DNA of 64,000 nt. Source: Halobellus sp. LT62. GTDB taxonomy: Archaea > Halobacteriota > Halobacteria > Halobacteriales > Haloferacaceae. The DNA lies in assembly GCF_037031285.1 (NCBI RefSeq), contig NZ_JAYEZO010000002.1:186001-250000 (forward strand), given 5' to 3'. Below are positions 1-64,000 of this stretch, piece after piece (position 1 is the first letter of the stretch; every line of letters begins with the position of its first letter). The position numbers were made by a program, and so were the translations under genes. Under the pieces are notes generated by a model. The model did not search any database, was not told the origin of the DNA, and saw only the letters and a list, made by a program, of their open reading frames with translations.

Positions 1-76
1 CCTCCTCGACCAGCGTGTCGGGCGAAACGGTGTGGACCGGCGAGGACATCACTCGCGCGACGAAAATATCGTCCAT
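1..76 (-). CDS. CBS domain protein, N-terminal fragment (cut by window edge)
   Basis: Reading leftwards from the ATG at 74-76 gives 25 codons beginning MDDIFVARVMSSPVHTVSPD. The phrase V-M-S-S-P-V-x-T-V-x-P-D-T is the usual start of a CBS domain, as in archaeal CBS-pair proteins that sense adenine nucleotides. Only the N-terminus is inside the window, so any fused domain is unknown. A TATA-like box about 27 nt upstream supports this start as leaderless. Confidence 0.75.
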   Translation of the reverse strand, partial: MDDIFVARVMSSPVHTVSPDTLVEE

Positions 77-100
77 AGTTCAGTGGGGCGTGTTAACGAC

Positions 101-106
101 TATTAA
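101..106 (-). promoter_or_regulatory. TATA-like box for the CBS-domain gene
   Basis: On the minus strand this reads TTAATA, centred about 27 nt before the ATG at 76. That is the archaeal TBP-site distance for a transcript starting at or beside the start codon. The rest of 77-340 holds no convincing gene, only the 3' flank of uvrC. Confidence 0.45.
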
Positions 107-340
107 GGATTTGGCTCGCGGCGGTCGGCCGTCGGGCGATCATTTATCTATGAAGACGCGGCCAGCAGCCCCGTGATCTGAGAGTCACTCCGGGCCGGGT
201 CGCGGTTGTTCGGCACGGCGGCCCGGAAACCGAACAGCGACGACGCCGAGTCGGGGGCGTCGCCGACGCGGGTGCCGACTGTTCGCCTTTTCGCTAGCGA
301 TGCGTCCGGCGATGCGGAACGGTCGCCGCCAACGCGCCGC

Positions 341-2074
341 TCACAGTCGCTTGCGTATCGTCCGCGCGGTCTGTTCGCCGATACCGGGGACGTCGGTCAG
401 GTCTGCGGTCGACGCGTTCCGGACGTTCTCGACGCTCCCGAACCGCCGCAGGAGGGCGGTCCGCGTTTTCTCGCCGACGCCGGGGACGTCGTCGAGGACC
501 GTCCGAACGTCGTCGCGGAGCGTCTGGTGATACTGGACGGCGAAGCGGTGCGCCTCGTCGCGAACGCGCTGGAGGACGTGCAGCGCGGGGTCGTCGCTGT
601 CCCAGTCGCGAACGCCGGTTGGTGTGACGACGAGCTCTCGCTCCTTCGCGAGCGCGACGACCGGCACGTCCCAGCCGGTCGCCGCGAGCGCGTCTCGGGC
701 CGCGCCGAGCTGTCCCTCGCCCCCGTCGATGAGCAGCAGGTCCGGATCGGGGCGGTCATCGCGCCCCTCGATGGCGCGTTCGGCCCGCCAGCGGACGAGC
801 TCGCGCATCCGCGCGTAGTCGTCGTTGCCGTCGACGAGTCGCTTACGGCGGTAGTCGGTCTTCTCGGCGGAGCCGTCGACGAAGCAGACGTCGCTGCCGA
901 CGACCGCCGTGCCTCCGGCGTGACTCACGTCGAAGCCCTCGATTCTGGCGGCCGACGGGAGCCCCAGCTCGTCCGCGAGACTCGCAAGCCCGTCCCCCCG
1001 ATTCGGGCCGCTTCGAGCGTTCTTGAGCGCCAGCTCGACGAGTTTCGACTCCCGTCCAGCACCCGGGACGCGGACGTCGACTCCTTCGGCGTTCAACCAC
1101 GCGACGACGTCGGCGTCGTCCGGGCGCTCCGAACAGAGGATCGCGTCCGGGAAGTCGCGTTCGGCGTAGTACTGCGTCAGAAACGCCGTGAGAACCGCCG
1201 CAGATCGTTCTCCCCCCTCGGGGGCGTCGAGGTAGTGCCGCGAGCGATCGACCAACTGGCCGCGTTCGCTGTGTAGCCGCGCGACCGCCGCGCCGTCGCC
1301 CTCGACGGCGACGCCGAGGACGTCGACCGCGCGTTCGTCGCTTCGCGTCGAAACCGCCTCTTCACCCGCGCCGTGGAACGATTCGATGGCGTCGAGCCGG
1401 TCCCGGAGGTTCGCGGCGCGCTCGAACTGCTCGGATTCGGACGCTGTCTCCATCGCTCGTCGGAGCGGATCCGCGAGTACGCCGGTCTCGCCCGTAAAAA
1501 AGCGGACGACCGACTCGACGTCCTCTCGGTACGCGTCGGGGGAGATTTCGCCGGTGCAAGGGGCGGTGCATAGCCCCATCTCGTAGTCGAGACAGGGTCG
1601 ATCCCGGTTCGCGTACTTGTGATCCGAACAGCCCCGGAGGCCGTAGACCTCGCGGAGTGCCTTCACCACGGTATCGACGCGGCTCTTGTCGGTGAACGGC
1701 CCGAAGACCGTCGCGCCGGGGTCGGGATCGCGCGTGACTTCGATCCGCGGGATCGGGTGGTCCGTCAGTTGGACGAGCGGGTAGGACTTGTCGTCCTTCA
1801 GCCGGACGTTGTACCGCGGCTGGTGGCGCTTGATCAGGTTCGCTTCGAGCAACAGCGCCTGCGTCTCCGTGTCAGTGACGGCGACGTCGATCGAATCGGC
1901 GCGCTCGACCATCTGCCGGATGCGCTCGCTCCGCGGATCGGCGTACGAGCGGACCCGATCCCGGACGTCGACCGCCTTGCCGACGTAGACGACGTCGTCG
2001 CTATCGAGGAACTGATAGACGCCGGGACCGGCCGGTAACTCCGCGGCCCGCTCGCGAAGTTCGCTGCGCTCCAT
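341..2074 (-). CDS. uvrC: Excinuclease ABC subunit C (UvrC)
   Basis: UvrC makes both incisions around bulky DNA lesions in UvrABC nucleotide excision repair. The 577-residue protein has every expected part. The N-terminal GIY-YIG nuclease is seen as GVY at 18-20 and YVGKA at 30-34. A UVR (UvrB-contact) helix lies near 205-230 ([17 protein letters not shown]). The RNase H-like 5' nuclease is near 370-500 ([11 protein letters not shown]), and a helix-hairpin-helix pair ends the protein (VPGVGEKTR and [10 protein letters not shown]). Length is normal for a haloarchaeal UvrC. uvrA and uvrB are not in the window. Haloarchaea are known to carry the bacterial-type Uvr system. Start is the ATG at 2072-2074. 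Confidence 0.97.
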
Positions 2075-2207
2075 TGCCCCGACGTAGCGGGCGAGCGGGC
2101 TTGAGGGTGACGCGACAGCACTGACCGCAACGACGCGTCGAAATCGGGCCGACGAACGACAGCGTCGAGGCGGTAGCTACAAACGGCTGCCGCGCCGAGC
2201 GGTGGCT

Positions 2208-2501
2208 ATGGCCGATGCCGACGACCGCGACGGAGCCGACACCGTTCGCTGCTGGCTGGTCGAACGCACCTACACCGACCGGGGACTCGTGGATATGATC
2301 TACGCGACGCCCGACGGGGCAGCCGTCCGCCGGAAACAGGTCTCGACGACGATTATGCGTCAGCGCGGAACCGGCACCACCGCCGCGGTCGATGTCGACG
2401 CCGCCGACCTCGAACCCGTCGAGGACGAGGAGACGAGAGAACGCTACGCGGCGGAGGTCGAGCGCGTGCGCGAACAGCACGGGCCCGACGACGAGATATA
2501 A
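2208..2501 (+). CDS. Conserved small haloarchaeal protein, function unknown
   Basis: A 97-residue acidic soluble protein (MADADDRDGAD...). It has no cysteine pairs, signal peptide or membrane segment. A central stretch (CWLVERTYTDRGLVDMIYAT) resembles a short beta-rich fold and is followed by an acidic helical tail. An in-frame GTG lies two codons upstream at 2202; I prefer the ATG at 2208. The gene stands alone between divergent uvrC and the ABC exporter operon. I do not recognise a named family. Coding status rests on the codon-biased, uninterrupted frame and the acidic composition typical of halophile proteins. Confidence 0.7.
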   Translation: MADADDRDGADTVRCWLVERTYTDRGLVDMIYATPDGAAVRRKQVSTTIMRQRGTGTTAAVDVDAADLEPVEDEETRERYAAEVERVREQHGPDDEI

Positions 2502-2615
2502 CGGCGCTCAGTCCCGACGACGAAACGTAACAGGCCCGGATTCCACCAGAAATCCCAGTCTCAGCGCTGATTCTCTCACCAAACGCTTTATGCGCGGATC
2601 GGACAACCCACGAGT

Positions 2616-3644
2616 ATGAGTGCTATCGAACTCGACGGAGTGACGAAGCGGTTCGAGGACGTCACCGCCGTCTCGGATCTCTCGCTCACTGTCGAGGAGG
2701 GGGAGATATTCGGCTTTCTCGGGCCAAACGGGGCGGGGAAGTCGACGACGATCAACCTGCTACTCGACTTCGTTCGGCCGACGTCCGGAACGGTGTCCGT
2801 CCTCGGACACGACGCCCGCGAGGACAGTGTCGCCGTGCGGGAACGGACCGGCGTGCTCCCCGAGGGCTTCGACGTGTACGATCGGCTGACGGGCCGCGCC
2901 CACGTCGAGTTCGCCATCGACTCGAAGGACGTCGACGTCGAGCCCGACGCGGTCTTGGACCGGGTCGGACTCGCCGACGCGGCGGACAGACAGGCCGGCG
3001 GCTACTCGAAGGGGATGCGCCAACGGCTCGCGCTCGCGATGGCGCTCGTCGGCGACCCGGACCTCCTGATCCTCGACGAGCCCTCCTCCGGGCTCGATCC
3101 CGCGGGTGCGAAAGAGATGCGCGAGATCGTTCTCGCGGAGGCCGAGCGCGGGACGACCGTCTTCTTCTCCAGTCACATCCTCGAACAGGTCGAGGCCGTC
3201 TGTGACCGCGTCGGCATCCTCCGCGCGGGCGAGCTCGTCGCCGTCGACTCGATCGAGGGGCTCAGAGCCGCCTCGGACGCCGACGCGACTCTCCGCGTGA
3301 CCGTCGGCGAGCGCGTCGACGACGACGTCCTCGCCGCCGTCCGCGACCTCGCGGGCGTCGACCGCGTCGACCGCGACGGCGACGACGCGCTCCGCGTGGC
3401 CTGCGAGAGCGACGCGAAAACCCGCGTCGTCACCGAACTGGAGGACAGCGGTGTCAGCGTCACCGACTTCACGACCGAGGAGGCCTCCCTCGAAGATCTG
3501 TTCCTCGCGTACACCGAGCGCGACGAGGCCGTCGAAAGCGCGGTCGACGACGAAGCCGAGAACGAACCCGGAGACGAATCTGGGGACCAAAGCGGAGACG
3601 AACCCGGAGACGAACCCACCGAGGATGCGGAGGTGACGCGATGA
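2616..3644 (+). CDS. ABC-2 type transporter, ATP-binding subunit
   Basis: This is the ATPase of an ABC-2 exporter and pairs with the permease just downstream, which it overlaps (ATGA, 3641-3644). Walker A (GPNGAGKST, about 36-44), the signature YSKGMRQRLAL (about 130-140) and Walker B with D-loop (LLILDEPSSGLDP, about 149-161) are all present, then the H-loop (SSHIL). A C-terminal regulatory region is followed by a roughly 40-residue acidic tail built of GDE/SGD repeats, likely disordered and possibly a halophilic embellishment. The family (NosF/CcmA/Nat-like) exports varied cargo and the substrate is unknown. TTTATGCG about 25 nt upstream may serve as the promoter. Confidence 0.93.
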   Translation: MSAIELDGVTKRFEDVTAVSDLSLTVEEGEIFGFLGPNGAGKSTTINLLLDFVRPTSGTVSVLGHDAREDSVAVRERTGVLPEGFDVYDRLTGRAHVEFAIDSKDVDVEPDAVLDRVGLADAADRQAGGYSKGMRQRLALAMALVGDPDLLILDEPSSGLDPAGAKEMREIVLAEAERGTTVFFSSHILEQVEAVCDRVGILRAGELVAVDSIEGLRAASDADATLRVTVGERVDDDVLAAVRDLAGVDRVDRDGDDALRVACESDAKTRVVTELEDSGVSVTDFTTEEASLEDLFLAYTERDEAVESAVDDEAENEPGDESGDQSGDEPGDEPTEDAEVTR

Positions 3645-4561
3645 GCTGGCAGGCCGTCGCGCGCAAGGAGTTCCGCGACGCCATCCGCTCGCGGTGGCTC
3701 CACGGTTCGACGCTGTTTTTCGCCCTCTTCCTCGGCGGTGCGCCGGCGCTGTTCTTCGGTCTCTTGGTCCCGCCGGACCTCCGGCAGGTCTCGAACCTCT
3801 TCGGGTTCTTCGCCGACCTCGGCGTGTTCAGCTTCTCGTTCCCCGGCCTGCTCGCGTTGATCCTCGGGTTCGTCGCCCTGTCGACGTCGTACGGCTCGAT
3901 CACCGAAGAGCGCGAGAGCGGCTCGATCAAGCTCCTGCTCTCGCTGCCGAACTCCCGGCTCGACGCGATGACCGGAAAGCTCCTCGGACGCTCGGCAGTC
4001 GTCGTCGTCGCCCTGCTCGTCGGGTTCTTCGCGACGTTCCTCGTGCTCCTCGCGACCGGTACGCGGTTACAGCTCGGCTCGTTCGTCCCACAGGTCGCGC
4101 TCACGGTGCTCTTAGGGGTCGCGTTCGTCTCGATCGGCCTGAGCCTCTCGGCGCTCGCGGACTCGAACCGCGAGGCGACGCTCGCGACGATGGGGCTGTA
4201 CCTCGTCTTCGCCGTCCTCTGGGGATCGATCTCCGAGGGAATCCCGAAACTCCTCAACTACGCGGCCGAGGAGGTCGGAATCGGGGCGCTCTCGGAGGGA
4301 CTTCGGGTCAAGATCGGGGTGTTCCTGAAGTACCTGAACCCGCTGAAAACGTACGAGACGCTCGCTGCACAGGTGTATTACGGCCCCGAACAGGCGCGGC
4401 TCGTCACGACGACGTTCGGTGAGCAGGCGGTCCTGACGCCGATTCTTCGGGAGTCGATCCCGTTTTACTTCTCGGGGTGGTTCCTCCTCGCGATTCTGCT
4501 CGCGTGGATCGCGATTCCCGCGGTGATCGGCTACCGGGCGTTCGAACGCGCGGACCTCTGA
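3641..4561 (+). CDS. ABC-2 type transporter, permease subunit
   Basis: A 306-residue integral membrane protein translationally coupled to the ATPase by a 4-nt ATGA overlap. The N-terminal amphipathic helix (WQAVARKEFRDAIRSRW) is the usual ABC-2 permease entry motif. About six hydrophobic segments follow, near residues 22-45, 60-80, 105-130, 140-165, 175-200 and 280-300. The loop ITEERESGSIKLLLSLP matches the conserved EE.E.GT/SI..LLS.P motif of ABC2_membrane proteins such as NosY. Together the pair makes a homodimeric exporter. Substrate is unknown and no accessory lipoprotein is adjacent. Confidence 0.92.
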   Translation: MSWQAVARKEFRDAIRSRWLHGSTLFFALFLGGAPALFFGLLVPPDLRQVSNLFGFFADLGVFSFSFPGLLALILGFVALSTSYGSITEERESGSIKLLLSLPNSRLDAMTGKLLGRSAVVVVALLVGFFATFLVLLATGTRLQLGSFVPQVALTVLLGVAFVSIGLSLSALADSNREATLATMGLYLVFAVLWGSISEGIPKLLNYAAEEVGIGALSEGLRVKIGVFLKYLNPLKTYETLAAQVYYGPEQARLVTTTFGEQAVLTPILRESIPFYFSGWFLLAILLAWIAIPAVIGYRAFERADL

Positions 4562-4592
4562 TCTGCGATCCGGGACGGTCGCGACCGAGCGG

Positions 4593-6752
<2,160 letters not shown>

Positions 6753-6907
6753 TTAGGTGCTTCGTCAGACGGTGATCCCCGTCGGCAGCGCCGGGGCGGC
6801 GCGTCTCGGTAGGCCGACGAACGCGCCGAGCGAGCGACCGCCGGAGAGCGCTCACAGCGTCGACGGAAACCCGTATCGCTTATCCCTGCGGACGGCAATC
6901 GCGGCGT

Positions 6908-8137
6908 ATGGAAGAGGACTTCCTGCTCCTCAACCCCGGCCCGGTGCCGATCACCGACGAGGTGTCGGCGGCGATGGACCAGCCGATGGTCTCACACCGG
7001 TCCGCGGCGTTCGAGGCGGTCTACGAGCGTGCACAGGACGGTCTCGACTACATCTTCGAGCAGTCGACGCTCGACGGATCGTCGACGGCGACCGCCGGGG
7101 GCGGAACCTCGCTCATTCTCAACGGCACGGCCTCGATGGGAATGGAGGCGGCCGTCGCCAACGTAGTTGGCAGCGCGGGACGAAGTCCCGCTGGCGACCG
7201 GACGCAGTCCGGTACAGACGGCGGACACGTCGTCGCCCTCGTCAACGGGAAGTTCGGACGTCGCTTCGCCCGAATCGCAGAGCGCTACGCCGACGTCACG
7301 CGGGTCGAGGTCCCGTGGGGCGAGTCGATCCCGCTGGAGGACGTTCGCGCGGTCGTCACCGACGACACGGACGTCGTCACGATGGTCCACAACGAGACGA
7401 GTACGGGACTGTTGAACCCCGTCGCGGGCGTCGGCGAGATCGCCGAGGAATACGACGCGCGCTTCGTCGTCGACGGCGTCACCTCCATCGGCGGCGACGC
7501 CTTCAAACTCGACGAGTGGAACGTCGACATCGCGATCACCGACTCCCAAAAGGCGCTCGCCGCGCCGCCGGGAATCAGCGCGGTGTACGTCACGAGTGAG
7601 GTCGAGTCGTCCCTCGACGGTGAATCCGCGCCGTTCTATCAGGACTTGGAGTGGCACCTTCGAAAAGCGGAGTCCCACCAGACGCCATTCACCAGCGCGG
7701 TCCCGCTGTTCCGCGCGATGGCGGTCGCCGTCGAGGATATCGTCGAGGAGACGATGCCGACCCGGATCGCCCGACATCGCCGCCAAGCCGAGGCGTTCCG
7801 CGCCGGCTTCACGGCGATGGGACTGGAACTGTTCGCGGCCCCGACGGGTGCCACCGAACTGTCGAACACCGTGACGGCGGTGTCGCTGCCGGACGCCGTC
7901 TCGGGCGACGACGCCGACGCGTTCTTCGACGGCGTCACGGAGCGCAACGTCAGCATCTCCGGCGGTCAGGGCCACCTCGGCGGCACCATCTTCCGCGTGA
8001 GCAATATGGGCGGCCTCCCCGACGACGCCATCCGCCGCGGCGTCCGGACCGTCGGCGAGGCGATGGCCGACGCGGGCGTCGACGTCGACGTCGAGGCCGG
8101 GCTCGACGCGGCCGACGCCGAACTCGACGCCGAGTGA
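6908..8137 (+). CDS. PLP-dependent aminotransferase, alanine-glyoxylate / serine-pyruvate type
   Basis: A fold-type I, class V aminotransferase of 409 residues. The opening LLNPGPVPITDEV is the family hallmark. The PLP aspartate lies in FVVDGVTSIGGD (about 188-199) and the Schiff-base lysine is K215 in TDSQKALAAPPG. The likely role is transamination of glyoxylate or pyruvate with alanine or serine. Near residues 88-104 the protein carries an unusual Gly/Ser/Arg-rich insertion encoded by two perfect DNA hairpins (listed separately). A TATA-like GCTTATC about 25 nt upstream fits a leaderless start. Exact amino donor is uncertain. Confidence 0.9.
   Translation: MEEDFLLLNPGPVPITDEVSAAMDQPMVSHRSAAFEAVYERAQDGLDYIFEQSTLDGSSTATAGGGTSLILNGTASMGMEAAVANVVGSAGRSPAGDRTQSGTDGGHVVALVNGKFGRRFARIAERYADVTRVEVPWGESIPLEDVRAVVTDDTDVVTMVHNETSTGLLNPVAGVGEIAEEYDARFVVDGVTSIGGDAFKLDEWNVDIAITDSQKALAAPPGISAVYVTSEVESSLDGESAPFYQDLEWHLRKAESHQTPFTSAVPLFRAMAVAVEDIVEETMPTRIARHRRQAEAFRAGFTAMGLELFAAPTGATELSNTVTAVSLPDAVSGDDADAFFDGVTERNVSISGGQGHLGGTIFRVSNMGGLPDDAIRRGVRTVGEAMADAGVDVDVEAGLDAADAELDAE
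7175..7213. repeat. Two back-to-back perfect hairpins inside the aminotransferase gene
   Basis: GCGGGAC-GAA-GTCCCGC at 7175-7191 and ACCGGAC-GCA-GTCCGGT at 7197-7213 are perfect 7-bp stems with 3-nt loops, five bases apart. The shared core GGAC-G(A/C)A-GTCC suggests one element present twice. The reading frame stays open through both, adding about 15 residues rich in Gly, Arg and Ser. This looks like a small palindromic insertion tolerated in frame. Confidence 0.7.
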
Positions 8138-8307
8138 GCTACGCCGGGTGAGCCACGCCGCGACCGGGATCGGCGCGACCGGTGCCGAACTCGACCTCTG
8201 CGGTTTTTCTCCTCCGTTCCGGGCGTCTCGACCGATAGCGTTGCGACCGCGGTGTCGCGTCCGGGCGAGGAACGGTACCACGCACCGACCTCGTCCGTAA
8301 CCGCTGG

Positions 8308-8313
8308 TTATAA
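8308..8313 (+). promoter_or_regulatory. TATA-like box upstream of the first O-acetylhomoserine sulfhydrylase gene
   Basis: TTATAA lies 33 nt before the ATG at 8346 but only about 15 nt before the in-frame ATG at 8328. With the normal archaeal spacing of about 27 nt, transcription would begin near 8337. That makes 8346 the workable start. Confidence 0.45.
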
Positions 8314-8345
8314 GTCTGCGAACGAATATGCGTATTATACATAGT

Positions 8346-9719
8346 ATGGTCGATGGCTTCCACACCCGGAGTCTGCACGCCGGTCAGGAGCCGGACGAGG
8401 CGACAGGCGCGCGAGCGCCGCCGATCTATCAGACTACCTCTTACGCGTTCGACGACGCCGACCACGCCGCGGACCTGTACGCGCTCGCGGCCGACGGCGA
8501 CGTCTATTCTCGCATCTCGAACCCGACGACGCGGATTTTAGAAAACCGGCTGGCGGCGCTGGAAGGCGGGGTCGCGGCGGTCGCGACGGCCTCGGGGATG
8601 GCCGCGCTCGATTCGGCGACGAGCATCCTCGCGAGCGCGGGCGACAACGTCGTCGCCTCCGCGGATATGTACGGCGGGACCGCGACGTACCTCACGAAGA
8701 TGGCGACGCGCCGGGGCGTCGAGATCCGGGTGGTGGACACCCTCGACTACGAGGAATACCGAGAGCAGATCGACGAGGACACCGCGTTCGTCCACGTCGA
8801 GACGATCGCCAACCCCTCGCTGAAGACGCCCGACTTCGAGCGTCTGGCGGACGTCGCACACGCCAACGCCGCGCCGCTCGTCGTCGACAACACGTTCGCG
8901 ACGCCGTATCTCTGCCGACCGATCGAACACGGTGCGGACATCGTCTGGGAGTCGACGACGAAATGGATCCACGGGTCGGGAACGACGATCGGTGGCATCC
9001 TCGTCGACGGCGGCACGTTCCCGTGGAAGCACGCGGACTACGACGAGCTCTCCGGGACGAACCCGGCCTTCGGGATCGACTTCGTCGAGCGCTACGGCGA
9101 CGCGGCGTTCGCTAACGCGGCCCGTCAGCGCGCGCTCCGTACGCTCGGCAACCAGCAGTCGCCATTCGACGCGTGGCAGACGATTCAGGGGTTGGAGACG
9201 CTGCCCCTCCGGATGGCTCGCCACTGCGAGAACGCCCGCGCCGTCGCGGAGTTCCTCCGCGAACACGACGGCGTCGAGTGGGTGTCGTATCCGGGGTTCG
9301 AGGCGCACCCGACCCACGAGAACGCGCGCCGGTATCTGGGCTCCGGCGACGGAGACCGCGCTGCCGACGAGACCGCCAACGCGGGCGACGATATCGACGA
9401 CGGGGAGTTCGGCGGTATGCTCACGTTCGGCCTCGCCGGCGGCTTCGAGGCGGCCAAGCGGACCTGCGAGGAGACAGACCTCGCCTCGTTCCTCGCGAAC
9501 ATCGGCGACGCGAAGACGCTTATCATCCACCCCGCATCGACGACGCACGCACAGCTTTCGGAGGAGGAACAGCGCGCCGCGGGACTCTCTCCCGAGATGC
9601 TCCGCCTCTCCGTCGGCATCGAGGACGCCGCCGACGTGATCGCCGACTTGGACCGCGCGATCAGCGCGGCGAGCCGAAGCGTTTCGGGAACCGGGAACGA
9701 AGCGGGGGGCGAGAAATGA
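8346..9719 (+). CDS. O-acetylhomoserine sulfhydrylase-type PLP enzyme (copy 1)
   Basis: A Cys/Met-metabolism PLP enzyme (MetY/CGS family) of 457 residues. It most likely makes homocysteine from O-acetylhomoserine and sulfide. The opening [19 protein letters not shown], the PLP-phosphate tyrosine region (VYSRISNPT) and the Schiff-base lysine K206 in [12 protein letters not shown] are diagnostic. The start at 8346 is chosen over 8328 from the TATA position and from the paralogue at 12,826. The stop overlaps the metX start (ATGA, 9716-9719), so enzyme and substrate supplier are co-translated. A Gly/Asp-rich insert (about 345-360) distinguishes it from copy 2. Cystathionine gamma-synthase activity cannot be excluded. 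Confidence 0.9.
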
Positions 9720-10921
9720 AGACCGACAGCGGAACCGTCGAACTCGGCCGCTTCGACTTCGAGTCCGGCGACGAGATCGAGAACCTCGCCGTCGCCTACG
9801 AGACGTACGGCGAGTTCGATGGAGAGAATGCGATTCTCGTCTGTCACGCCCTCACCGGCAGCCAGAACGTCGCGGGCTACGGCTCCGGGACGGCCGGACA
9901 GGCCCGCGCGTGGTGGAACGACATCGTCGGCCCCGGGAAGGCCATCGACACGAACGAGTACTACGTCGTCTGCGCCAACCTCCCCGGATCGTGCTACGGG
10001 ACGTCGGGGCCGTCGTCGGAGGACCCGAACGGTGAGGTGTACGGCACCGACTTCCCGCCCGTCACGGTCGGCGACTGGACGCGCTCGCAGCGACTCCTCC
10101 TCGACGAACTCGGCGTCGGCCGCCTGCACGCCGTCGTCGGCGGGAGCGTCGGCGGGATGAACGCGCTCGACTGGGCGAAGCGCTACCCCGACGACGCGCG
10201 CCATATCGTCTCTATCGCGGCCGCCGCCCGCCTCGACGCCCAGTGTCTCGCCCTCGACGCCATCGCCCGCCGCTCGATCACGACCGATCCGAACTGGAAC
10301 GGCGGCGAGTACTACGGGACCGGCGACCGGCCGACCGACGGCCTCGCGCTCGCCCGACAGATCGGTCACGTGATGTACCTCTCGAAGGCGTCGATGGAAC
10401 AGAAGTTCGGCCGCCGTGCCGCCGGGCGCGACGCGCGTCGGGACTCGTTCCCCTCGGATCCGGCGGCGGCGTTCTTCCCGTACCGCGACGTCGAGTCGTA
10501 CCTCGACTATCAGGCCGAGAAGTTCGTCGAGCGCTTCGACGCGAACTCGTATCTGTACCTCACCCGCGCGATGGACGATTACGACCTCGCGGAGGGTTAC
10601 GAGGACGATGCCCGCGCGCTCGCCGCCTTCGAGGGTGAGGCGCTCTTGCTCTCCTTTACCGGCGATTGGCACTTCACTACCGAGCAGTCCGAGTCGGTCG
10701 CGAGCGCGTTCCGCGCGAACGACGTCCCGGTCGCTCACCACGTCATCGACTCGGACCACGGCCACGACGCGTTCCTCGTCGAACCGGAGAAGGTCGGCCC
10801 GCCGCTGCGGGACTTCCTCGACTCGGGCGTCGAGGGGCGCGCCGTCCACGACACCGACGAACCGGATCCCGACACCGGCAACGATTTCGCGCCCGTTCAC
10901 GCGTCGCTGTTCAGTCAGTGA
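9716..10921 (+). CDS. metX: Homoserine O-acetyltransferase (MetX)
   Basis: MetX activates homoserine with acetyl-CoA and feeds the sulfhydrylase encoded immediately upstream. It is a 401-residue alpha/beta hydrolase-fold protein. The nucleophile elbow is [10 protein letters not shown] with Ser144. The early motif CHALTGSQN and the late acid/histidine motif ([14 protein letters not shown], about 344-357) complete the triad. [11 protein letters not shown] is a conserved MetX oxyanion and substrate region. The frame stays open far upstream inside the sulfhydrylase gene; the ATG at 9716 is the first position giving a MetX N-terminus and forms the ATGA overlap. Homoserine O-succinyltransferase activity is possible in this family. 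Confidence 0.94.
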
Positions 10922-10974
10922 CGATCCTGACGGAAACCCGAACACACTTTTCTCGCCCCGCCGTTCGCTGACGT

Positions 10975-11388
10975 ATGTCTCCCGCCGACTTCCTCGCTCG
11001 CCTCGTCGGATTCGCCGGTGCACTCGCGGGCGGTGCGCTCGTGTGGGGCGGCCTCTTCGTTCCGCTCGCGGTCGCCGACGGCGCGCGCGGCGTCGACCTC
11101 CTCGCCCGCGGCGCGGTCGCGAACGTCGCCGTCGCCGGGGCCGTCGTCGGAATCGGGTTCCTGATCGCGGGACTCGCCGTCCTTGTCGACCGGGGACGGA
11201 CCGTCGCCGTCTCGGTCGGTGGCGTCGTCCTCGTCGCCGTCGCCGCGCTCCTCGCATTCGGCGTCGACGTCGGTGTAGGGACCCCGACCGCGGCCGGCGA
11301 CGTCGGCGTCTTCGGCGCGCTCGGCGTCGGAACCGTCGGGCTGGCGCTCGTGCTCGCGGGCGCGCGAATCGGTCATCGATCGGTTTGA
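10975..11388 (+). CDS. Small integral membrane protein, function unknown
   Basis: A 137-residue protein rich in Ala, Gly and Val with four predicted membrane helices, near residues 8-30, 45-70, 78-98 and 108-130. It has no charged catalytic motif and I do not recognise the family. It lies 53 nt after metX in the same direction but is more likely an independent haloarchaeal gene than a methionine gene. The start ATG at 10975 is preceded by an AT-rich CACACTTTTC stretch. Confidence 0.65.
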   Translation: MSPADFLARLVGFAGALAGGALVWGGLFVPLAVADGARGVDLLARGAVANVAVAGAVVGIGFLIAGLAVLVDRGRTVAVSVGGVVLVAVAALLAFGVDVGVGTPTAAGDVGVFGALGVGTVGLALVLAGARIGHRSV

Positions 11389-11552
11389 GTTGCCGTCGAG
11401 CACCGAGCGCCCAGAGCGGGTATCGTCGGCCCGTGTCGCATCGAGCCATGATCGCAGGCTGTCAGTAGAGCGCACGTCCCGGCCGCCGTTCAGCGCTCGA
11501 TCGGTCCCGGAGGGCTTTTTTCCGATGGTCTCCAGTACCAAGACGTTCTACC

Positions 11553-12767
11553 GTGTTCGATCCGCTTCTCATTGTCGGACTCGTCGTCGCCTGTTTCGTC
11601 GCGTACAACATCGGCGGCGCGACCACCGGTCCGGCGTTCGCCCCGGCGGTCGGGGCCAACATCGTGACCAAGACGGTCGCTGCCGGCCTGATGTCCGTGT
11701 TCTTCTTCCTCGGGGCATGGACCATCGGTCGCCAAGTCGTCGACACCCTCGGGCAGGAACTCGTCACCGATCCGGCGGTGTTCACGCTGCTTTCGAGCAT
11801 CGTCGTCCTGTTTTTCATCGGCGGCGCACTGCTCTTGGGCAACATCTTCGGCGTTCCGGCGTCGACGTCGATGACGGCGGTCGGTTCGATCGCGGGACTC
11901 GGGACGGCCGCCGGCGAACTCAACTGGGCGGTGATGGGGGAGATCGCCTCGTGGTGGATCCTCGCGCCGATCATCGGCTTTTGGGTCTCCGGGGTCATCG
12001 GCCGGTACTTCTATCAGGACATCGTGCGGCTGATCGCGATCGATCGCGGGGACGGGTCGCTCGTGGAACTCGATCGATCGGGTCGGTTTCCGAAGCCGGT
12101 TATCGGCGCGGGAACGGAGCGTCGCGAGTTCGTCGGAGCCGTGGTCGTCGTCACCATCAGCTGTCTGATGGCGTTCAGCTCCGGAACGAGCAACATCGCC
12201 AACGCCATCGCACCGCTGGTCGGCAGCGGCGCGTTGGAGATGAGTCCGGGTATCTTGATCGGCTCCGCGGCGGTCGCCGTCGGGGCGTTCACGATCGCCC
12301 GTCGAACGATGGAGACGCTCGGTAACGACATCACCCAGCTTCCGATGACCGCGGCCATCATCGTCGCGGTCGTGAGTTCGACCATCGTGATCGTCCTCTC
12401 GGCGATCGGGATCCCCGCCAGCTTCGTCGTGATCGCGACGATGAGCATCGTCGGCCTCGGCTGGGGCCGAGCGACTCGGACGACTACCATTGACGAGGGA
12501 GTGCGCGGCAAGGAGACGCCGCGGGTCTCGGTCGGAGCGCTCACCGCCGACGAATCCGCACCGACGATCGGTAACCCGGGATCGCCGGACGACGTCCCGA
12601 AACAGCGGATCGGCGAGGGCTCGCCGGAAGACATCCCGCGCGCGTCGGACCTGTTCGATCCGGAGACCACGATGCGAGTCATCGTGATGCAGAACGTCGT
12701 GCCGGTCATCGCGACCGTCGGCTCCTACGTCAGCTTTCGGGTGTTGTTCTCGCTGGGCGTGCTCTGA
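11553..12767 (+). CDS. Inorganic phosphate transporter, PiT family
   Basis: A 404-residue low-affinity phosphate permease of the PHO-4/Pit family, driven by H+ or Na+. It has about ten hydrophobic segments. The two internally repeated signature regions are NIGGATTGPAFAPAVGANI (about 19-37) and SSGTSNIANAIAPLVG (about 206-221), which together line the substrate path. A hydrophilic acidic loop (about 310-365) precedes the final membrane segment. GTG is the apparent start and the first good one. No PhoU-like regulator is adjacent. It interrupts the two sulfhydrylase genes; sulfate or molybdate transport is a less likely alternative for this family. Confidence 0.92.
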   Translation: MFDPLLIVGLVVACFVAYNIGGATTGPAFAPAVGANIVTKTVAAGLMSVFFFLGAWTIGRQVVDTLGQELVTDPAVFTLLSSIVVLFFIGGALLLGNIFGVPASTSMTAVGSIAGLGTAAGELNWAVMGEIASWWILAPIIGFWVSGVIGRYFYQDIVRLIAIDRGDGSLVELDRSGRFPKPVIGAGTERREFVGAVVVVTISCLMAFSSGTSNIANAIAPLVGSGALEMSPGILIGSAAVAVGAFTIARRTMETLGNDITQLPMTAAIIVAVVSSTIVIVLSAIGIPASFVVIATMSIVGLGWGRATRTTTIDEGVRGKETPRVSVGALTADESAPTIGNPGSPDDVPKQRIGEGSPEDIPRASDLFDPETTMRVIVMQNVVPVIATVGSYVSFRVLFSLGVL

Positions 12768-12825
12768 CGCCGGCAATAACTACCGGGTGTAAAGTTTTAC
12801 CATCCACACGCGAGAAGCGGGCGCT

Positions 12826-14124
12826 ATGGCAGACGACGACAAGCCGCTCGGATTCGGGACGCGGAGCCTTCACGCGGGTCAAGAGCCTGATCCGGCGACC
12901 GGCGCGCGCGCACCGCCCATCTACCAGACGACCTCGTACGTCTTCGACGACGCTGACGACGCCGCGGGCCAGTTTGCACTGGAAAAAGAGGGGTTCATCT
13001 ACAGCCGGCTGATGAACCCGACGGTCGCGACGCTGCAGGAGCGTCTCGCCTCGCTCGAAGGCGGCATCGGCGCGGCCGCGACCGCGTCCGGAATGGCCGC
13101 GCTCGACCTCGCGACGTTCCTACTCGCCAGCGCGGGCGACAACATCGTCACGGCGGCGTCGCTCTACGGCGGCACCTACACGTACTTCACCCACACCGTC
13201 GAGCGCCGCGGGATCACGACGAAGTTCGTCGATACGCTCGATTACGACGCCTACGAGGAGGCCATCGACGAGGACACCGCCTACGTCCACCTCGAAACGA
13301 TCGGGAACCCCGCTCTGGTCACGCCCGACATCGAGCGGATCGCCGACATCGCCCACGAGCACGACGTGCCGCTGTTCGTCGACAACACGTTCGCGACGCC
13401 GTACCTCTGTCGCCCGATCGAACACGGCGCGGACCTGGTGTGGAATTCCACGACGAAGTGGATCCACGGCGCGGGGACGACGATCGGCGGGGTCCTCGTC
13501 GACGGCGGGTCGTTCCCGTGGGCCGAGAACGCCGAGAAGTACCCCGAGATCGGGGCGTCGAACCCGGCGTACCACGGCGTCAACTTCGCCGAGCGCTTCG
13601 GCGACGCGGCGTTCACCTACGCCGCCATCGCCCGCGGCCTGCGCGACCTCGGGAACGCCCAGTCGCCGTTCGACGCGTGGAACACCATCGAGAAACTGGA
13701 GTCGCTGCCGATGCGGATGGAGCGCCACTGCGAGAACGCGATGGCCGTCGCGGAGTTCCTCGAAGCCCACGACGCGATCTCGTGGGTCAACTACCCCGGG
13801 CTGGAGAGCCACGAGACCCACGAGGAGGCCGGCGAGTACTTGGAGGGCGGCTACGGCGGAATGATCACGTTCGGCCTCGACGCCGGCTACGAGGCCGCCC
13901 GCGACACCGTCAACAACGTCGAGCTCGCCTCGCTGCTCGCGAACGTCGGCGACGCGAAGACGCTCGTGATCCACCCGGCGTCGACGACGCACCAACAGCT
14001 CACCGAAGAGGAGCAGGCGGCCGCGGGCGTGACGCCGGATATGGTCCGCCTGTCGGTTGGGATCGAGGACGTCGACGACATCATCGCCGATCTGGAGCAG
14101 GCGATCGGCTCGGCGACGAACTGA
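12826..14124 (+). CDS. O-acetylhomoserine sulfhydrylase-type PLP enzyme (copy 2)
   Basis: A 432-residue paralogue of the enzyme at 8,346. It shares the opening [19 protein letters not shown], the PLP-site motif IYSRLMNPT and the lysine K211 in [12 protein letters not shown]. It lacks the acidic insert of copy 1 and has its own promoter region. Two copies within 5 kb suggest tandem duplication and some specialisation, for example sulfide versus methanethiol, or O-acetylhomoserine versus O-acetylserine. Sequence alone does not decide which. Start ATG at 12826 gives the usual acidic MADDD N-terminus. Confidence 0.9.
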   Translation: MADDDKPLGFGTRSLHAGQEPDPATGARAPPIYQTTSYVFDDADDAAGQFALEKEGFIYSRLMNPTVATLQERLASLEGGIGAAATASGMAALDLATFLLASAGDNIVTAASLYGGTYTYFTHTVERRGITTKFVDTLDYDAYEEAIDEDTAYVHLETIGNPALVTPDIERIADIAHEHDVPLFVDNTFATPYLCRPIEHGADLVWNSTTKWIHGAGTTIGGVLVDGGSFPWAENAEKYPEIGASNPAYHGVNFAERFGDAAFTYAAIARGLRDLGNAQSPFDAWNTIEKLESLPMRMERHCENAMAVAEFLEAHDAISWVNYPGLESHETHEEAGEYLEGGYGGMITFGLDAGYEAARDTVNNVELASLLANVGDAKTLVIHPASTTHQQLTEEEQAAAGVTPDMVRLSVGIEDVDDIIADLEQAIGSATN

Positions 14125-14332
14125 GGCGAACCCGTTTCGTCGTCGACTCGTCGCACCCGCTTTCGCCCGCGAGTACGATTTTTGCTGCCGCTGATTTCCG
14201 CGCTAACGTGTAAACGATCGTACCGTTCCGCCCCCGGACGGCGAAAAAACCGAACAGTTACGCGGTTTCAGTCGGCTCACTGCGAAAACTGAACAGCAAA
14301 GTCTAATGGGAAGGCACACAAACCACCTGCTG

Positions 14333-14722
14333 ATGCCTACCGTAGAATACCTCAACTACGAAGTACTGGACGACAACGGCTGGGACCTCGACGACGACGA
14401 CCTCTTCGGTCAGGCGGCCGACGCCGGCTTGGACGCCGAAGACTACGGCACCCTCGAAGTCAATCAGGGAGAGTACATTCTCGAAGCCGCCGAGGCACAG
14501 GGCTACGACTGGCCCTTCTCGTGCCGCGCCGGTGCCTGTGCGAACTGCGCGGCCATCCTCAAAGAGGGCGAGATCGATATGGATATGCAGCAGATCCTCT
14601 CCGACGAGGAGGTCTCAGAAAAGAGCGTTCGCCTGACCTGCATCGGCTCGCCGGCGGCCGACGAGGTCAAGATCGTCTACAACGCGAAGCACCTCGACTA
14701 CCTGCAGAACCGCGTCATCTGA
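14333..14722 (+). CDS. fdx: Halophilic plant-type [2Fe-2S] ferredoxin
   Basis: A one-electron carrier in the cytoplasm. In haloarchaea it serves 2-oxoacid:ferredoxin oxidoreductases. The 129-residue product (Met then [16 protein letters not shown]) matches the well-known Halobacterium/Haloarcula ferredoxin end to end. It has the acidic N-terminal halophilic domain, cluster cysteines C64, C69, C72 (CRAGACANC) and C103 (LTCIGSP), and the C-terminus LDYLQNRVI. The known mature protein starts PTVEYLNYE, which fixes the ATG at 14333. An ATG at 14306 would place translation upstream of the expected transcription start. Monocistronic. Confidence 0.97.
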
Positions 14723-15039
14723 ACAACAGCGTACAACGTGCGTTAAACAGATGAACCGTATCCCGGGATCGCGCGGCCACCGATCCTCGGGAAATATCCA
14801 CCATTAGACCATTTAACGGCTATTCTACGCTGAGACTTGGACTGCAAACAGAACCAGGTGTCGCTTTCAGCCGTGAGCTGTATGTCATCTAATTAACGGC
14901 GTTCACGGTGGTTAAACGGACGCGGGGCTTTGGAAGGGTGACGACTGCTCAGACCACCCGTTTCCGGCCTGAACTAACTCTTCCGACCGGTTTCTCTTTC
15001 AGCGTTAACCGCGTGTAGAACGGACTGCTTCCCCCGTAG
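14723..15039. other. Non-coding spacer after ferredoxin, no gene seen
   Basis: About 317 bases with lower GC than the neighbours. It contains three TTAACGG/TTAAACGG-like words (near 14,813, 14,893 and 14,912) but no open frame with halophilic composition, no tRNA-like fold and no clear terminator. It marks the left edge of the atypical patch around the ATPase gene. Confidence 0.4.
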
Positions 15040-16446
15040 TCAATCGGACAGTGTCTCAACGACATCGTCAACCGTGAAGAGACCGAGGTCGTCTCGCTCC
15101 TCGGCTGCTTCCTCCAGTGACGACGCGAACCCACTTCGGCTGAACAGTGCGTACTCGTAGTTCACCTCGCCGTCGGTCGGAGTCCACTCGATTTCCGGTG
15201 CCTCCTGTTCGAGTTGGGCTAGGACGTCGTACCCCATCGATTGTTGCTGGAATTTCGCCTCCCCGACCAGTAACGTGTCGCCGTTCGTCGGGGCCACGAT
15301 ATCGATCTCGCGTCCGTCGGTGTCCCACCACCGATCCGGGACTTCCGTGAACGTGTACACGTCCCCGTACTCGTAGAGAACTGCTCGTTGACAGAGTCGT
15401 TCGAACGTCGTACTGACGAAGTCCGGGAGATGTGGTTCGACGAGTTCGTCGTACGCATCTGCCCCGAACACTTCGTACCGGGACGAACGGCCGTGTACGA
15501 ACCGGAACCAGAACGCGAACAGTTGGTCTCGGATTCGATACCGGCTGTTTCGACTCCGGGACGGATCAACGGTAACCGGATACTCCTGCTCGATTATCTG
15601 GAGTTCCCGCAGGCGCGAGAGGTAGTAACTCGCGCTGTTGGCGTTGATCCCGGCAGCTTGGATGATCTCGTTTCGCTTGTGGTTCCCCTCGGCCAACGCT
15701 TTCAGAACGGCGAAATACCGATCCACCTCATCCAGTTCCCGGTACAGGACGTCCTCGGGCTCCTCGTGGAGGCCGCCATCACGGAGTAGCAAGGTTTCCG
15801 TAATGTTCCCCTGTAGTGACTGCGTATCGTCCACAGCCCTGAGGTACTCCGGTGTTCCCCCGAACACGCCGTACGCGATTACCTGTTCGGCTGGCGCGTA
15901 GTTCGGGAAGAACTCCATCGCGGCAGCGAACGGGAGCGGGCCGATTTCGAGTTTCCCGTTCGGCCGTTTGGAGATGCGGCCGTACAGCGGTGAACTCCCG
16001 TCGAGCGCTATCTTGTGTATCATCCCGATCGCCGAGCCAGTCAGCACGAAGGTCGCAGCCGTATCTTCGACGTTGTGGTCCCAGAGCCGCTGAATGAGAG
16101 AAGGGAGCGCTTCGTTTTCGTCTACGAGGTACGGGAATTCGTCGAGGATCACGATTGCGTCCTGTTCAGCGAGATGCGTGAGAACGTTCTCCCAGTCCTT
16201 CCGAATCCGGTTGACTCCCGGGAACACCGTTGCAGCATCAGCGATGAAGGAGTCGAGTTGCTGCTCCGTCGTTCCGTGTGCAGCCTGATGGTACACCGCG
16301 TCGTCACGGTCTTCGATGGATTTGACGACGAGCGCTGTCTTCCCCATCCGCCGACGTCCGTAGACGACGCTCAACTCCGCAGAGTCACTCTCGTATAACT
16401 CGTGGAGCCTGTCGAGTTCCTGCTCTCGGTTGACGAACGCAGCCAT
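15040..16446 (-). CDS. Archaeal ATPase_2 family protein with DUF234 (nuclease-like) C-terminus
   Basis: A 468-residue P-loop STAND/AAA-like ATPase. Walker A is GRRRMGKTAL (about 30-39) and Walker B is IVILDEFPYLV. A winged-helix segment (HKRNEIIQAAGINANSASYY) precedes a C-terminal DUF234 region. There, REIDIV followed by VGEAKF matches the PD-(D/E)xK-like E-x-D...ExK arrangement. These proteins are very widespread in archaea, often multicopy and unevenly distributed, and linked to mobile or defence contexts without a settled function. I start at MAAFVNREQELDR; an upstream extension is open but un-halophilic. The gene is visibly less GC-rich than its neighbours, consistent with lateral acquisition. 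Confidence 0.88.
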   Translation of the reverse strand: MAAFVNREQELDRLHELYESDSAELSVVYGRRRMGKTALVVKSIEDRDDAVYHQAAHGTTEQQLDSFIADAATVFPGVNRIRKDWENVLTHLAEQDAIVILDEFPYLVDENEALPSLIQRLWDHNVEDTAATFVLTGSAIGMIHKIALDGSSPLYGRISKRPNGKLEIGPLPFAAAMEFFPNYAPAEQVIAYGVFGGTPEYLRAVDDTQSLQGNITETLLLRDGGLHEEPEDVLYRELDEVDRYFAVLKALAEGNHKRNEIIQAAGINANSASYYLSRLRELQIIEQEYPVTVDPSRSRNSRYRIRDQLFAFWFRFVHGRSSRYEVFGADAYDELVEPHLPDFVSTTFERLCQRAVLYEYGDVYTFTEVPDRWWDTDGREIDIVAPTNGDTLLVGEAKFQQQSMGYDVLAQLEQEAPEIEWTPTDGEVNYEYALFSRSGFASSLEEAAEERDDLGLFTVDDVVETLSD

Positions 16447-16709
16447 GCTCTTACTTCGGCTCACCAGCACATAAAATGTGCATATAACGTAGTCCAGACT
16501 ATCGTAGTTCAAGCTACGGTAGTTGAGACGACGATTCTTCAGCGTATGCGAGCACGGGGGAAAGAGAACCTTGTCATCTGACGATCGACGTTCGACACCC
16601 GCTCGGCGGCGGCTTTCGTCGAGAAAGTCGTTTTTCCGGAACAGCTACTTTTTCGGCGAGAGTTCGGAACTGACCGAGGACTGCTCCGACGAGCGACTGG
16701 CGGTTCTCC

Positions 16710-16913
16710 TCACAACGCTTGTACGTCTTCGCTCGTCACCACGCGTTCGTCTGGCAGGCGTGCGATACAGTCGTGACACAGAAAGAACTCGCCGCCGTCG
16801 TCGAGCTCGAGCGTCATTCCGCCCGTCGATTCCGTCTCGAACGACCAGAAGTCGCCGATGCCGCCGGCGATCCGAACGGATCGACCGCACCCGTCGCAGG
16901 GCTCACTCGTCAT
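16710..16913 (-). CDS. Small zinc-finger protein (CxxC...CxxC)
   Basis: A 67-residue protein starting MTSEPCDGCGRSVRI. Two CxxC knuckles, CDGC (6-9) and CHDC near the end (followed by IARLPDERVV), would bind one zinc. The middle is acidic and beta-rich. Small zinc-finger proteins of this kind are numerous in haloarchaea and several affect biofilm or stress traits, but I cannot assign this one. An ATG five codons upstream (16,928) is possible. Confidence 0.7.
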   Translation of the reverse strand: MTSEPCDGCGRSVRIAGGIGDFWSFETESTGGMTLELDDGGEFFLCHDCIARLPDERVVTSEDVQAL

Positions 16914-17059
16914 ACCGAAGAACGGCACCCGGGGTAGATACGTCCTGCGGCGTCTGTCGTAGCGTTTGCGAGGCTTGATTCACGGACCGCACTGCGCTCG
17001 TTGCCAACTGATCGAGACGACCTCTCCCGGATCATTCTTACCGTGGGAGGTAGTATCAT

Positions 17060-17980
17060 ATGTCGATGAAACTGAACTGCGAGGGCTGCGCCGGTTGCTG
17101 CATCGATTGGCGGCCGCTCGCGGAGACGCCCTCCGATCACGAGCGCCGGGGACCGGGCGAACCGCTCGACGACGCGTACAACCTCGTGCCGCTGACGCGC
17201 GATGAGGTGGCTCGGTTCGTCGAGCGCGGTTTCGGTGACGTCCTGACGCCGCGGCTGTGGCGCGTCGACGAGGAGACGCCGGGCGTCGTCGTCGACGGCG
17301 TCCGAGTCGCCGCGCTCGACGGCCGCCCCGCCTTCTTCGTCGGCCTCCGGAAACCGCCGAAGCCGGTCGCGCCGTTCGAGACCGAGACGCGGTGGTTGCG
17401 AACCTGCGCCTTTCTCGATCCCGAGACGCTGCAGTGTCGGATCCACGGCTCCGAGAGCTACCCCACCGAGTGCGCGACGTATCCGAGCCACAACCTCGAC
17501 CTCGGCGTCGAAACCGAGTGCGAGCGGGTCGAAGCGAAACAGGGCGGCGAGCGACTCCTCGACGGCACACCAGAGGCCGACAGTGCCGGATTGCTCCTCG
17601 GGCCACAGGCCGTCGGCGCGAAGGTGTTCGGCTATCCGGACCCCGCGGAACTCGCGGGCATCGTCGACCGGATGCGACGAGGCGCACTGACCGACACGGA
17701 CCGTGCGGCGTTCGTCGGCGTCGCGGCGGGATCGCAACCGGGGTCGCTAGCAATCAACGACGAACGCGCCGCGGCCGCGACGGCCGACGTCCTCGACGCC
17801 GATTCGTGGGTGGGCCGGGCGATCGACGAGTGGATCGCCGCCGCCGATGAGGACGGCTCCCGTGCGATCGATCCGCCGCGCGCGGACGCCGTCGAAGTGT
17901 CTCGTGGAGCCCCCGAAACGCCCGGCTGGGACGCGGTCTCTGACCGACGGGCCGACGGTGCCTCCGGCGAGAACGGTTAA
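17060..17980 (+). CDS. YkgJ-type cysteine-cluster protein
   Basis: A 306-residue protein with the N-terminal signature CEGCAGCC (7-14). Further cysteines lie in RTCAFLDPETLQCRIHG and YPTECATYP (about 114-145). This is the YkgJ / CxxCxxCC family, thought to bind a metal or an Fe-S cluster, with unresolved biochemistry. The C-terminal half is acidic and haloarchaea-specific. An alternative ATG two codons downstream (17,066) is equally plausible. It lies just upstream of the epimerase-like gene in the same direction (25-nt gap), so they may be co-transcribed. Confidence 0.85.
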   Translation: MSMKLNCEGCAGCCIDWRPLAETPSDHERRGPGEPLDDAYNLVPLTRDEVARFVERGFGDVLTPRLWRVDEETPGVVVDGVRVAALDGRPAFFVGLRKPPKPVAPFETETRWLRTCAFLDPETLQCRIHGSESYPTECATYPSHNLDLGVETECERVEAKQGGERLLDGTPEADSAGLLLGPQAVGAKVFGYPDPAELAGIVDRMRRGALTDTDRAAFVGVAAGSQPGSLAINDERAAAATADVLDADSWVGRAIDEWIAAADEDGSRAIDPPRADAVEVSRGAPETPGWDAVSDRRADGASGENG

Positions 17981-18005
17981 CCTGACGCGGACCCAACCCT
18001 TTCGT

Positions 18006-19067
18006 ATGAGAGTTCTCGTGACCGGTGCGACCGGCTTCGTCGGGAAGCGACTCGTTCCCGCGCTCCTCGCGGCCGGACACGACGTGACGGCGCTCGTCCG
18101 CGACGCGAGTCGATACGACCCGTACCCGTCCGTTCGCGTCGTTGAGGGCGACCTCCTCGAAGCCGGCAGCTTCGATGACGCCTTGGATGTCGACGTCGCG
18201 TACTACCTCGTCCACTCGATGCGTTCGGGGCCCGGTTTCGAGGAACGGGACAGACGCGCGGCGAAGAACTTCTCCACTGCGGCCGACGAACACGGCATTG
18301 GACGCGTGATCTATCTCGGTGGGCTCGGAGAGGACCGCGACCGCCTCTCGGAGCACCTCCGCTCGCGGCGCGAGGTCGAGCGCGTTCTCGCGGAGGGATC
18401 CTACGCGCTCACGACCCTGCGGGCGGCGATTCTGCTCGGCGCGGGCTCGGCGAGTTTCGAGATGATCGTGCAGTTGGCGTCGCGACTGCCGGTGATGGTG
18501 ACGCCGCAGTGGGTCGAGACGCCCTGTCAGCCCGTCTTCGTCGACGACGCCATCGCGTACCTCGTCGGCGTTCTCGATGTCCCGGAGACGGCGGGCGAGA
18601 CCTACGAGATCGGCGGCCCGGACGTGCTAACGTACCGTGAGATCCTGACCCACGTTGGTCGCATTCGCGGCCGCGAGCCGGTAATCGTCCCGATCCCGAT
18701 CCTCTCGCCGACGCTCTCGTCGCTGTGGATCGGGTTCGTCACCGACGTCCCGGCGACGGTCGCCCGACCGCTGATCGAGGGGCTGAAAAATCCGGTCGTG
18801 GTGCGCGATCACCGAATCGAGTCGCTGATCGACGTCGACCGCACACCGTTCGACGAGGCCGTCCGTCGAGCGCTCGGGTACTGGAGCGACGACAACAGTG
18901 GGGAATCCGACGGCGCTGGCGACAAATCTAACAGCGCTAGCGACGAATCCGACGGCGCTAGTGACGGGGCTGATGGAACGACCGCCCACCGGATACCGTC
19001 CGCCGACACTACCGCCGGCGGGGAGTCGGATCGACAGACGAACCCCGATCCCGGTACCGAGCGCTGA
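18006..19067 (+). CDS. NAD(P)-binding epimerase-like (atypical SDR) protein
   Basis: A 353-residue Rossmann-fold protein of the NAD(P)H-binding YbjT/complex I NDUFA9-like group. The dinucleotide motif GATGFVG is at 7-13. YYLVHSM and the block VDDAIAYLVGVLDVPE match extended or atypical SDRs. The classic YxxxK pair is absent in the expected place (VIYLGGLGED occurs instead), so a catalytic role is uncertain. After about residue 295 there is a disordered repetitive tail of SDGA/SNSAS units. The stop overlaps the next start by one base (TGATG). The frame is open upstream; the ATG at 18006 gives the canonical MRVLVTGATG start. Confidence 0.85.
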   Translation: MRVLVTGATGFVGKRLVPALLAAGHDVTALVRDASRYDPYPSVRVVEGDLLEAGSFDDALDVDVAYYLVHSMRSGPGFEERDRRAAKNFSTAADEHGIGRVIYLGGLGEDRDRLSEHLRSRREVERVLAEGSYALTTLRAAILLGAGSASFEMIVQLASRLPVMVTPQWVETPCQPVFVDDAIAYLVGVLDVPETAGETYEIGGPDVLTYREILTHVGRIRGREPVIVPIPILSPTLSSLWIGFVTDVPATVARPLIEGLKNPVVVRDHRIESLIDVDRTPFDEAVRRALGYWSDDNSGESDGAGDKSNSASDESDGASDGADGTTAHRIPSADTTAGGESDRQTNPDPGTER

Positions 19068-19798
19068 TGTCTCGATCGCACCCCCGCTATGAGTCCGATA
19101 TCGAACTGTACGGTGACACGTGGGTCTATGAGAGCATCGTCGGAGCGATTCCCGGACTCGACCTCTCGGACGGACAGGCGATCGCGGTCCAATTCCTGCT
19201 CTTCGAGACGGGTGTCCTCGTCCTCGCGTGGCGCTACGGCCTCTGGTCGGCCGTGATACCGGGAACCGTCGCGGTGGGGGTCGCGGCCGCCGGGAGCGGG
19301 GTGATGCGGCAGTTCGGTCGAGGGACGCGTCGGCTCGATCTCCCGGAACCGTACCGCCGACTCCTGTTCGGATCGAGCATCGAGACCGTCCTCGGCGTCG
19401 TCGCCTTCGTCGGATTCGTCACGCACCTGTTCGTGTTCGACCCCCGCGTTGCCGACGTCCCGCTTCTCGAAGCGCTGTTCGGCTCCGAGCCGCCGGTTCC
19501 GGCGGTATTTCTGATGCTTCTGATCCTCTGGGACCTCTGTTACCGCATCGGCACCTCGTGGTGGGCGGCTGTCGTGGCGCTGTGGCGGTCGTGGCGGTAC
19601 GCCTTCGATGCCGAGACGGTCCGTCGGCTCCGACGGTTGGACGCGCTCAACGTCGTTTTCGGCCTGACGCAGATCGCGTTGGTCCCGTTCCTCTTCGACC
19701 GTCCGGTCCTTCTCGTCGCCGTGGCCGGTCACGTGGTCGCGGTGACTGCCGTCTCGTTGGCGGCGATGGCGACGCTCACAGTCGAATCGGACCGATAG
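19067..19798 (+). CDS. Polytopic membrane protein, function unknown
   Basis: A 243-residue protein translationally coupled to the epimerase-like gene. Hydrophobic segments are seen near residues 42-62, 64-82, 105-125, 140-165, 195-212 and 215-238, so six helices are likely. A tryptophan/arginine-rich loop (ALWRSWRYAF) is cytoplasmic by the positive-inside rule. Haloarchaeal proteins of this shape often accompany SDR genes. No transport or enzyme motif is visible. Confidence 0.75.
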   Translation: MSRSHPRYESDIELYGDTWVYESIVGAIPGLDLSDGQAIAVQFLLFETGVLVLAWRYGLWSAVIPGTVAVGVAAAGSGVMRQFGRGTRRLDLPEPYRRLLFGSSIETVLGVVAFVGFVTHLFVFDPRVADVPLLEALFGSEPPVPAVFLMLLILWDLCYRIGTSWWAAVVALWRSWRYAFDAETVRRLRRLDALNVVFGLTQIALVPFLFDRPVLLVAVAGHVVAVTAVSLAAMATLTVESDR

Positions 19799-19811
19799 GA
19801 TTGCGAAACCG

Positions 19812-19985
19812 TTACTCGCCTTGCATCCGCTTGAACTGATCGAGGAGCGCCTCCGTCGAGTCGCCGGAGTCGTATTCGATGGACCCTCGATACACCGTTC
19901 GGTCGTCCGAAAAGTCCGTATCGACTGTCCCGTTCTTCCGCTCACGACGCTCGTGTTCGTCGTCGTCGTATGCGCCCATCGACAT
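19812..19985 (-). CDS. DUF5786-type small haloarchaeal protein
   Basis: A 57-residue, highly charged protein beginning MSMGAYDDDEHERRERKN and ending LDQFKRMQGE. I recognise the pattern GxYDxDEHERRExK...YDSGDSTEALLxxF as the DUF5786 family, widely conserved in haloarchaea, function unknown. The N-terminus chosen matches that family. An AT-rich ATATATG about 38 nt upstream may be its promoter. It converges with the membrane-protein gene, leaving a 13-nt gap. Confidence 0.85.
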   Translation of the reverse strand: MSMGAYDDDEHERRERKNGTVDTDFSDDRTVYRGSIEYDSGDSTEALLDQFKRMQGE

Positions 19986-20115
19986 GGTACACCATACCGT
20001 GTGAGTGGTACCCACATATATGTATCGCCGTTTTCACCGGTGATATTCGCGATCGTCGGACGGAACGACGCCTCCCGTCCGACAGTATAAACCGAGGGGC
20101 GCGCAACTGACACGT

Positions 20116-21108
20116 GTGGCACGTCCGATCCGCTTTCGACACGCACCCGGTCGCTGGACCGAAGACCGGGTGGTCGGTCAGATCTATCGCGACTTAGACC
20201 GCAATCTCGGCGCGATCCGTCGCCGTCCGTGGTTCAAACAGCCCGACCGATATCGAGGCGAGCGCTTCGAGATGGACAACGGCGATATCGCGCTGTTCCT
20301 GTGGAACGACGAGGAGGCCTACTGGCTCGGCAACACCGAGACGCCGGAGGCGCTCTGGCGCACGGACAAGTACAGCTTCGACGCTGTCCCCAACGACGTT
20401 TCGCGGTGGGCGACGCGGGAACTCACCGCGCAACTCCACGAGGAGACCCCGTGGCTCGAACCGTACCCGCACCTCTCGTGGTTCTTCCTCCCGGTCTTTC
20501 TCTCGAAGGACGGTCGCGAGACGACGCGGCAGTTCTTCGACGAACACGCGGCCGGGTTCCCCGACGCCACCCGCGAGGAGGCCTTGGAGTTCTACGAGAC
20601 GTTCCTCCGCACTCGGGTCCTCGATCCGTGGCGCGAGGTGATGGCCGGCAAACTCGGGACCTCCGAGTACCTCGATCTCACGCGGATGACCGCCGCGATG
20701 GGCGAGTTCAACGCCGGGCACCTGCTGGTCGAGGCGGGCTACGAGATCACGCCGGAAATCGAGGTTTCGACCGGTCATGCGATCGACTACCGCGCGGAGG
20801 AGCCGGACAGCGAGGCCGTTCTCGTCGAGGTGACGCGCCCGACACCGATGGGGAAGCGACGGGCTGGCACCCCGGTCGCCGCCGTCCGCGACACGGCGGC
20901 GACGAAGTCCGACGGCCAGTTGGAGGAACACGGCGGCGGCGTCGTCCTCTTCGTCGACTGCTCGTCGTTCCCCGACGACGAGTGGCAGTCCGTCATCGCC
21001 GAGCGGCCCGAGGTCTATCACCGTCCGGCGGTCGTCTTCCGGCTTCGACCCGACGGTCACGTCGAGGGGTACACGAAAGGAAGCGTCCCGCTCACGCTCC
21101 CGTTCTAG
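20116..21108 (+). CDS. DUF5784-type conserved haloarchaeal protein
   Basis: A 330-residue soluble protein starting at GTG (MARPIRFRHAPGRW). I recognise it as the haloarchaeal DUF5784 family, with no assigned function. The second half has alternating strand and helix patterns. A carboxylate/lysine-like stretch (AVLVEVTRPTPMGKRRAG, about 236-253) faintly recalls a restriction-endonuclease-like fold, but I would not call it a nuclease. Divergent from the DUF5786 gene with a 130-nt spacer holding the two promoters. Confidence 0.78.
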   Translation: MARPIRFRHAPGRWTEDRVVGQIYRDLDRNLGAIRRRPWFKQPDRYRGERFEMDNGDIALFLWNDEEAYWLGNTETPEALWRTDKYSFDAVPNDVSRWATRELTAQLHEETPWLEPYPHLSWFFLPVFLSKDGRETTRQFFDEHAAGFPDATREEALEFYETFLRTRVLDPWREVMAGKLGTSEYLDLTRMTAAMGEFNAGHLLVEAGYEITPEIEVSTGHAIDYRAEEPDSEAVLVEVTRPTPMGKRRAGTPVAAVRDTAATKSDGQLEEHGGGVVLFVDCSSFPDDEWQSVIAERPEVYHRPAVVFRLRPDGHVEGYTKGSVPLTLPF

Positions 21109-21220
21109 CGATCGCTCGCGTTCGGCTCTAGAAATCGCTCACGCCGGCTCCAGTGTCGCTTGCGCTCCCGGTATCGGAGTCGCAATACCGATGGATCGCG
21201 AAAAAATCCCGCGACGTCTC

Positions 21221-21505
21221 TCAGAACGAGACCTGCTCTGGACCGCTTTCGCCCATCGCGTAGGCGTCGCGATCGCTGTAGTACCGCCGACCGATGGCCT
21301 CGTGGCCGAGACCGCAGAACAACGCCGACTGCGCGTCGTCGGCTGTGACGTAGGTTTCCGAGCCCGCACGGGCGAGTACGTCTCCGAGGCGGGCGGTCCC
21401 GTTGGGGAGTTCGATAGTCCGGTCGCCGTACGCCTCGATGAGTTCCTCTGTCGTCGCGGGGAACTCGTGAGCGTCGATGAGTTCGCCAGTGTGGTTCAAG
21501 CGCAT
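21221..21505 (-). CDS. DUF5789-type small haloarchaeal protein
   Basis: A 94-residue protein (MRLNHTGELIDAHEFPATTE...). The pattern ELIDxHEFPATTEELIEAYGDxxIELPNG...LGxVLxRxGSETY and the ending YSDRDAYAMGESGPEQVSF fit the DUF5789 family, common in multiple copies in haloarchaea, function unknown. Its promoter lies in an unusually AT-rich spacer (21,530-21,600) shared with the divergent PHP gene. Confidence 0.8.
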   Translation of the reverse strand: MRLNHTGELIDAHEFPATTEELIEAYGDRTIELPNGTARLGDVLARAGSETYVTADDAQSALFCGLGHEAIGRRYYSDRDAYAMGESGPEQVSF

Positions 21506-21574
21506 TGCATCCGATTCTCTGTGCTCGACATTCTTAATGGTTTTATATGATGATATATTGAGTGGCTTAATTCT

Positions 21575-21588
21575 TTAATGATCATTAA
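21575..21588. promoter_or_regulatory. 14-bp perfect palindrome in the DUF5789 / PHP divergent spacer
   Basis: TTAATGATCATTAA is a perfect palindrome about 25-30 bp upstream of the TATA-like box of the minus-strand gene (21,543-21,551) and 72 bp before the plus-strand start. A dimeric regulator site is likely. Confidence 0.45.
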
Positions 21589-21660
21589 TTGCTGAAGTGT
21601 GACACGAGAACCGTTCGCACGGTCGCAAGGGCTTTGAGACGCCGTGGCCGACGTAGTACC

Positions 21661-22503
21661 GTGACTCGGGAACGCGACAGCGACGGCGTCGACGCCGCCG
21701 TGCACGACGCGCCAGCGGCCGATCTCCACGTCCATACCACCGCTTCGGACGGGATCCTTACGGTTTCCGAACTCCCGGTGGCGGCCCGGACGGGCGGTGT
21801 CGACGTCGTCGCCGTCACGGACCACGATCGCGTCCATCCCGAGCTGGACGCGCCGGTGCAGACGATCGACGACGTGACCGTCGTTCGGGGCATCGAGCTC
21901 CGGGTCGACGCCGGCGATCAGCGACTCGATCTCCTCGGATACGGGTTGGAAGCGACCGACGGGATCGACGCGGTAACGAGGCGCATCCAAGAGAACCGCA
22001 AGACGCGCGGGGCGGAAATCGTCGAACGCGTCGAAGCGCGCCTCGACGTCGATCTCGACATCGAGCTGGAAGATGGTATCGGGCGGCCGAACATCGCCCG
22101 CGCGATCGAGGCGAGCGATGCCCCGTACGACTTCGATTCGGCGTTCGAGGAACTGATCGGCACCGGCTGTCCCTGCTACGTCGAGCGCTATGTCCCCTCG
22201 TTCTCTGCGGGCGTGCGGGCCCTCCGCGACTCCTGTGCCGTCGTCGCGCTGGCGCACCCGTTCCGCTACGGCGACCCCGAGTCGGCGCTCGATCGCGCCC
22301 GTGAACTCGACGCAGTCGAACGGTTCTATCCGTACAGCGGGGCCAGCGCCGACGCGGAAGACCGCGCCTTGGTGGATGCCGTCGCCGACGAGGCGGACCT
22401 GCTGCTGACCGGCGGATCGGATGCGCACGATCGGGCCCTCGGGCTCGCGGGACCGCCGCCGTCGGCGTTCGATCCGATCGCCTCGCGTCTGTCGGGCGTC
22501 TGA
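21661..22503 (+). CDS. PHP-domain metal-dependent phosphoesterase
   Basis: A 280-residue PHP-family hydrolase. The hallmark DLHVHTTASDG (21-31) carries the first metal histidines, VTDHD (about 56-60) supplies the next ligands, and TGGSDAHD near the C-terminus supplies the last set. Relatives include 5'-3' exoribonuclease (RNase AM/YciV) and nucleoside 3',5'-bisphosphate phosphatases, so a nucleotide or RNA-end substrate is plausible. GTG at 21661 is preferred because upstream codons are basic and un-halophilic. Confidence 0.88.
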   Translation: MTRERDSDGVDAAVHDAPAADLHVHTTASDGILTVSELPVAARTGGVDVVAVTDHDRVHPELDAPVQTIDDVTVVRGIELRVDAGDQRLDLLGYGLEATDGIDAVTRRIQENRKTRGAEIVERVEARLDVDLDIELEDGIGRPNIARAIEASDAPYDFDSAFEELIGTGCPCYVERYVPSFSAGVRALRDSCAVVALAHPFRYGDPESALDRARELDAVERFYPYSGASADAEDRALVDAVADEADLLLTGGSDAHDRALGLAGPPPSAFDPIASRLSGV

Positions 22504-22589
22504 CCGCCCCGCCTGAACGCGCCGCTGGTTCTCGGAGCAGATAGCCGCGAGCGTAGACTTAAACCCCGGTGGGAACGTACGAAGCGTGT

Positions 22590-22754
22590 ATGAAGTGCCA
22601 CTACTGCGACCGGGACGCGGCGTACGCTGCGGAGAAAGACGGTATCAAAGTCGGCCTCTGTGAGCGACACTTCCGGACGCAGGTCGAGGCGTTAGCTGAT
22701 TCTGAGGAGTTGGCGGCGATTCGCGAGCAGATCGATATCGACCGGACGGAGTAG
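22590..22754 (+). CDS. Small zinc-binding protein (DUF6757-like)
   Basis: A 54-residue protein starting MKCHYCDRDAAYAAEKDGIK and ending EQIDIDRTE. The knuckle CHYC (3-6) plus CERH (about 26-29) would make a CxxC...CxxH zinc site. I recall this pattern as DUF6757. The ATG at 22590 is chosen because the family begins at MKCHYCD. An upstream start at 22,569 is open but adds an uncharacteristic segment. Confidence 0.75.
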   Translation: MKCHYCDRDAAYAAEKDGIKVGLCERHFRTQVEALADSEELAAIREQIDIDRTE

Positions 22755-22788
22755 CCCCCCCGAACGAGTCGTTCGCACGCTTCGGGTA

Positions 22789-22899
22789 CTACCGCTCGTC
22801 TCGCAATGACCGTCCGCACTCCGGACACGCTTCATCGAGTATCGTGACAGACGCGTCGCAGTCCGGGCAGAACTCACGGTAACAGGCCTGATCTCCCAT
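22789..22899 (-). CDS. 36-residue double CxxC zinc-ribbon microprotein
   Basis: A short frame reading MGDQACYREFCPDCDASVTI then LDEACPECGRSLRDER and TAG. Two knuckles, CPDC (11-14) and CPEC (26-29 region), 12 residues apart, form a complete zinc ribbon, with an extra Cys at position 6. The composition (acidic tail, halophilic codons) supports translation. Such tiny ribbons are common in haloarchaea and often missed because they fall below length cut-offs. Function unknown. Confidence 0.6.
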   Translation of the reverse strand: MGDQACYREFCPDCDASVTILDEACPECGRSLRDER

Positions 22900-23057
22900 C
22901 GGTGTCCGTTCGCCGCCGAGACACAAATTACTAGCGACGTCGCTAGCGAGCGCTGTTCGACTTCCTTCGGCCGCACAAAAAATTCGGATCGTCGCTGGCG
23001 TTCGGCGCGCGGTTCGAGGCGTGACGTTGGGGGTGTGGTGGCGTGTTCAGACCGCTT

Positions 23058-24740
23058 TCACATTGCGCCGCCCATACCGCCCATTCCGCCCATGCCACCC
23101 ATACCGCCGGGTGCACCGCCGGGCGCGCCGCCCTCGTCGCCGCCGTCGTCGCTGCCGCCGCCCTTGAGGTCGCCCGCGGCGATGACGTCGTCGATGCGGA
23201 GGATCATCACGGCCGCCTCGGTGGCGGACTCGATGGCCTGCGTCTTGACGCGGAGGGGTTCGACGACGCCGTCGTCCTCCATGTTCACGATGTCGCCGGT
23301 GTAGGCGTCCAGACCCGCGGAGGTGTCGCCGTCGGAGTGCTCCTTGCGGAGGTTGACGAGCGACTCGATGGGGTCGAGACCGGCGTTCTCCGCGAGGGTG
23401 CGCGGGATGATGTCGAGCGCCTCGGTGAACGCCTCGATCGCGAGCTGCTCGCGGCCGCCGACGGAGCTGGCGAACTCGCCGAGCTCCATCGACAGTTCGG
23501 TCTCGCTCGCGCCGCCGCCGGGCAGGACCTGCCCGTCTTCGAGCGTCGTGCGCACGACGCCGAGGGAGTCGTCGATGGCGCGTTCGAGCTCGTCGACGAC
23601 GTGCTCGGTGCCGCCGCGGAGGATGAGCGTGACGGACTTCGCATCCTCGACGTCCTCGACGAAGATGCGCTCGTCGCCGCCGATGTCCTTCTGGGCGACG
23701 GAGCCGGCGAAGCCGAGGTCGTCGGCCTCGATGTCGTCGAGCGAGCCGACGACGTTGCCGCCGGTCGCGCGGGCGAGGCGCTTCAGGTCGGAGGACTTCG
23801 CGCGGCGAACCGCGAGGATACCCTCCTTCGCGAGGTAGTGCTGGGCCATGTCGTCGATGCCGTCACCGACGAAGACGACGTCGGCACCGACGTCGACGAG
23901 CTGATCGACCATTTCCTTCAGCTGCTCTTCCTCTTGGTCGAGGAACTGCTGGAGCTGGTCGGGGTCGGTGACGTTGACTTCCGCGTCGATCTCGGTCTCG
24001 CGAACTTCGAGGGCCCCGTCGAACAGCGCGACGTTGGCGTCCTCGACGCCGAAGGGCATGTTCTCGTGGACGCGTTCCTTGTCGACGATGACGCCCTCGA
24101 CGAGCTCGGAGTTGTCGATCGAGCCGCCGACGACCTTCTCGACGGAGACGTTGTCGATGTCGATGCCGTCGTCGTCGGCGACGGCCAGCACGGCGTCGAC
24201 GACGAGTTCGGCGAGCAGGTCCTTCGAGGACTCCGCACCCTTGCCGGTCATCGCCGTCTCGGCGATCTTGACGAGGGTCTCGCGGTCGTCCTCGCCGACT
24301 TCGATGGCGTTCTCCTCGAGGATCTCCTTGGCCTTCTCGGCGGCTTGGCGGTACCCCTGCGCGATGGTGGTCGCGTGGACGTCCTGCTCGATGAGCTCCT
24401 CGGCCTGATCGAGGAGTTCACCGGCGACGACGACGGCGGTCGTGGTGCCGTCGCCGACCTCGTCCTCCTGCGTCTCGGAGACTTCGACGATCATGTTCGC
24501 CGCGGGATGATCGATGTCCATCTCCTTGAGGATCGTGACGCCGTCGTTCGTGACGACGACGTTGCCCGTGGAGTCGACGAGCATCTTGTCCATTCCTTTC
24601 GGACCGAGCGTGGTCCGTACGGATTCGGCGACCGCTTTGCCCGCCGAGATATTCATCGACTGCGCGTCTTTACCCTGTGTGCGCTGGGAGTCTTCGCCCA
24701 GAATGATCATCGGCTGACCCTGCTGCATTCGCTGAGACAT
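23058..24740 (-). CDS. Thermosome subunit (group II chaperonin)
   Basis: An ATP-dependent cytoplasmic protein-folding chamber subunit of 560 residues. It shows the TCP-1/Cpn60 landmarks: [13 protein letters not shown] (about 41-53), [23 protein letters not shown] and, in the C-terminal equatorial half, the GGGASE motif. The Gly/Met-rich flexible tail (GGMGG repeats) at the C-terminus points into the chamber. Haloarchaea carry two or three paralogous cct/ths genes; which one this is cannot be told here. A strong TATA box lies just upstream, and the gene is monocistronic and likely heat-inducible. Confidence 0.97.
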
Positions 24741-24766
24741 ATTCGCTCCGATGATTGTTTGTGCTT

Positions 24767-24775
24767 CTATATAAA
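24767..24775 (-). promoter_or_regulatory. TATA box of the thermosome gene
   Basis: On the minus strand this reads TTTATATAG, centred about 31 nt before the ATG at 24740. It is a near-ideal archaeal TBP site, giving a leader of only a few bases. Confidence 0.65.
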
Positions 24776-24912
24776 CGCGTCGCTACCGGCATCGGAAGTG
24801 GCTCCATACGCTCGATAGTGGGTGTTAACATCTAACATATATGCTATTTATATATCCCGTTCACTGTCCGTTGTGTAAAGTTCTATTACGTCGACCGACA
24901 GTGTACCGGGCG

Positions 24913-25686
24913 ATGGTACTCCGGGAGTTCATCGACGAGTTCGCCGACGGGAGCGCGGACGCCTCCCTATCGATCGTCAACGGCGAACAGCCCCCGATGG
25001 TCGCCCGGATGCTGAACTCGCTCTTCGACGAGCAGCCGGTGGCCGTCTCGGAGGTCGCTCGCGTGCTCTCGGATTCGGACGTCATCCAACTCCGCCGCGA
25101 CGGCACCGTGGTTTCCCAATCGGAGTTTCGCGACGTCCGCGACGCGGTTCTCGCGGTCAATTCGGACCTCTACATCACCGGGTCGCGTCCGCTCGAAGAC
25201 GTGGAGACGCCCGCGGTGATCCGCGATCTCGAGGGAACCAGATTCCGCGTTCGCGGGTATCCGGCCGGCACGAAGGGAAAGCTCCTCCTCATCGAAATCT
25301 CCCGGTACATCGAGTCGCTGGCGCTCCGTCACGGCGACGGTGAGCTCCACACCGGATTTCAGCGACTCTCGCGCATTGTCGACGAGCGGGGCACTCAGCG
25401 CGCCTACGAGAAACTCGCGGACACCGACCTCGACGTTCACATCTACGGTATCGGCGAGGCCGACGCGCTCGCCTCTCATCCGGTCACCGTCCACAACGAC
25501 GACGTCGAGGAGATCCGCCGCGGCTGGTTCGTCGTCTTCTCACCCCCGCCGGTTTCCGACGAGACCGGCGCGGCGCTCATCGCCGTCACCGACGACGACG
25601 TCGAATGGGACGGTATCTGGCTGATCGACATCGACGCCGCGCGAAAAGTCTCGGGGTATCTCTCGACGGAATACGGCGCGGAGTAG
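24913..25686 (+). CDS. DICT sensory-domain protein
   Basis: A 257-residue soluble protein beginning MVLREFIDEFADGSAD. The layout matches the DICT domain (found in diguanylate cyclases and two-component systems), which in haloarchaea often stands alone and is proposed to sense light or redox signals. Typical points are the short helical start, the YITGSRPLEDVETPAVIRD centre and the DGIWLIDIDAARKVSGYL end. The frame is open back to 24,841, but that ATG overlaps an obvious TATA element (TATTTATATAT, 24,844-24,854), so 24,913 is the realistic start. Confidence 0.8.
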   Translation: MVLREFIDEFADGSADASLSIVNGEQPPMVARMLNSLFDEQPVAVSEVARVLSDSDVIQLRRDGTVVSQSEFRDVRDAVLAVNSDLYITGSRPLEDVETPAVIRDLEGTRFRVRGYPAGTKGKLLLIEISRYIESLALRHGDGELHTGFQRLSRIVDERGTQRAYEKLADTDLDVHIYGIGEADALASHPVTVHNDDVEEIRRGWFVVFSPPPVSDETGAALIAVTDDDVEWDGIWLIDIDAARKVSGYLSTEYGAE

Positions 25687-25707
25687 CGGCTGCGATCGGA
25701 CCGAGCG

Positions 25708-26250
25708 CTACCCGGACTGACGCACGTCGAACCCCTGCGTGAGTTCGTTGTGCTTCCGTTCGAGGAAGGAGTACACCGCACCGTGCGGCGCACCGTCGAG
25801 AATCATCCCGACGGCGCGTCGGACCGCCTCGACCTCCTCGGGCTGGCCGATGACGCCGAGTGTCGTGCCCTTGATCACGACTTCCGCGCCCGTGAGTTCC
25901 TCCATCAGCTCTCTCGTCCGGCCGTTCTCGCCGATGAGCCGACCTTTCTGTCGCTTGAGGTCGTTCTTGTTTCGGGTGTGTGATTCGAGGTCGACGAGTT
26001 CGAACGTCCGGAGCTCCCCGTCCAGCAGCGACAGTGCGGATTCGGGCGTGAAGCCTCGACCGATCGCGCGGACGATGTCGGGGGCGACCATCCCGCTGAC
26101 GGGGTCGCCGACGTCGTCGATGGCGACCGACCCGCTCTCGGAATCGATGTCGAGACGGACTTCGGCGCGACTTTCGATCTCGCGCATCGTCTCACCCCCC
26201 TCGCCGATGAGGACGCCGATGCGGTCTTGGGGGATCGTTACGTGTTTCAT
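25708..26250 (-). CDS. KH-domain RNA-binding protein, archaeal Dim2/Pno1 relative
   Basis: A 180-residue protein with two KH domains. The GxxG loops are IGEGG (about 15-19) and IGENG (about 105-109). The second block ends with LTGAEVVIKGTTLGVIGQPEEVE, as in the Pno1/Krr1 family. In eukaryotes Dim2/Pno1 helps assemble and process the small ribosomal subunit; the archaeal protein is placed in the same role and binds aIF2 or 16S rRNA. It lies 90 nt downstream of rio1 on the same strand, and Rio1 also matures the small subunit. The aIF1A-rio1-KH order is a conserved archaeal cluster. Confidence 0.93.
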   Translation of the reverse strand: MKHVTIPQDRIGVLIGEGGETMREIESRAEVRLDIDSESGSVAIDDVGDPVSGMVAPDIVRAIGRGFTPESALSLLDGELRTFELVDLESHTRNKNDLKRQKGRLIGENGRTRELMEELTGAEVVIKGTTLGVIGQPEEVEAVRRAVGMILDGAPHGAVYSFLERKHNELTQGFDVRQSG

Positions 26251-26340
26251 ACGGCCGAATACCCGGTGGAGCCGTTTAAGAGTTTGTTCGTCGATCGGTT
26301 CGCGGTGCGTGCTCTCCGGACTCCGCTCAGCCCATCGTCG

Positions 26341-27270
26341 TCAGGTCCGGCCGTCGTCACCGCGGTCGTCGAGATCGCTCGGTGCCTCGGGGTCCCCGCT
26401 CGGATCCGCCTCGACCGCGGTGACAAACTCGTACAGTTCGTCCTCGCTCACGTCGAGGCCCTGCCGGCCGAAAAAGGCGGCCACGTTGCGGCAGTCTCGG
26501 CGGAGGAACTCTCCGGCGTTCGGGTGGTGGACGGTCACCGCCTGCCCGAGGTCGATCACGACGAGTTCGCCGTCGTGGATGATCATATTGTATTCGGAGA
26601 GGTCGCCGTGGACGAGCCCCGCAGCGTGGAGTCGACGCATATACTCCGAGACGACTTCGTAGGCTGTCTCGGGATTCTCGACGTCGACCTCGGCGAGCCT
26701 TCGCGCTCGCTCTTCGACGAGTCCGACGAGCTCCATCACGAGGACGTTGCGCTCGACGGCGATCGGCCGCGGAACGCGAACGCCCGCCTGTCGGGCGCGT
26801 TCGAGGTTCGCGAACTCCTTTTGGGTCCACGCGAGCACGACCTGTTTCTTGTCGTTGCCGATCCCCTCGAATCGCGGGTCGCCCTCGAGATACTCCCGCA
26901 TCTGCCGGAAGTTCGAGGCGTTGATCCGGTAGATCTTCACGGCGACATCGCGCTCCGCTCCGTCGTCGCTGCCGAGCGCCTCGTAGACGTTCGCCTCCTT
27001 ACCGGTCGAGATCGGCCCGCCGAACGCATCGATGTGGCCGTCTTGGACGAGTTTGTAGATCGCGGCGAACGTGGCGTCGTCGAAGACCGACTGCTCGACT
27101 TTGAACTGGTCGGCGTCCTTCAACCGCTTGCGGAACTCGTCGAACTCGCGGTCCCGTCGACGGGCGATTCTGTCGGCTTCGGTGTCGGAAACGTCGATCT
27201 CTTCCCACTCGTCGCCCGGGGCGTCAGCCTCGTCGGGAGCTAAAAAACCGTAGTCGTCGGAGTCTGTCAC
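26341..27270 (-). CDS. rio1: Rio1-type serine/threonine protein kinase
   Basis: A 309-residue atypical kinase that acts in late 30S maturation. RIO landmarks are the P-loop [12 protein letters not shown] (about 86-97), the catalytic loop HGDLSEYN and the metal loop VIDLGQAV. Start is GTG at 27268-27270, overlapping the aIF1A stop as GTGA. The upstream extension of this frame lies inside aIF1A in another frame and is not coding. The acidic N-terminal 60 residues are halophilic. Sits between aIF1A and the KH gene, giving a small-subunit assembly operon. Confidence 0.96.
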
Positions 27271-27557
27271 TGAATGTGTCCTTCCTCGCGGAGCTGGTCG
27301 GCCTCGGACTTCTCGTAGCGCCAGGTGATATCGCCCTTCTCGTCCTGCCAGTCCCACGGTTCGACGAGCACCACGTCGTCCTCGCGGATCCAGATCCGCT
27401 TTTGCATTCGACCGGGGATACGCGCGGTGCGCTCGACGCCGTCGGCGCACCGGACTTTCACGCGGTTCGCTCCGAGCATATTCGTGACGACGGCGAACAC
27501 CTCGTCGTCGTCGGGCATCCGGAGGTCCCGCCGCCCTCCGTTCTCGTCGTCGCTCAT
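27267..27557 (-). CDS. eif1A: Translation initiation factor aIF1A
   Basis: A 96-residue S1/OB-fold protein that binds the 30S A-site during initiation. The phrases [40 protein letters not shown] and [14 protein letters not shown] are all signature aIF1A/eIF1A segments. It is the first gene of the aIF1A-rio1-KH cluster and overlaps rio1 by 4 nt (GTGA). Confidence 0.97.
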
Positions 27558-27716
27558 ACGCGGGCGTTCGTCGCGCCCCGGTTTAAGTTCTGCGAGAGTC
27601 GACGAAATCGGCTTTGGAGGCGAATTTCGTCACTCGCGGCGAATTCGTCTGGGGACGGTGCGCAGCCGAGACCGACAGACGACAGTCTCATAGGCCCACC
27701 GTCGGTAGCGGCCGGT

Positions 27717-29024
27717 ATGGCAACTGATAGGCTTCTCGTCTCCGGCGGTCGGGTGTTGCACCCGGACGCGAGTGTCACCGAAGCGGACGTGCTCATCGAT
27801 CGCGATGCTGGGCGGATCGAGGCCGTCGAATCAGGGCTGTCGACCGAATACGATGTCAGCGAGACGCTCGACGCCTCGGGCGGACTCGTGATTCCCGGGC
27901 TCGTGAACGCGCACACGCACGTCGCGATGACGCTGCTCCGCGGCTACGCCGACGACAAACCGCTCGACGCGTGGCTGCGGGAGGACATCTGGCCCGCGGA
28001 GGCCGAACTCACCGCCGAGGACGTCCGCGCCGGGACCGAGTTGGGACTCGTCGAGATGATCCGCTCGGGGACGACGACGTTCGCGGATATGTACTTCCAC
28101 GTGCCAGAGGTCGTCGAGGCCGTCGACGAGGCGGGGATGCGCGCCCGCGTCGGCCACGGCGTCGTCACCGTCGGCAAGGACGAGGCCGACGCCCGCGCGG
28201 ACGTCGAAGAGAGCCTCGACGTGGCCCGCGAGTACGACGGCGCAGCCGACGGCCGGGTCCGGACGGCCGTGATGCCGCACTCACTGACGACCGTCGATGA
28301 GTCCCTGTTCCGCGAGGCCATCGCTGCGGCTCGCGAGGACGGAATTCCGATCCACACGCACGCGAACGAGACCGCCGACGAAGTCGACCCGATCGTCGAG
28401 GAACGCGGCGTGCGGCCGCTCGCGTACGCGGACGACCTCGGAGTGCTCTCCGACGCCGACTTCCTCGCGCACGGGGTCCACGTCGACGACAGCGAGATCG
28501 ACCTCCTCGCCGAGCGCGGCACGGCGGTCGTCCACTGCCCGGCGTCGAATATGAAGCTCGCGTCGGGAATCGCGCCCGTGCAGAAGTTGCTCGACGCGGG
28601 CGTGACTGTCGGCCTCGGCACCGACGGCGCGGCCTCGAACAACGACCTCGACCTCTTCGACGAGCTGCGAGACGCCGCGATGATCGGGAAGCTCGGCGCT
28701 GACGACGCGTCGGCGGTGCCCGCCGAGGCAGCAGTCCGGATGGCGACCGAGGGCGGCGCGCGGGCGCTGTCGCTGCCGGGCGGACGGGTCGAAGTCGGCG
28801 GAGCCGCGGACCTCGCGATCGTCGACCTCGATGCGCCCCACCTCGCTCCGGCGCACGACCTCGTGAGCCACCTCGCGTACGCCGTCCGCGGCTCCGACGT
28901 CCGACACACGGTCTGCGACGGCCAAGTCCTGATGCGTGATCGCGAACTCAAGACGCTCGACGAGCGGGAGATTGTCGAGGTGGCGCGCCGGCGCGCGGTC
29001 GATCTCGTCGCCCGCGCTGAGTGA
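27717..29024 (+). CDS. Amidohydrolase, SAH/5'-methylthioadenosine/5'-deoxyadenosine deaminase type
   Basis: A 435-residue metal-dependent deaminase of the ATZ/TRZ-MtaD-DadD group. Metal and substrate motifs are in order: HTHVAMTLLRG (about 63-73), HTHANET (about 212-218), FLAHGVHVDD and LGTDGAASNNDLD (about 300-312). These enzymes deaminate S-adenosylhomocysteine, 5'-methylthioadenosine or 5'-deoxyadenosine. In methanogens the product S-inosylhomocysteine goes to an AhcY homologue. An adenosylhomocysteinase-type gene lies at 53,001, so cooperation is possible. The open frame extends upstream to 27,276 but is antisense to aIF1A there. ATG at 27717 gives the right N-terminus. Confidence 0.9.
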   Translation: MATDRLLVSGGRVLHPDASVTEADVLIDRDAGRIEAVESGLSTEYDVSETLDASGGLVIPGLVNAHTHVAMTLLRGYADDKPLDAWLREDIWPAEAELTAEDVRAGTELGLVEMIRSGTTTFADMYFHVPEVVEAVDEAGMRARVGHGVVTVGKDEADARADVEESLDVAREYDGAADGRVRTAVMPHSLTTVDESLFREAIAAAREDGIPIHTHANETADEVDPIVEERGVRPLAYADDLGVLSDADFLAHGVHVDDSEIDLLAERGTAVVHCPASNMKLASGIAPVQKLLDAGVTVGLGTDGAASNNDLDLFDELRDAAMIGKLGADDASAVPAEAAVRMATEGGARALSLPGGRVEVGGAADLAIVDLDAPHLAPAHDLVSHLAYAVRGSDVRHTVCDGQVLMRDRELKTLDEREIVEVARRRAVDLVARAE

Positions 29025-29467
29025 GAACGCGACGTCGGAGACTCGTTCCGGTCGGTAGCTCTCTTCTCGTCTGCGCCGCGGCCGTACGCCGCTGGTCGAT
29101 CCTGTCGCGAGCAGCTATTCTCCGGTAGAGTCCAATCCACGTTCTCTCGAATGTATGGGGTCGGTACGGAGTACGCGATCACTGACGAACTCCCCCCGTG
29201 TCGAACGCTGCGTATCTCCAAAATCACTAGAAAAATATTTAGACAAATAACAAATATAAGATTAACGTGAAATTCTAAAAAGGATAAAGAATCGGAATAT
29301 AGCCGATAAACTGGTTAATATTGTATAAAAATACATAACAAAAAATATATTCTTACTTAAAGCTATCAACTTCTATACTTATCGATGGGATGAGCTACAT
29401 CCGATCGTGTTTCCGCTCACGCCGGTGGTGGGGTCACGCGCTCGCGACGTGCGAGCCGTCCGCCCAC
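29025..29467. other. AT-rich convergent spacer at the left edge of the catabolic island
   Basis: About 440 bases with no supported gene. From roughly 29,222 to 29,388 the DNA is extremely AT-rich compared with all flanking genes. It includes a short inverted repeat ATCGG-n7-CCGAT (near 29,292-29,308). Both neighbours end here (deaminase from the left, dehydrogenase from the right), so it may act as a bidirectional terminator. No integrase, transposase or tRNA remnant is visible. Confidence 0.5.
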
Positions 29468-30592
29468 TCAGGGGATAATGAGCTGTCTGATGCCCGACCC
29501 CGAATCCAGTTCCGAAAGCGCCTCGTTGACCTCGTCGAGGGTCCGTTCACCGCTGATGAGGGGATCGAGATCGAACCGACCTCGTGCCACCATCTCGGCG
29601 AGTTTGGGGATGGCCGTCGGGAGGTCGTACGATCCGTTGAACGAGCCGACGATCGACCGCTCGCCGAGCACGACGTCGAAGTAATTCAACTCCGTCTCCT
29701 TCGTGCCTCGCGGCGGCGCTCCGACGAGAACGGCCGTTCCGAGCGGAGCGAGCGACTCGATCGCCTGCTCGGCGACGCCGACGTTCCCCACGATCTCGAA
29801 CGCGTAATCGACCCCGTCGTCCACGATGTCACGTATCTGTTCGACGGGGTCGGCGACGCCGGAATTCACGGTGTGCGTCGCCCCGAGATCCGCGGCGAGA
29901 TCGAGCTTTTCGTCGACGAGATCCACCGCGATGACCCGCCCTGCACCCCGAACGTCCGCCGCTTGAATCGCGGAGAGCCCGACGCCACCGCACCCGAAAA
30001 TGGCGATGTCCGCCCCGGGTTCGATGTCCGCGGTGTTCATCACCGCGCCGGCACCGGTGAAGACCCCGCATCCCAAAAGCGACGCGTGTCTGATGGGGAT
30101 CTCGTCGGTGACCGGGATCGCGACCTCCTCGGTGACGATAGTGTACTCGCTGAACGAGGACACGCCGTGACAGTGGTAGATCGGAGATCCGTCGAGCCGA
30201 AAGCGACGGGCCCCCGTCCGGAGTGTCCCCGCTTTACGCGCTTGCACCCGGCGCTCACAGAGGTTCGAGCGTCCGATACGGCAGTACTCACACCGCCCGC
30301 AGGACATCCGTCCGAGCACGACCTGTTGGCCGACTTCGACGGTGGTGACGTCGTCGCCGACGGCTTGGACATAACCTGCTCCCTCGTGGCCCATCACGAA
30401 CGGGTACTGCTTGTCGTGGTGGCCGCGACTCATCGAGATGTCGCTGTGACAGAGACTGGCGGCTCCGATCTCGATCAGTACCTCGGTTCCGGTCGGCGCT
30501 TCGACGTCTATCTCTGCGGTTCGTACGGGCCGCTCTGTCGCGAAGTCCCCGGACTCTAGCGGTCCCATCAGGACGGCTGCGGTCGATTTCAT
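29468..30592 (-). CDS. Zinc-dependent alcohol dehydrogenase (MDR, class III-like)
   Basis: A 374-residue medium-chain dehydrogenase that oxidises an alcohol with NAD(P)+. Catalytic-zinc ligands are in SLCHSDIS (about 47-54), GHEGAG (about 68-73) and LLGCGVFTGAG (about 169-179). The structural-zinc lobe CGRCEYCRIGRSNLC (about 98-112) is complete. The Rossmann motif is GCGGVG (about 200-205). It resembles NDMA-dependent/Rxyl_3153 and formaldehyde-type enzymes, but I do not assign substrate. It is the last gene of a seven-gene minus-strand run (ATPase, permease, permease, amidohydrolase, binding protein, DapA-like, this) and is a natural partner of the aldehyde dehydrogenase at 36,728. Confidence 0.92.
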   Translation of the reverse strand: MKSTAAVLMGPLESGDFATERPVRTAEIDVEAPTGTEVLIEIGAASLCHSDISMSRGHHDKQYPFVMGHEGAGYVQAVGDDVTTVEVGQQVVLGRMSCGRCEYCRIGRSNLCERRVQARKAGTLRTGARRFRLDGSPIYHCHGVSSFSEYTIVTEEVAIPVTDEIPIRHASLLGCGVFTGAGAVMNTADIEPGADIAIFGCGGVGLSAIQAADVRGAGRVIAVDLVDEKLDLAADLGATHTVNSGVADPVEQIRDIVDDGVDYAFEIVGNVGVAEQAIESLAPLGTAVLVGAPPRGTKETELNYFDVVLGERSIVGSFNGSYDLPTAIPKLAEMVARGRFDLDPLISGERTLDEVNEALSELDSGSGIRQLIIP

Positions 30593-30643
30593 AGGTGATC
30601 TAATGCTGTCTGGGTGGTCGAATTCGGCTGCTGATCGGGCATC

Positions 30644-31672
30644 TCAGAGAGTCCGAACGGGGTTGTTCATCACCCGCTCGCGCTCGGCAGTGTCGATCGT
30701 CTCGAGGCCGGTGTTCCGGAGTAACTCGTCGATCCGTTCGACCTCTTCGGCCGACGGTGCGGGCATCGGGGGGCGCATATACGGGTGAGAGATGAAGCCG
30801 CGAAGCCACGTGGCCACCTTGTAGCGCGGGTGGAGACGCGTCTTGTTCTCGGCGTAGATGTACTCGTGGAGGTCGCGGAGGCCACCCTCCCAGATCTCTG
30901 TCGCCTCGGCGACGTCGCCGCGCTTCCAAGCCAGATAGTGCTCCAGCATCGGCTCCAACGCGTAGTTGAGAGAGCCGGAGATACTCCCGTCGAAAGCACC
31001 GGAATCGAGCATCTCGTGGTAGTAACTGCCCGAGGCGCACATCACGTTCACCTCCGGGTCGAGCTCGCGAATCGCCTTGGCGATCTCGTCGTATCCCTCG
31101 GCGTTGTACGTCATCTTCCACCCGACGACGTTCTCCACTTCACGCAGTACCGCTGTTGTGGGCTCGCGCGGTAGCCCCGCGCCGTACTCGGCCGATAGCG
31201 GCGCGGTGGGGTGGACGATAATCGGGAGGTCGGCGACGTCAGCGACCGACCTGACGTGGTCGACCCACACTTCGGGATACGCCTGTGATCCCCCGGCGGT
31301 GATCACTTCGAGGCTTCCCATCGGCGGCAGGAGGAAGATCCCGTCTGCCCCCCACGCTTCGACCGATTCCGCCCGTTCGAGTACCTCATCACGGCGCAAC
31401 CCGAAGACGCCCACGAACGTCGGTACCGCGTCGTCGATTACGTCGAGGGCGAACTGCGTCGTCTCTTCGTACTCGTCGTCGGTCATATAGAACACCTCGC
31501 CCGCCTCCGGGTTGACGACGAGACCGCCGTGTTCGAGGAAGGTCTCATTCGAGAGGTGATACTGCAGGAAGGCCTCGTAGGCCTCGTAGTCCACCTCGAA
31601 CGATCCCGCCTCGAACGGTGTGATCAGCGCGTTGTACAACTTATCGTACGTGGATCGACCTCGATATGGCAT
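30644..31672 (-). CDS. DapA-family (dihydrodipicolinate synthase-like) lyase/aldolase
   Basis: A 342-residue TIM-barrel class I lyase. The Schiff-base lysine is K186 in VVGWKMTYN. The family tyrosine that normally relays protons (YN.P) is replaced by His154 in IIVHPTAPL, which argues against true dihydrodipicolinate synthase. Family members include keto-deoxy sugar aldolases, 4-hydroxy-pyrroline-2-carboxylate deaminases and 5-dehydro-4-deoxyglucarate dehydratases. The extra C-terminal helices (about 270-342) resemble the longer catabolic members. Start is the ATG at 31670-31672; upstream in-frame codons are un-halophilic. The promoter region holds the 10-bp palindrome CGTGTACACG at 31,674-31,683. 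Confidence 0.88.
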   Translation of the reverse strand: MPYRGRSTYDKLYNALITPFEAGSFEVDYEAYEAFLQYHLSNETFLEHGGLVVNPEAGEVFYMTDDEYEETTQFALDVIDDAVPTFVGVFGLRRDEVLERAESVEAWGADGIFLLPPMGSLEVITAGGSQAYPEVWVDHVRSVADVADLPIIVHPTAPLSAEYGAGLPREPTTAVLREVENVVGWKMTYNAEGYDEIAKAIRELDPEVNVMCASGSYYHEMLDSGAFDGSISGSLNYALEPMLEHYLAWKRGDVAEATEIWEGGLRDLHEYIYAENKTRLHPRYKVATWLRGFISHPYMRPPMPAPSAEEVERIDELLRNTGLETIDTAERERVMNNPVRTL

Positions 31673-31782
31673 TCGTGTACACGTCTCAGTCTCGTCGGCA
31701 CCACATAAAGATACGGTCTGGCTGCGAGAGGTTCCATACCGGTTGTTTAGCCGGTATTCGACGTTTCTGTACGCCGCCGAGG

Positions 31783-33093
31783 TTAGTTTCCACTGAGGGG
31801 ACTGTTGCACACCTCGTCGACCGGGAACTCCGACGGAGACGTGTGACCGGTGAAGTCGGGCCAGTCGGCGGGGGAACGCTCCTGCCACTCCGCGAAGACG
31901 TCCTCGCCGACCCGTTCTTCGGACTCCGGAACCCGGCCGATGTTATCGAGCGCCTCCTCCAAGAGATCGGTCGCGAAGATCTCCTCCGCCGGCACGGTCT
32001 CTTCGATGTACCCCTGACACGCAAGGAACTCCTGGTGAGCCAGTATGTCGTCAGTCCACAAGCGCCCGTTCTTGTTGTGGAAGTAGGGGACGGCGGTCCG
32101 GATGGAGGACTCTGGATTGTCGAGCGCCTCGGCGACGAGCGGTGCGACGTCGTCGCTCGCGAGGCCACCCAAGTCGTAGTACGTCCGAATTCCCTCGATA
32201 TACGCTTCGAGCCACCTACGAGCGACACCTCGGCGCTGATTCTCGAAGGGGCCACCGATCGTGATCCCCGCGATCTGCACGTTCGGTGCCGATTGGTTCG
32301 AGTACTCGATGAACTCGGCGTCCGTTCGCTCCTCCATCAGCGGTCCGAGGGGATCGATGATCTGGGCGATATCGATCGCGCCCGAATCGATCGCGGAGAT
32401 CATCTGTGGGAACGGCATCGTCTCGACGTTGATGTTGTCCCACGAGAGGTTGTCGTTGACCGCGATCGACCGGGCCAGCATGTATTCGCTGACCGACGCC
32501 GTGGTGTTCAGCGCGATCGTCACCGGCGTTTCGACGTCCGCCAACGACATCCCGTCTTCGTGGAGGTCACTCCTGATGTAGTACCGGTTCCCGACTGGTA
32601 GTCCGGGCGTCGAACTCGCCTCGTCGGCGACGAGGCTGATGGGAATGTCGTCGCTGATCGCGTTGAACGTGCTGGCCCCGACAGCGCCGATCGAAATGTC
32701 GAGTTGACCGGTCGCCAGTTGGGTTGTCACCCTCGATGCGGCGATAGAGGTCGCCAACTCGAGCTCGATCCCCCGTTCCTCGAAGTACCCTTGCTCTCTG
32801 GCGACCCAGATGGGCGCGGTCGCCGAGGCCGGAACGAACGACATCCGGACGGATTCCATCGATCCGTTCGCTGGGTTCGATGTCGTCGTCGGCCCGCTCG
32901 TTTCCGTGCCCCCGCTCGACGAGTCGCCGCTGTCTCCTCCCCCACTGTCGCCCCCGCTCGAACAGCCGGCTAATGCCCCGGCGAGCGTTGCGGCACCGGC
33001 CGCCAAGAACTTTCGCCGGTTCGTAAACCGCCCCGTCGACGTCGAGGACCCACCTGTCGGTGAGTTGCTACTGTACCCCTGACTATCCCGCAT
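31783..33093 (-). CDS. ABC importer 1: Tat-exported lipoprotein substrate-binding protein (NMT1/TauA-like)
   Basis: The extracellular binding protein of importer 1. The N-terminus has a twin-arginine signal (NRRKFLAAGAATLAGALAGC, about 26-45) ending in a lipobox cysteine, then a Gly/Ser/Asp-rich linker, as for most haloarchaeal binding proteins. The mature domain (MSFVPASATAPIWVAREQGY, FEERGIELEL) is the NMT1/THI5/TauA fold used for sulfonates, nitrate, pyrimidine precursors and aromatic or N-containing acids. I start at ATG 33093; a GTG five codons upstream is possible. A palindromic operator lies just upstream. The permease and ATPase genes are upstream on the same strand. Confidence 0.92.
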   Translation of the reverse strand: MRDSQGYSSNSPTGGSSTSTGRFTNRRKFLAAGAATLAGALAGCSSGGDSGGGDSGDSSSGGTETSGPTTTSNPANGSMESVRMSFVPASATAPIWVAREQGYFEERGIELELATSIAASRVTTQLATGQLDISIGAVGASTFNAISDDIPISLVADEASSTPGLPVGNRYYIRSDLHEDGMSLADVETPVTIALNTTASVSEYMLARSIAVNDNLSWDNINVETMPFPQMISAIDSGAIDIAQIIDPLGPLMEERTDAEFIEYSNQSAPNVQIAGITIGGPFENQRRGVARRWLEAYIEGIRTYYDLGGLASDDVAPLVAEALDNPESSIRTAVPYFHNKNGRLWTDDILAHQEFLACQGYIEETVPAEEIFATDLLEEALDNIGRVPESEERVGEDVFAEWQERSPADWPDFTGHTSPSEFPVDEVCNSPLSGN

Positions 33094-33101
33094 GGTATTT
33101 T

Positions 33102-33118
33102 CTCGCACACTGTGTGAG
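33102..33118. promoter_or_regulatory. Palindromic operator candidate in the importer-1 binding-protein promoter
   Basis: CTCGCACACTGTGTGAG contains the perfect palindrome CACACTGTGTG (33,106-33,116). It sits between AT-rich TATA-like sequence (33,125-33,145) and the ATG at 33093, about where transcription should start. That is a classic repressor position. Confidence 0.5.
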
Positions 33119-33194
33119 TTACTATAACAGCGTATATATTTTTCTATTTATGTGACTGGAGAGAACTTCTCCTGTGAGGGACGGGTACACGCAC

Positions 33195-33878
33195 TTACGG
33201 AGCGTAGGCGGCGAGCCGATCTTCGACCTCGCTTACCGGTGTCACGTCGGCGTACTTCATATCGAGATCGAACAGCGTGACCTCGTGAGAGACGGTCCCG
33301 CGGTCGGCCACGCACTCGGGCGGGACGATGACCCGATAGCCTCGCTCGAACCCGTCGACCACGGTGCCGCGGATGCAACCGCTCGTCACGAGTCCGGTGA
33401 CGATCAGCGTATCGATACCGTAGCGCCGGAGGAGCGCGTCGAGGCGTGTCCCGAAGAACGCGCTCCGTCCGGGTTTCCGGAGGACGATGTCGCCCTCGCC
33501 CGGCGCGACCGCCGGTCGGATCTCGTTCCCCTCATCGGGGTCGAACGGGGCCGTGGACTTCGATAGCTGCGTTGTCTCCGTGCCCTCCAAGCGGTCCCGA
33601 CGTTCGAGCCCTTTGACGTGGATGCGCGGAACGCCGTGTTCTCTCGCTGCGGCGAGTAACCCCGCGGTGGCTTCGATGGCCGGGTCGGCCGTATCGGACC
33701 GGCCGAGCGGCCAACCGTCCTCGCTGAACTGGCGGGTGAAATCAACGGCCACGATGGCGACGGCGTCGCCCCATCCGATCCGAGCACCGAACCCCGCCTT
33801 CTCGAAGTACGCCAAATCCGAGTCGGGGATGAGGTCCGGGATGTACGCCTCGTCGAATCGTGCTGATTCCGAATCCAT
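33195..33878 (-). CDS. Isochorismatase-family cysteine amidohydrolase
   Basis: A 227-residue hydrolase. The triad is D46 (VAVDFTRQF), K135 (LRKPGRSAFFGT) and C168 (VTSGCIRGT). The SAFFGT segment fits the N-carbamoylsarcosine amidase/maleamate amidohydrolase side of the family rather than isochorismatase proper. It would release ammonia (or CO2 plus ammonia) from an amide. It sits in the importer-1 operon between permease and binding protein, so the imported compound or an intermediate is probably an amide or carbamoyl compound. Start ATG at 33876-33878; the longer open frame upstream is antisense-like and un-halophilic. Confidence 0.9.
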   Translation of the reverse strand: MDSESARFDEAYIPDLIPDSDLAYFEKAGFGARIGWGDAVAIVAVDFTRQFSEDGWPLGRSDTADPAIEATAGLLAAAREHGVPRIHVKGLERRDRLEGTETTQLSKSTAPFDPDEGNEIRPAVAPGEGDIVLRKPGRSAFFGTRLDALLRRYGIDTLIVTGLVTSGCIRGTVVDGFERGYRVIVPPECVADRGTVSHEVTLFDLDMKYADVTPVSEVEDRLAAYAP

Positions 33879-33952
33879 ACCTCTCGTGCTCCGTGCGCCG
33901 ATAAAAACCCACCGTGTTATAGTATCTTTCCAACAAAAAACGCCGTCACAGA

Positions 33953-34744
33953 TCACTCCGCCGAGACGCCGCCCGCCGCGGGTTTCCACGGGATCGCGTG
34001 GTCCGCGAACCACGCCAGACCGTACGTGATGAAGATTCCACCGACGCTGACGACGAGGATAGCGGCGTACATCTGTGCGGTCTGTAGTGTGCTCCACCGG
34101 GTCCAGATGAACGCTCCCAGACCCTGACGGGCGGCGATGAACTCGATCGAGATCACGATGAGAAGCGTCGTGTTCAGAGTCAGGCGCAGTCCGGTGAAGA
34201 TCATGGGGAGCGCTCCCGGCAGCAGGATCTCCGTGAAGTAGGTGTACGGCGAGTCGACGCCGTTGTCCTTGGCGACGTCGAAGTAGAGATCGCCGATTTC
34301 GGAGACCCCCCGCATCGAGTTGAACATCACCAAGAAGGTCGAGGCGAGCGCAGCCGTCCCGATGAACGCTCCTTCGCCAACACCGAGGACCAACATTAAC
34401 AGCGGCAGCAGGGCGATCTTGGGGAGCGGATACGTCGCCCCGACGATCGGGAAGATCAGTGCCTTGATCGTTCGGCTCCACCCCATCGCGAGCCCGATGA
34501 TGATCCCCGGGATACTAGCGATGAGTGACGCCCAGAAGACCCGCGTCGCAGTGATTCGGATATGCTCGAGGAAGTCGTTGGTCTGCAGCAGCGTCACGAG
34601 TGCGTCGAGTACGTCTGTCGGTGGGGGGACGAGATACGCCGGGATGACCTGCAACACGCCGATCAGCACCTGCCAGACGACGAGGATGCCGATCACCGAT
34701 CCGGCGCGGATGAGGTGCGTCTTCGAGACTGTCGTCGCGTTCAT
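33953..34744 (-). CDS. ABC importer 1: permease subunit B (NitT/TauT type)
   Basis: A 263-residue BPD_transp_1 permease with six membrane helices. The EAA cytoplasmic loop, which docks the ATPase, is seen as DVAKDNGVDSPYTYFTEILLPGALP. A conserved start AGSVIGILVVWQVLIGVLQV marks the first helix. It is paralogous to the permease at 34,872, so importer 1 probably uses a heterodimeric channel. Confidence 0.92.
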   Translation of the reverse strand: MNATTVSKTHLIRAGSVIGILVVWQVLIGVLQVIPAYLVPPPTDVLDALVTLLQTNDFLEHIRITATRVFWASLIASIPGIIIGLAMGWSRTIKALIFPIVGATYPLPKIALLPLLMLVLGVGEGAFIGTAALASTFLVMFNSMRGVSEIGDLYFDVAKDNGVDSPYTYFTEILLPGALPMIFTGLRLTLNTTLLIVISIEFIAARQGLGAFIWTRWSTLQTAQMYAAILVVSVGGIFITYGLAWFADHAIPWKPAAGGVSAE

Positions 34745-34871
34745 TGGTATCGAGTGGCGCTCCCGAGCCCGCGGCTACGGCCCGGTCGGTTCTCACAGTG
34801 CCGTCCTCGCGCGAGTGGGTCGGTACGTCCGCCGTGAATGTGTGTTGTCGTGTCTCTCATTTTGAACACCC

Positions 34872-35678
34872 TTAGAAGTCTTGCCACCGCACGAGGTACC
34901 GCCCCGTCCACTCGATGCCGTACGTGAAGACGACGCCGAGGAGGTTGATCGCCGCGATCGCGACGTACATCCGGTCGATCGTGAAGAGCTCCCACGAGTT
35001 CCAGATGACGTACCCGAGACCGCTGTCGGCGGCGGCCATCTCGACGACGATGATGAGGATGAAGGCGACGCCCATCCCCAGGCTGAGTCCGGAGAAAATG
35101 TGCGGGAGCGACGCCGGGAGCAGCACCTCTCGGATGAGGGCATACCCGGTCGCGCCGTTGTCGTGGGCGGCCTCGATGTAGACCGGATCTACCTCGCGGG
35201 CCCCCGCAACGGTGTTTATCACGACGAGGAGGAAGATCGCCGAGCCGAGCGCGAGGATCCGAGAGAAGTCGTTGAGACCGAACACGAGGAAGATGACGGG
35301 GAGCAGCACCACCTTCGGCAACGGGTACAGCGCGCTGACGATCGGATCGATGATCGCGTAGAGGCGGTCCGACCACCCCATCAACAGCCCGACTACCACC
35401 GCGAGCGCGCTCGCGACGATGAACGCGGGAAGCACCCGTCCGAGGCTCACGAGCGTATGGTGCACCAGCGACCCGTCGGCCAGCAGTCGCCACCCCGCGC
35501 TGAGGATGGACGACGGGGCCGGGAAGAACCGGGTATCGATGAGCTCCGTTCGCGCCCCGATCTCCCATCCGAGAAGGAGCAGCAGCGGTGAGATCCCATT
35601 GAGGACGAGCTGAGAGTCGAGCCGTCGGTCGAAGAACCGCCGCACGACTTGGACCCATCCGAGCGTACCGCTGCTCAT
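34872..35678 (-). CDS. ABC importer 1: permease subunit A (NitT/TauT type)
   Basis: A 268-residue permease with six helices and the EAA loop EAAHDNGATGYALIREVLLP. It is coupled to the ATPase gene by an ATGA overlap (35,675-35,678). The 127-nt gap to subunit B has no gene. Together with the ATPase and the lipoprotein it makes a complete importer. Confidence 0.93.
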   Translation of the reverse strand: MSSGTLGWVQVVRRFFDRRLDSQLVLNGISPLLLLLGWEIGARTELIDTRFFPAPSSILSAGWRLLADGSLVHHTLVSLGRVLPAFIVASALAVVVGLLMGWSDRLYAIIDPIVSALYPLPKVVLLPVIFLVFGLNDFSRILALGSAIFLLVVINTVAGAREVDPVYIEAAHDNGATGYALIREVLLPASLPHIFSGLSLGMGVAFILIIVVEMAAADSGLGYVIWNSWELFTIDRMYVAIAAINLLGVVFTYGIEWTGRYLVRWQDF

Positions 35679-36463
35679 TTTTGTTGATTCACCTTCATCG
35701 CCCGCGTTACCTCCTCACCCAAGACCTCGCGCGCCTCGTTTCGATACCGAGTGAACGCGTCGCTGTCTCTGACCGCTTTGGTTCGGGGTCGGGGGAGATC
35801 GATATCGATGGTCGTCTTGATGGTTCCCGGGCGTGCGCTCATAATCCCGACTCGGTCCCCGAGCACGATCGCCTCGTCGATGTCGTGGGTGATGTAGATC
35901 GCTGTCGTCTCGGCGGCGTTCCAGATGTCGAGCAGTTCCTCTTGGAGCTGCTCTTTGGTCTGGGCGTCGAGGGCTCCGAACGGCTCGTCCATCAGGAGTA
36001 TCTCGGGATCGTTCGCGAAGGCCCGGGCGATGCCGACGCGCTGTTTCATCCCGCCGGAGAGCTGGTGGGGATACGAATCCTCGAAGCCCGAGAGGTTCAC
36101 TTTCTCGATGTACTCTCGGGCGATCTCGTTTCGCTCCGCTTTTCCGACTCCCCGCATCTTCAGGCCGAACGCGACGTTGGCGATGACGGTCTTCCACGGG
36201 AAGATCCCGTACTCTTGGAACACCATATTCGTGAGCGGTTTGTCGGCCTCGCGATCGTCGCGGATCTCGACGCTTCCGGACTCATAGTCGACGAATCCGC
36301 TGATCACCCGGAGAAGAGTCGATTTCCCACAACCGCTCGGACCGAGAAGGCAGTAGAACTCGTTGTCTTGGACTTGCAAATCGAAGTTGTCGATCGCCGT
36401 GACCGTGTGCGGCGGCGATCCGTACGTCTTTCGCAACCCCGAGATATCAACACGCGCGGTCAT
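35675..36463 (-). CDS. ABC importer 1: ATP-binding subunit (NitT/TauT type)
   Basis: A 262-residue ATPase with Walker A GPSGCGKST (about 41-49), Q-loop FQEYGIFPW, signature LSGGMKQRVGIARA and Walker B ILLMDEPFGALDAQT, then the H-loop THDIDEA. It is closest in style to TauB/SsuB/NrtD. First gene of the seven-gene minus-strand operon and divergent from the aldehyde dehydrogenase at 36,728. Start ATG 36461-36463 gives the usual MTARVDISGLRKTYG. Confidence 0.94.
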   Translation of the reverse strand: MTARVDISGLRKTYGSPPHTVTAIDNFDLQVQDNEFYCLLGPSGCGKSTLLRVISGFVDYESGSVEIRDDREADKPLTNMVFQEYGIFPWKTVIANVAFGLKMRGVGKAERNEIAREYIEKVNLSGFEDSYPHQLSGGMKQRVGIARAFANDPEILLMDEPFGALDAQTKEQLQEELLDIWNAAETTAIYITHDIDEAIVLGDRVGIMSARPGTIKTTIDIDLPRPRTKAVRDSDAFTRYRNEAREVLGEEVTRAMKVNQQK

Positions 36464-36553
36464 TGGTTCCCGAGTGTTCCACCGTGGATTTGTCTGTCGC
36501 ACTCATTGCTCGCAAGGTACGCGGTATACGAAAGCATAGCTGTTCCTTTCGCT

Positions 36554-36581
36554 CTCACACCATAAAATTATCCCGTGTGAG
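36554..36581. promoter_or_regulatory. Inverted repeat CTCACAC-n14-GTGTGAG in the importer-1 / aldehyde dehydrogenase divergent spacer
   Basis: Seven-base arms (36,554-36,560 and 36,575-36,581) flank an AT-rich TATA-like core (CATAAAATTAT). The arms share the CACAC/GTGTG word with the binding-protein operator at 33,102-33,118. One regulator may control both promoters of importer 1. Confidence 0.45.
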
Positions 36582-36727
36582 GGCGGCGAGGCCGTCTCCG
36601 AACGTCAGTCGCGTCGACCGACTCTTTCGTGCGTTGCGTCGCACGACTGCGTGTGATCCGGTGGCCGACCGGCGACAAACGCGGCTCTCGTGCGTAACTA
36701 TTTGTAGCGGCTCCGTGATGAGAAATT

Positions 36728-38224
36728 ATGCGAGAGAGCACGCTTACGACAGTCGCCGGCGAGACGGTCAGGCTCCCCATCGTGGAACAGCAGTACATCG
36801 ACGGTTCGTTCGTCGACGGCGGAGGGACGCTCGCCACGGTCCACCCGCCGACGGGAGAACCGCTCGCCGATCTCCCGGTGGCGACGGCTGCAGACGTCGA
36901 CGACGCGGTTGCGGCGGCTAACGCGGCGGCGGCGGAGTGGCAGTCGTTCGATCACCTCGAGCAGGCGCGGCGCGTCGAGGCGTTCGCCGACGCGATCGAA
37001 GACCACCACGCGGAGCTCATCCGGCTCGAGGTCGCAGACAACGGGAGCTGTCGGTCGCTGTTCGAGCGTGACGCGCAGATCGCTTCGAGCTCGGCGCGCC
37101 ATTACGCCGGGCTCGCAACCGAACTCAAAGGGCAGACGATCCCGACGCCCGGAGAGACGTTCAACTATACGCAGCGGGAACCCTACGGTGTCATCGGCGA
37201 TATCGTCCCGTTCAACCACCCGCTGATGTTCGCCGCCAAGGACATCGCGGCCGCGCTTACCGCCGGCAACACGATCGTCCTCAAGCCGTCCGAATACACG
37301 TCGCTCTCTACGCTGTACCTCGCGTACCTCATCGACGAGGGCGGGATGTTCCCCGACGGCGCTGTCAACATCGTCACCGGGGGCCCCAGCGTCGGCGAGG
37401 CGTTGGTCCAACACCCCGACATCGATCTGAACCATATGCGCGGCAGCTCGGCGACGGGCAAGGCCATCCTCGAGAGCGGCGCACAGCATCTCACACCGCT
37501 CGTCGGGGAGATGGGCGGGAAGAACCCGGTCATCGTCTACCCCGACACCGACGTTGAGGCGGCCATCGAGGGAACCGTTACCGGGATGGGTCTCCCGTGG
37601 GAGGGACAGTCCTGTGCGAGCGGGTCGCGTCTCCTCGTGCACGAATCGCTCGCCGACGAGGTCGTCGCCGGCGTAGTCGAGCGGTTCGAGAGCGCCCGCA
37701 TCGGCGACCCGTTCGACGCGGACAGCGAGGTGGGCTCTCTCGTCTCCGAGACGCAGTACGAGCGCGTCCTCGACCTGATCGAGACGGGGGTCGCCGAGGG
37801 CGGGACCGTCCTGTGCGGCGGCGGCCCGGCGACGGACGTCGCCGACGGCTACTACGTCGAACCGACGGTCGTCGAGGTCTCCTCGGAGAACGTCCTCGCC
37901 AACGAGGAGGTCTTCGGCCCGGTGCTGTCGGTTATGCGGTGGAGCGAGTACGACGAAATGATTTCTCTCGCGAACGGCGTCGACTACGGACTGACCGCCA
38001 GCGTGTGGACGAACGACATCCGGACCGCAAAACGCACGATCGACGACCTCGAGGTCGGGTACGTATGGGTCAACCAACACGGCACGATCTATCCGGCGAC
38101 CCCGTTCGGCGGGTTCAAAGAGAGCGGGCTCGGAAAGCACGGCGGTCTCGACGAGCTGTTCTGTTACACTCGAGAAAAGAACGTCAACTTCTCGCTCGAA
38201 GGCGATACCCTCCCGAACCGCTGA
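36728..38224 (+). CDS. Aldehyde dehydrogenase family protein
   Basis: A 498-residue NAD(P)+-dependent aldehyde dehydrogenase. The cofactor lysine is in VLKPSEYTS, the general-base glutamate in LVGEMGGKNP and the nucleophilic cysteine in WEGQSCASGSR, all in the expected order. The betaine-aldehyde/succinate-semialdehyde branch is closest by eye. It is transcribed away from the importer-1 operon and would oxidise the aldehyde made by the zinc alcohol dehydrogenase or by the DapA-like lyase. Substrate unassigned. Confidence 0.93.
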   Translation: MRESTLTTVAGETVRLPIVEQQYIDGSFVDGGGTLATVHPPTGEPLADLPVATAADVDDAVAAANAAAAEWQSFDHLEQARRVEAFADAIEDHHAELIRLEVADNGSCRSLFERDAQIASSSARHYAGLATELKGQTIPTPGETFNYTQREPYGVIGDIVPFNHPLMFAAKDIAAALTAGNTIVLKPSEYTSLSTLYLAYLIDEGGMFPDGAVNIVTGGPSVGEALVQHPDIDLNHMRGSSATGKAILESGAQHLTPLVGEMGGKNPVIVYPDTDVEAAIEGTVTGMGLPWEGQSCASGSRLLVHESLADEVVAGVVERFESARIGDPFDADSEVGSLVSETQYERVLDLIETGVAEGGTVLCGGGPATDVADGYYVEPTVVEVSSENVLANEEVFGPVLSVMRWSEYDEMISLANGVDYGLTASVWTNDIRTAKRTIDDLEVGYVWVNQHGTIYPATPFGGFKESGLGKHGGLDELFCYTREKNVNFSLEGDTLPNR

Positions 38225-38401
38225 GCGGCCCTCTGTGGGCCGGATGCCGCTTTGTGTTCTCCTCTTGTTTCCCCTGATTGTGCCCGTCGCGACTACGACT
38301 ACGTCGTTAGCGGCCGGCCCGGGACTCACGCGCCGTAACCGCGTTCCTCCGTCCGGAAAATTAAAGACGATGAACGTATATGACTCACTCGGTTACGTGC
38401 T

Positions 38402-38620
38402 ATGGCAACTCAACACACGGTCAGACAAGTTGACACCGTCCCGTCCGGTGCCCGCGTCTGTCACTACGACGAGCTCGAGGAGACGGGCAAGCACCGGTTC
38501 GCCGAAGCGGTCAAATCGCTCCGAAAACGCGAGGAGACGTGCGGGTTGGCGGCCGATATCGGAGAGGACTGCTGTGACGTCGTCAAGTTCACCGACTACT
38601 ACCTGCTCGAACGGGCGTAA
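38402..38620 (+). CDS. Small cysteine-containing haloarchaeal protein, function unknown
   Basis: A 72-residue protein starting MATQHTVRQVDTVPSGARVC, with four cysteines (one near 20, one in EETCGLAAD and a CC pair in GEDCCDVVKF). The spacing is not a standard zinc ribbon. I do not recognise the family. It lies within the island but reads like a conserved haloarchaeal gene. Confidence 0.6.
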   Translation: MATQHTVRQVDTVPSGARVCHYDELEETGKHRFAEAVKSLRKREETCGLAADIGEDCCDVVKFTDYYLLERA

Positions 38621-38662
38621 CGTCGAGACCGCGCGACCCATTGGACCAACGGACACGATACG

Positions 38663-38878
38663 ATGTTGTCACCGAAGCTACCGACGTTCTCCGGCGCGAT
38701 CGACCGGCTGTTAGGCGTACAACCGCAACGGAACCACTGTCGGAACTGCGGCCACCACGCGAGCGAGGCCGACAGTGGATACGAGACGGTCTCGAACCCC
38801 TATGGAGCGATCAACGTGCGCAGCTGTCCGGACTGCGGACACGTGATGCAGGTTCTGACGCTGGGTATCTACGAGTGA
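38663..38878 (+). CDS. Small zinc-ribbon protein
   Basis: A 71-residue protein with knuckles CRNCG (about 26-30) and CPDCG (about 55-59), a classic zinc ribbon, and the C-terminus MQVLTLGIYE. It follows the previous small gene after 42 nt in the same direction. Function unknown; nucleic-acid or protein contact is typical of such ribbons. Confidence 0.68.
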   Translation: MLSPKLPTFSGAIDRLLGVQPQRNHCRNCGHHASEADSGYETVSNPYGAINVRSCPDCGHVMQVLTLGIYE

Positions 38879-38933
38879 GGTGTCTCACTCCGAGCTCGCG
38901 ACCGACGAGCGACGGTGTCGTAACCGCTCGCGA

Positions 38934-38996
38934 GCGCTGAGCGGCGTGTTCTCTCACGGACGCTGAATGGCGTGCTCTCTCACGGACGCTGAGCCG
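38934..38996. repeat. 26-bp tandem repeat, about 2.4 copies
   Basis: The unit (G)ACGCTGAnnGGCGTGnTCTC-TCACG occurs at 38,934-38,958 and 38,959-38,984, with a partial third copy at 38,985-38,996. It lies in the non-coding spacer between the zinc-ribbon gene and leuD1. Confidence 0.6.
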
Positions 38997-39100
38997 ATAA
39001 TCACGGGCGCGACGCCAGAACGAAACCGGACTGTTTCGTGGACGGGTTGTGCTACCAGTCGAACCCGAAACGGACGAAGTAGGGTGCCTCTGTGCTGAAC

Positions 39101-39589
39101 TTACTCGTCCGCTTCGGCTTCCTGCTGCTCGTGGTAGTACCCGAACAACCCGCCAGCGTCGTAGATTCGTCGCAGTTCCGGGGAGATCGGCTCGGAGTCG
39201 ACGGTCTCACCGGTCGTCTCGTTTTTGACGGTTCCGTCCGCCATACTGATGCTGACCGTGTCTCCCTCGGAGAAGTGCTCGGTCGCGTCTGGAACCGTCA
39301 GTGCGGGAAGTCCGATATTGACCGAGTTTCGGTAGTAGAGCCGCGAGAACGACTCCGCGACGACGGCCGCGATTCCGGCCTCCTGCACCGCCTTCGGGGC
39401 GGTTTCACGGCTGCTCCCCGAGCCGAAGTGGTCGCCGGCGACGATGATGTCGCCGTCAACGATTTCCTCGTGGAATCCGGGACGGATCGGCTTCATGAGG
39501 TTCTCGACGAGGTTGTCCTCCGAAAAGCCGGCGGGCGCGATGTAGTCCGTGTTGATTTCGTCGCCGAAAACGAACGCCGCTCCCTTCAT
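39101..39589 (-). CDS. LeuD-type aconitase-family small subunit 1 (canonical)
   Basis: A 162-residue swivel-domain subunit of a hydro-lyase. The catalytic loop FGSGSSRETAPKAV keeps the Ser-Ser-Arg trio used in aconitase, and GDEINTDYIAPAGF is the usual N-terminal motif. It pairs with the LeuC subunit just upstream, overlapping by 4 nt (ATGA). Candidate reactions are isopropylmalate, methylmalate/citramalate, homoaconitate or maleate hydration. Position inside a catabolic island argues against leucine biosynthesis. The longer open frame upstream is inside leuC1 in another frame. Confidence 0.88.
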   Translation of the reverse strand: MKGAAFVFGDEINTDYIAPAGFSEDNLVENLMKPIRPGFHEEIVDGDIIVAGDHFGSGSSRETAPKAVQEAGIAAVVAESFSRLYYRNSVNIGLPALTVPDATEHFSEGDTVSISMADGTVKNETTGETVDSEPISPELRRIYDAGGLFGYYHEQQEAEADE

Positions 39590-40848
39590 GCGACCACCCC
39601 CTCTTTCGGCTCCACGATACGGCCTTCGATCGCGGACGCGGCGGCCGTCTGCGGGCTGGAGAGGTAGATCTCGGCGTCGTCGCTTCCCATCCGCCCGCGG
39701 AAGTTCCGGTTCATCGCCGAGAGACAGACCTCGCCGTCGCCGATGACGCCCAGTCCGCGGCCCGGACACGCGCCGCACGTCGAGTTCGTGACGACCGCGC
39801 CGGCGTCGTTGAAGATCTCGACGAGCCCGTTGTTGACCGCGCGCGTGTGGATCTCGCGCGATGCGGGCGTGATGATGAGTCGCGTGCCCCGCGCGACTTC
39901 ATTGCCTTCGAGCACCTCCGCGGCGCGCTTGAGATCTTCGTACTTCCCGTCCGTACAGGAGCCGATGAACACCTGATCGAGTTCGACGTCGCCGATGTCG
40001 TCGATCGGGGAGACGTTCCCGACCTTGTGCGGCGCGGCGATCTGCGGTCTGAGATCGGAGACGTCGATCGTGTACGTCTCCTCGTACTCCGCGTCGTCGT
40101 CGGCGTACACGGGCGTATACGGTTTGTCGGTCCGCTCGTCGACGTAGTCGGTCACGACGTCGTCGACTGGCGTGAACCCGAACTTTCCGCCCAGTTCGAT
40201 CGCCATATTCGAGAGGACCATCCGCTCGTCGAGCGGCATCGACTCGACCGCCGGCCCCGTGTATTCGATCGAGCAGTAGCGCGCCACGCCGGTCCCATAC
40301 GTTCCCGCGATGTAGAGGACGAGGTCCTTCGCGGACGTGGGTTCGGGGAACTCGCCTTCGACGTGGAAGCGGACGGTCTCGGGGACGCGGAACCACGTCT
40401 GGCCGGTCGCGAAGATGTAGGCCATATCGGTCGTGCCGATCCCGGTTCCGGCGGCCCCGTACGCGCCGTGTGTGACCGTGTGCGAGTCGATTCCGACGAC
40501 GAGTTCGCCCGGACGAATGTGGCCCTTCTCGGGCAACACCTCGTGGGAGATCCCGGTCCCGACCTCGTAGAACGTCTCGATGTCGTGTTCGTCGATGAAC
40601 TCCCGCATGTAGCTCTTGTCGTTGGCGTCGTCGATCCCGTGTGCGGGGGCGATGTGATCGATGATCGTGACGAGTTTCGACGTGTCCCAGATCTCTTCGA
40701 CGCCCTCGCTCCTGAACTTCTCGGCGACGGCGACCGTCCCGTCGTGGGACATCGCGACGTCTACGTCACACATCACGTGATCCCCCGGGGACAGGTCATC
40801 GGACCCCGACGCTCGTGCGAGTATCTTCTCGGCTATTGTCTTACCCAT
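39586..40848 (-). CDS. LeuC-type aconitase-family large subunit 1, with intact [4Fe-4S] site
   Basis: A 420-residue large subunit. Cluster ligands C298 (GSCTDG), C358 and C361 (STCGACPG) are present. So are DSHT (121-124), THG, and the carboxylate-binding arginines in MNRNFRGR (about 379-386). It is therefore a normal iron-sulfur hydro-lyase. The promoter has a TATA box with an IclR-like palindrome immediately downstream. The divergent-looking pair leuC1/leuD1 follows the iclR gene on the same strand (56-nt gap), so IclR control is likely. True substrate is undetermined. Confidence 0.9.
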   Translation of the reverse strand: MGKTIAEKILARASGSDDLSPGDHVMCDVDVAMSHDGTVAVAEKFRSEGVEEIWDTSKLVTIIDHIAPAHGIDDANDKSYMREFIDEHDIETFYEVGTGISHEVLPEKGHIRPGELVVGIDSHTVTHGAYGAAGTGIGTTDMAYIFATGQTWFRVPETVRFHVEGEFPEPTSAKDLVLYIAGTYGTGVARYCSIEYTGPAVESMPLDERMVLSNMAIELGGKFGFTPVDDVVTDYVDERTDKPYTPVYADDDAEYEETYTIDVSDLRPQIAAPHKVGNVSPIDDIGDVELDQVFIGSCTDGKYEDLKRAAEVLEGNEVARGTRLIITPASREIHTRAVNNGLVEIFNDAGAVVTNSTCGACPGRGLGVIGDGEVCLSAMNRNFRGRMGSDDAEIYLSSPQTAAASAIEGRIVEPKEGVVA

Positions 40849-40852
40849 AGAA

Positions 40853-40867
40853 TGGAATTCGATTCCA
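40853..40867. promoter_or_regulatory. IclR-type palindrome TGGAAT-TCG-ATTCCA at the leuC1 start
   Basis: A perfect 15-bp inverted repeat lies 5 nt before the leuC1 ATG (40,848). It has the form of the bacterial IclR consensus (TGGAA-n5-TTCCA). The TATA box on the minus strand (TTATATATG, about 40,867-40,876) is centred near 24-27 nt upstream of the ATG, so a bound protein would block transcription start. The iclR gene is adjacent. Confidence 0.6.
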
Positions 40868-40904
40868 CATATATAACTGTGTCCCAACGTGGCGGAAAAA
40901 TTAT

Positions 40905-41657
40905 CTATCCGTACTGTGCGCGCAGTTTGATCTCCTCTGCGACTTGCAGGGTGAGATCTTTGTACTCGGTCTTGAGCTTCTGTTCGGTCAGGCGGTTTGC
41001 GGGGCCGAAGATCGTGACCGAGCCGTAGATCCCGCCGGTGGGTTTGAAGATCGGTGCCGCGAGCGCGTTGATATCCTCGGCGGCCTCTTGGAAGTTGTAG
41101 GCGACGCCCTCCTCACGGGCGAACTGGAGCTGTTCTCGAAGTTCGGTTTCGTCGGTTATCGTGTGCTCGGTGCGTGCGGACATCGTCAGGCTCGAGATAA
41201 TCTCCTCGGCTCGCACTTCGTCCATATACGCCAAAATCACTTTCCCGGCCGCGAGGAGGTTCGGTTTACTCCGGTATCCGATCGACGCGTACGTCTCGAT
41301 GTGGTGTTCCCCGGAGACGCGGTAGATGTACACGATCTCTCCGTTCTCCTCGACGGATAACCAGATGTTTTCACCCGTCTCCCGCGCGGTCTCGTCGAGC
41401 TTCGTCTTTGCGACCTTGTATATCGGACGTTGTAACCGGGCCTTCTCGCCGAGTTCCAACAGACCGAGCCCGAGCCAGTATCCGTTTTCCTGCTTCGTTA
41501 CGAACCCCTGCTCTGTCAGAGTCGTGAGGTGGCGGTGAACCGTGCTCTTCGAAACCCCGAGCGAACCCGCGATGTCACTGAGCGTGATTCCCGGGTCCGA
41601 CTCGATGAGCCGGATGATCGAGCCCATCGTGTTGTACGACTTGATTTGGCCGGACAT
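40905..41657 (-). CDS. IclR-family transcriptional regulator
   Basis: A 250-residue regulator. The N-terminal winged helix (TLSDIAGSLGVSKSTVHRHL, about 25-44) is followed by the GAF-like effector domain of the IclR family. Family members usually repress or activate catabolic genes in response to a small acid. It is the only transcription factor in the island and lies at its centre, between leuC1 and the OCD-leuC2-leuD2 operon. TTCCG...ATC.GG words lie in its own promoter region and in the spacer to the right. Confidence 0.93.
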   Translation of the reverse strand: MSGQIKSYNTMGSIIRLIESDPGITLSDIAGSLGVSKSTVHRHLTTLTEQGFVTKQENGYWLGLGLLELGEKARLQRPIYKVAKTKLDETARETGENIWLSVEENGEIVYIYRVSGEHHIETYASIGYRSKPNLLAAGKVILAYMDEVRAEEIISSLTMSARTEHTITDETELREQLQFAREEGVAYNFQEAAEDINALAAPIFKPTGGIYGSVTIFGPANRLTEQKLKTEYKDLTLQVAEEIKLRAQYG

Positions 41658-41692
41658 TCTATCATCATTTACGTGGAGGGTTGGTAAAAACG

Positions 41693-41707
41693 TTCCGCTA
41701 TCCGGGA
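41693..41707. promoter_or_regulatory. Degenerate IclR-site candidate near iclR
   Basis: TTCCGCTATCCGGGA, 36-50 nt upstream of the iclR ATG (41,657). It matches the two exact repeats further right in the pattern TTCCGnnATCnGG, which suggests autoregulation. Confidence 0.35.
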
Positions 41708-41776
41708 GAGAAAACAGCTTATCACGGACTAATTCGGGAAATACCGCGGTAGGAACCGACAGACAGGAGAATTCCG

Positions 41777-41790
41777 TTCCGTAATCTGGA
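41777..41790. promoter_or_regulatory. Regulatory direct repeat copy 1, TTCCGTAATCTGGA
   Basis: First copy of an exact 14-bp repeat in the iclR/OCD spacer. Its TTCC...GGA arms form a loose inverted repeat. Likely operator. Confidence 0.5.
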
Positions 41791-41928
41791 CCATAAAAAT
41801 AACAGATGTACGTATGTTATTAGGTGAGGTCGCGCTGGCAGCGGTCGAGTGACATATTGTAACAAACGGCACACAGATCTCCGCAATTCGTCTCGTTTCC
41901 GCTGGTGTCAAACCACACGGAAGAACGA

Positions 41929-41942
41929 TTCCGTAATCTGGA
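41929..41942. promoter_or_regulatory. Regulatory direct repeat copy 2, TTCCGTAATCTGGA
   Basis: Second exact copy, 152 bp to the right of the first. With the next base it reads TTCC-n7-GGAA, a better inverted repeat. Spacing is close to 14-15 helical turns, compatible with looping. Confidence 0.5.
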
Positions 41943-42141
41943 ACGCACGGCGACTGATTGGCACATCGAGATCATTGCAGCACTCTCCACTCTGGGAGTC
42001 TCATCCGGAGGCTCCTCGATCCTGCTCCCGATAATCGACACTGTTGGACGGCCAGTCTGATACGCGCAGTGAGCGGTGATTTTCAAATATCTACACAACC
42101 TTTTTATAATAAGAGAGAGACCTCCGTACTGGGTAACACCG

Positions 42142-43221
42142 ATGCGAATACTAGAGAACGATCACGTCAAAGAAGTAATTAGAAAGGATGACACCCTCGA
42201 ATCTCTCGAGATCGCCTACAAGGAGCTCGTCCAGAACCAGGGCGCGAACAGGCCACGGAATCACACGTACTTCCCGGTCGACCACCCCGACCACCCCGGA
42301 TTCCAGTTTCGCTTCAAGTCTCAGGAGGGTGGAAACGTTTCGAGCGGCGTCTGGGCGCTCCGCATCACGTCCGACGTCGCGGGCGTCGACGAGACCCCGA
42401 GCGGCGTGAAGCGACGGCGGCTGCTGCCCGTCGCGCCCAACGACCAGTTCGTCGGGTATATCACCCTTTACAGCCTCGAAACCGTCGAACCGCTCGCAAT
42501 CATTCACGACAGCTTCGTGCAGAAGTGGCGCGTGGGCGCGACCACGGCGCTCGGCATCAGGGAACTCGCACGGGAGGACGTGACCACCGCCGGCCTGTTC
42601 GGTTCCGGTTGGCAGGCCGAAGCGCACCTCGAGTTCCTGCTCGAAGTGCGTCCGTCGATCGAACAGGTGAACGTGTTCAGCCCCACCAAAGAACACCGCG
42701 AAGACTTCGCCGAGGAGTGGAACGAGAAGACCGACGTCGAGATCGTTCCGGTCGAACACCAGAAGGACGCGGTGAAGGGCTGTGGTATCGTGATCACTGC
42801 GACCGCCGCGATGGATCCGGTCTTCGACGGCGAGTGGATCGAGCCGGGAACGCACGTGACGTGCATCACGAACCCCGACGGAACGGCGACGCGGCGGGAA
42901 CTCGACGACACCACGTACGATCGCGCGGACGTCCTCCACGTCACTTCCCGAGAGCAGGTCCACCACGACAGCCAGTTCGACATCCTCGGACCGGTCGAAC
43001 GCGGCCTCCGTGACTGGGAATCGATCCGCGAGATCGGCGAGGTCTTACTCGGTGACGCGGAGGGGCGCTCCTCCCCCGACGATATCACGGTCTACGCGAA
43101 CAACACCGGAATGGGGCTTCAGTTCGCCGCGGTGTGCAGCAGGGTGCTCGAACGCGCCGAAGAGGCCGACATCGGCCACGAGGTCCCCACTGACTGGATG
43201 CTCGAAGCGACGACGCCGTGA
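42142..43221 (+). CDS. Ornithine cyclodeaminase / mu-crystallin family protein
   Basis: A 359-residue NAD(P)-dependent protein. The Rossmann motif GLFGSGWQAEAHLEFLLE (about 151-168) and the arginine-containing helix QKWRVGATTALGI (about 129-141) match the OCD/mu-crystallin fold. The family includes ornithine cyclodeaminase, alanine dehydrogenase and imine reductases such as delta1-pyrroline-2-carboxylate reductase. It is longer than typical members (about 320). It is followed after 116 nt by the cluster-less leuC2 and then leuD2, which suggests linked chemistry (dehydration to an enamine or imine, then reduction or deamination). Start ATG 42142; TATA-like DNA lies about 32 nt upstream. Confidence 0.88.
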   Translation: MRILENDHVKEVIRKDDTLESLEIAYKELVQNQGANRPRNHTYFPVDHPDHPGFQFRFKSQEGGNVSSGVWALRITSDVAGVDETPSGVKRRRLLPVAPNDQFVGYITLYSLETVEPLAIIHDSFVQKWRVGATTALGIRELAREDVTTAGLFGSGWQAEAHLEFLLEVRPSIEQVNVFSPTKEHREDFAEEWNEKTDVEIVPVEHQKDAVKGCGIVITATAAMDPVFDGEWIEPGTHVTCITNPDGTATRRELDDTTYDRADVLHVTSREQVHHDSQFDILGPVERGLRDWESIREIGEVLLGDAEGRSSPDDITVYANNTGMGLQFAAVCSRVLERAEEADIGHEVPTDWMLEATTP

Positions 43222-43337
43222 GCTATGAAACACAGCCAACACGCCTGTCTTGAAACCGGCGCGGCGAACGGCGACCGGTGTCGGAAGCGACGTGTCCAGT
43301 GTCGAAAGCGACGTGTCGACGCCGGGGGCTCGGTCAG

Positions 43338-44600
43338 ATGACCCGTGAAATGAACGTGGTCGAGAAGATCCTCGCCCGGGCCAGCGACCGAGACGAGGTC
43401 GAACCCGGGGAGATCGTCGTCGCCGACGTCGACCGGGCGATCTTCCACGACCTCAGCGGCTACATAACCGGCAACGTCTACGAGGAGGCGTTCGAGGAAC
43501 CCATCCAGTACCCCGACCGGGTGACGATGGTGTTCGATCACACGTTCTCGCCACCGAACGAGGAGCAGGCGAACATCCTCGAGTCGAACCGCGAGTTCGC
43601 GGATCGGCACGATATCGGCCTCTTCGACTGCGGGAACGGGAACATCCACCACGTCATCCTACAGAACAACCTCGTCGAGCCCGGATCGGTCGTCGTCGGA
43701 TCCGACAGTCACACGCCCGTTCACGGCGTTCTCGGGTCCTTCGCGACGGGAGTCGGTAACAACGCCCACGCGGGAATGGTCTTCCCCGACGGACAGTGCT
43801 GGTTCAAGGTGCCGCGGACGGTCAAAATCGAGATCACGGGATCGCCCCCACCGGGAACGACCGCCCGGGACATCGCCCTCTATCTCGTCGGTGAGATCGG
43901 CGAGGGCGGCGCAAACTACGACGCGCTCGAATTCTCCGGCGAGTACGTCGACGGGCTCGAGTTCTGGGATCGGTGGCTGCTCCCCCTGATCACGATCGAC
44001 GTCGGCGCGAAGTGCGGGTACATCGAACCGGACGACGAGACCGAGACCTTCCTCGAAGACCGTGGGGTCTCCACCGATCGGATGGTGAAAAACGACCCCG
44101 GTGCGGAGTACGCGGAGGTCTGGGAGTTCGACGTCAGCGACGTGCCGCCACAGGTCGCTTGTCCGCCGACCGTCGGTAACGTCGTCCCCATCGACGAGGT
44201 CGCGGGAACGTCGGTCCAGTGGGCCGAACTCGGCGGCCACGGCGGCGGCAGACTCGAGGACTTCGAGCTGGCTGACGGCGTCCTCGAAGAACGGGCCGAG
44301 GACGTTCGGTTCAACCTCGTGCCCTCGAGTCGAGAGACGTTCTCGCAAGCTCTCGACGCCGGCTTAGTGGACGAACTCCACGAAGCGGGAGGGACGTGGT
44401 TCCCACCCAGCACGGGGTCGAATCAAGCGATCAATATGGGAGCGATGACGCAGAACGAGGCGATGATCTCGACGCACGCGCGGAACTTCCCCGGTCGAAA
44501 CGGCCATCCGGAGGCCAAGATGTACCTCGCGTCGGCCCTCACGGTGGGCGCGTCGGCGGCGAACGGCGAGATCACGGATCCGAGGGAGTACGTACAATGA
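43338..44600 (+). CDS. LeuC-type aconitase-family large subunit 2, lacking the [4Fe-4S] cysteines
   Basis: A 420-residue homologue the same length as LeuC1, aligning throughout. It keeps DH near 67-68, DSHT (123-126), VHG (128-130) and the arginine block ARNFPGR (381-387). The three cluster cysteines are gone: C298 of LeuC1 corresponds to H301 (ELGGHGGG), and C358/C361 to T359/N362 (PPSTGSNQ). No nearby Cys replaces them. The protein therefore cannot bind the usual [4Fe-4S] cluster and must use another mechanism, another metal, or be non-catalytic. It is coupled to leuD2 by ATGA overlap (44,597-44,600). Confidence 0.88.
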   Translation: MTREMNVVEKILARASDRDEVEPGEIVVADVDRAIFHDLSGYITGNVYEEAFEEPIQYPDRVTMVFDHTFSPPNEEQANILESNREFADRHDIGLFDCGNGNIHHVILQNNLVEPGSVVVGSDSHTPVHGVLGSFATGVGNNAHAGMVFPDGQCWFKVPRTVKIEITGSPPPGTTARDIALYLVGEIGEGGANYDALEFSGEYVDGLEFWDRWLLPLITIDVGAKCGYIEPDDETETFLEDRGVSTDRMVKNDPGAEYAEVWEFDVSDVPPQVACPPTVGNVVPIDEVAGTSVQWAELGGHGGGRLEDFELADGVLEERAEDVRFNLVPSSRETFSQALDAGLVDELHEAGGTWFPPSTGSNQAINMGAMTQNEAMISTHARNFPGRNGHPEAKMYLASALTVGASAANGEITDPREYVQ

Positions 44601-45094
44601 TCGAAGGACGCGTCTGGACGTTCGGTGATAACGTCCCGACAGACGAAATCGTACCGTCCGATCTCGTGTTCAAGCCGCTCGAGGAGATGGCCGAACACGT
44701 GCTGGAAACGAGAAATCCCGAGTTCCCGAAGTCGGTCGAAGAGGGCGACGTCATCGTCGCCGGCGAGCACTTCGGGCAGTCTTCCGGCCGCGCCATCGCG
44801 CCGAAGGCCGTTCAGGCGACCGGCGTCGCCTGCGTGGTCGCTGACAGTTTCGCCCGGACGTTCTACCGGAACTGCTTCGAGATCGGATTACCGGTACTCG
44901 CCCGCGAGGGCGTCACGGACCTCGTCGACGAGGGCGACACGGTGAGCGTGGACCTCCGCGAGGGGCAGATCACGAACACGACGACCGGAGAGACGATCGA
45001 GTGCGAATCGGTCGATCCCTTCCTGCTCGAAATGGTCGAGTCGGGCGGACTGATCCCGTACAAGAAACAGGGATTCTCGGCCGACTCGGACTGA
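44597..45094 (+). CDS. LeuD-type aconitase-family small subunit 2 (partner of cluster-less LeuC2)
   Basis: A 165-residue swivel subunit starting MIEGRVWTFGDNVPTDEIVP. The catalytic loop is changed from GSSREHAP to SSGRAIAP (FGQSSGRAIAP, about 57-67): a Ser and the Arg remain, while the middle Ser is Gly and the EH pair is AI. The overall fold motifs (GVACVVADSFARTFYRNCFE, GLPVL) are intact, so it is expressed and folded rather than decayed. It co-evolved with LeuC2. Confidence 0.88.
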   Translation: MIEGRVWTFGDNVPTDEIVPSDLVFKPLEEMAEHVLETRNPEFPKSVEEGDVIVAGEHFGQSSGRAIAPKAVQATGVACVVADSFARTFYRNCFEIGLPVLAREGVTDLVDEGDTVSVDLREGQITNTTTGETIECESVDPFLLEMVESGGLIPYKKQGFSADSD

Positions 45095-45255
45095 TTCGTT
45101 TCGGATTCGACCGCGGTCAGCGGCCCGTTTTATGTGAACCACGGTCGAGACCGGTAGTGTCGGCCTGACTATCGTGCCGTTTGCAGGTCTTCACACACAC
45201 TCGATCGAACGACGGCGCGCGATCGGATGCGTAACCAGTTGCAACCGAGATTATC

Positions 45256-46386
45256 TCACCAGTCGCCGGTCAGGACGTCTGGGCCGTCGTTCCGGAGTGC
45301 GAGCGTGTCGTTCAACACGAGCAGCGAATCGGCGTCGGGCCTGAGCGCGAGCCGAGCGGAGACGGTCATCCCCGCCGTCAACTCCGCCTCGTCGTCTCCT
45401 ATCGGCGCTTCGTCGGCTTCGAGACCGATACCGTGAAGCACGTCGTACTCGGGGGAAAGCTCCCAGCCGAGTTCACTCGCGGCGGACCGAGCCTGATCGA
45501 CGACCTGAGAGGCAGTGGTTCCCGGTGTGATCGATTCGAGGAACGCCGCGTACGCGTCAGTCACGTCACTGTACTCCGCGTGTGGGGCTTCGCCGTCGAG
45601 GCGAAGCGTTCGCGCGCATTCGGCCCAGTAGCCCTCGAAGCGAACGGCGGTGTACACGCCGATCGGTTCGTCGGCATCGACGCGGCGCTCCTCGGCCGGT
45701 CGGAGGTCCGCCTCCGTCCGAGCGGGGTTCGAGACGAGGAAGCGAACGTCCTGCGCCCCGCGGAGGCGCGCACGGTAGTCGGCCTCACCGGCGAGATCCC
45801 GTTCGGACACGTCGTTCCGATCGACGGCGTCGAGCGCCTCGTGGACGTCGGCTGCGATCCGACCTGCGCGGGCGATTTGGTCGCGCTCCTGTCGAGACTT
45901 CGCCGCGCGGAGGTCCGCCAGCGCGTCGTCGAACGCCACGATGTCGTAGTCCGTCGCGTGTGTCTCGAACCGCGAGCGTTGCTGGTACGGCAGCCGGTCG
46001 AAGGCCGCGGTCCCGATCCTGTTCTCGGGCGCACCGAGGACGTCGTCGAGGTCTTCGAGCACGTTGTCGCAGAACTGGATGTCGTCGATCCACGTCCCGC
46101 GTTCGATCACCGGACGCGTCCGCGAACTCCGCTCGTTCCGCACCGAGACGTGGTCGTGCGTGATACAGACCAACAGTCCCCAGTTCGGCACCTTGTTGAC
46201 GAGGTTCGACACGTAACACAGGTCGCCGTCGCGGTCCCCGCGTCCGTACACCAGCAGCACGTCGACGCCCTCGTCGGTCATTCGACCGCGGATCTGATCG
46301 ATTCGATCCGCGAACGCCGTCGCCGGGAGGTTGATCTCGTCCCAGTAGTCTCGACCGTGGACGAGAACCGGCTCTCTGGACTTCAT
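45256..46386 (-). CDS. M24 (creatinase-fold) protein A, metal ligands lost
   Basis: A 376-residue pita-bread-fold protein with an N-terminal creatinase domain (about 20-160). The five M24 metal positions are Y245, E256, H318, R345 and N359 by alignment to D-D-H-E-E (segments VYTAVRFEGYWAECART, VLHGIGLE, TVSARLALRPD). Only the histidine is kept. Metal-free M24 members of this sort are C-N hydrolases such as creatinase and ectoine hydrolase rather than aminopeptidases. Its start overlaps the stop of protein B by 4 nt (46,383-46,386), so A and B are co-translated and may form a heterodimer. Converges with leuD2. Confidence 0.85.
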   Translation of the reverse strand: MKSREPVLVHGRDYWDEINLPATAFADRIDQIRGRMTDEGVDVLLVYGRGDRDGDLCYVSNLVNKVPNWGLLVCITHDHVSVRNERSSRTRPVIERGTWIDDIQFCDNVLEDLDDVLGAPENRIGTAAFDRLPYQQRSRFETHATDYDIVAFDDALADLRAAKSRQERDQIARAGRIAADVHEALDAVDRNDVSERDLAGEADYRARLRGAQDVRFLVSNPARTEADLRPAEERRVDADEPIGVYTAVRFEGYWAECARTLRLDGEAPHAEYSDVTDAYAAFLESITPGTTASQVVDQARSAASELGWELSPEYDVLHGIGLEADEAPIGDDEAELTAGMTVSARLALRPDADSLLVLNDTLALRNDGPDVLTGDW

Positions 46387-47495
46387 TGTACCACCTCCTT
46401 CGTGAAGAGACGCGGCGGCGTCTCGGTCAGCGTCTCGCTCCCGCCTTCAGTGATCAACACCGGATCGCCGAGAGCCAAGTACCCCGTTTCGGGGATGTAC
46501 TGGTTCGGGTGGATCACGACGACCATCCCGTCGGTGAGTTCGACGTCGGTGTCCTCGGTGATCGCCATCCCGATCGGTCCGATCCCGAACTCGTGACCGC
46601 GCGTCCGCATATACGGGGGTTGACAGTACTCGTCGTAGCCCTCGCGGCGGAACACGTCGTTCATCGTCTTCGAGATCGTGGCGGCCGGAACGCCGGGACG
46701 AAGCTTCGATTTCGTCTCGGCCAGCGCCTCCTCTAAGAGCTGGTATTTGGTGGTGAGGGTCCCGTTCGGCGAGCCGACGGAGATCGTTCGACAGATCTGC
46801 AGGACGAATCCCTCGTACATCGGTGAGAGCTCACAGAGGAACGTGTCCCCCCCCTCGACGATTCGTTCTGTGGGAGAGTGCATCAGATCGTTTCGCTCGC
46901 CGCTTCCCAAGAGATTGAAATTGTCCTCGGCCCCGGCGTCGCGCATCGCTTTTTCGATCGACGCGGCGATCTCGTACTCCTTGACGCCCGGGCGTAGAGC
47001 GTCGTACGCCGCCTCGAAGCCTCGATCGGCGATCCGACCGAGCTTCCGGAAGATCGCTATCTCCTCTGCGGTCTTTCCGCGAGTGAGCTCGTAGAGCGCG
47101 TCGTCGATGGCGGTGAGTTCCGCGACGGCACCGTCCAAACTCTGGCGGACGCCGAGCGGCATCCGATCGGCTCCGGCGACGCCGACGGTGCCCTCCAGTT
47201 CGAGATCGGACACGACAGACTGGAGATCCGCGTCGAACGAATCGGTCGCTCTGACCTCGTCGACCTCCGCGTGTCGCTGGAGACGTTTCACGTCCCGAGA
47301 GAGGTTAGTGAGGATCAGAGTCTCACCTTCCGCCGTGACGAACAGACAGTTCCGATCGGCCACGGGGCTGGCCCCGGCGACGAAATCGAAGTAACTCGGA
47401 TGTGCGACGCTGTGCATCCCATCGGCAAAGATAGCCGCACCCTGCATCGATGGATGGTCCGCTAGGTAGTCCTCCAGCTTGCTTCTATACGACAT
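46383..47495 (-). CDS. M24 (creatinase-fold) protein B, metal ligands lost
   Basis: A 370-residue M24 protein with creatinase N-domain (to about 140) and pita-bread C-domain. Ligand positions are E222 (CELSPMYEGF), Q233 (VLQICRT), H301 (RGHEFGIG), H329 (VVIHPNQY) and G343 (LALGDPVLIT). Again only His301 of D-D-H-E-E survives. It shares the fold but little detailed sequence with protein A. First gene of the two-gene operon, divergent from importer 2, which may import its substrate. Start is the ATG at 47493-47495; a longer open frame upstream is not halophilic. Confidence 0.86.
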   Translation of the reverse strand: MSYRSKLEDYLADHPSMQGAAIFADGMHSVAHPSYFDFVAGASPVADRNCLFVTAEGETLILTNLSRDVKRLQRHAEVDEVRATDSFDADLQSVVSDLELEGTVGVAGADRMPLGVRQSLDGAVAELTAIDDALYELTRGKTAEEIAIFRKLGRIADRGFEAAYDALRPGVKEYEIAASIEKAMRDAGAEDNFNLLGSGERNDLMHSPTERIVEGGDTFLCELSPMYEGFVLQICRTISVGSPNGTLTTKYQLLEEALAETKSKLRPGVPAATISKTMNDVFRREGYDEYCQPPYMRTRGHEFGIGPIGMAITEDTDVELTDGMVVVIHPNQYIPETGYLALGDPVLITEGGSETLTETPPRLFTKEVVQ

Positions 47496-47579
47496 CGGCC
47501 TACCAATTCGTCTCCTCCGTAAAAACGTTTCTCCCCTTGTCCTCCCTTCGAGAGCGTCGGTGCCGGCGCGTCGCGCGAA

Positions 47580-47668
47580 CCGGTCAACCGTATATTCACC
47601 AACGCGATATGAGTTCTTCCCCGACTGATTCGGGGCGCTGTGGGCGATTGCGCCGACCGTTTGACCGG
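47580..47668. promoter_or_regulatory. Paired operator candidates CCGGTCAAnCG in the M24-B / importer-2 divergent promoter
   Basis: CCGGTCAACCG at 47,580-47,590 and its near-exact inverse CGTTTGACCGG at 47,658-47,668 match at 10 of 11 bases. The left copy abuts a minus-strand TATA-like GAATATAC. The right copy lies just upstream of the plus-strand TATA-like TTTATTATAG (47,672-47,681). A shared regulator for both operons is likely. An AAGGAG word sits at 47,702-47,707, followed by a Met-Gln-stop mini-ORF (47,715). Confidence 0.5.
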
Positions 47669-47754
47669 AACATTTATTATAGTTCCTCAAGACGCTAAGG
47701 TAAGGAGTGAGGCCATGCAGTAGGTCAGCGGCCAGCACTCTTGCAGGACCAACG

Positions 47755-48855
47755 ATGATCCGAAGAAACTTTCTCAGGACGGTCGCGGGCGGTAGCGCGG
47801 TCGCTATCGCCGGATGTATGGGCAACGGAGACGACGGTGGCGACGAGACTACCGAGCCGAGTTCGGGTGGGGGAGATTCGACTACCGCCGCCTCGTCGGA
47901 CTCCGGTTCGGACTCCGATTCCGGTGGCGGCACCGACCTCCCGGACCAGATGAACCTCGGACTCTCCTCGCCCGCTCGCGGGGTGTTTTCGTTCCCGCTG
48001 TGGCCCGGGCTACAGCGCCGTCTCGAGGAGCAGGGCTCGTCGATGTCGGCCGAAGCGTTTTCGGGACACACACCGACTGCCGGTGCGCTGGTCCAAGGCG
48101 ATATCGTGACGGGTTATATGGGGCTCCCATCGCTGCTGAAGGCCCAGCAGGAGGGCCTCCCGCTCGTCGCGATTCACAGCTTTATGCAGGAGTACAACTT
48201 CCCGATGGTCGCGCAACCGGACATCACTAGCTGGGATCAACTCGAGGGGGGCACGATCGCGATTCACGCGCCCACCGGTGCCACTTCGGTCATCTCTCAG
48301 TATATGCTCAACGAGGAGTTGGGTTCGACTGATTCCGTCGAACTGACGTACATCGTCGGGAGCGGGAACCGAGCGTCGGCCCTCAGAGCCGGCGACGTCG
48401 ACGCCACGTGTCTCCTCGCCTCGCCGGGTGAACAGCTCTCGGTCACCGGCAACGGAAACATCCTCGCGTACCCTCAAGATTACGAGGGACTGTCGAATAT
48501 GCTGACCAACGTGTGGGTCGCACTCGAACCGGACTTAGAGGAGCGATCCGATTCCCTCCAAGTGTTCGTCGACGAGATGCAGGCGTCGTACTCGCGGATG
48601 TTCGAGGGCGATCACGAGACGATCATCTCCGAGGCCGAGGAGTCGGGCGAGTACCCCGATTACGAACAGGAGGCGTGGTCGAACGCGTTGGAAATCGCCA
48701 CCGACTCTCCCCCGCTGTGGCCCGAATCCAAGGAGACGAGCCTGCCGGCCGAAAACATCGAGCGAACCCAAGATCTGCTCGTCGATATCGGCGAGATCGA
48801 AGAGGAGACCGCGAAACCAGTCAGCGAGATCGTCGATCGTCGATTCCTCGAGTGA
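47755..48855 (+). CDS. ABC importer 2: Tat-exported lipoprotein substrate-binding protein
   Basis: A 366-residue binding protein. The twin-arginine signal and lipobox (IRRNFLRTVAGGSAVAIAGC, 2-21) precede an acidic Ser/Asp/Gly linker and an NMT1/TauA-like domain (MNLGLSSPARGVFSFPLWPG). It begins a four-gene importer operon followed by an MFS carrier. The ligand pocket differs from importer 1, so the two systems probably take up different compounds or isomers. Start ATG 47755. Confidence 0.9.
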   Translation: MIRRNFLRTVAGGSAVAIAGCMGNGDDGGDETTEPSSGGGDSTTAASSDSGSDSDSGGGTDLPDQMNLGLSSPARGVFSFPLWPGLQRRLEEQGSSMSAEAFSGHTPTAGALVQGDIVTGYMGLPSLLKAQQEGLPLVAIHSFMQEYNFPMVAQPDITSWDQLEGGTIAIHAPTGATSVISQYMLNEELGSTDSVELTYIVGSGNRASALRAGDVDATCLLASPGEQLSVTGNGNILAYPQDYEGLSNMLTNVWVALEPDLEERSDSLQVFVDEMQASYSRMFEGDHETIISEAEESGEYPDYEQEAWSNALEIATDSPPLWPESKETSLPAENIERTQDLLVDIGEIEEETAKPVSEIVDRRFLE

Positions 48856-48873
48856 AGAGTTTCCGAGTACACT

Positions 48874-49644
48874 ATGGCTCTTCCAATTTATGCGGATAAT
48901 GTCTCGAAGTGGTATGGATCCGGAGAGCAGAAGGTACACGTACTCGATCAACTGAACCTGAGCGTCGACTCCGGGGAGTTCGTTGCGGTGCTCGGTCCGT
49001 CCGGCTGCGGGAAGACGACGCTGATCAAGATGATGGACGGCCTCGTCGACATCTCCGAAGGGGAAATCAGGATCGGTGACCGCTCCGTCTCGGAGCCGTC
49101 CACCGACGTCGCGATGGTGTTTCAGACCTTTCAGCTGTATCCGTGGCGATCGGTCCTCGACAACGTCGCTCTCGGACTAGAGATCCAAGGCGTCCCGAAG
49201 AGCGAGCGGTACGAGCGGGCCCGCGAGTGGATCGAGACCGTCGGTCTCTCGCGGTTCGAAGACAAGTACCCCTACGAGCTCTCGGGCGGGATGCAGCAGC
49301 GCGTCGGACTCTCTCGCGCACTCGTCGTCGATCCCGAGGTCCTCCTGATGGACGAACCCTTCGGAGCGCTCGACGCGCAGACGAAAGACACGCTCCAGAC
49401 GGAACTGCTCCGCCTGCTCGACGAGGAACAGAAGACGGTGGTCTTCGTCACCCACGACATCCGCGAGGCCGTGTTTTTAGCCGACCGGGTGGTCGTACTG
49501 GACAAGATCCCGACGTCGATAACGATGGAGTTGGACATCGAGTTCGACCGTCCCCGATGGAACCGACGCGGCGAGGTGGAGGGTACCAAACAGTTCGCCG
49601 AGTACGAACAACAGCTCCGAGAGCACCTCGGCCTGAGTGAGTGA
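48874..49644 (+). CDS. ABC importer 2: ATP-binding subunit (NitT/TauT type)
   Basis: A 256-residue ATPase with Walker A GPSGCGKTT (about 42-50), Q-loop FQTFQLYPW, signature LSGGMQQRVGLSRA and Walker B LLMDEPFGALDAQT, then the H-loop THDIREA. It follows the binding protein after 18 nt and precedes the first permease by 2 nt, so the operon is tight. Confidence 0.94.
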   Translation: MALPIYADNVSKWYGSGEQKVHVLDQLNLSVDSGEFVAVLGPSGCGKTTLIKMMDGLVDISEGEIRIGDRSVSEPSTDVAMVFQTFQLYPWRSVLDNVALGLEIQGVPKSERYERAREWIETVGLSRFEDKYPYELSGGMQQRVGLSRALVVDPEVLLMDEPFGALDAQTKDTLQTELLRLLDEEQKTVVFVTHDIREAVFLADRVVVLDKIPTSITMELDIEFDRPRWNRRGEVEGTKQFAEYEQQLREHLGLSE

Positions 49645-49646
49645 CG

Positions 49647-50465
49647 ATGAGTAGCGAGAACCCCTCTCCAAGCGCGTTTCTCCCGGACTCCGTGGGACGA
49701 TTCCTCCGCGGCGAGACCGTGGCCCGGAAGTACGTCCTTCGAGTTATCGCCGTGATCGTGGCGCTCGTGCTGTGGGACCAGTACGCGAGCACGCAACCGA
49801 CGTACTTCTTCCCGGCTACCGAGCGGATCGCGGGGGCCCTCGTAGAGCAGTACTACGAGTACAACCTCGTTCAGGCGTTCCTCGGCAGTATGTGGACCCT
49901 GTTTGTCGGCTTCGCGCTGGCCGTACTCGTCGGCATTCCGACCGGGCTGCTAATGGGGACCAACCGGTACGCCGAGGTCGTCTTAGACCCCTACGTCACG
50001 GCGCTGTATATCGCTCCGATCGCGGCACTGGTTCCGTTGCTGGTGTTCGCCTTCGGTGCGTCCTTCGAGACCCGGGTGGCGATCGTGTTCCTCTTCGCGG
50101 TGTTCGAGATCATCATCGACACCTACAAAGGCGCGAAAGCGACGCCCAAGGCGTCGATAAACGTCGCTCGTTCGTTCGGCGCGAGCCGGCTGTTCGTCCT
50201 CCGAAAGGTCGTCATCCCCTACGATATGCCGTACATCTTCACGGGTCTCCGACTGGCGATCGGGAGGGGGCTCAAGGGACTCGTTCTCGCGGAACTGCTG
50301 ATCAACTTCGCGAACTTGGGGGCGATCATCAGGATCTGGCAAGACGACTTCCGCCTCCAAGGCGTGCTCGCGATCGCACTCCTGTTTATGCTCGTCGGGA
50401 TCGTCCTGACGAAGGGGATGCAGTACCTCGAACAGCGGTTCTTCTACTGGGGTGACGAGCAATGA
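49647..50465 (+). CDS. ABC importer 2: permease subunit A
   Basis: A 272-residue six-helix permease of the NitT/TauT group. The EAA-type loop is INVARSFGASRLFVLRKVVIP (about 170-190). The start is ATG 49647; a GTG two codons earlier (49,641) is possible. Its stop overlaps the next permease (ATGA, 50,462-50,465). Confidence 0.92.
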   Translation: MSSENPSPSAFLPDSVGRFLRGETVARKYVLRVIAVIVALVLWDQYASTQPTYFFPATERIAGALVEQYYEYNLVQAFLGSMWTLFVGFALAVLVGIPTGLLMGTNRYAEVVLDPYVTALYIAPIAALVPLLVFAFGASFETRVAIVFLFAVFEIIIDTYKGAKATPKASINVARSFGASRLFVLRKVVIPYDMPYIFTGLRLAIGRGLKGLVLAELLINFANLGAIIRIWQDDFRLQGVLAIALLFMLVGIVLTKGMQYLEQRFFYWGDEQ

Positions 50466-51232
50466 GCACGGTCTCATTGGACCCGGAGCAGCGGACGGAC
50501 CGTCTGCTCTTGAACGCCGGGTTCTTCGCCGTCATCATCGCCGCGTACGTCGCGGTAGCCGCGCTCGTTGACGTGGTTCCGTACCCGCAGGAGATCGTGG
50601 CCGCGTTCTACACGCAGGTCACGACGGAGAACCTCACCGAGGCGACGGTCAACGCCCTGTACGCGATATTCACCGGCTACTTCCTCGCGGTACTCGTCGG
50701 CATTCCTATCGGACTGCTGATGGGCGTGTTCTCGCCGCTCGAGGAGTTCTTCGATCCCTACGTCGACGCGCTGTACGCCCTGCCGCTGGCGGCGATCGTC
50801 CCGGCGATGATCATCTGGTTCGGCACGGGGTTCAGCGTGCGCGTCGCCGGCGTGTTCTTCTTCTCGCTGTTCCCGATTCTGATTAACACGCTCAACGGGG
50901 CGAAGAACACCCCCGAGGACCTTCTCGAAGCCGCACGCTCCTTCGGTGCGGGGAAGTACTTCATCATCAAGAACATCGTTATTCCACACGAGGTGACATA
51001 TATCGCTACCGGACTGAGAATAGGTATTTCTCTTGCAGTGAAAGGACTGGTGGTCGTCGAGATCATCGTGTCCGTCACGGGATTCGGCGAACTCATCTTC
51101 AGATGGGGTGCAGCCGTCCAACTCGAGGGCGTGTTCAGTGTCGTACTGACGCTAATGGCGCTCGGAATCGTCCTCACGTCGCTGCTCACGAGAATCGAAA
51201 ATCGGATCGTCCACTGGGACGTCTCCGAGTGA
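50462..51232 (+). CDS. ABC importer 2: permease subunit B
   Basis: A 256-residue six-helix permease, homologous to subunit A. The EAA-type loop is LEAARSFGAGKYFIIKNIVIP (about 156-176). Around 50,990-51,060 the DNA is noticeably AT-richer than its surroundings, hinting at recent mosaic origin. With subunit A it would form a heterodimeric channel. Confidence 0.92.
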   Translation: MSTVSLDPEQRTDRLLLNAGFFAVIIAAYVAVAALVDVVPYPQEIVAAFYTQVTTENLTEATVNALYAIFTGYFLAVLVGIPIGLLMGVFSPLEEFFDPYVDALYALPLAAIVPAMIIWFGTGFSVRVAGVFFFSLFPILINTLNGAKNTPEDLLEAARSFGAGKYFIIKNIVIPHEVTYIATGLRIGISLAVKGLVVVEIIVSVTGFGELIFRWGAAVQLEGVFSVVLTLMALGIVLTSLLTRIENRIVHWDVSE

Positions 51233-51346
51233 GTCCTCGATCGGACTCTTCACCACGCTTGCGACGGTCTCTGTTGACCGCCGTTCACCCGACCGAGAAC
51301 CGCAGAATTATTTGATAGCAGATATACTAACATAATATAGTAATCG

Positions 51347-52648
51347 ATGTTTGGACTCACCGAGCGCGAAGTGCGATTCGCCGCCGTCATCTGCCTGACG
51401 CACGTCTCCCAGCACGCGTTCATTCGGTTGCTTCCGCCCCTGATTCCGGTGCTATCGGTGGCGCTGACGTACCCGCTCTGGAAACTCGGTCTGCTGATAA
51501 GCGTCTTCTACGTCGGGAGCGGTCTGGGACAGGCACCTCTCGGAGTCGTCGCCGACCGATACGAGTGGTCGGCGCTGTTGGTCGGCGGTATCGTCCTATC
51601 CAGCGTCTGTTACGTGGTGTTCGCGGTCGCTCCCCTCTTGGGGGGCTCCGTGCCCGCACTCGCGATCGTCGGATACACGTTCGAGGGGACGTTCGTGCTG
51701 ATGGCGGCGTCGATGTTCGTCTGTGGGGTCGGGACGGCGGTCGTCCACCCGGTCGGCTACCCGATGATCACGGCGAACGTCTCGACGGAGAACAAGGGCA
51801 CGCTCCTCGGGCTGTTCGGCAGCTCGGCGAAGTTCGGCGACGCCGTCGCTCCCATCGGCGTCGGCGTGCTCATCCTCGTGTTCGATTGGTCGACGATCCT
51901 CGTGATCTTCGGCGGGATCGGGATCGCCTTCGGGGCGATCCTCTTCGTCGTACTCAGGGGCGACGAGTTCGTCACCGCGCCAACGAACCCGCGATCGGAA
52001 GCGTCCGTTGCGGCCGACGAACCGGCCGATGATCGCGGGTCGTACCGGTACCCGATGGTTATCGTCTACGCGTTCTTCGTCGCGAAAATGTTCGCGTCGA
52101 ACGGCGTCAATACGTTCGTCCCCGCGTTTCTCGTGTCAGTCTACGGGTACACGATGTCGGTCGGAGGCGTGCAGTTCGGCGCGGAGTCGGTGGCCAACTT
52201 CTACTTCACGGCCCTCCTCGTCGCCGGAGCGGTCAGCCAAGTCGTTCTCGGTGTCGTCGCCAACCGGCACGATCCGCGCCTCGTCTTGCTCCTCGGATCG
52301 ATGGTCGGCACGCTGAGCTTACTCGCCCTCGGGGGGCTATCGATCTCTCCTGGGCCGCTGTTGGTCCTTATGATGGTTCTGGGCGTGAGTCTCTGGGGAA
52401 TCAGCCCGGCACGCGATGCGATCATCAGCGAGATCTCACCGGCCGGACGTGAGGGACGCACGTTCGGCTACTTCTGGACGGGCGTGATGCTCGTGGGTGC
52501 GCTGATGCCCGTCGCCGTCGGCCACCTCATCGAGACGACGGGGATGCGCCGCGGATTTACCGCGCTCGCCGTCGGGACCGTCTTGGCCGCCGGACTGATC
52601 GGACTGTTATTCACCGACCGTGTCGCGTTCGAGCCGAGACAGCGATGA
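51347..52648 (+). CDS. Major facilitator superfamily transporter
   Basis: A 433-residue secondary carrier with twelve predicted helices in two halves split by a hydrophilic loop (about 205-230). The MFS motif between helices 2 and 3 is recognisable (GLGQAPLGVVADRYEW, about 51-66). It lies 114 nt after importer 2 with its own AT-rich promoter (AATATAG about 10-20 nt before the start). It may export a product or take up a related acid. Confidence 0.9.
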   Translation: MFGLTEREVRFAAVICLTHVSQHAFIRLLPPLIPVLSVALTYPLWKLGLLISVFYVGSGLGQAPLGVVADRYEWSALLVGGIVLSSVCYVVFAVAPLLGGSVPALAIVGYTFEGTFVLMAASMFVCGVGTAVVHPVGYPMITANVSTENKGTLLGLFGSSAKFGDAVAPIGVGVLILVFDWSTILVIFGGIGIAFGAILFVVLRGDEFVTAPTNPRSEASVAADEPADDRGSYRYPMVIVYAFFVAKMFASNGVNTFVPAFLVSVYGYTMSVGGVQFGAESVANFYFTALLVAGAVSQVVLGVVANRHDPRLVLLLGSMVGTLSLLALGGLSISPGPLLVLMMVLGVSLWGISPARDAIISEISPAGREGRTFGYFWTGVMLVGALMPVAVGHLIETTGMRRGFTALAVGTVLAAGLIGLLFTDRVAFEPRQR

Positions 52649-52800
52649 AACAATTATAAAATGAAAAATATACTCAAAAATAACGAATACAGACTAGTGT
52701 TTTGTTATAATTTGACTGACTCTCGCTTTATCTGCTCTGCTATGGCCATTTGACGTGTTAACCAATACCAGTTTGAAAGTTAAAATAATATGAGTATCCG
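52649..52800. other. AT-rich spacer at the right edge of the catabolic island
   Basis: About 150 very AT-rich bases after the MFS stop, mirroring the AT-rich spacer at 29,222-29,388. No gene, integrase or direct repeat shared with the left edge could be found by eye. The rest of 52,801-53,000 holds the palindromes listed next. Confidence 0.5.
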
Positions 52801-52823
52801 TTCCTGCGAGGCAATCGAAGAAT

Positions 52824-52842
52824 GAAGCGCTCCGAGCGCTTC
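52824..52842. repeat. 19-bp hairpin GAAGCGCTC-C-GAGCGCTTC
   Basis: A perfect 9-bp inverted repeat with a one-base loop, in the non-coding DNA before ahcY. Two more stem-loops follow within 100 bases. Confidence 0.65.
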
Positions 52843-52853
52843 ACCGCCGACGA

Positions 52854-52868
52854 GCGGCCGCAGGCCGC
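52854..52868. repeat. Hairpin GCGGCC-GCA-GGCCGC
   Basis: A perfect 6-bp stem with a GCA loop, the same loop as in the second hairpin of the aminotransferase insertion (7,204-7,206). Confidence 0.55.
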
Positions 52869-52904
52869 GAGTTCGGCGGCATTTTTCCCTCTAGGTTTTT
52901 CCGC

Positions 52905-52946
52905 GACGGGTTCCCGCAGCGAACGCAGTGAGCGAGGAAACCCGTC
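52905..52946. repeat. Long imperfect stem-loop with a GCGAACGCAGTGAGCG-type core
   Basis: Outer arms GACGGGTT (52,905-52,912) and AACCCGTC (52,939-52,946) enclose a GAACGCAGTGAGCG-rich loop. The pairing extends imperfectly outwards through TTTTTCCGC and GCGAAAAA. It looks like a small non-coding palindromic element rather than a terminator, since ahcY starts only 55 nt downstream. Confidence 0.5.
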
Positions 52947-53000
52947 GTGCGAAAAAGGTAGGTCGGTAGCGTTTTGCCGTCCCTGTGGATAGGCGATACT

Positions 53001-54284
53001 ATGAGTGCGTACCCACCGATCAGCGAGCAACTCGACGACATCGAGGGCGCTCGCACCGAGGGACGGCGGAAGATGGACTGGGCGCTGCAACACATGCCTA
53101 TCCTGCGGGAACTCCGCGAGCAGTTCGCGGAATCGAAACCGCTCGACGGCCAAGTCATCGGGATGGCGATGCACGTCGAGGCGAAGACCGCGAACCTCGT
53201 CGAACTGCTGGCGCTCGGCGGCGCGGAGGTCGCGATCACCGGGTGTAACCCGCTCTCGACGCACGACGACGTGAGCGCGGCGCTCGACGCCAACGACGCG
53301 ATCACCTCCTACGCCAAGCGCGGCGTCGACGAGGACGACTACTACGCGGCGATCGAATCGGTCGTCGCCCACGAGCCGACGATCACCGTCGACGACGGGA
53401 TGGATATGGTCTACGCGATCCACGAGGACTACCCCGAACTCATCGACACCATCGTCGGCGGTGCCGAGGAGACGACGACCGGCGTCCATCGGCTGCGGGC
53501 GATGGACGCCGACGGCGAACTGAAGTATCCAGTCTTCGCGGTCAACGACACGCCGATGAAGCGCCTCTTCGACAACGTCCACGGGACGGGCGAGTCCTCG
53601 CTGGCGACCATCGCGATGACGACGAACCTCTCGTGGGCCGGTAAGAACGTCGTCGTCGCGGGCTACGGCTACTGCGGCAAGGGCGTCGCGAAGAAGGCCG
53701 CCGGGCAGAACGCGAACGTGATCGTCACCGAAGTCGAGCCGCGCCGCGCGCTGGAGGCGCATATGGAGGGCTACGACGTGATGCCGATGAACGAAGCCGC
53801 CGAGATCGGCGACGTCTTCATCACGACGACGGGCAACCGCGACGTCATCACGCGAGAGGACTTCGAGGAGATGCAAGACGGCGTCCTGCTCGCGAACGCC
53901 GGGCACTTCGACATCGAGATCGACCTCGACGCGCTCTCGGCGCTCGCCGTCGACGAGTACGAGGCTCGCGACGGGGTCCGAGCGTACGAGCTAGACGACG
54001 GCCGCCGTCTCAACGTGCTCGCGGAGGGTCGGCTCGTCAACCTCGCCTCGCCCATCGCGCTCGGTCATCCCGCGGAAGTGATGGACCAGTCCTTCGGGAT
54101 CCAAGCCGTCTGCGTCCGCGAATTCGTCGCGAACGGAGACGAATACGACCCCGGCGTCTACGACGTCCCCGACGAGTTGGACAAGGAGGTCGCCGAGATC
54201 AAACTCGACGCCGAGGGCGTCGATCTCGACGCGCTCACCGACGAGCAGGCCGAGTATATGAACAGCTGGAGCCACGGAACGTGA
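53001..54284 (+). CDS. ahcY: Adenosylhomocysteinase (or S-inosylhomocysteine hydrolase)
   Basis: A 427-residue NAD-bound hydrolase that splits S-adenosylhomocysteine to homocysteine and adenosine, keeping methyltransferases running. The NAD-binding motif GYGYCGKGVAKKAAGQ (about 219-234) and the substrate segments (ALGGAEVAITGCNPLSTHDD; HLVNLASPIALGHP-like block near 345-360) are typical. An SAH/MTA-deaminase homologue at 27,717 allows an alternative in which the true substrate is S-inosylhomocysteine, as in methanogens. Start ATG 53001; an open extension to 52,974 lies in the palindromic spacer. Confidence 0.95.
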   Translation: MSAYPPISEQLDDIEGARTEGRRKMDWALQHMPILRELREQFAESKPLDGQVIGMAMHVEAKTANLVELLALGGAEVAITGCNPLSTHDDVSAALDANDAITSYAKRGVDEDDYYAAIESVVAHEPTITVDDGMDMVYAIHEDYPELIDTIVGGAEETTTGVHRLRAMDADGELKYPVFAVNDTPMKRLFDNVHGTGESSLATIAMTTNLSWAGKNVVVAGYGYCGKGVAKKAAGQNANVIVTEVEPRRALEAHMEGYDVMPMNEAAEIGDVFITTTGNRDVITREDFEEMQDGVLLANAGHFDIEIDLDALSALAVDEYEARDGVRAYELDDGRRLNVLAEGRLVNLASPIALGHPAEVMDQSFGIQAVCVREFVANGDEYDPGVYDVPDELDKEVAEIKLDAEGVDLDALTDEQAEYMNSWSHGT

Positions 54285-54314
54285 TTCGGACCGCCGTCCG
54301 GGAGTAAGCGCCCC

Positions 54315-54740
54315 CTACTGGCCCCACGTCCACTTCGCGTCGAGCACGTATCGGTAGACGCCGCTTATGACGATCGCGATGGCGTTAGCCGCGAGGTAGG
54401 GCATCGATCGCCATTCGACGAGGAGATACAGCACCGCCAGCTGTATCGGGATCGCGGTGCCGCGGACGACGTTCGTCTTGAGCAGGCCTATGAGAAACTC
54501 CGCCGTCCCCGTGTTCTGCGTCGCCTCGAACGTCCACGCGTTGTTGAGAACGTACGAGAGGACGATCGTGATCTCGATGGCGAAGAGCGCACCGAGCAGG
54601 TAAAACAGGCCGGCGACGTCGACGAACAGCCACAACAGCGCCATCTGGATCCCGGCTGTCACCGCACCGACGATGACGAACCGGCGCAGCTGGAGCGCGA
54701 GCGGGCCGCTGTGGAGGTTGCGAAGGAAGTTCCGAACCAT
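54315..54740 (-). CDS. GtrA-family membrane protein
   Basis: A 141-residue protein with four membrane helices (about 20-40, 45-68, 85-108, 112-132). GtrA proteins help move polyprenyl-linked sugars across the membrane. The start is immediately after the sulfatase stop (TAG-ATG), so the two are co-transcribed and probably serve a cell-surface glycan. Confidence 0.88.
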   Translation of the reverse strand: MVRNFLRNLHSGPLALQLRRFVIVGAVTAGIQMALLWLFVDVAGLFYLLGALFAIEITIVLSYVLNNAWTFEATQNTGTAEFLIGLLKTNVVRGTAIPIQLAVLYLLVEWRSMPYLAANAIAIVISGVYRYVLDAKWTWGQ

Positions 54741-56189
54741 CTATCGGTAGCCGAGCGCTTCGAGTCGTGCTTCGAGGTCCTCGTCGACCGCTCCCGCTTG
54801 GCTCTCTCCCGGTCGTGTGTCGTCGCGCTCGGCTTCGCGGAGGAGTTCGGCGTGCGCGTCGACGATCGGCCTGAATCTCTCGATGACCGCTCGCACGTCC
54901 TCGTCGCGATCTGACGCCCGGTTCCGCTGCTGGGTCGGGTCGTCGGGCCGGTAGTACACTTCTTCCTCGTCCGCGTCGACGTTCCGGATGTACGTCCAAT
55001 CGCGGTCGCGGATACTCACGAGCAGGTCGCCGTCCGCCAGCGACCGCGGGATCGGCTGCGCGGTCACGTCCTCGCCGCGGACGGTGACCGAGACGACGGG
55101 GTCACCCGTCGGCCTCGTCCCATCGAGTACCGTCGAAACGAGCGGCTCGCCGAGCCATTCCTCTGGCGTATCGACGTCGAGCAGGCCCGCCACTGTGGGC
55201 GGAATCGAATCGAGTCCGACCTGCTCCTCGACGCGCTGTCCCTCCGCGCCCGGGACGTCGACGATGAACGGCACGTGAATCAGTTCGTCGTACAGCTTCG
55301 GGTAGTGTGCGAGGTGGCCGTGCTCTTGGAACTCCTCGCCGTGGTCGCCCGCGAGGATGACGGCCGTCTCGTCGTCGAGGCCGTTCGCCGACAGTTCGTC
55401 CAAGAGACGGCCGATGCTGGCGTCGACCTGTCTGGCGGCGGCCTGATACAGCGTCCGAAGGTCGTCGAGCGTCCGCTCGCCGACCTCCCAACCGAGGCCG
55501 GTCCGCGTGTGCGCGTGGAGCATCCGATGCGTCCCCACGAGCCCCGAAGAGACCTCGCGGATGTACCGCGGGGCGGGCACGTACGGCGTGTGAGTGTCCA
55601 TGTAGTGGATCCAGAGGAAGAACGGCTCGGAGGCGTCCTCGAAGAACTCGGTCGCGGCGTGTTCGACGTCGAACATCCGCGAGGTGTCCAGAAAGGGCCG
55701 ATCGTCGGCGTTGCCCGCGAGCCGCGATCTGATGCGTCTGATCGGCGACGCGGCCAGCTGGAGCCACGCCTCGACGGTCGGATGCGTCGCGAGGTATTTG
55801 CTGTAGATGCTCGATCCCACGCTGGCGACGAACGGCTCGAACTCGTCGAAGCCGTCGTCGTAGCCCCAGTGAGAGGTCAAAAACCCGTTCGCCGCGTTGA
55901 ATCCGCCGGTCGCGACGCCCCCGTCGGAGACCGTCCGCGCGAGCGTCGGCACGTCCTCGACGCCGATTTCTCCGGAGTCGGCGAACACCGGCCGCGAGGC
56001 GAGTATCGACGGGAACGAAAACGGCGTCCAGTTCCCGTTCGCGAACGCCCGCTCGAACACGGTCCCGCGCTCGGCGAGTTCGTCTATCACCGGCGTATGG
56101 CGCGCTCGGTCGTACGCGCCGATCGCGTCTGCTCTGAGGGAGTCTACGGTGACGAGAACAACGTTCGAGACGGGCGTTTCAGAGTTCAT
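54741..56189 (-). CDS. Sulfatase-family hydrolase (alkaline phosphatase superfamily)
   Basis: A protein of about 482 residues (start MNSETPVSNVVLVTVDSLRA; an ATG five codons upstream at 56,204 is possible). VTVDSLRAD supplies the first metal aspartates and ILAGDHGEEFQEHGHLAHYP (about 275-294) supplies the later DHG/H ligands. Near the nucleophile, PFSFPSILASRP has serine rather than an obvious CxPxR sulfatase cysteine. It may thus be a phosphoglycerol or phosphonate-type esterase. No signal peptide is apparent. Haloarchaea have several such genes in surface-polysaccharide regions. Its promoter has a palindrome. Confidence 0.87.
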   Translation of the reverse strand: MNSETPVSNVVLVTVDSLRADAIGAYDRARHTPVIDELAERGTVFERAFANGNWTPFSFPSILASRPVFADSGEIGVEDVPTLARTVSDGGVATGGFNAANGFLTSHWGYDDGFDEFEPFVASVGSSIYSKYLATHPTVEAWLQLAASPIRRIRSRLAGNADDRPFLDTSRMFDVEHAATEFFEDASEPFFLWIHYMDTHTPYVPAPRYIREVSSGLVGTHRMLHAHTRTGLGWEVGERTLDDLRTLYQAAARQVDASIGRLLDELSANGLDDETAVILAGDHGEEFQEHGHLAHYPKLYDELIHVPFIVDVPGAEGQRVEEQVGLDSIPPTVAGLLDVDTPEEWLGEPLVSTVLDGTRPTGDPVVSVTVRGEDVTAQPIPRSLADGDLLVSIRDRDWTYIRNVDADEEEVYYRPDDPTQQRNRASDRDEDVRAVIERFRPIVDAHAELLREAERDDTRPGESQAGAVDEDLEARLEALGYR

Positions 56190-56241
56190 CTGTGTGTGCG
56201 GCATCGTTCCGAACCTGAAACCGGCACTATCGGAACGAAGT

Positions 56242-56258
56242 ACTATCTCACAGATAGT
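56242..56258. promoter_or_regulatory. Inverted repeat ACTATCT-CAC-AGATAGT in the sulfatase promoter
   Basis: Perfect 7-bp arms with a 3-nt spacer lie directly downstream (minus-strand sense) of the TATA-like TTAAATA at about 56,258-56,264, where a repressor would occlude the transcription start. Confidence 0.5.
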
Positions 56259-56320
56259 ATTTAAGACATATATACCCGCGGATTTCTATCGGATCGCGTC
56301 GCGGGGTGCGGTGCGTCCGG

Positions 56321-56326
56321 TTTAAA
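56321..56326 (+). promoter_or_regulatory. TATA-like box of hjc
   Basis: TTTAAA is centred about 27 nt before the hjc ATG at 56351, the right distance for a leaderless transcript. Confidence 0.5.
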
Positions 56327-56350
56327 TCCCTCTCCGCGCGAGTGTGAAGT

Positions 56351-56788
56351 ATGTCCGCGAATCGGAAAGGCGACCGCCGCGAGCGAGAACTGGTCAACCG
56401 GCTCGACGAGGCCGGGTTCGCGGTGATGCGCGCCCCCGCGTCGGGATCGGCGACGGAGCGCGAACTCCCCGACGTCCTCGCCGGAAACGGCGACGTCTTC
56501 TACGCCATCGAGGCGAAATCGAGCTCGGGGCGGCCGATCTACCTCTCCGGCGAGGAGGTCGAAGCACTCATCTACTTCGCGCGGAACTTCGGCGCGAAAG
56601 CGCGGATCGCGGTCCGCTTCGACCGCGAGTCGTGGTACTTCTTCCACCCCGGCGACCTCCACGTGACCGACGGCGGCAATTACCGGGTGAAGAAGGAGAC
56701 GGCGCTCGCGGAGGGCGAGGAGTTCGAGTCGTTCGTCGGCGGCCCCGCCCAGTCACGCCTCACTGACGTCGGCGACGACGGCGAATAG
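56351..56788 (+). CDS. hjc: Holliday junction resolvase Hjc
   Basis: A 145-residue archaeal endonuclease that cuts four-way junctions. The nuclease core shows [19 protein letters not shown] (about 5-23), then the PD-(D/E)xK residues in [20 protein letters not shown] (about 38-57). The stop lies 36 nt inside the 3' end of the convergent SWIM gene. Confidence 0.95.
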
Positions 56789-57670
56789 CGCGGATACGTC
56801 GTCGAGGTCGGCGGATACGTCGTCGAGATCGATCGATACGTCTTCGAGATCGGTCTCTTTCCTTGCGTCTGCGACCGGGCGAAGCCGAGAGGCCGGAAAC
56901 AGATACCGTCGCGCGTCGGCGACGACGTCGGCAACGTGTCCGTCATCGCTCCCGGTCTCAGTAGCGCTTCTGATATCGTCCGATAGCGACCCGACGTAGA
57001 CGGCAGCGAACACCGGTTCGTGGCCGCCGTAGGCCGCGTTCGTCTCGTACGCCGAGACCAGCCGTCCCTCCTCGGTTCGGGTCGCGTCCGCCCGCTGGCC
57101 GAGCGCGTCGACGACGACGAGCAGCGATCCGGTCTCTCGGTCCCGAACGAGGTCGCCGGGAGCGCGGTCGTGGCGTTCACACAGCACCGGACTGTCCCTC
57201 TCGGTCTCGATCGGCACGAACGCGCGACCGCCACAGACCGCGCAGACGCGCTCGCGCTCGTTCGGCCCCGGAACGAGTCGCGCGTCGATTTCGAGTTCGA
57301 CGCGTCGGCGGTGCTTGCAGCGCGCGCCGCGGATCGCGCTGTCCGGGCAGGTACACGACTCGCGCTCGACGTCGACGACGTAGGTGCCCCCGTCCGTTTC
57401 GACGACGTAGCGGCCGTCCCGCAGCGGCCGGACGGTCATCGGCTCGGTGCGCGCGCGGTACGCCCGCCCGGTCTGCCCGTCGACCGGAAGCGTTCGCTCG
57501 GTTCGCCCGCGGCGTCCGCGAACGCGACGAACGGCCGGCCGCGAGGTGGCGTGGTCGTGGGGTGTCGATGCGGAGGTGCGACTGGCGGCTGTCAGTTCGA
57601 TGGGACGTCGGTTGGCCGGTATCTCGGCCGCGGCCGGGTCTGACGCGGCTGTATTTCGGGTGTGCGTCAT
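56753..57670 (-). CDS. SWIM zinc-finger protein
   Basis: A 305-residue protein. The SWIM motif [22 protein letters not shown] (about 108-129, CxCx8CxH) follows a short beta segment ([18 protein letters not shown]). A second CxxC (CAVCGGRAF) and a CERH pair suggest another zinc site. The C-terminus consists of a three-fold imperfect repeat DLxDVS. The first 75 residues are low-complexity and basic for a halophile, so a later start near [12 protein letters not shown] (about 57,440) is quite possible. SWIM fingers bind DNA or proteins. Overlaps hjc tail-to-tail by 36 nt. Confidence 0.75.
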
Positions 57671-57804
57671 CGGTGATCCCGAGAGCGTGTTCTCTCGTGG
57701 CTATCTCTACGTTCCCGACGACCCTAAACCTTCGTTTCGTGTGGAGATACGGGGCGTAGCGCCGCATCGAAGCCCTTTTAGAACGTCCTCGGAAACGCTG
57801 GGGT

Positions 57805-57999
57805 ATGGAAATCGATGCGGCGATGCGCCGGAAGATCGTGGTCTCTATCGTCGCTGTCGGCGCGTTCTTCGCCCTCTTCGTCGGCATCGGCGCGACGTAC
57901 GGTCCTGATCTGGGTGAGACCGGCGGGCTCGCACTCGTCGGCGCGATCGTGCTGTTCATTCTCGTAATGGCTGTCGTCGGATTCATCCTCGAGGATTAA
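57805..57999 (+). CDS. Two-helix small membrane protein
   Basis: A 64-residue protein with helices at about 9-29 and 40-62 joined by a short Gly-rich loop (GATYGPDLGETG). It ends with an acidic ILED. Conserved-looking haloarchaeal microprotein of unknown function. Divergent from the SWIM gene. Confidence 0.65.
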   Translation: MEIDAAMRRKIVVSIVAVGAFFALFVGIGATYGPDLGETGGLALVGAIVLFILVMAVVGFILED

Positions 58000-58121
58000 C
58001 GTCCGGTGCCCGTCCGTCCTGCACCCCGCATTCTTGGCGTCGCAGTGGCTTCGACTCGCGGCTGTCATCGCTATGTCTCTTCGTCGCGCTCGTCGTGGCC
58101 TGTCTGTCGCGAGTGTTGTTC

Positions 58122-59279
58122 TCAGTCGCCGCTAGCTGTCTCGCGCCAATCGCGGACGTCGCCCGCCTCCCGCAGCGCGTCGGTGTAGTACGACAGCGGG
58201 TGCGAAATAGTCTCACACCGTTCGTCGGGATCGACACAGGTGCCGTACGTCTTCATTGTCGCGCACGACGGCGGCGGGTACTGCGTCCCGTCGCTCTCAG
58301 CGAGATACTCCACGCGCGTCCGAATGCGTGCATCGTCGTCGCTCTCGTCGGCGTCTAACAGCGTCACCACGTCGTCGGCGTCCAGCCCGAGCGCGACGAG
58401 AAACGAGACGAGCGAGAACTCCGCGTGTGCCGCGAGCGTCTCGTCACCGCGAGCGCGACGCACGAGCGCCCGCATACACGGCGGAAACAGCGCGGGGACG
58501 ACGGTCTCGATCTGCCCGGCACCGGCCGTCTCGTGATCGTCGAGCAGTGACCGGAGCTCGGCGACGGCGTCCGAGAGGGCTTCGGCGATGGCGTCGCCGC
58601 CGTCGGTTCCACGGACCTCGAACGGGAGGCCCGCCGCGACACGTCGCTCGACGGCCGCTTCGAGCAGTCGGAGCAGTCCCTCCGCGGGAACTCGGACTTC
58701 GCCGTCGGCGACCTCGCGGTTGACGAGCCGCCACCGCTCTCCCCAGTCGGTGTCGGCCAGTTCGAGGTACGATCCGAGTTCGATCCAGTAGTGCGTCGGG
58801 CCCCGTCCGCCGCGGTCGCCGCTCCGAGATCCGCCGCGCGGCGTGTCCCGGTTCCCCTCCCCGTCGAGCGGTTCGGGCCGGACAGCCGCTTCGAGGTCGA
58901 ACTCCCGGAGGACTTGCTCGAGCGACGCGCGCGTCCGCCCGGTGCTCTGGAAGTCGTCCTCGGCAGCGAAATCGGCTGTAAAGCGCTCGCGCGCCGTTGT
59001 CGCCTCCGCTGTCGCGTACTTCTCGACCGCCGCGGGCGTCTCGATCAGCGAGACGAGGATCCGCGCGATCGGGTACGAGAGCAACCGCTCGCGGTCGTTC
59101 CAGCGGCGGGGTTCCTCGGCGGCGATCGTCCCTTCCATCAGGGCGCGCTCGACCCGCTCTGTGGCTCGCTCGACCGCCGGGGCGTCCTCAGCGATGAGCG
59201 CCGCCGGCGAGATGTCCGCCTCGCGGACGGCCTCGCGCGCGCCCTCGAAGAACGGGTAGCGCGCGTAGAGCGGGTCCAT
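58122..59279 (-). CDS. priL: DNA primase large subunit PriL
   Basis: The regulatory/Fe-S subunit of the archaeal-eukaryotic primase. It partners PriS to make replication primers. The product is 385 residues beginning MDPLYARYPFFEGARE, the standard haloarchaeal N-terminus. The C-terminal domain has four cluster cysteines in PPCMRALVRR, PPSCATMKTYGTC and DERCETI. An acidic Gly/Arg insert (about 165-190) is a halophilic loop. Two codons upstream another ATG is possible (59,285). priS is not in the window. Confidence 0.94.
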   Translation of the reverse strand: MDPLYARYPFFEGAREAVREADISPAALIAEDAPAVERATERVERALMEGTIAAEEPRRWNDRERLLSYPIARILVSLIETPAAVEKYATAEATTARERFTADFAAEDDFQSTGRTRASLEQVLREFDLEAAVRPEPLDGEGNRDTPRGGSRSGDRGGRGPTHYWIELGSYLELADTDWGERWRLVNREVADGEVRVPAEGLLRLLEAAVERRVAAGLPFEVRGTDGGDAIAEALSDAVAELRSLLDDHETAGAGQIETVVPALFPPCMRALVRRARGDETLAAHAEFSLVSFLVALGLDADDVVTLLDADESDDDARIRTRVEYLAESDGTQYPPPSCATMKTYGTCVDPDERCETISHPLSYYTDALREAGDVRDWRETASGD

Positions 59280-59419
59280 CGGCATCGCCTGTCCGTTTCC
59301 GCCGCCGCCGAATAAACACGACGGTCGATGAGCGCCGCTCGGCCCCGGCGTCGGTATCGCGCTGTGCTCGGAGCGACGACACCGTATCACCTAAGACGGC
59401 GCGCCGCCTTTCCCCGCCC

Positions 59420-60010
59420 GTGCCGCAGTTCGACTACCCGTGTCCCGACTGCCGGGCCACGAACAGCCTCCACGACGCCGCCTGCGATTTCGAGGGGACG
59501 CCGTGGCCCGAGGTCGAGAAGGCCTACGTCGACATCGTTTCTCGGCTCACCGTCGAGCCGACCGAGGAGACGGACCTGTACGACGCGGTCGACGGCGAGT
59601 GGGACGCGCTGTACCGCTCGGCGCTCGAACGCCTCAAGCGCGACGAGCGGGTCACGGAGCGTAACGACGTGCTGCGGCTCCGCACCGCCGAGGAGTTCCG
59701 CGAGGAGGTGTCCGAACCGACGCACGAGCCGATGCGCACACTCTATCGCAAGGGGAGCGTGCCGGGCTGTCACGACAACGCGGTCTTCGCGATGATCGCG
59801 TGGTACGAGATGGTCGGACTCTCGTGGTCGGAGACCCGCGAAAACGTCATCGAGTGGCTCCACGACAGCGGTACGTGGGGCCGCGGCGGCTTCGAAGAAC
59901 CCTCCCCCGAGGCGCTCGTCGACGCGAAGCGTCACGTCTACCAAGCGGGCTACGGCTGGAAGGAGAAAGCCGAGGCGGCAAAGCGCGTGATCGATCGCCA
60001 CCGCGGGTGA
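59420..60010 (+). CDS. Conserved haloarchaeal protein next to priL, zinc knuckle plus PriCT-like C-terminus
   Basis: A 196-residue protein with GTG start. The N-terminus CPDCRATNSLHDAACDFEG carries three cysteines and a histidine, a likely zinc site. The C-terminal half (GCHDNAVFAMIAWYEMVGLS through GYGWKEKAEAA) resembles the primase C-terminal (PriCT) helical domain. Divergent location beside priL supports a replication-linked role, but no function is established that I know of. Confidence 0.75.
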   Translation: MPQFDYPCPDCRATNSLHDAACDFEGTPWPEVEKAYVDIVSRLTVEPTEETDLYDAVDGEWDALYRSALERLKRDERVTERNDVLRLRTAEEFREEVSEPTHEPMRTLYRKGSVPGCHDNAVFAMIAWYEMVGLSWSETRENVIEWLHDSGTWGRGGFEEPSPEALVDAKRHVYQAGYGWKEKAEAAKRVIDRHRG

Positions 60011-60102
60011 GACGCCGGGCGCGCTCGTGAGACCCCGAACACGCACGATCGGGTTGCCGTGTCTGCCACACGCGTTATCCCCGTAGGGCCCGTGGTACCA
60101 CT

Positions 60103-61620
60103 ATGCAATCGAGCACCGCCAGACGCGGCGTCACGGGTGCCGCCGTGGGCGCGGCGTGGCTTGGCGGACTGTACGCCGCGACGCCGCTCGTCGGCGAGTT
60201 CGCCCCGATCGCCCTCGCCGAGGGAATCATCGTGCGGTCTCCCGGGTGGGTGTCGACACTCGCGGTCAGCCTCCTCGGATTCTCGGCCAAGCCGGTGCTG
60301 TTGGTGAGCGTGCTCGTCGGGATCGTCGCGGTCGCCGCGGGCGCGTGGGTGCTCTGGCCTCGGGACCGCGGGGCGGCCACACTGCTCGGCGTCGTTGCGG
60401 GCGTGATCGCTACCACCGCGGCGCTCGCGGCTGCCGGCGGCGATCTCTCGCTTCGGTCGGCGCTCGCCCTCGCCCTCGCGGTCGGATTCCCGTACGTCGT
60501 CAGCCGCCTGCTCGCCGAGACGACACCGCCTCCGGACCGACGGCGGTTCCTCCGCCGACTCGGTGCCGTCGCGGTCGTCGGCACGGGATCGTTCGTCGGG
60601 CTTCGGGCGGCGTTCGAGCGACTCTCCGGACGGAGAGCCGGAGCCGACCTCCGTGACCGCGACGGCGGTTCGGGCGCGTCCGGTACCGTCGACGAACCGC
60701 AGTCGCCGCCTTCCGTGGGCGACCCCCGATTCGACTTCGCGGGGATGCCGGCGGCGGTCACGCCCCCCGACGAGCACTACGTCGTCGACATCAACATCCG
60801 CCCGCCGAACGTCGACCCCGACGCGTGGACGCTCGACGTCGACGGCGGGGTCGAGAGCCCGTACAGCCTGTCTTACGACGAGCTTCGCGACCACGACGCG
60901 AGCACCAAGCAGATAATGACGATGCTCTGTATCTCGAACACCGTCGGCGGCGACCTCATCGGCACGTCCCGGTGGACGGGCATCCAACTGTCCGATCTCG
61001 TCGCGGACGCGAACCCCGGGGACGCGGCGGTCGACGTCGTCACCCACGCGGCCGACGGGTACAGCGAAGCCATCCCCCTCGACCTCGTCGAGCGCGAGGA
61101 CATCCTGATCGCCCATCAGATGGGATCGGACCCGCTCACCCGCGCGCACGGCTTTCCAGCGCGGTTGCTCGTCCCCGGTCGGTACGGGATGAAGATGACC
61201 AAGTGGATCACGCGAATCGAACTCGCAGAGAACGACCACGAGGCCTACTGGGAGCAGCGCGGGTGGGACGAGGAAGCGGTCGTGAATACGATGTCGTACG
61301 TTCGCGGCGCGGAACGCGACGGCGACACCGTCACCGTTGGCGGCGTCGCGTTCGGCGGCTTAGAGACCGGCGTCCAAGAGATCGAGACCGTCGAAGTCAG
61401 CGTCGACGGCGGCGAATCGTGGGTCGAGGCGGAGTTGGAAGCGCCCATCGCTCCGCACGCGTGGCGTCGCTGGCGACATGCGTTCGACGCCCCGGACCGC
61501 TCGGAGTTCGAGGTCGTCGTCAGAGCGATCACGCGGGACGGAACGGTGCAGACCGAAGAACGGCGTTCGCCGCGCCCGAGCGGCGCGACCGGGTGGCACC
61601 GAAAGAACCTGCGAGTGTGA
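60103..61620 (+). CDS. Membrane-anchored molybdopterin-dependent oxidoreductase (sulfite-oxidase family)
   Basis: A 505-residue fusion. Residues 1-150 form about four membrane helices. After a low-complexity linker (about 165-210) comes an oxidoreductase molybdopterin-binding domain with the metal-ligand cysteine in MTMLCISNTVGG (about 269-280). A C-terminal Mo-co dimerisation domain follows (about 395-490; VEVSVDGGESW). The family oxidises sulfite or reduces small oxides (YedY-like), and the mature side would face outside if the helices orient the domain outwards. No heme or cytochrome partner gene is adjacent. Confidence 0.9.
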   Translation: MQSSTARRGVTGAAVGAAWLGGLYAATPLVGEFAPIALAEGIIVRSPGWVSTLAVSLLGFSAKPVLLVSVLVGIVAVAAGAWVLWPRDRGAATLLGVVAGVIATTAALAAAGGDLSLRSALALALAVGFPYVVSRLLAETTPPPDRRRFLRRLGAVAVVGTGSFVGLRAAFERLSGRRAGADLRDRDGGSGASGTVDEPQSPPSVGDPRFDFAGMPAAVTPPDEHYVVDINIRPPNVDPDAWTLDVDGGVESPYSLSYDELRDHDASTKQIMTMLCISNTVGGDLIGTSRWTGIQLSDLVADANPGDAAVDVVTHAADGYSEAIPLDLVEREDILIAHQMGSDPLTRAHGFPARLLVPGRYGMKMTKWITRIELAENDHEAYWEQRGWDEEAVVNTMSYVRGAERDGDTVTVGGVAFGGLETGVQEIETVEVSVDGGESWVEAELEAPIAPHAWRRWRHAFDAPDRSEFEVVVRAITRDGTVQTEERRSPRPSGATGWHRKNLRV

Positions 61621-61638
61621 GGCGTCTACTCGAATCCG

Positions 61639-62382
61639 CTACTCGCTTTGGATCCGCGGCGCGAGCATATACGTGACGTTGCCCTGCCCCTCGGCGACCG
61701 CGTAGTGGATCTTGACCGGGAACTCCTCGCCGAGTTCGACGGTGACCTCGGCGTCCTTCGGGATCGCCTTGTTCATATCCTTCAGGTAGTCTAAGGAGAA
61801 CAGCGAGTCCGCCGTTCCCGCGGTGAGCGCGATCAGGTCGTCGGCGTCGAGCTCGAAGTCGACGTCGTCGGTGTCGCCCTCGGCCTCGATGTGGAACGCC
61901 TCGTCGTCGGCGTCGACGCGGAGGCGGACGTGATCGGAGACCATATCGGCGGCCTTGATCCCCCGGTCGAGCTGCGCGCCCTCGAGGACGATTTCAGCGG
62001 CGAGATCGAGGTCCGGGATGTCGGGTTCCTGCCGGATCGAGTCGGGATCGATGAGCGCGAGCGTCGAGGAGAGGCCGTCCATCCGGATGTTGAGCTTCCG
62101 AGTCTCCTCGTCGAGTTCGAGCTCGACGAGCTGATCGCCCGTGGCCATCCCGATGAAGTCCTCGAGCTTCGCGAGGTTGACGCCGATGACGCCCCCGTCG
62201 GCCTCGTAGGACTCGAAGGCGGCGGCGTCGAGCGAGAGGTCCACCATTCCGACGTTCGCGGGGTCGACGGCCCGAATCGACAGTTCGTCCTCGTTCAGTC
62301 GGATCTTGCACTCGTCGACCAGCACGCTCACCGAGTCGAGCGCGTCTTGGAGCGTAGACGCGCCTACGATGGCCTTGAACAT
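61639..62382 (-). CDS. pcn: DNA polymerase sliding clamp PCNA
   Basis: A 247-residue clamp that forms a ring on DNA and tethers polymerases, ligase and nucleases. Start [20 protein letters not shown], central [40 protein letters not shown] and the tail [10 protein letters not shown] are all characteristic. Haloarchaea normally have one PCNA, a homotrimer. A TATA-like box 27 nt upstream gives a leaderless start. Confidence 0.97.
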
Positions 62383-62406
62383 ATGGAGCGTGCTACGGCA
62401 GCGGGC

Positions 62407-62414
62407 TTAAAAAT
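62407..62414 (-). promoter_or_regulatory. TATA-like box of the PCNA gene
   Basis: Minus strand reads ATTTTTAA, centred about 28 nt before the ATG at 62382. This fits leaderless transcription. Confidence 0.5.
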
Positions 62415-62538
62415 ACTCGTGGTTCTTCCGCGCACTCGCCGAGGGTGTCCGAGGCGGCTTGACGATCGCGGCCGGGGCGTCCGAGGTGTCTCGACGATAT
62501 CCGATGTCCCTTTCCGCTTCGGCGGCGTCACACCGAGT

Positions 62539-62604
62539 ATGAACGCGAATTCGTCGGCGGTTCCGCTGTCGAACACGTCGGGAACACCGGTGAGTGAACG
62601 ATGA
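62539..62604 (+). CDS. Possible 21-codon leader ORF overlapping the rlmE start
   Basis: An ATG at 62539 opens a 21-residue frame (MNANSSAVPLSNTSGTPVSE plus R) whose TGA overlaps the rlmE ATG as ATGA. It could couple translation of rlmE or be chance. There is no composition signature to decide. Confidence 0.25.
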   Translation: MNANSSAVPLSNTSGTPVSER

Positions 62605-63377
62605 CACGGAAAGACCACTACTACAACAAGGCCAAACAGGAGGACTACCGCGCCCGCTCGGCGTACAAGCTGAAGCAACTCGACGAGGAGGCGGGTCTGT
62701 TCGGACCCGGAAACACCGTCGTCGACCTCGGCGCGGCCCCCGGCGGCTGGCTCCAAGTGGCCGCCGAGGCAGTCGGTGACCGCGGCACGGTCGTCGGCGT
62801 CGACTTCCAGCGCATCCGCGAACTGGACCACGAGAACGTCGAGACGATTCGGGGCGATATGACCGACGAGGAGACCAAATCGAAGCTTCGCGATCGGATC
62901 GGCGACGACGGCGCGGACGTGGTGCTCTCGGATATGGCCCCGAATATGACCGGCGAGTACTCGCTGGATCACGCGCGATCGATTCACTTGGCTCGACAGG
63001 CCTTCGAGGTCGCGCTCGACCTCCTCCCGGCCGGCGGCGACTTCGCCGCGAAGGTGTTCGACGGACAGGACCTCGCGGACCTGCGCGAGGATATCGAGAG
63101 CGAATTCGAGTACGTCCGGTCGATCCGCCCGGACGCCTCTCGCGACACCTCTTCTGAACTCTATCTGGTCGGGAAACACCGAATCACCGCGCCGGTCCGC
63201 GAGGGCGACGAACTCGACGTCGTCGTCGACGACGTCGGCAGCGAGGGCGACGGCGTCGTCAAGGTCGACGGCTACACGCTGTTCGTTCCCGGCGTCGATG
63301 CGGGCGATTCAGTCCGCGTCCGCGTCACCGACGTCAAGGCGAAGTTCGGGTTCGCCGAAGTCGTCGACGAGGACTGA
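62601..63377 (+). CDS. rlmE: 23S rRNA 2'-O-ribose methyltransferase RlmE with TRAM domain
   Basis: A 258-residue FtsJ/RrmJ-type enzyme that 2'-O-methylates a uridine in the 23S rRNA A-loop. The SAM motif DLGAAPGGWLQVA lies at about 41-53. The K-D-K-E catalytic set is in YRARSAYKLKQLD, DMAPNMTG, FAAKVFDGQ and SSELYLVG. Residues about 195-258 form a TRAM RNA-binding domain (VREGDELDVVVDDVGSEGDG), as is standard in haloarchaeal copies. It is coded divergently from PCNA. Confidence 0.95.
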   Translation: MTRKDHYYNKAKQEDYRARSAYKLKQLDEEAGLFGPGNTVVDLGAAPGGWLQVAAEAVGDRGTVVGVDFQRIRELDHENVETIRGDMTDEETKSKLRDRIGDDGADVVLSDMAPNMTGEYSLDHARSIHLARQAFEVALDLLPAGGDFAAKVFDGQDLADLREDIESEFEYVRSIRPDASRDTSSELYLVGKHRITAPVREGDELDVVVDDVGSEGDGVVKVDGYTLFVPGVDAGDSVRVRVTDVKAKFGFAEVVDED

Positions 63378-63395
63378 TTTTACGCAGCCGGCCTC

Positions 63396-64000
63396 TCAGT
63401 CGGCCGTCCACGCGTTGCCGCTCTCGTCGATGGTCGATCCGCCGAAGAAGGCCACGACGGCGTAGACGAACGGCGTGTCGACGAGCGCGATGAGCAGCTT
63501 CAGCAGGTACTGGCCGACGATCAGCGAGAGAATCACCGGAACCGGAAGGGGGTCGCCGAAGCCGAGCACCTGCGGCGCGAGGTAGAACGCGATGGCGACG
63601 AAAAGCACCGTGTCGATCGCTTGGCTCGTCGCCGTCGAGACGATGTTCCGCAGCCAGAGCATCGACGCGCCGGTCGTCTCGCGGATGCGGTGGAACACGA
63701 TCACGTCCCAGTTCTGGCTGACGAGGTACGCGAGCAGGCTGCCGAGCACGATGTTCGTCCCCGGGGCGAGCACCGCGCGGTACTGGCTGGCGGCGTCGGG
63801 GTTCGCCGCTGGTGCGAGGATCGTACTCCAGACGAGCGCGAGCAGGACGAAGTTCATCGCGAAGCCGACGTTGACCATCACCTGCGCCGCGCGACGGCCG
63901 TACAGTTCGGAGTAGCAGTCCGAGGCGAAGAACGTGAGCGCGTACGCCAGCGCCGCACCGGGCAGAATGATGTTCGCGCCGGTGACCGGGAGTTCGACCG
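63396..64000 (-). CDS. Queuosine/archaeosine-precursor transporter (YhhQ/VUT family), N-terminus beyond window
   Basis: A polytopic membrane protein of the VUT_1/YhhQ family. About 201 residues are seen and the 5' end lies past base 64,000. The hallmark FFASDCYSELYGRRAAQ is encoded just before 63,881, so an internal GTG-ATG there is not the start. Later motifs LLAYLVSQNWDVIVFHRIRE and STATSQAIDTVLFVAIAFY are also typical. Bacterial relatives import preQ0/preQ1; in archaea the same base is the archaeosine precursor. Converges with rlmE, leaving an 18-nt gap. Confidence 0.92.
   Translation of the reverse strand, partial: VELPVTGANIILPGAALAYALTFFASDCYSELYGRRAAQVMVNVGFAMNFVLLALVWSTILAPAANPDAASQYRAVLAPGTNIVLGSLLAYLVSQNWDVIVFHRIRETTGASMLWLRNIVSTATSQAIDTVLFVAIAFYLAPQVLGFGDPLPVPVILSLIVGQYLLKLLIALVDTPFVYAVVAFFGGSTIDESGNAWTAD

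Follow-up and report, generated by a model that had tools for sequence, protein, structure and literature searches.

The standard textbook example of non-redox catalysis by an iron-sulfur cluster, which serves as a Lewis acid, is aconitase. The 2-methylcitrate dehydratases of the MmgE/PrpD family handle aconitase-like substrates and need no Fe-S cluster, so that chemistry of this kind is feasible in its absence. Within the aconitase superfamily, all members except aconitase X (AcnX) share three cysteines and a 4Fe-4S cluster (PMC8184944). AcnX converts cis-3-hydroxyproline to pyrroline-2-carboxylate, an imine that is then reduced by pyrroline-2-carboxylate reductase (PMC5144071). A dehydratase, a reductase and an M24 ring hydrolase make up the proposed order of hydroxyectoine breakdown, EutB-EutC-EutD (PMC5924519). 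In the open PMC literature, the range that was searched, no paper describes a LeuC that lacks these cysteines.

The window analyzed here, a stretch of 64,000 nucleotides from the haloarchaeon Halobellus sp. LT62, encodes two LeuC-LeuD pairs, one of which (LeuC2-LeuD2) includes a large subunit of this kind (Table 1). The leuC2 open reading frame is intact and codes for 420 amino acids, with Met5 (base 43350) corresponding to the start in the homologues. In the full-length alignment of LeuC2 with the LeuC1 of the same window (36% identity, 5 gaps in 417 columns), GSCT of LeuC1 lies opposite GGHG, which contains His301, and TCGAC lies opposite TGSN, with Thr359 and Asn362. The initial annotation, which had placed H301, T359 and N362 at the cluster-cysteine sites of LeuC1, is thus borne out on this point, and the DH, DSHT, VHG and RNFPGR motifs that it listed as preserved are all four seen in LeuC2. 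Its claim of tight coupling to a dedicated LeuD holds as well: the leuD2 ATG at 44597 overlaps the leuC2 TGA (ATGA), so that the two genes are translationally coupled.

Table 1. Features of the window in and around the LeuC2-LeuD2 locus
Feature	Coordinates	Strand	Evidence or remark
LeuD1, canonical small subunit (GSGSSRE)	39101..39589	-	profile and motif
LeuC1, canonical partner large subunit, three cysteines present	39586..40848	-	not in the lineage of the bacterial LeuC1 partners
IclR-family regulator between LeuC1D1 and OCD-LeuC2D2	40905..41657	-	Pfam IclR_C 6e-35
OCD/mu-crystallin family protein, imine-reductase-like, third core member	42142..43221	+	Pfam OCD 5.2e-39
LeuC2, large subunit of the aconitase fold, lacking all three cluster cysteines	43338..44600	+	Pfam Aconitase 2.6e-62
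LeuC2 Cys98 codon, family-specific invariant, 6 residues ahead of active-site His104	43629..43631	+	Cys 33/33; not Cys in the listed comparison rows
LeuC2 His301 codon, position of mitochondrial aconitase Cys358	44238..44240	+	His 33/33 in the family, Cys 56/56 in the comparison
LeuC2 Thr359-Asn362 codons, positions of Cys421 and Cys424	44412..44423	+	Thr/Ala/Ser and invariant Asn (n=33); Cys 56/56 in the others
LeuD2, small subunit of LeuC2	44597..45094	+	NCBIfam LEUD_arch 171.8 bits, cut-off 108.95
M24b, the other M24 protein, more degenerate than M24a, which it overlaps by 4 bases	45256..46386	-	Pfam M24 4e-19
M24a, creatinase/prolidase fold, without M24 metal ligands (ELSP, QICR, RGHEFG, HPN, GDP)	46383..47495	-	Pfam M24 5.6e-32
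SsuABC/NMT1-type ABC importer comprising a binding protein, an ATPase and two permeases	47707..51232	+	substrate uptake presumed from position

A scan of 84,980 species, each represented by one genome, with LeuC2-derived patterns yielded 36 true relatives of LeuC2 that are 52-65% identical and come from six bacterial phyla; the same scan also picked up one remote canonical protein (L037). The relatives are found in Bacillota (including Alicyclobacillus isolates and Lachnospiraceae MAGs), Actinomycetota (Geodermatophilus, Actinomadura, Streptomyces and Pseudonocardia), Pseudomonadota, Spirochaetota, Chloroflexota and 'Deltaproteobacteria' (several filed under Myxococcota). A homologue search and a tree had been proposed in the initial annotation, and in the resulting tree all 33 full-length LeuC2 proteins form one branch with an SH-aLRT support of 100. 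The stem of this clade is long (1.59 changes per column) and, owing to the long branches, its exact neighbour is unsure. By sequence, LeuC2 is a distinct, conserved subfamily within the IPMI/HACN clade that is free of the cluster cysteines. Among 391 genomes of its class, the QWAELGGH pattern was detected only in the genome of the window; across 30 other genomes of the order, the best LeuC2 match is just 38% identical, so the haloarchaeal gene was most likely acquired from bacteria. No LeuC2-type member was seen in the plasmid collection, where the best matches are 37% identical.

For the analysis of individual sites, 33 full-length LeuC2 proteins were aligned with 28 linked LeuC1 and 28 other LeuC or aconitase-like proteins (56 comparison proteins in total), and positions were numbered after mitochondrial aconitase by profile alignment. 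Cysteine is absent from each of the three cluster sites in every full-length LeuC2 (n=33): Cys358 is replaced by His, Cys421 by Thr, Ala or Ser, and Cys424 by Asn. The substitutions extend to Asn258 (Leu, Met or His) and Asn446 (Ala, Val or Ser), which we take to lie beside the cluster in aconitase, and to Glu262 (Asp). All six residues are retained in 56/56 comparison proteins. Asp100 and His101, which precede the aligned region and were assigned by the DH motif, as well as His147, Asp165, Ser166, His167, Arg447 and Arg452, show no variation anywhere in the three groups. The roles of these aligned residues in catalysis and substrate binding are established for aconitase. They are summarized in part in PMC8184944. 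Private invariants of LeuC2 include Cys98, Asn102, Gln294, Trp295, Glu297 and Gln363; Cys98, Glu297, His301 and Asn362, each found in 33/33 members, are absent from the cysteine-containing relatives, and Cys226 is conserved in 31/33 members and replaced in two. As for Glu262, the residue E198 was also considered as its equivalent and rejected because the residue-by-residue profile alignment gives Asp221, which makes the relaxation at position 198 meaningless.

This residue pattern is far beyond chance. The loss of the cluster ligands together with two neighbouring asparagines, in a clade that preserves the residues for acid, base and substrate, points to re-purposing rather than decay; the intact reading frame and the conserved family likewise agree with the earlier view that the gene is maintained. 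The small subunit LeuD2 is encoded beside LeuC2 in 36/36 loci and carries the private motif FGQSSGR in 41/41 sequences; a further motif is GDN(I/V)PTD. FGQSSGR holds the equivalents of Ser642 and Arg644, and the Ser643 position is occupied by Gly.

The AlphaFold model of LeuC2 (pLDDT 92.6, pTM 0.93) closely matches the large subunits of Methanocaldococcus jannaschii (HACN, Z 54; IPMI, Z 52), and comparison with 4kp1, 4kp2 and 4nqy gives Foldseek TM values of 0.89-0.92 and Z of 52-54. The Z values of 17-19 against AcnX are far below those for IPMI and HACN. LeuC2 has no match to the AcnX profile PF04412, PF00330 being its sole Pfam match (E <= 0.001), and membership in AcnX was rejected on profile, low structural Z and sequence.

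Across the 36 LeuC2 loci, many of which lie on contigs that are cut short, LeuC1 is present in 30, OCD in 23 and M24a in 21, a usual order being M24a-M24b-OCD-LeuD1-LeuC1-LeuC2-LeuD2. The expectation, set beforehand, that the clade would adjoin OCD and M24 genes is thus confirmed across phyla. Six loci from anaerobes (Clostridia, Lachnospiraceae, Treponema, Spirochaetaceae and Flexilinea) lack OCD, carry a gene for a PreA/DHODH-like reductase beside LeuC1 and have a duplicated LeuD2; at no LeuC2 locus were OCD and the PreA-like gene found together. These anaerobe loci (L009, L018, L019, L025, L027 and L030) encode two LeuD2 per LeuC2, and most have an AbrB-like permease. Importers of the organic-acid type (TRAP, TctC, SsuA/NMT1) occur at LeuC2 loci, and IclR genes are found at several bacterial ones too.

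The median identities between the window and bacterial proteins are 63% for OCD, 62% for LeuC2 and 54% for LeuD2, and this core trio in the haloarchaeon looks to be of bacterial origin. The corresponding values for LeuC1, LeuD1, M24a and M24b are 43%, 34%, 31% and 22%; between five bacterial loci from different phyla, these proteins are 61-81%, 61-75%, 50-71% and 30-50% identical, respectively. In the tree, LeuC1 of the window groups with other haloarchaeal proteins, and LeuC1 of the anaerobes forms a third lineage. The low identities of LeuC1, LeuD1 and M24, combined with the separate LeuC1 lineages, indicate that canonical LeuCD was placed beside LeuC2D2 more than once, which argues strongly that they are functionally linked; the pairing of LeuC1D1 with LeuC2D2 seems to have been rebuilt and to be functional. 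All linked LeuC1 proteins that cover the sites retain the cluster cysteines. Two divergent LeuC2D2 members (L032:10001-11763 and L034:10001-11754) are encoded without LeuC1, OCD or M24, with no LeuC1 within about 8-10 kb on either side, so that coupling to OCD is not universal. In L034, the flanking genes encode a Lyase_1 protein (fumarase/adenylosuccinate-lyase-type), MmgE/PrpD, enoyl-CoA hydratase, CaiB and FAH, the last two of which are also present in L032.

Several loci show peculiarities of their own. Four distinct OCD-family proteins (34-63% identical to the OCD protein of the window) and two cupins are encoded within 12 kb of LeuC2 in L001:498-12421. UbiD-family decarboxylases, with up to three paralogues per locus, flank the cassette in L008:15572-20696, L015:3667-14127 and L031:3756-5285. 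In L003:3159-4283, only the first residues of LeuD1 appear to be left, joined to a TctC-like protein, and LeuC1 is missing, owing to either a deletion or an assembly artefact.

Among solved structures, the nearest to the OCD protein are pyrroline-2-carboxylate reductase (6t3e) and alanine dehydrogenase (1omo), that is, imine reductases and related dehydrogenases; since its N-terminal third (about 100 residues) does not align with the solved relatives, the reaction assigned to it is a tentative one. The metal ligands of M24a are lost in every intact member (TELTPQ, QICR, HPN, GDP), with the histidine kept. In the loci examined, namely the window for the M24 pair and L004-L036 for M24a, the replacements are QICR for DxTR, HPN for EPG and GDP for the second Glu. 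The ligands of the dinuclear metal centre are thus missing, which makes M24 the second cofactor-dependent family of the cassette to have shed the residues for its cofactor. Elsewhere in the window, an isochorismatase-family hydrolase (33195-33770, minus strand), with biuret and ureidoacrylate amidohydrolases as its nearest relatives, is encoded just upstream, within another importer cluster of the SsuABC type, and an aldehyde dehydrogenase lies at 36728-38224; further steps of the pathway are possible roles for these two enzymes.

We hold with moderate confidence that LeuC2-LeuD2 is an active two-subunit enzyme of the aconitase fold that works without a [4Fe-4S] cluster, both cluster loss and reaction class being what we infer from the sequences. 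Because the catalytic residues are kept and the conserved gene set resembles one for nutrient breakdown, the LeuC2 family probably performs aconitase-type chemistry. The subfamily may well be a cluster-free hydro-lyase or isomerase, either metal-free or with one metal on His301, that carries out the central reaction of a catabolic pathway not yet described, together with the M24 pair and the imine reductase, a proposal to which we give about as much credence as doubt. In LeuC2, Asp67-His68 would be the proton donor, His104 and Asp123-Ser124-His125 would keep their places, and Arg382 and Arg387 would hold the carboxylate; the base would be the LeuD2 serine of FGQSSGR, with the arginine of the motif. 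At the former place of the cluster, the pocket is predicted to be remodelled by His301, Glu297, Asn362, Gln363, Cys98 and Asn102. Most likely, the reaction would add or remove water, or shift a double bond, next to the carboxylate of a nitrogen-containing organic acid. Reduction of the enamine or imine product would fall to the linked OCD protein or, in anaerobes, to the PreA/DHODH-like reductase, and the M24 pair would open C-N bonds before or after the reduction; the canonical LeuC1D1 might contribute a second, cluster-dependent step. We infer the order of these steps from gene association and analogy. The candidate substrates, of the iminodisuccinate, itaconate, hydantoin/ureide or pyridine type, are guesses drawn from the HyuAB, UbiD, PrpD, PreA and isochorismatase neighbours, each of which occurs at a minority of loci.

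The probability that LeuC2 is an ordinary isopropylmalate isomerase altered by a sequencing error or by decay is negligible. Its score does fall barely below the general LeuC subfamily cut-off (NCBIfam NF001614, 381.7 versus 385), and it is also under the curated cut-offs of TIGR02086 (366 versus 410) and TIGR02083 LEU2 (301 versus 611), but QWAELGGHxGG and (S/C)xGSNQ are common to the 36 independently sequenced relatives, which also have intact paired subunits, so that a sequencing error or a pseudogene is ruled out; moreover, other canonical LeuC-like proteins are encoded elsewhere in the same genome. A regulatory rather than enzymatic role has a precedent: a cluster-less aconitase (IRP1) is a known RNA-binding regulator. 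The adjacency of LeuC1 and LeuC2 in 30/36 loci would suit a LeuC2-LeuD2 pair that, by analogy with this apo-aconitase precedent, serves as a non-enzymatic structural or regulatory partner of LeuC1-LeuD1. We consider this very unlikely, however, because neither subunit varies at any of its catalytic acid, base or substrate residues, the two divergent members persist with no LeuC1 nearby and the LeuC1 partners come from separate lineages.

The main rival concerns the cofactor. In place of the cluster, a single Fe2+, Zn2+ or Mn2+ ion might serve as Lewis acid and accept the hydroxyl, with His301 as one ligand and Cys98, Glu297, Asn362 or the retained histidines as the others. The four family-specific invariants described above would fit such a site, and the first account of AcnX was of a mononuclear iron centre whose ligands were Glu and two Cys (PMC5144071), but this centre has since been reassigned as a [2Fe-2S] cluster (PMC8184944), and we regard a mononuclear site in LeuC2 as possible yet doubtful. 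The second rival, an unusual iron-sulfur cluster on Cys98, Cys226 and His301, comparable to that of AcnX with its own cysteines, draws on the conservation of these two family-specific, or nearly family-specific, cysteines and on the movement of cluster ligands within the superfamily documented by AcnX (PMC8184944). Just two conserved cysteines are left, however, one of which is replaced in two members, and the second-shell Asn258 and Asn446 are also lost, making this arrangement unlikely. The suggestion in the initial annotation that LeuC2-LeuD2 represents a new catalytic type is plausible, though Cys98 (33/33) and Cys226 (31/33) could, with low probability, form the replacement cysteine set that it named as a refuting case.

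A clade that is nested among cysteine-containing relatives and has shed the cluster ligands, yet keeps the acid, base and substrate residues, offers a natural test of the cluster's purpose. It also apparently marks a widespread catabolic pathway that has gone unannotated and whose genes would receive leucine-biosynthesis names. The MmgE/PrpD proteins differ from LeuC2 in their unrelated fold and are encoded as neighbours at a few LeuC2 loci only. The ectoine and 5-hydroxyectoine cluster EutB-EutC-EutD(DoeA) resembles LeuC2D2-OCD-M24 in combining a dehydratase, an OCD-family reductase and an M24 hydrolase; EutC is an OCD-family protein by the NCBIfam match to OCD of the window, whereas EutB, unlike LeuC2, belongs to the threonine dehydratase family. 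Identity with this cluster was rejected, given that OCD scores 103.7 bits against the EutC cut-off of 471.65 and M24a scores 33 bits against 613 for EutD, so that the resemblance is one of analogy only. The archaeal-type IPMI/homoaconitase (LeuCD, HacAB; MJ0499, MJ1003) is like LeuC2D2 in its two subunits, fold (Z 52-54), 35-40% sequence identity, the DH, GxxxH, DSH and RNFxGR residues and a small subunit with catalytic Ser and Arg. LeuC2 departs from it in that the cluster cysteines and Asn258 and Asn446 are gone, Glu262 has become Asp, and QWAELGGH, GSNQ and DCG(N/S)GN are private; in LeuD2, FGQSSGR stands against the GSSREHA type. Aconitase X (cis-3-hydroxyproline dehydratase and mevalonate-5-phosphate dehydratase) belongs to the same superfamily and, like LeuC2, has lost the canonical cysteines, and one of its types parallels LeuC2D2-OCD by dehydrating a nitrogen-containing hydroxy acid ahead of an imine reductase; AcnX has its own cysteine set, with [2Fe-2S] or [3Fe-4S]/[4Fe-4S] clusters.
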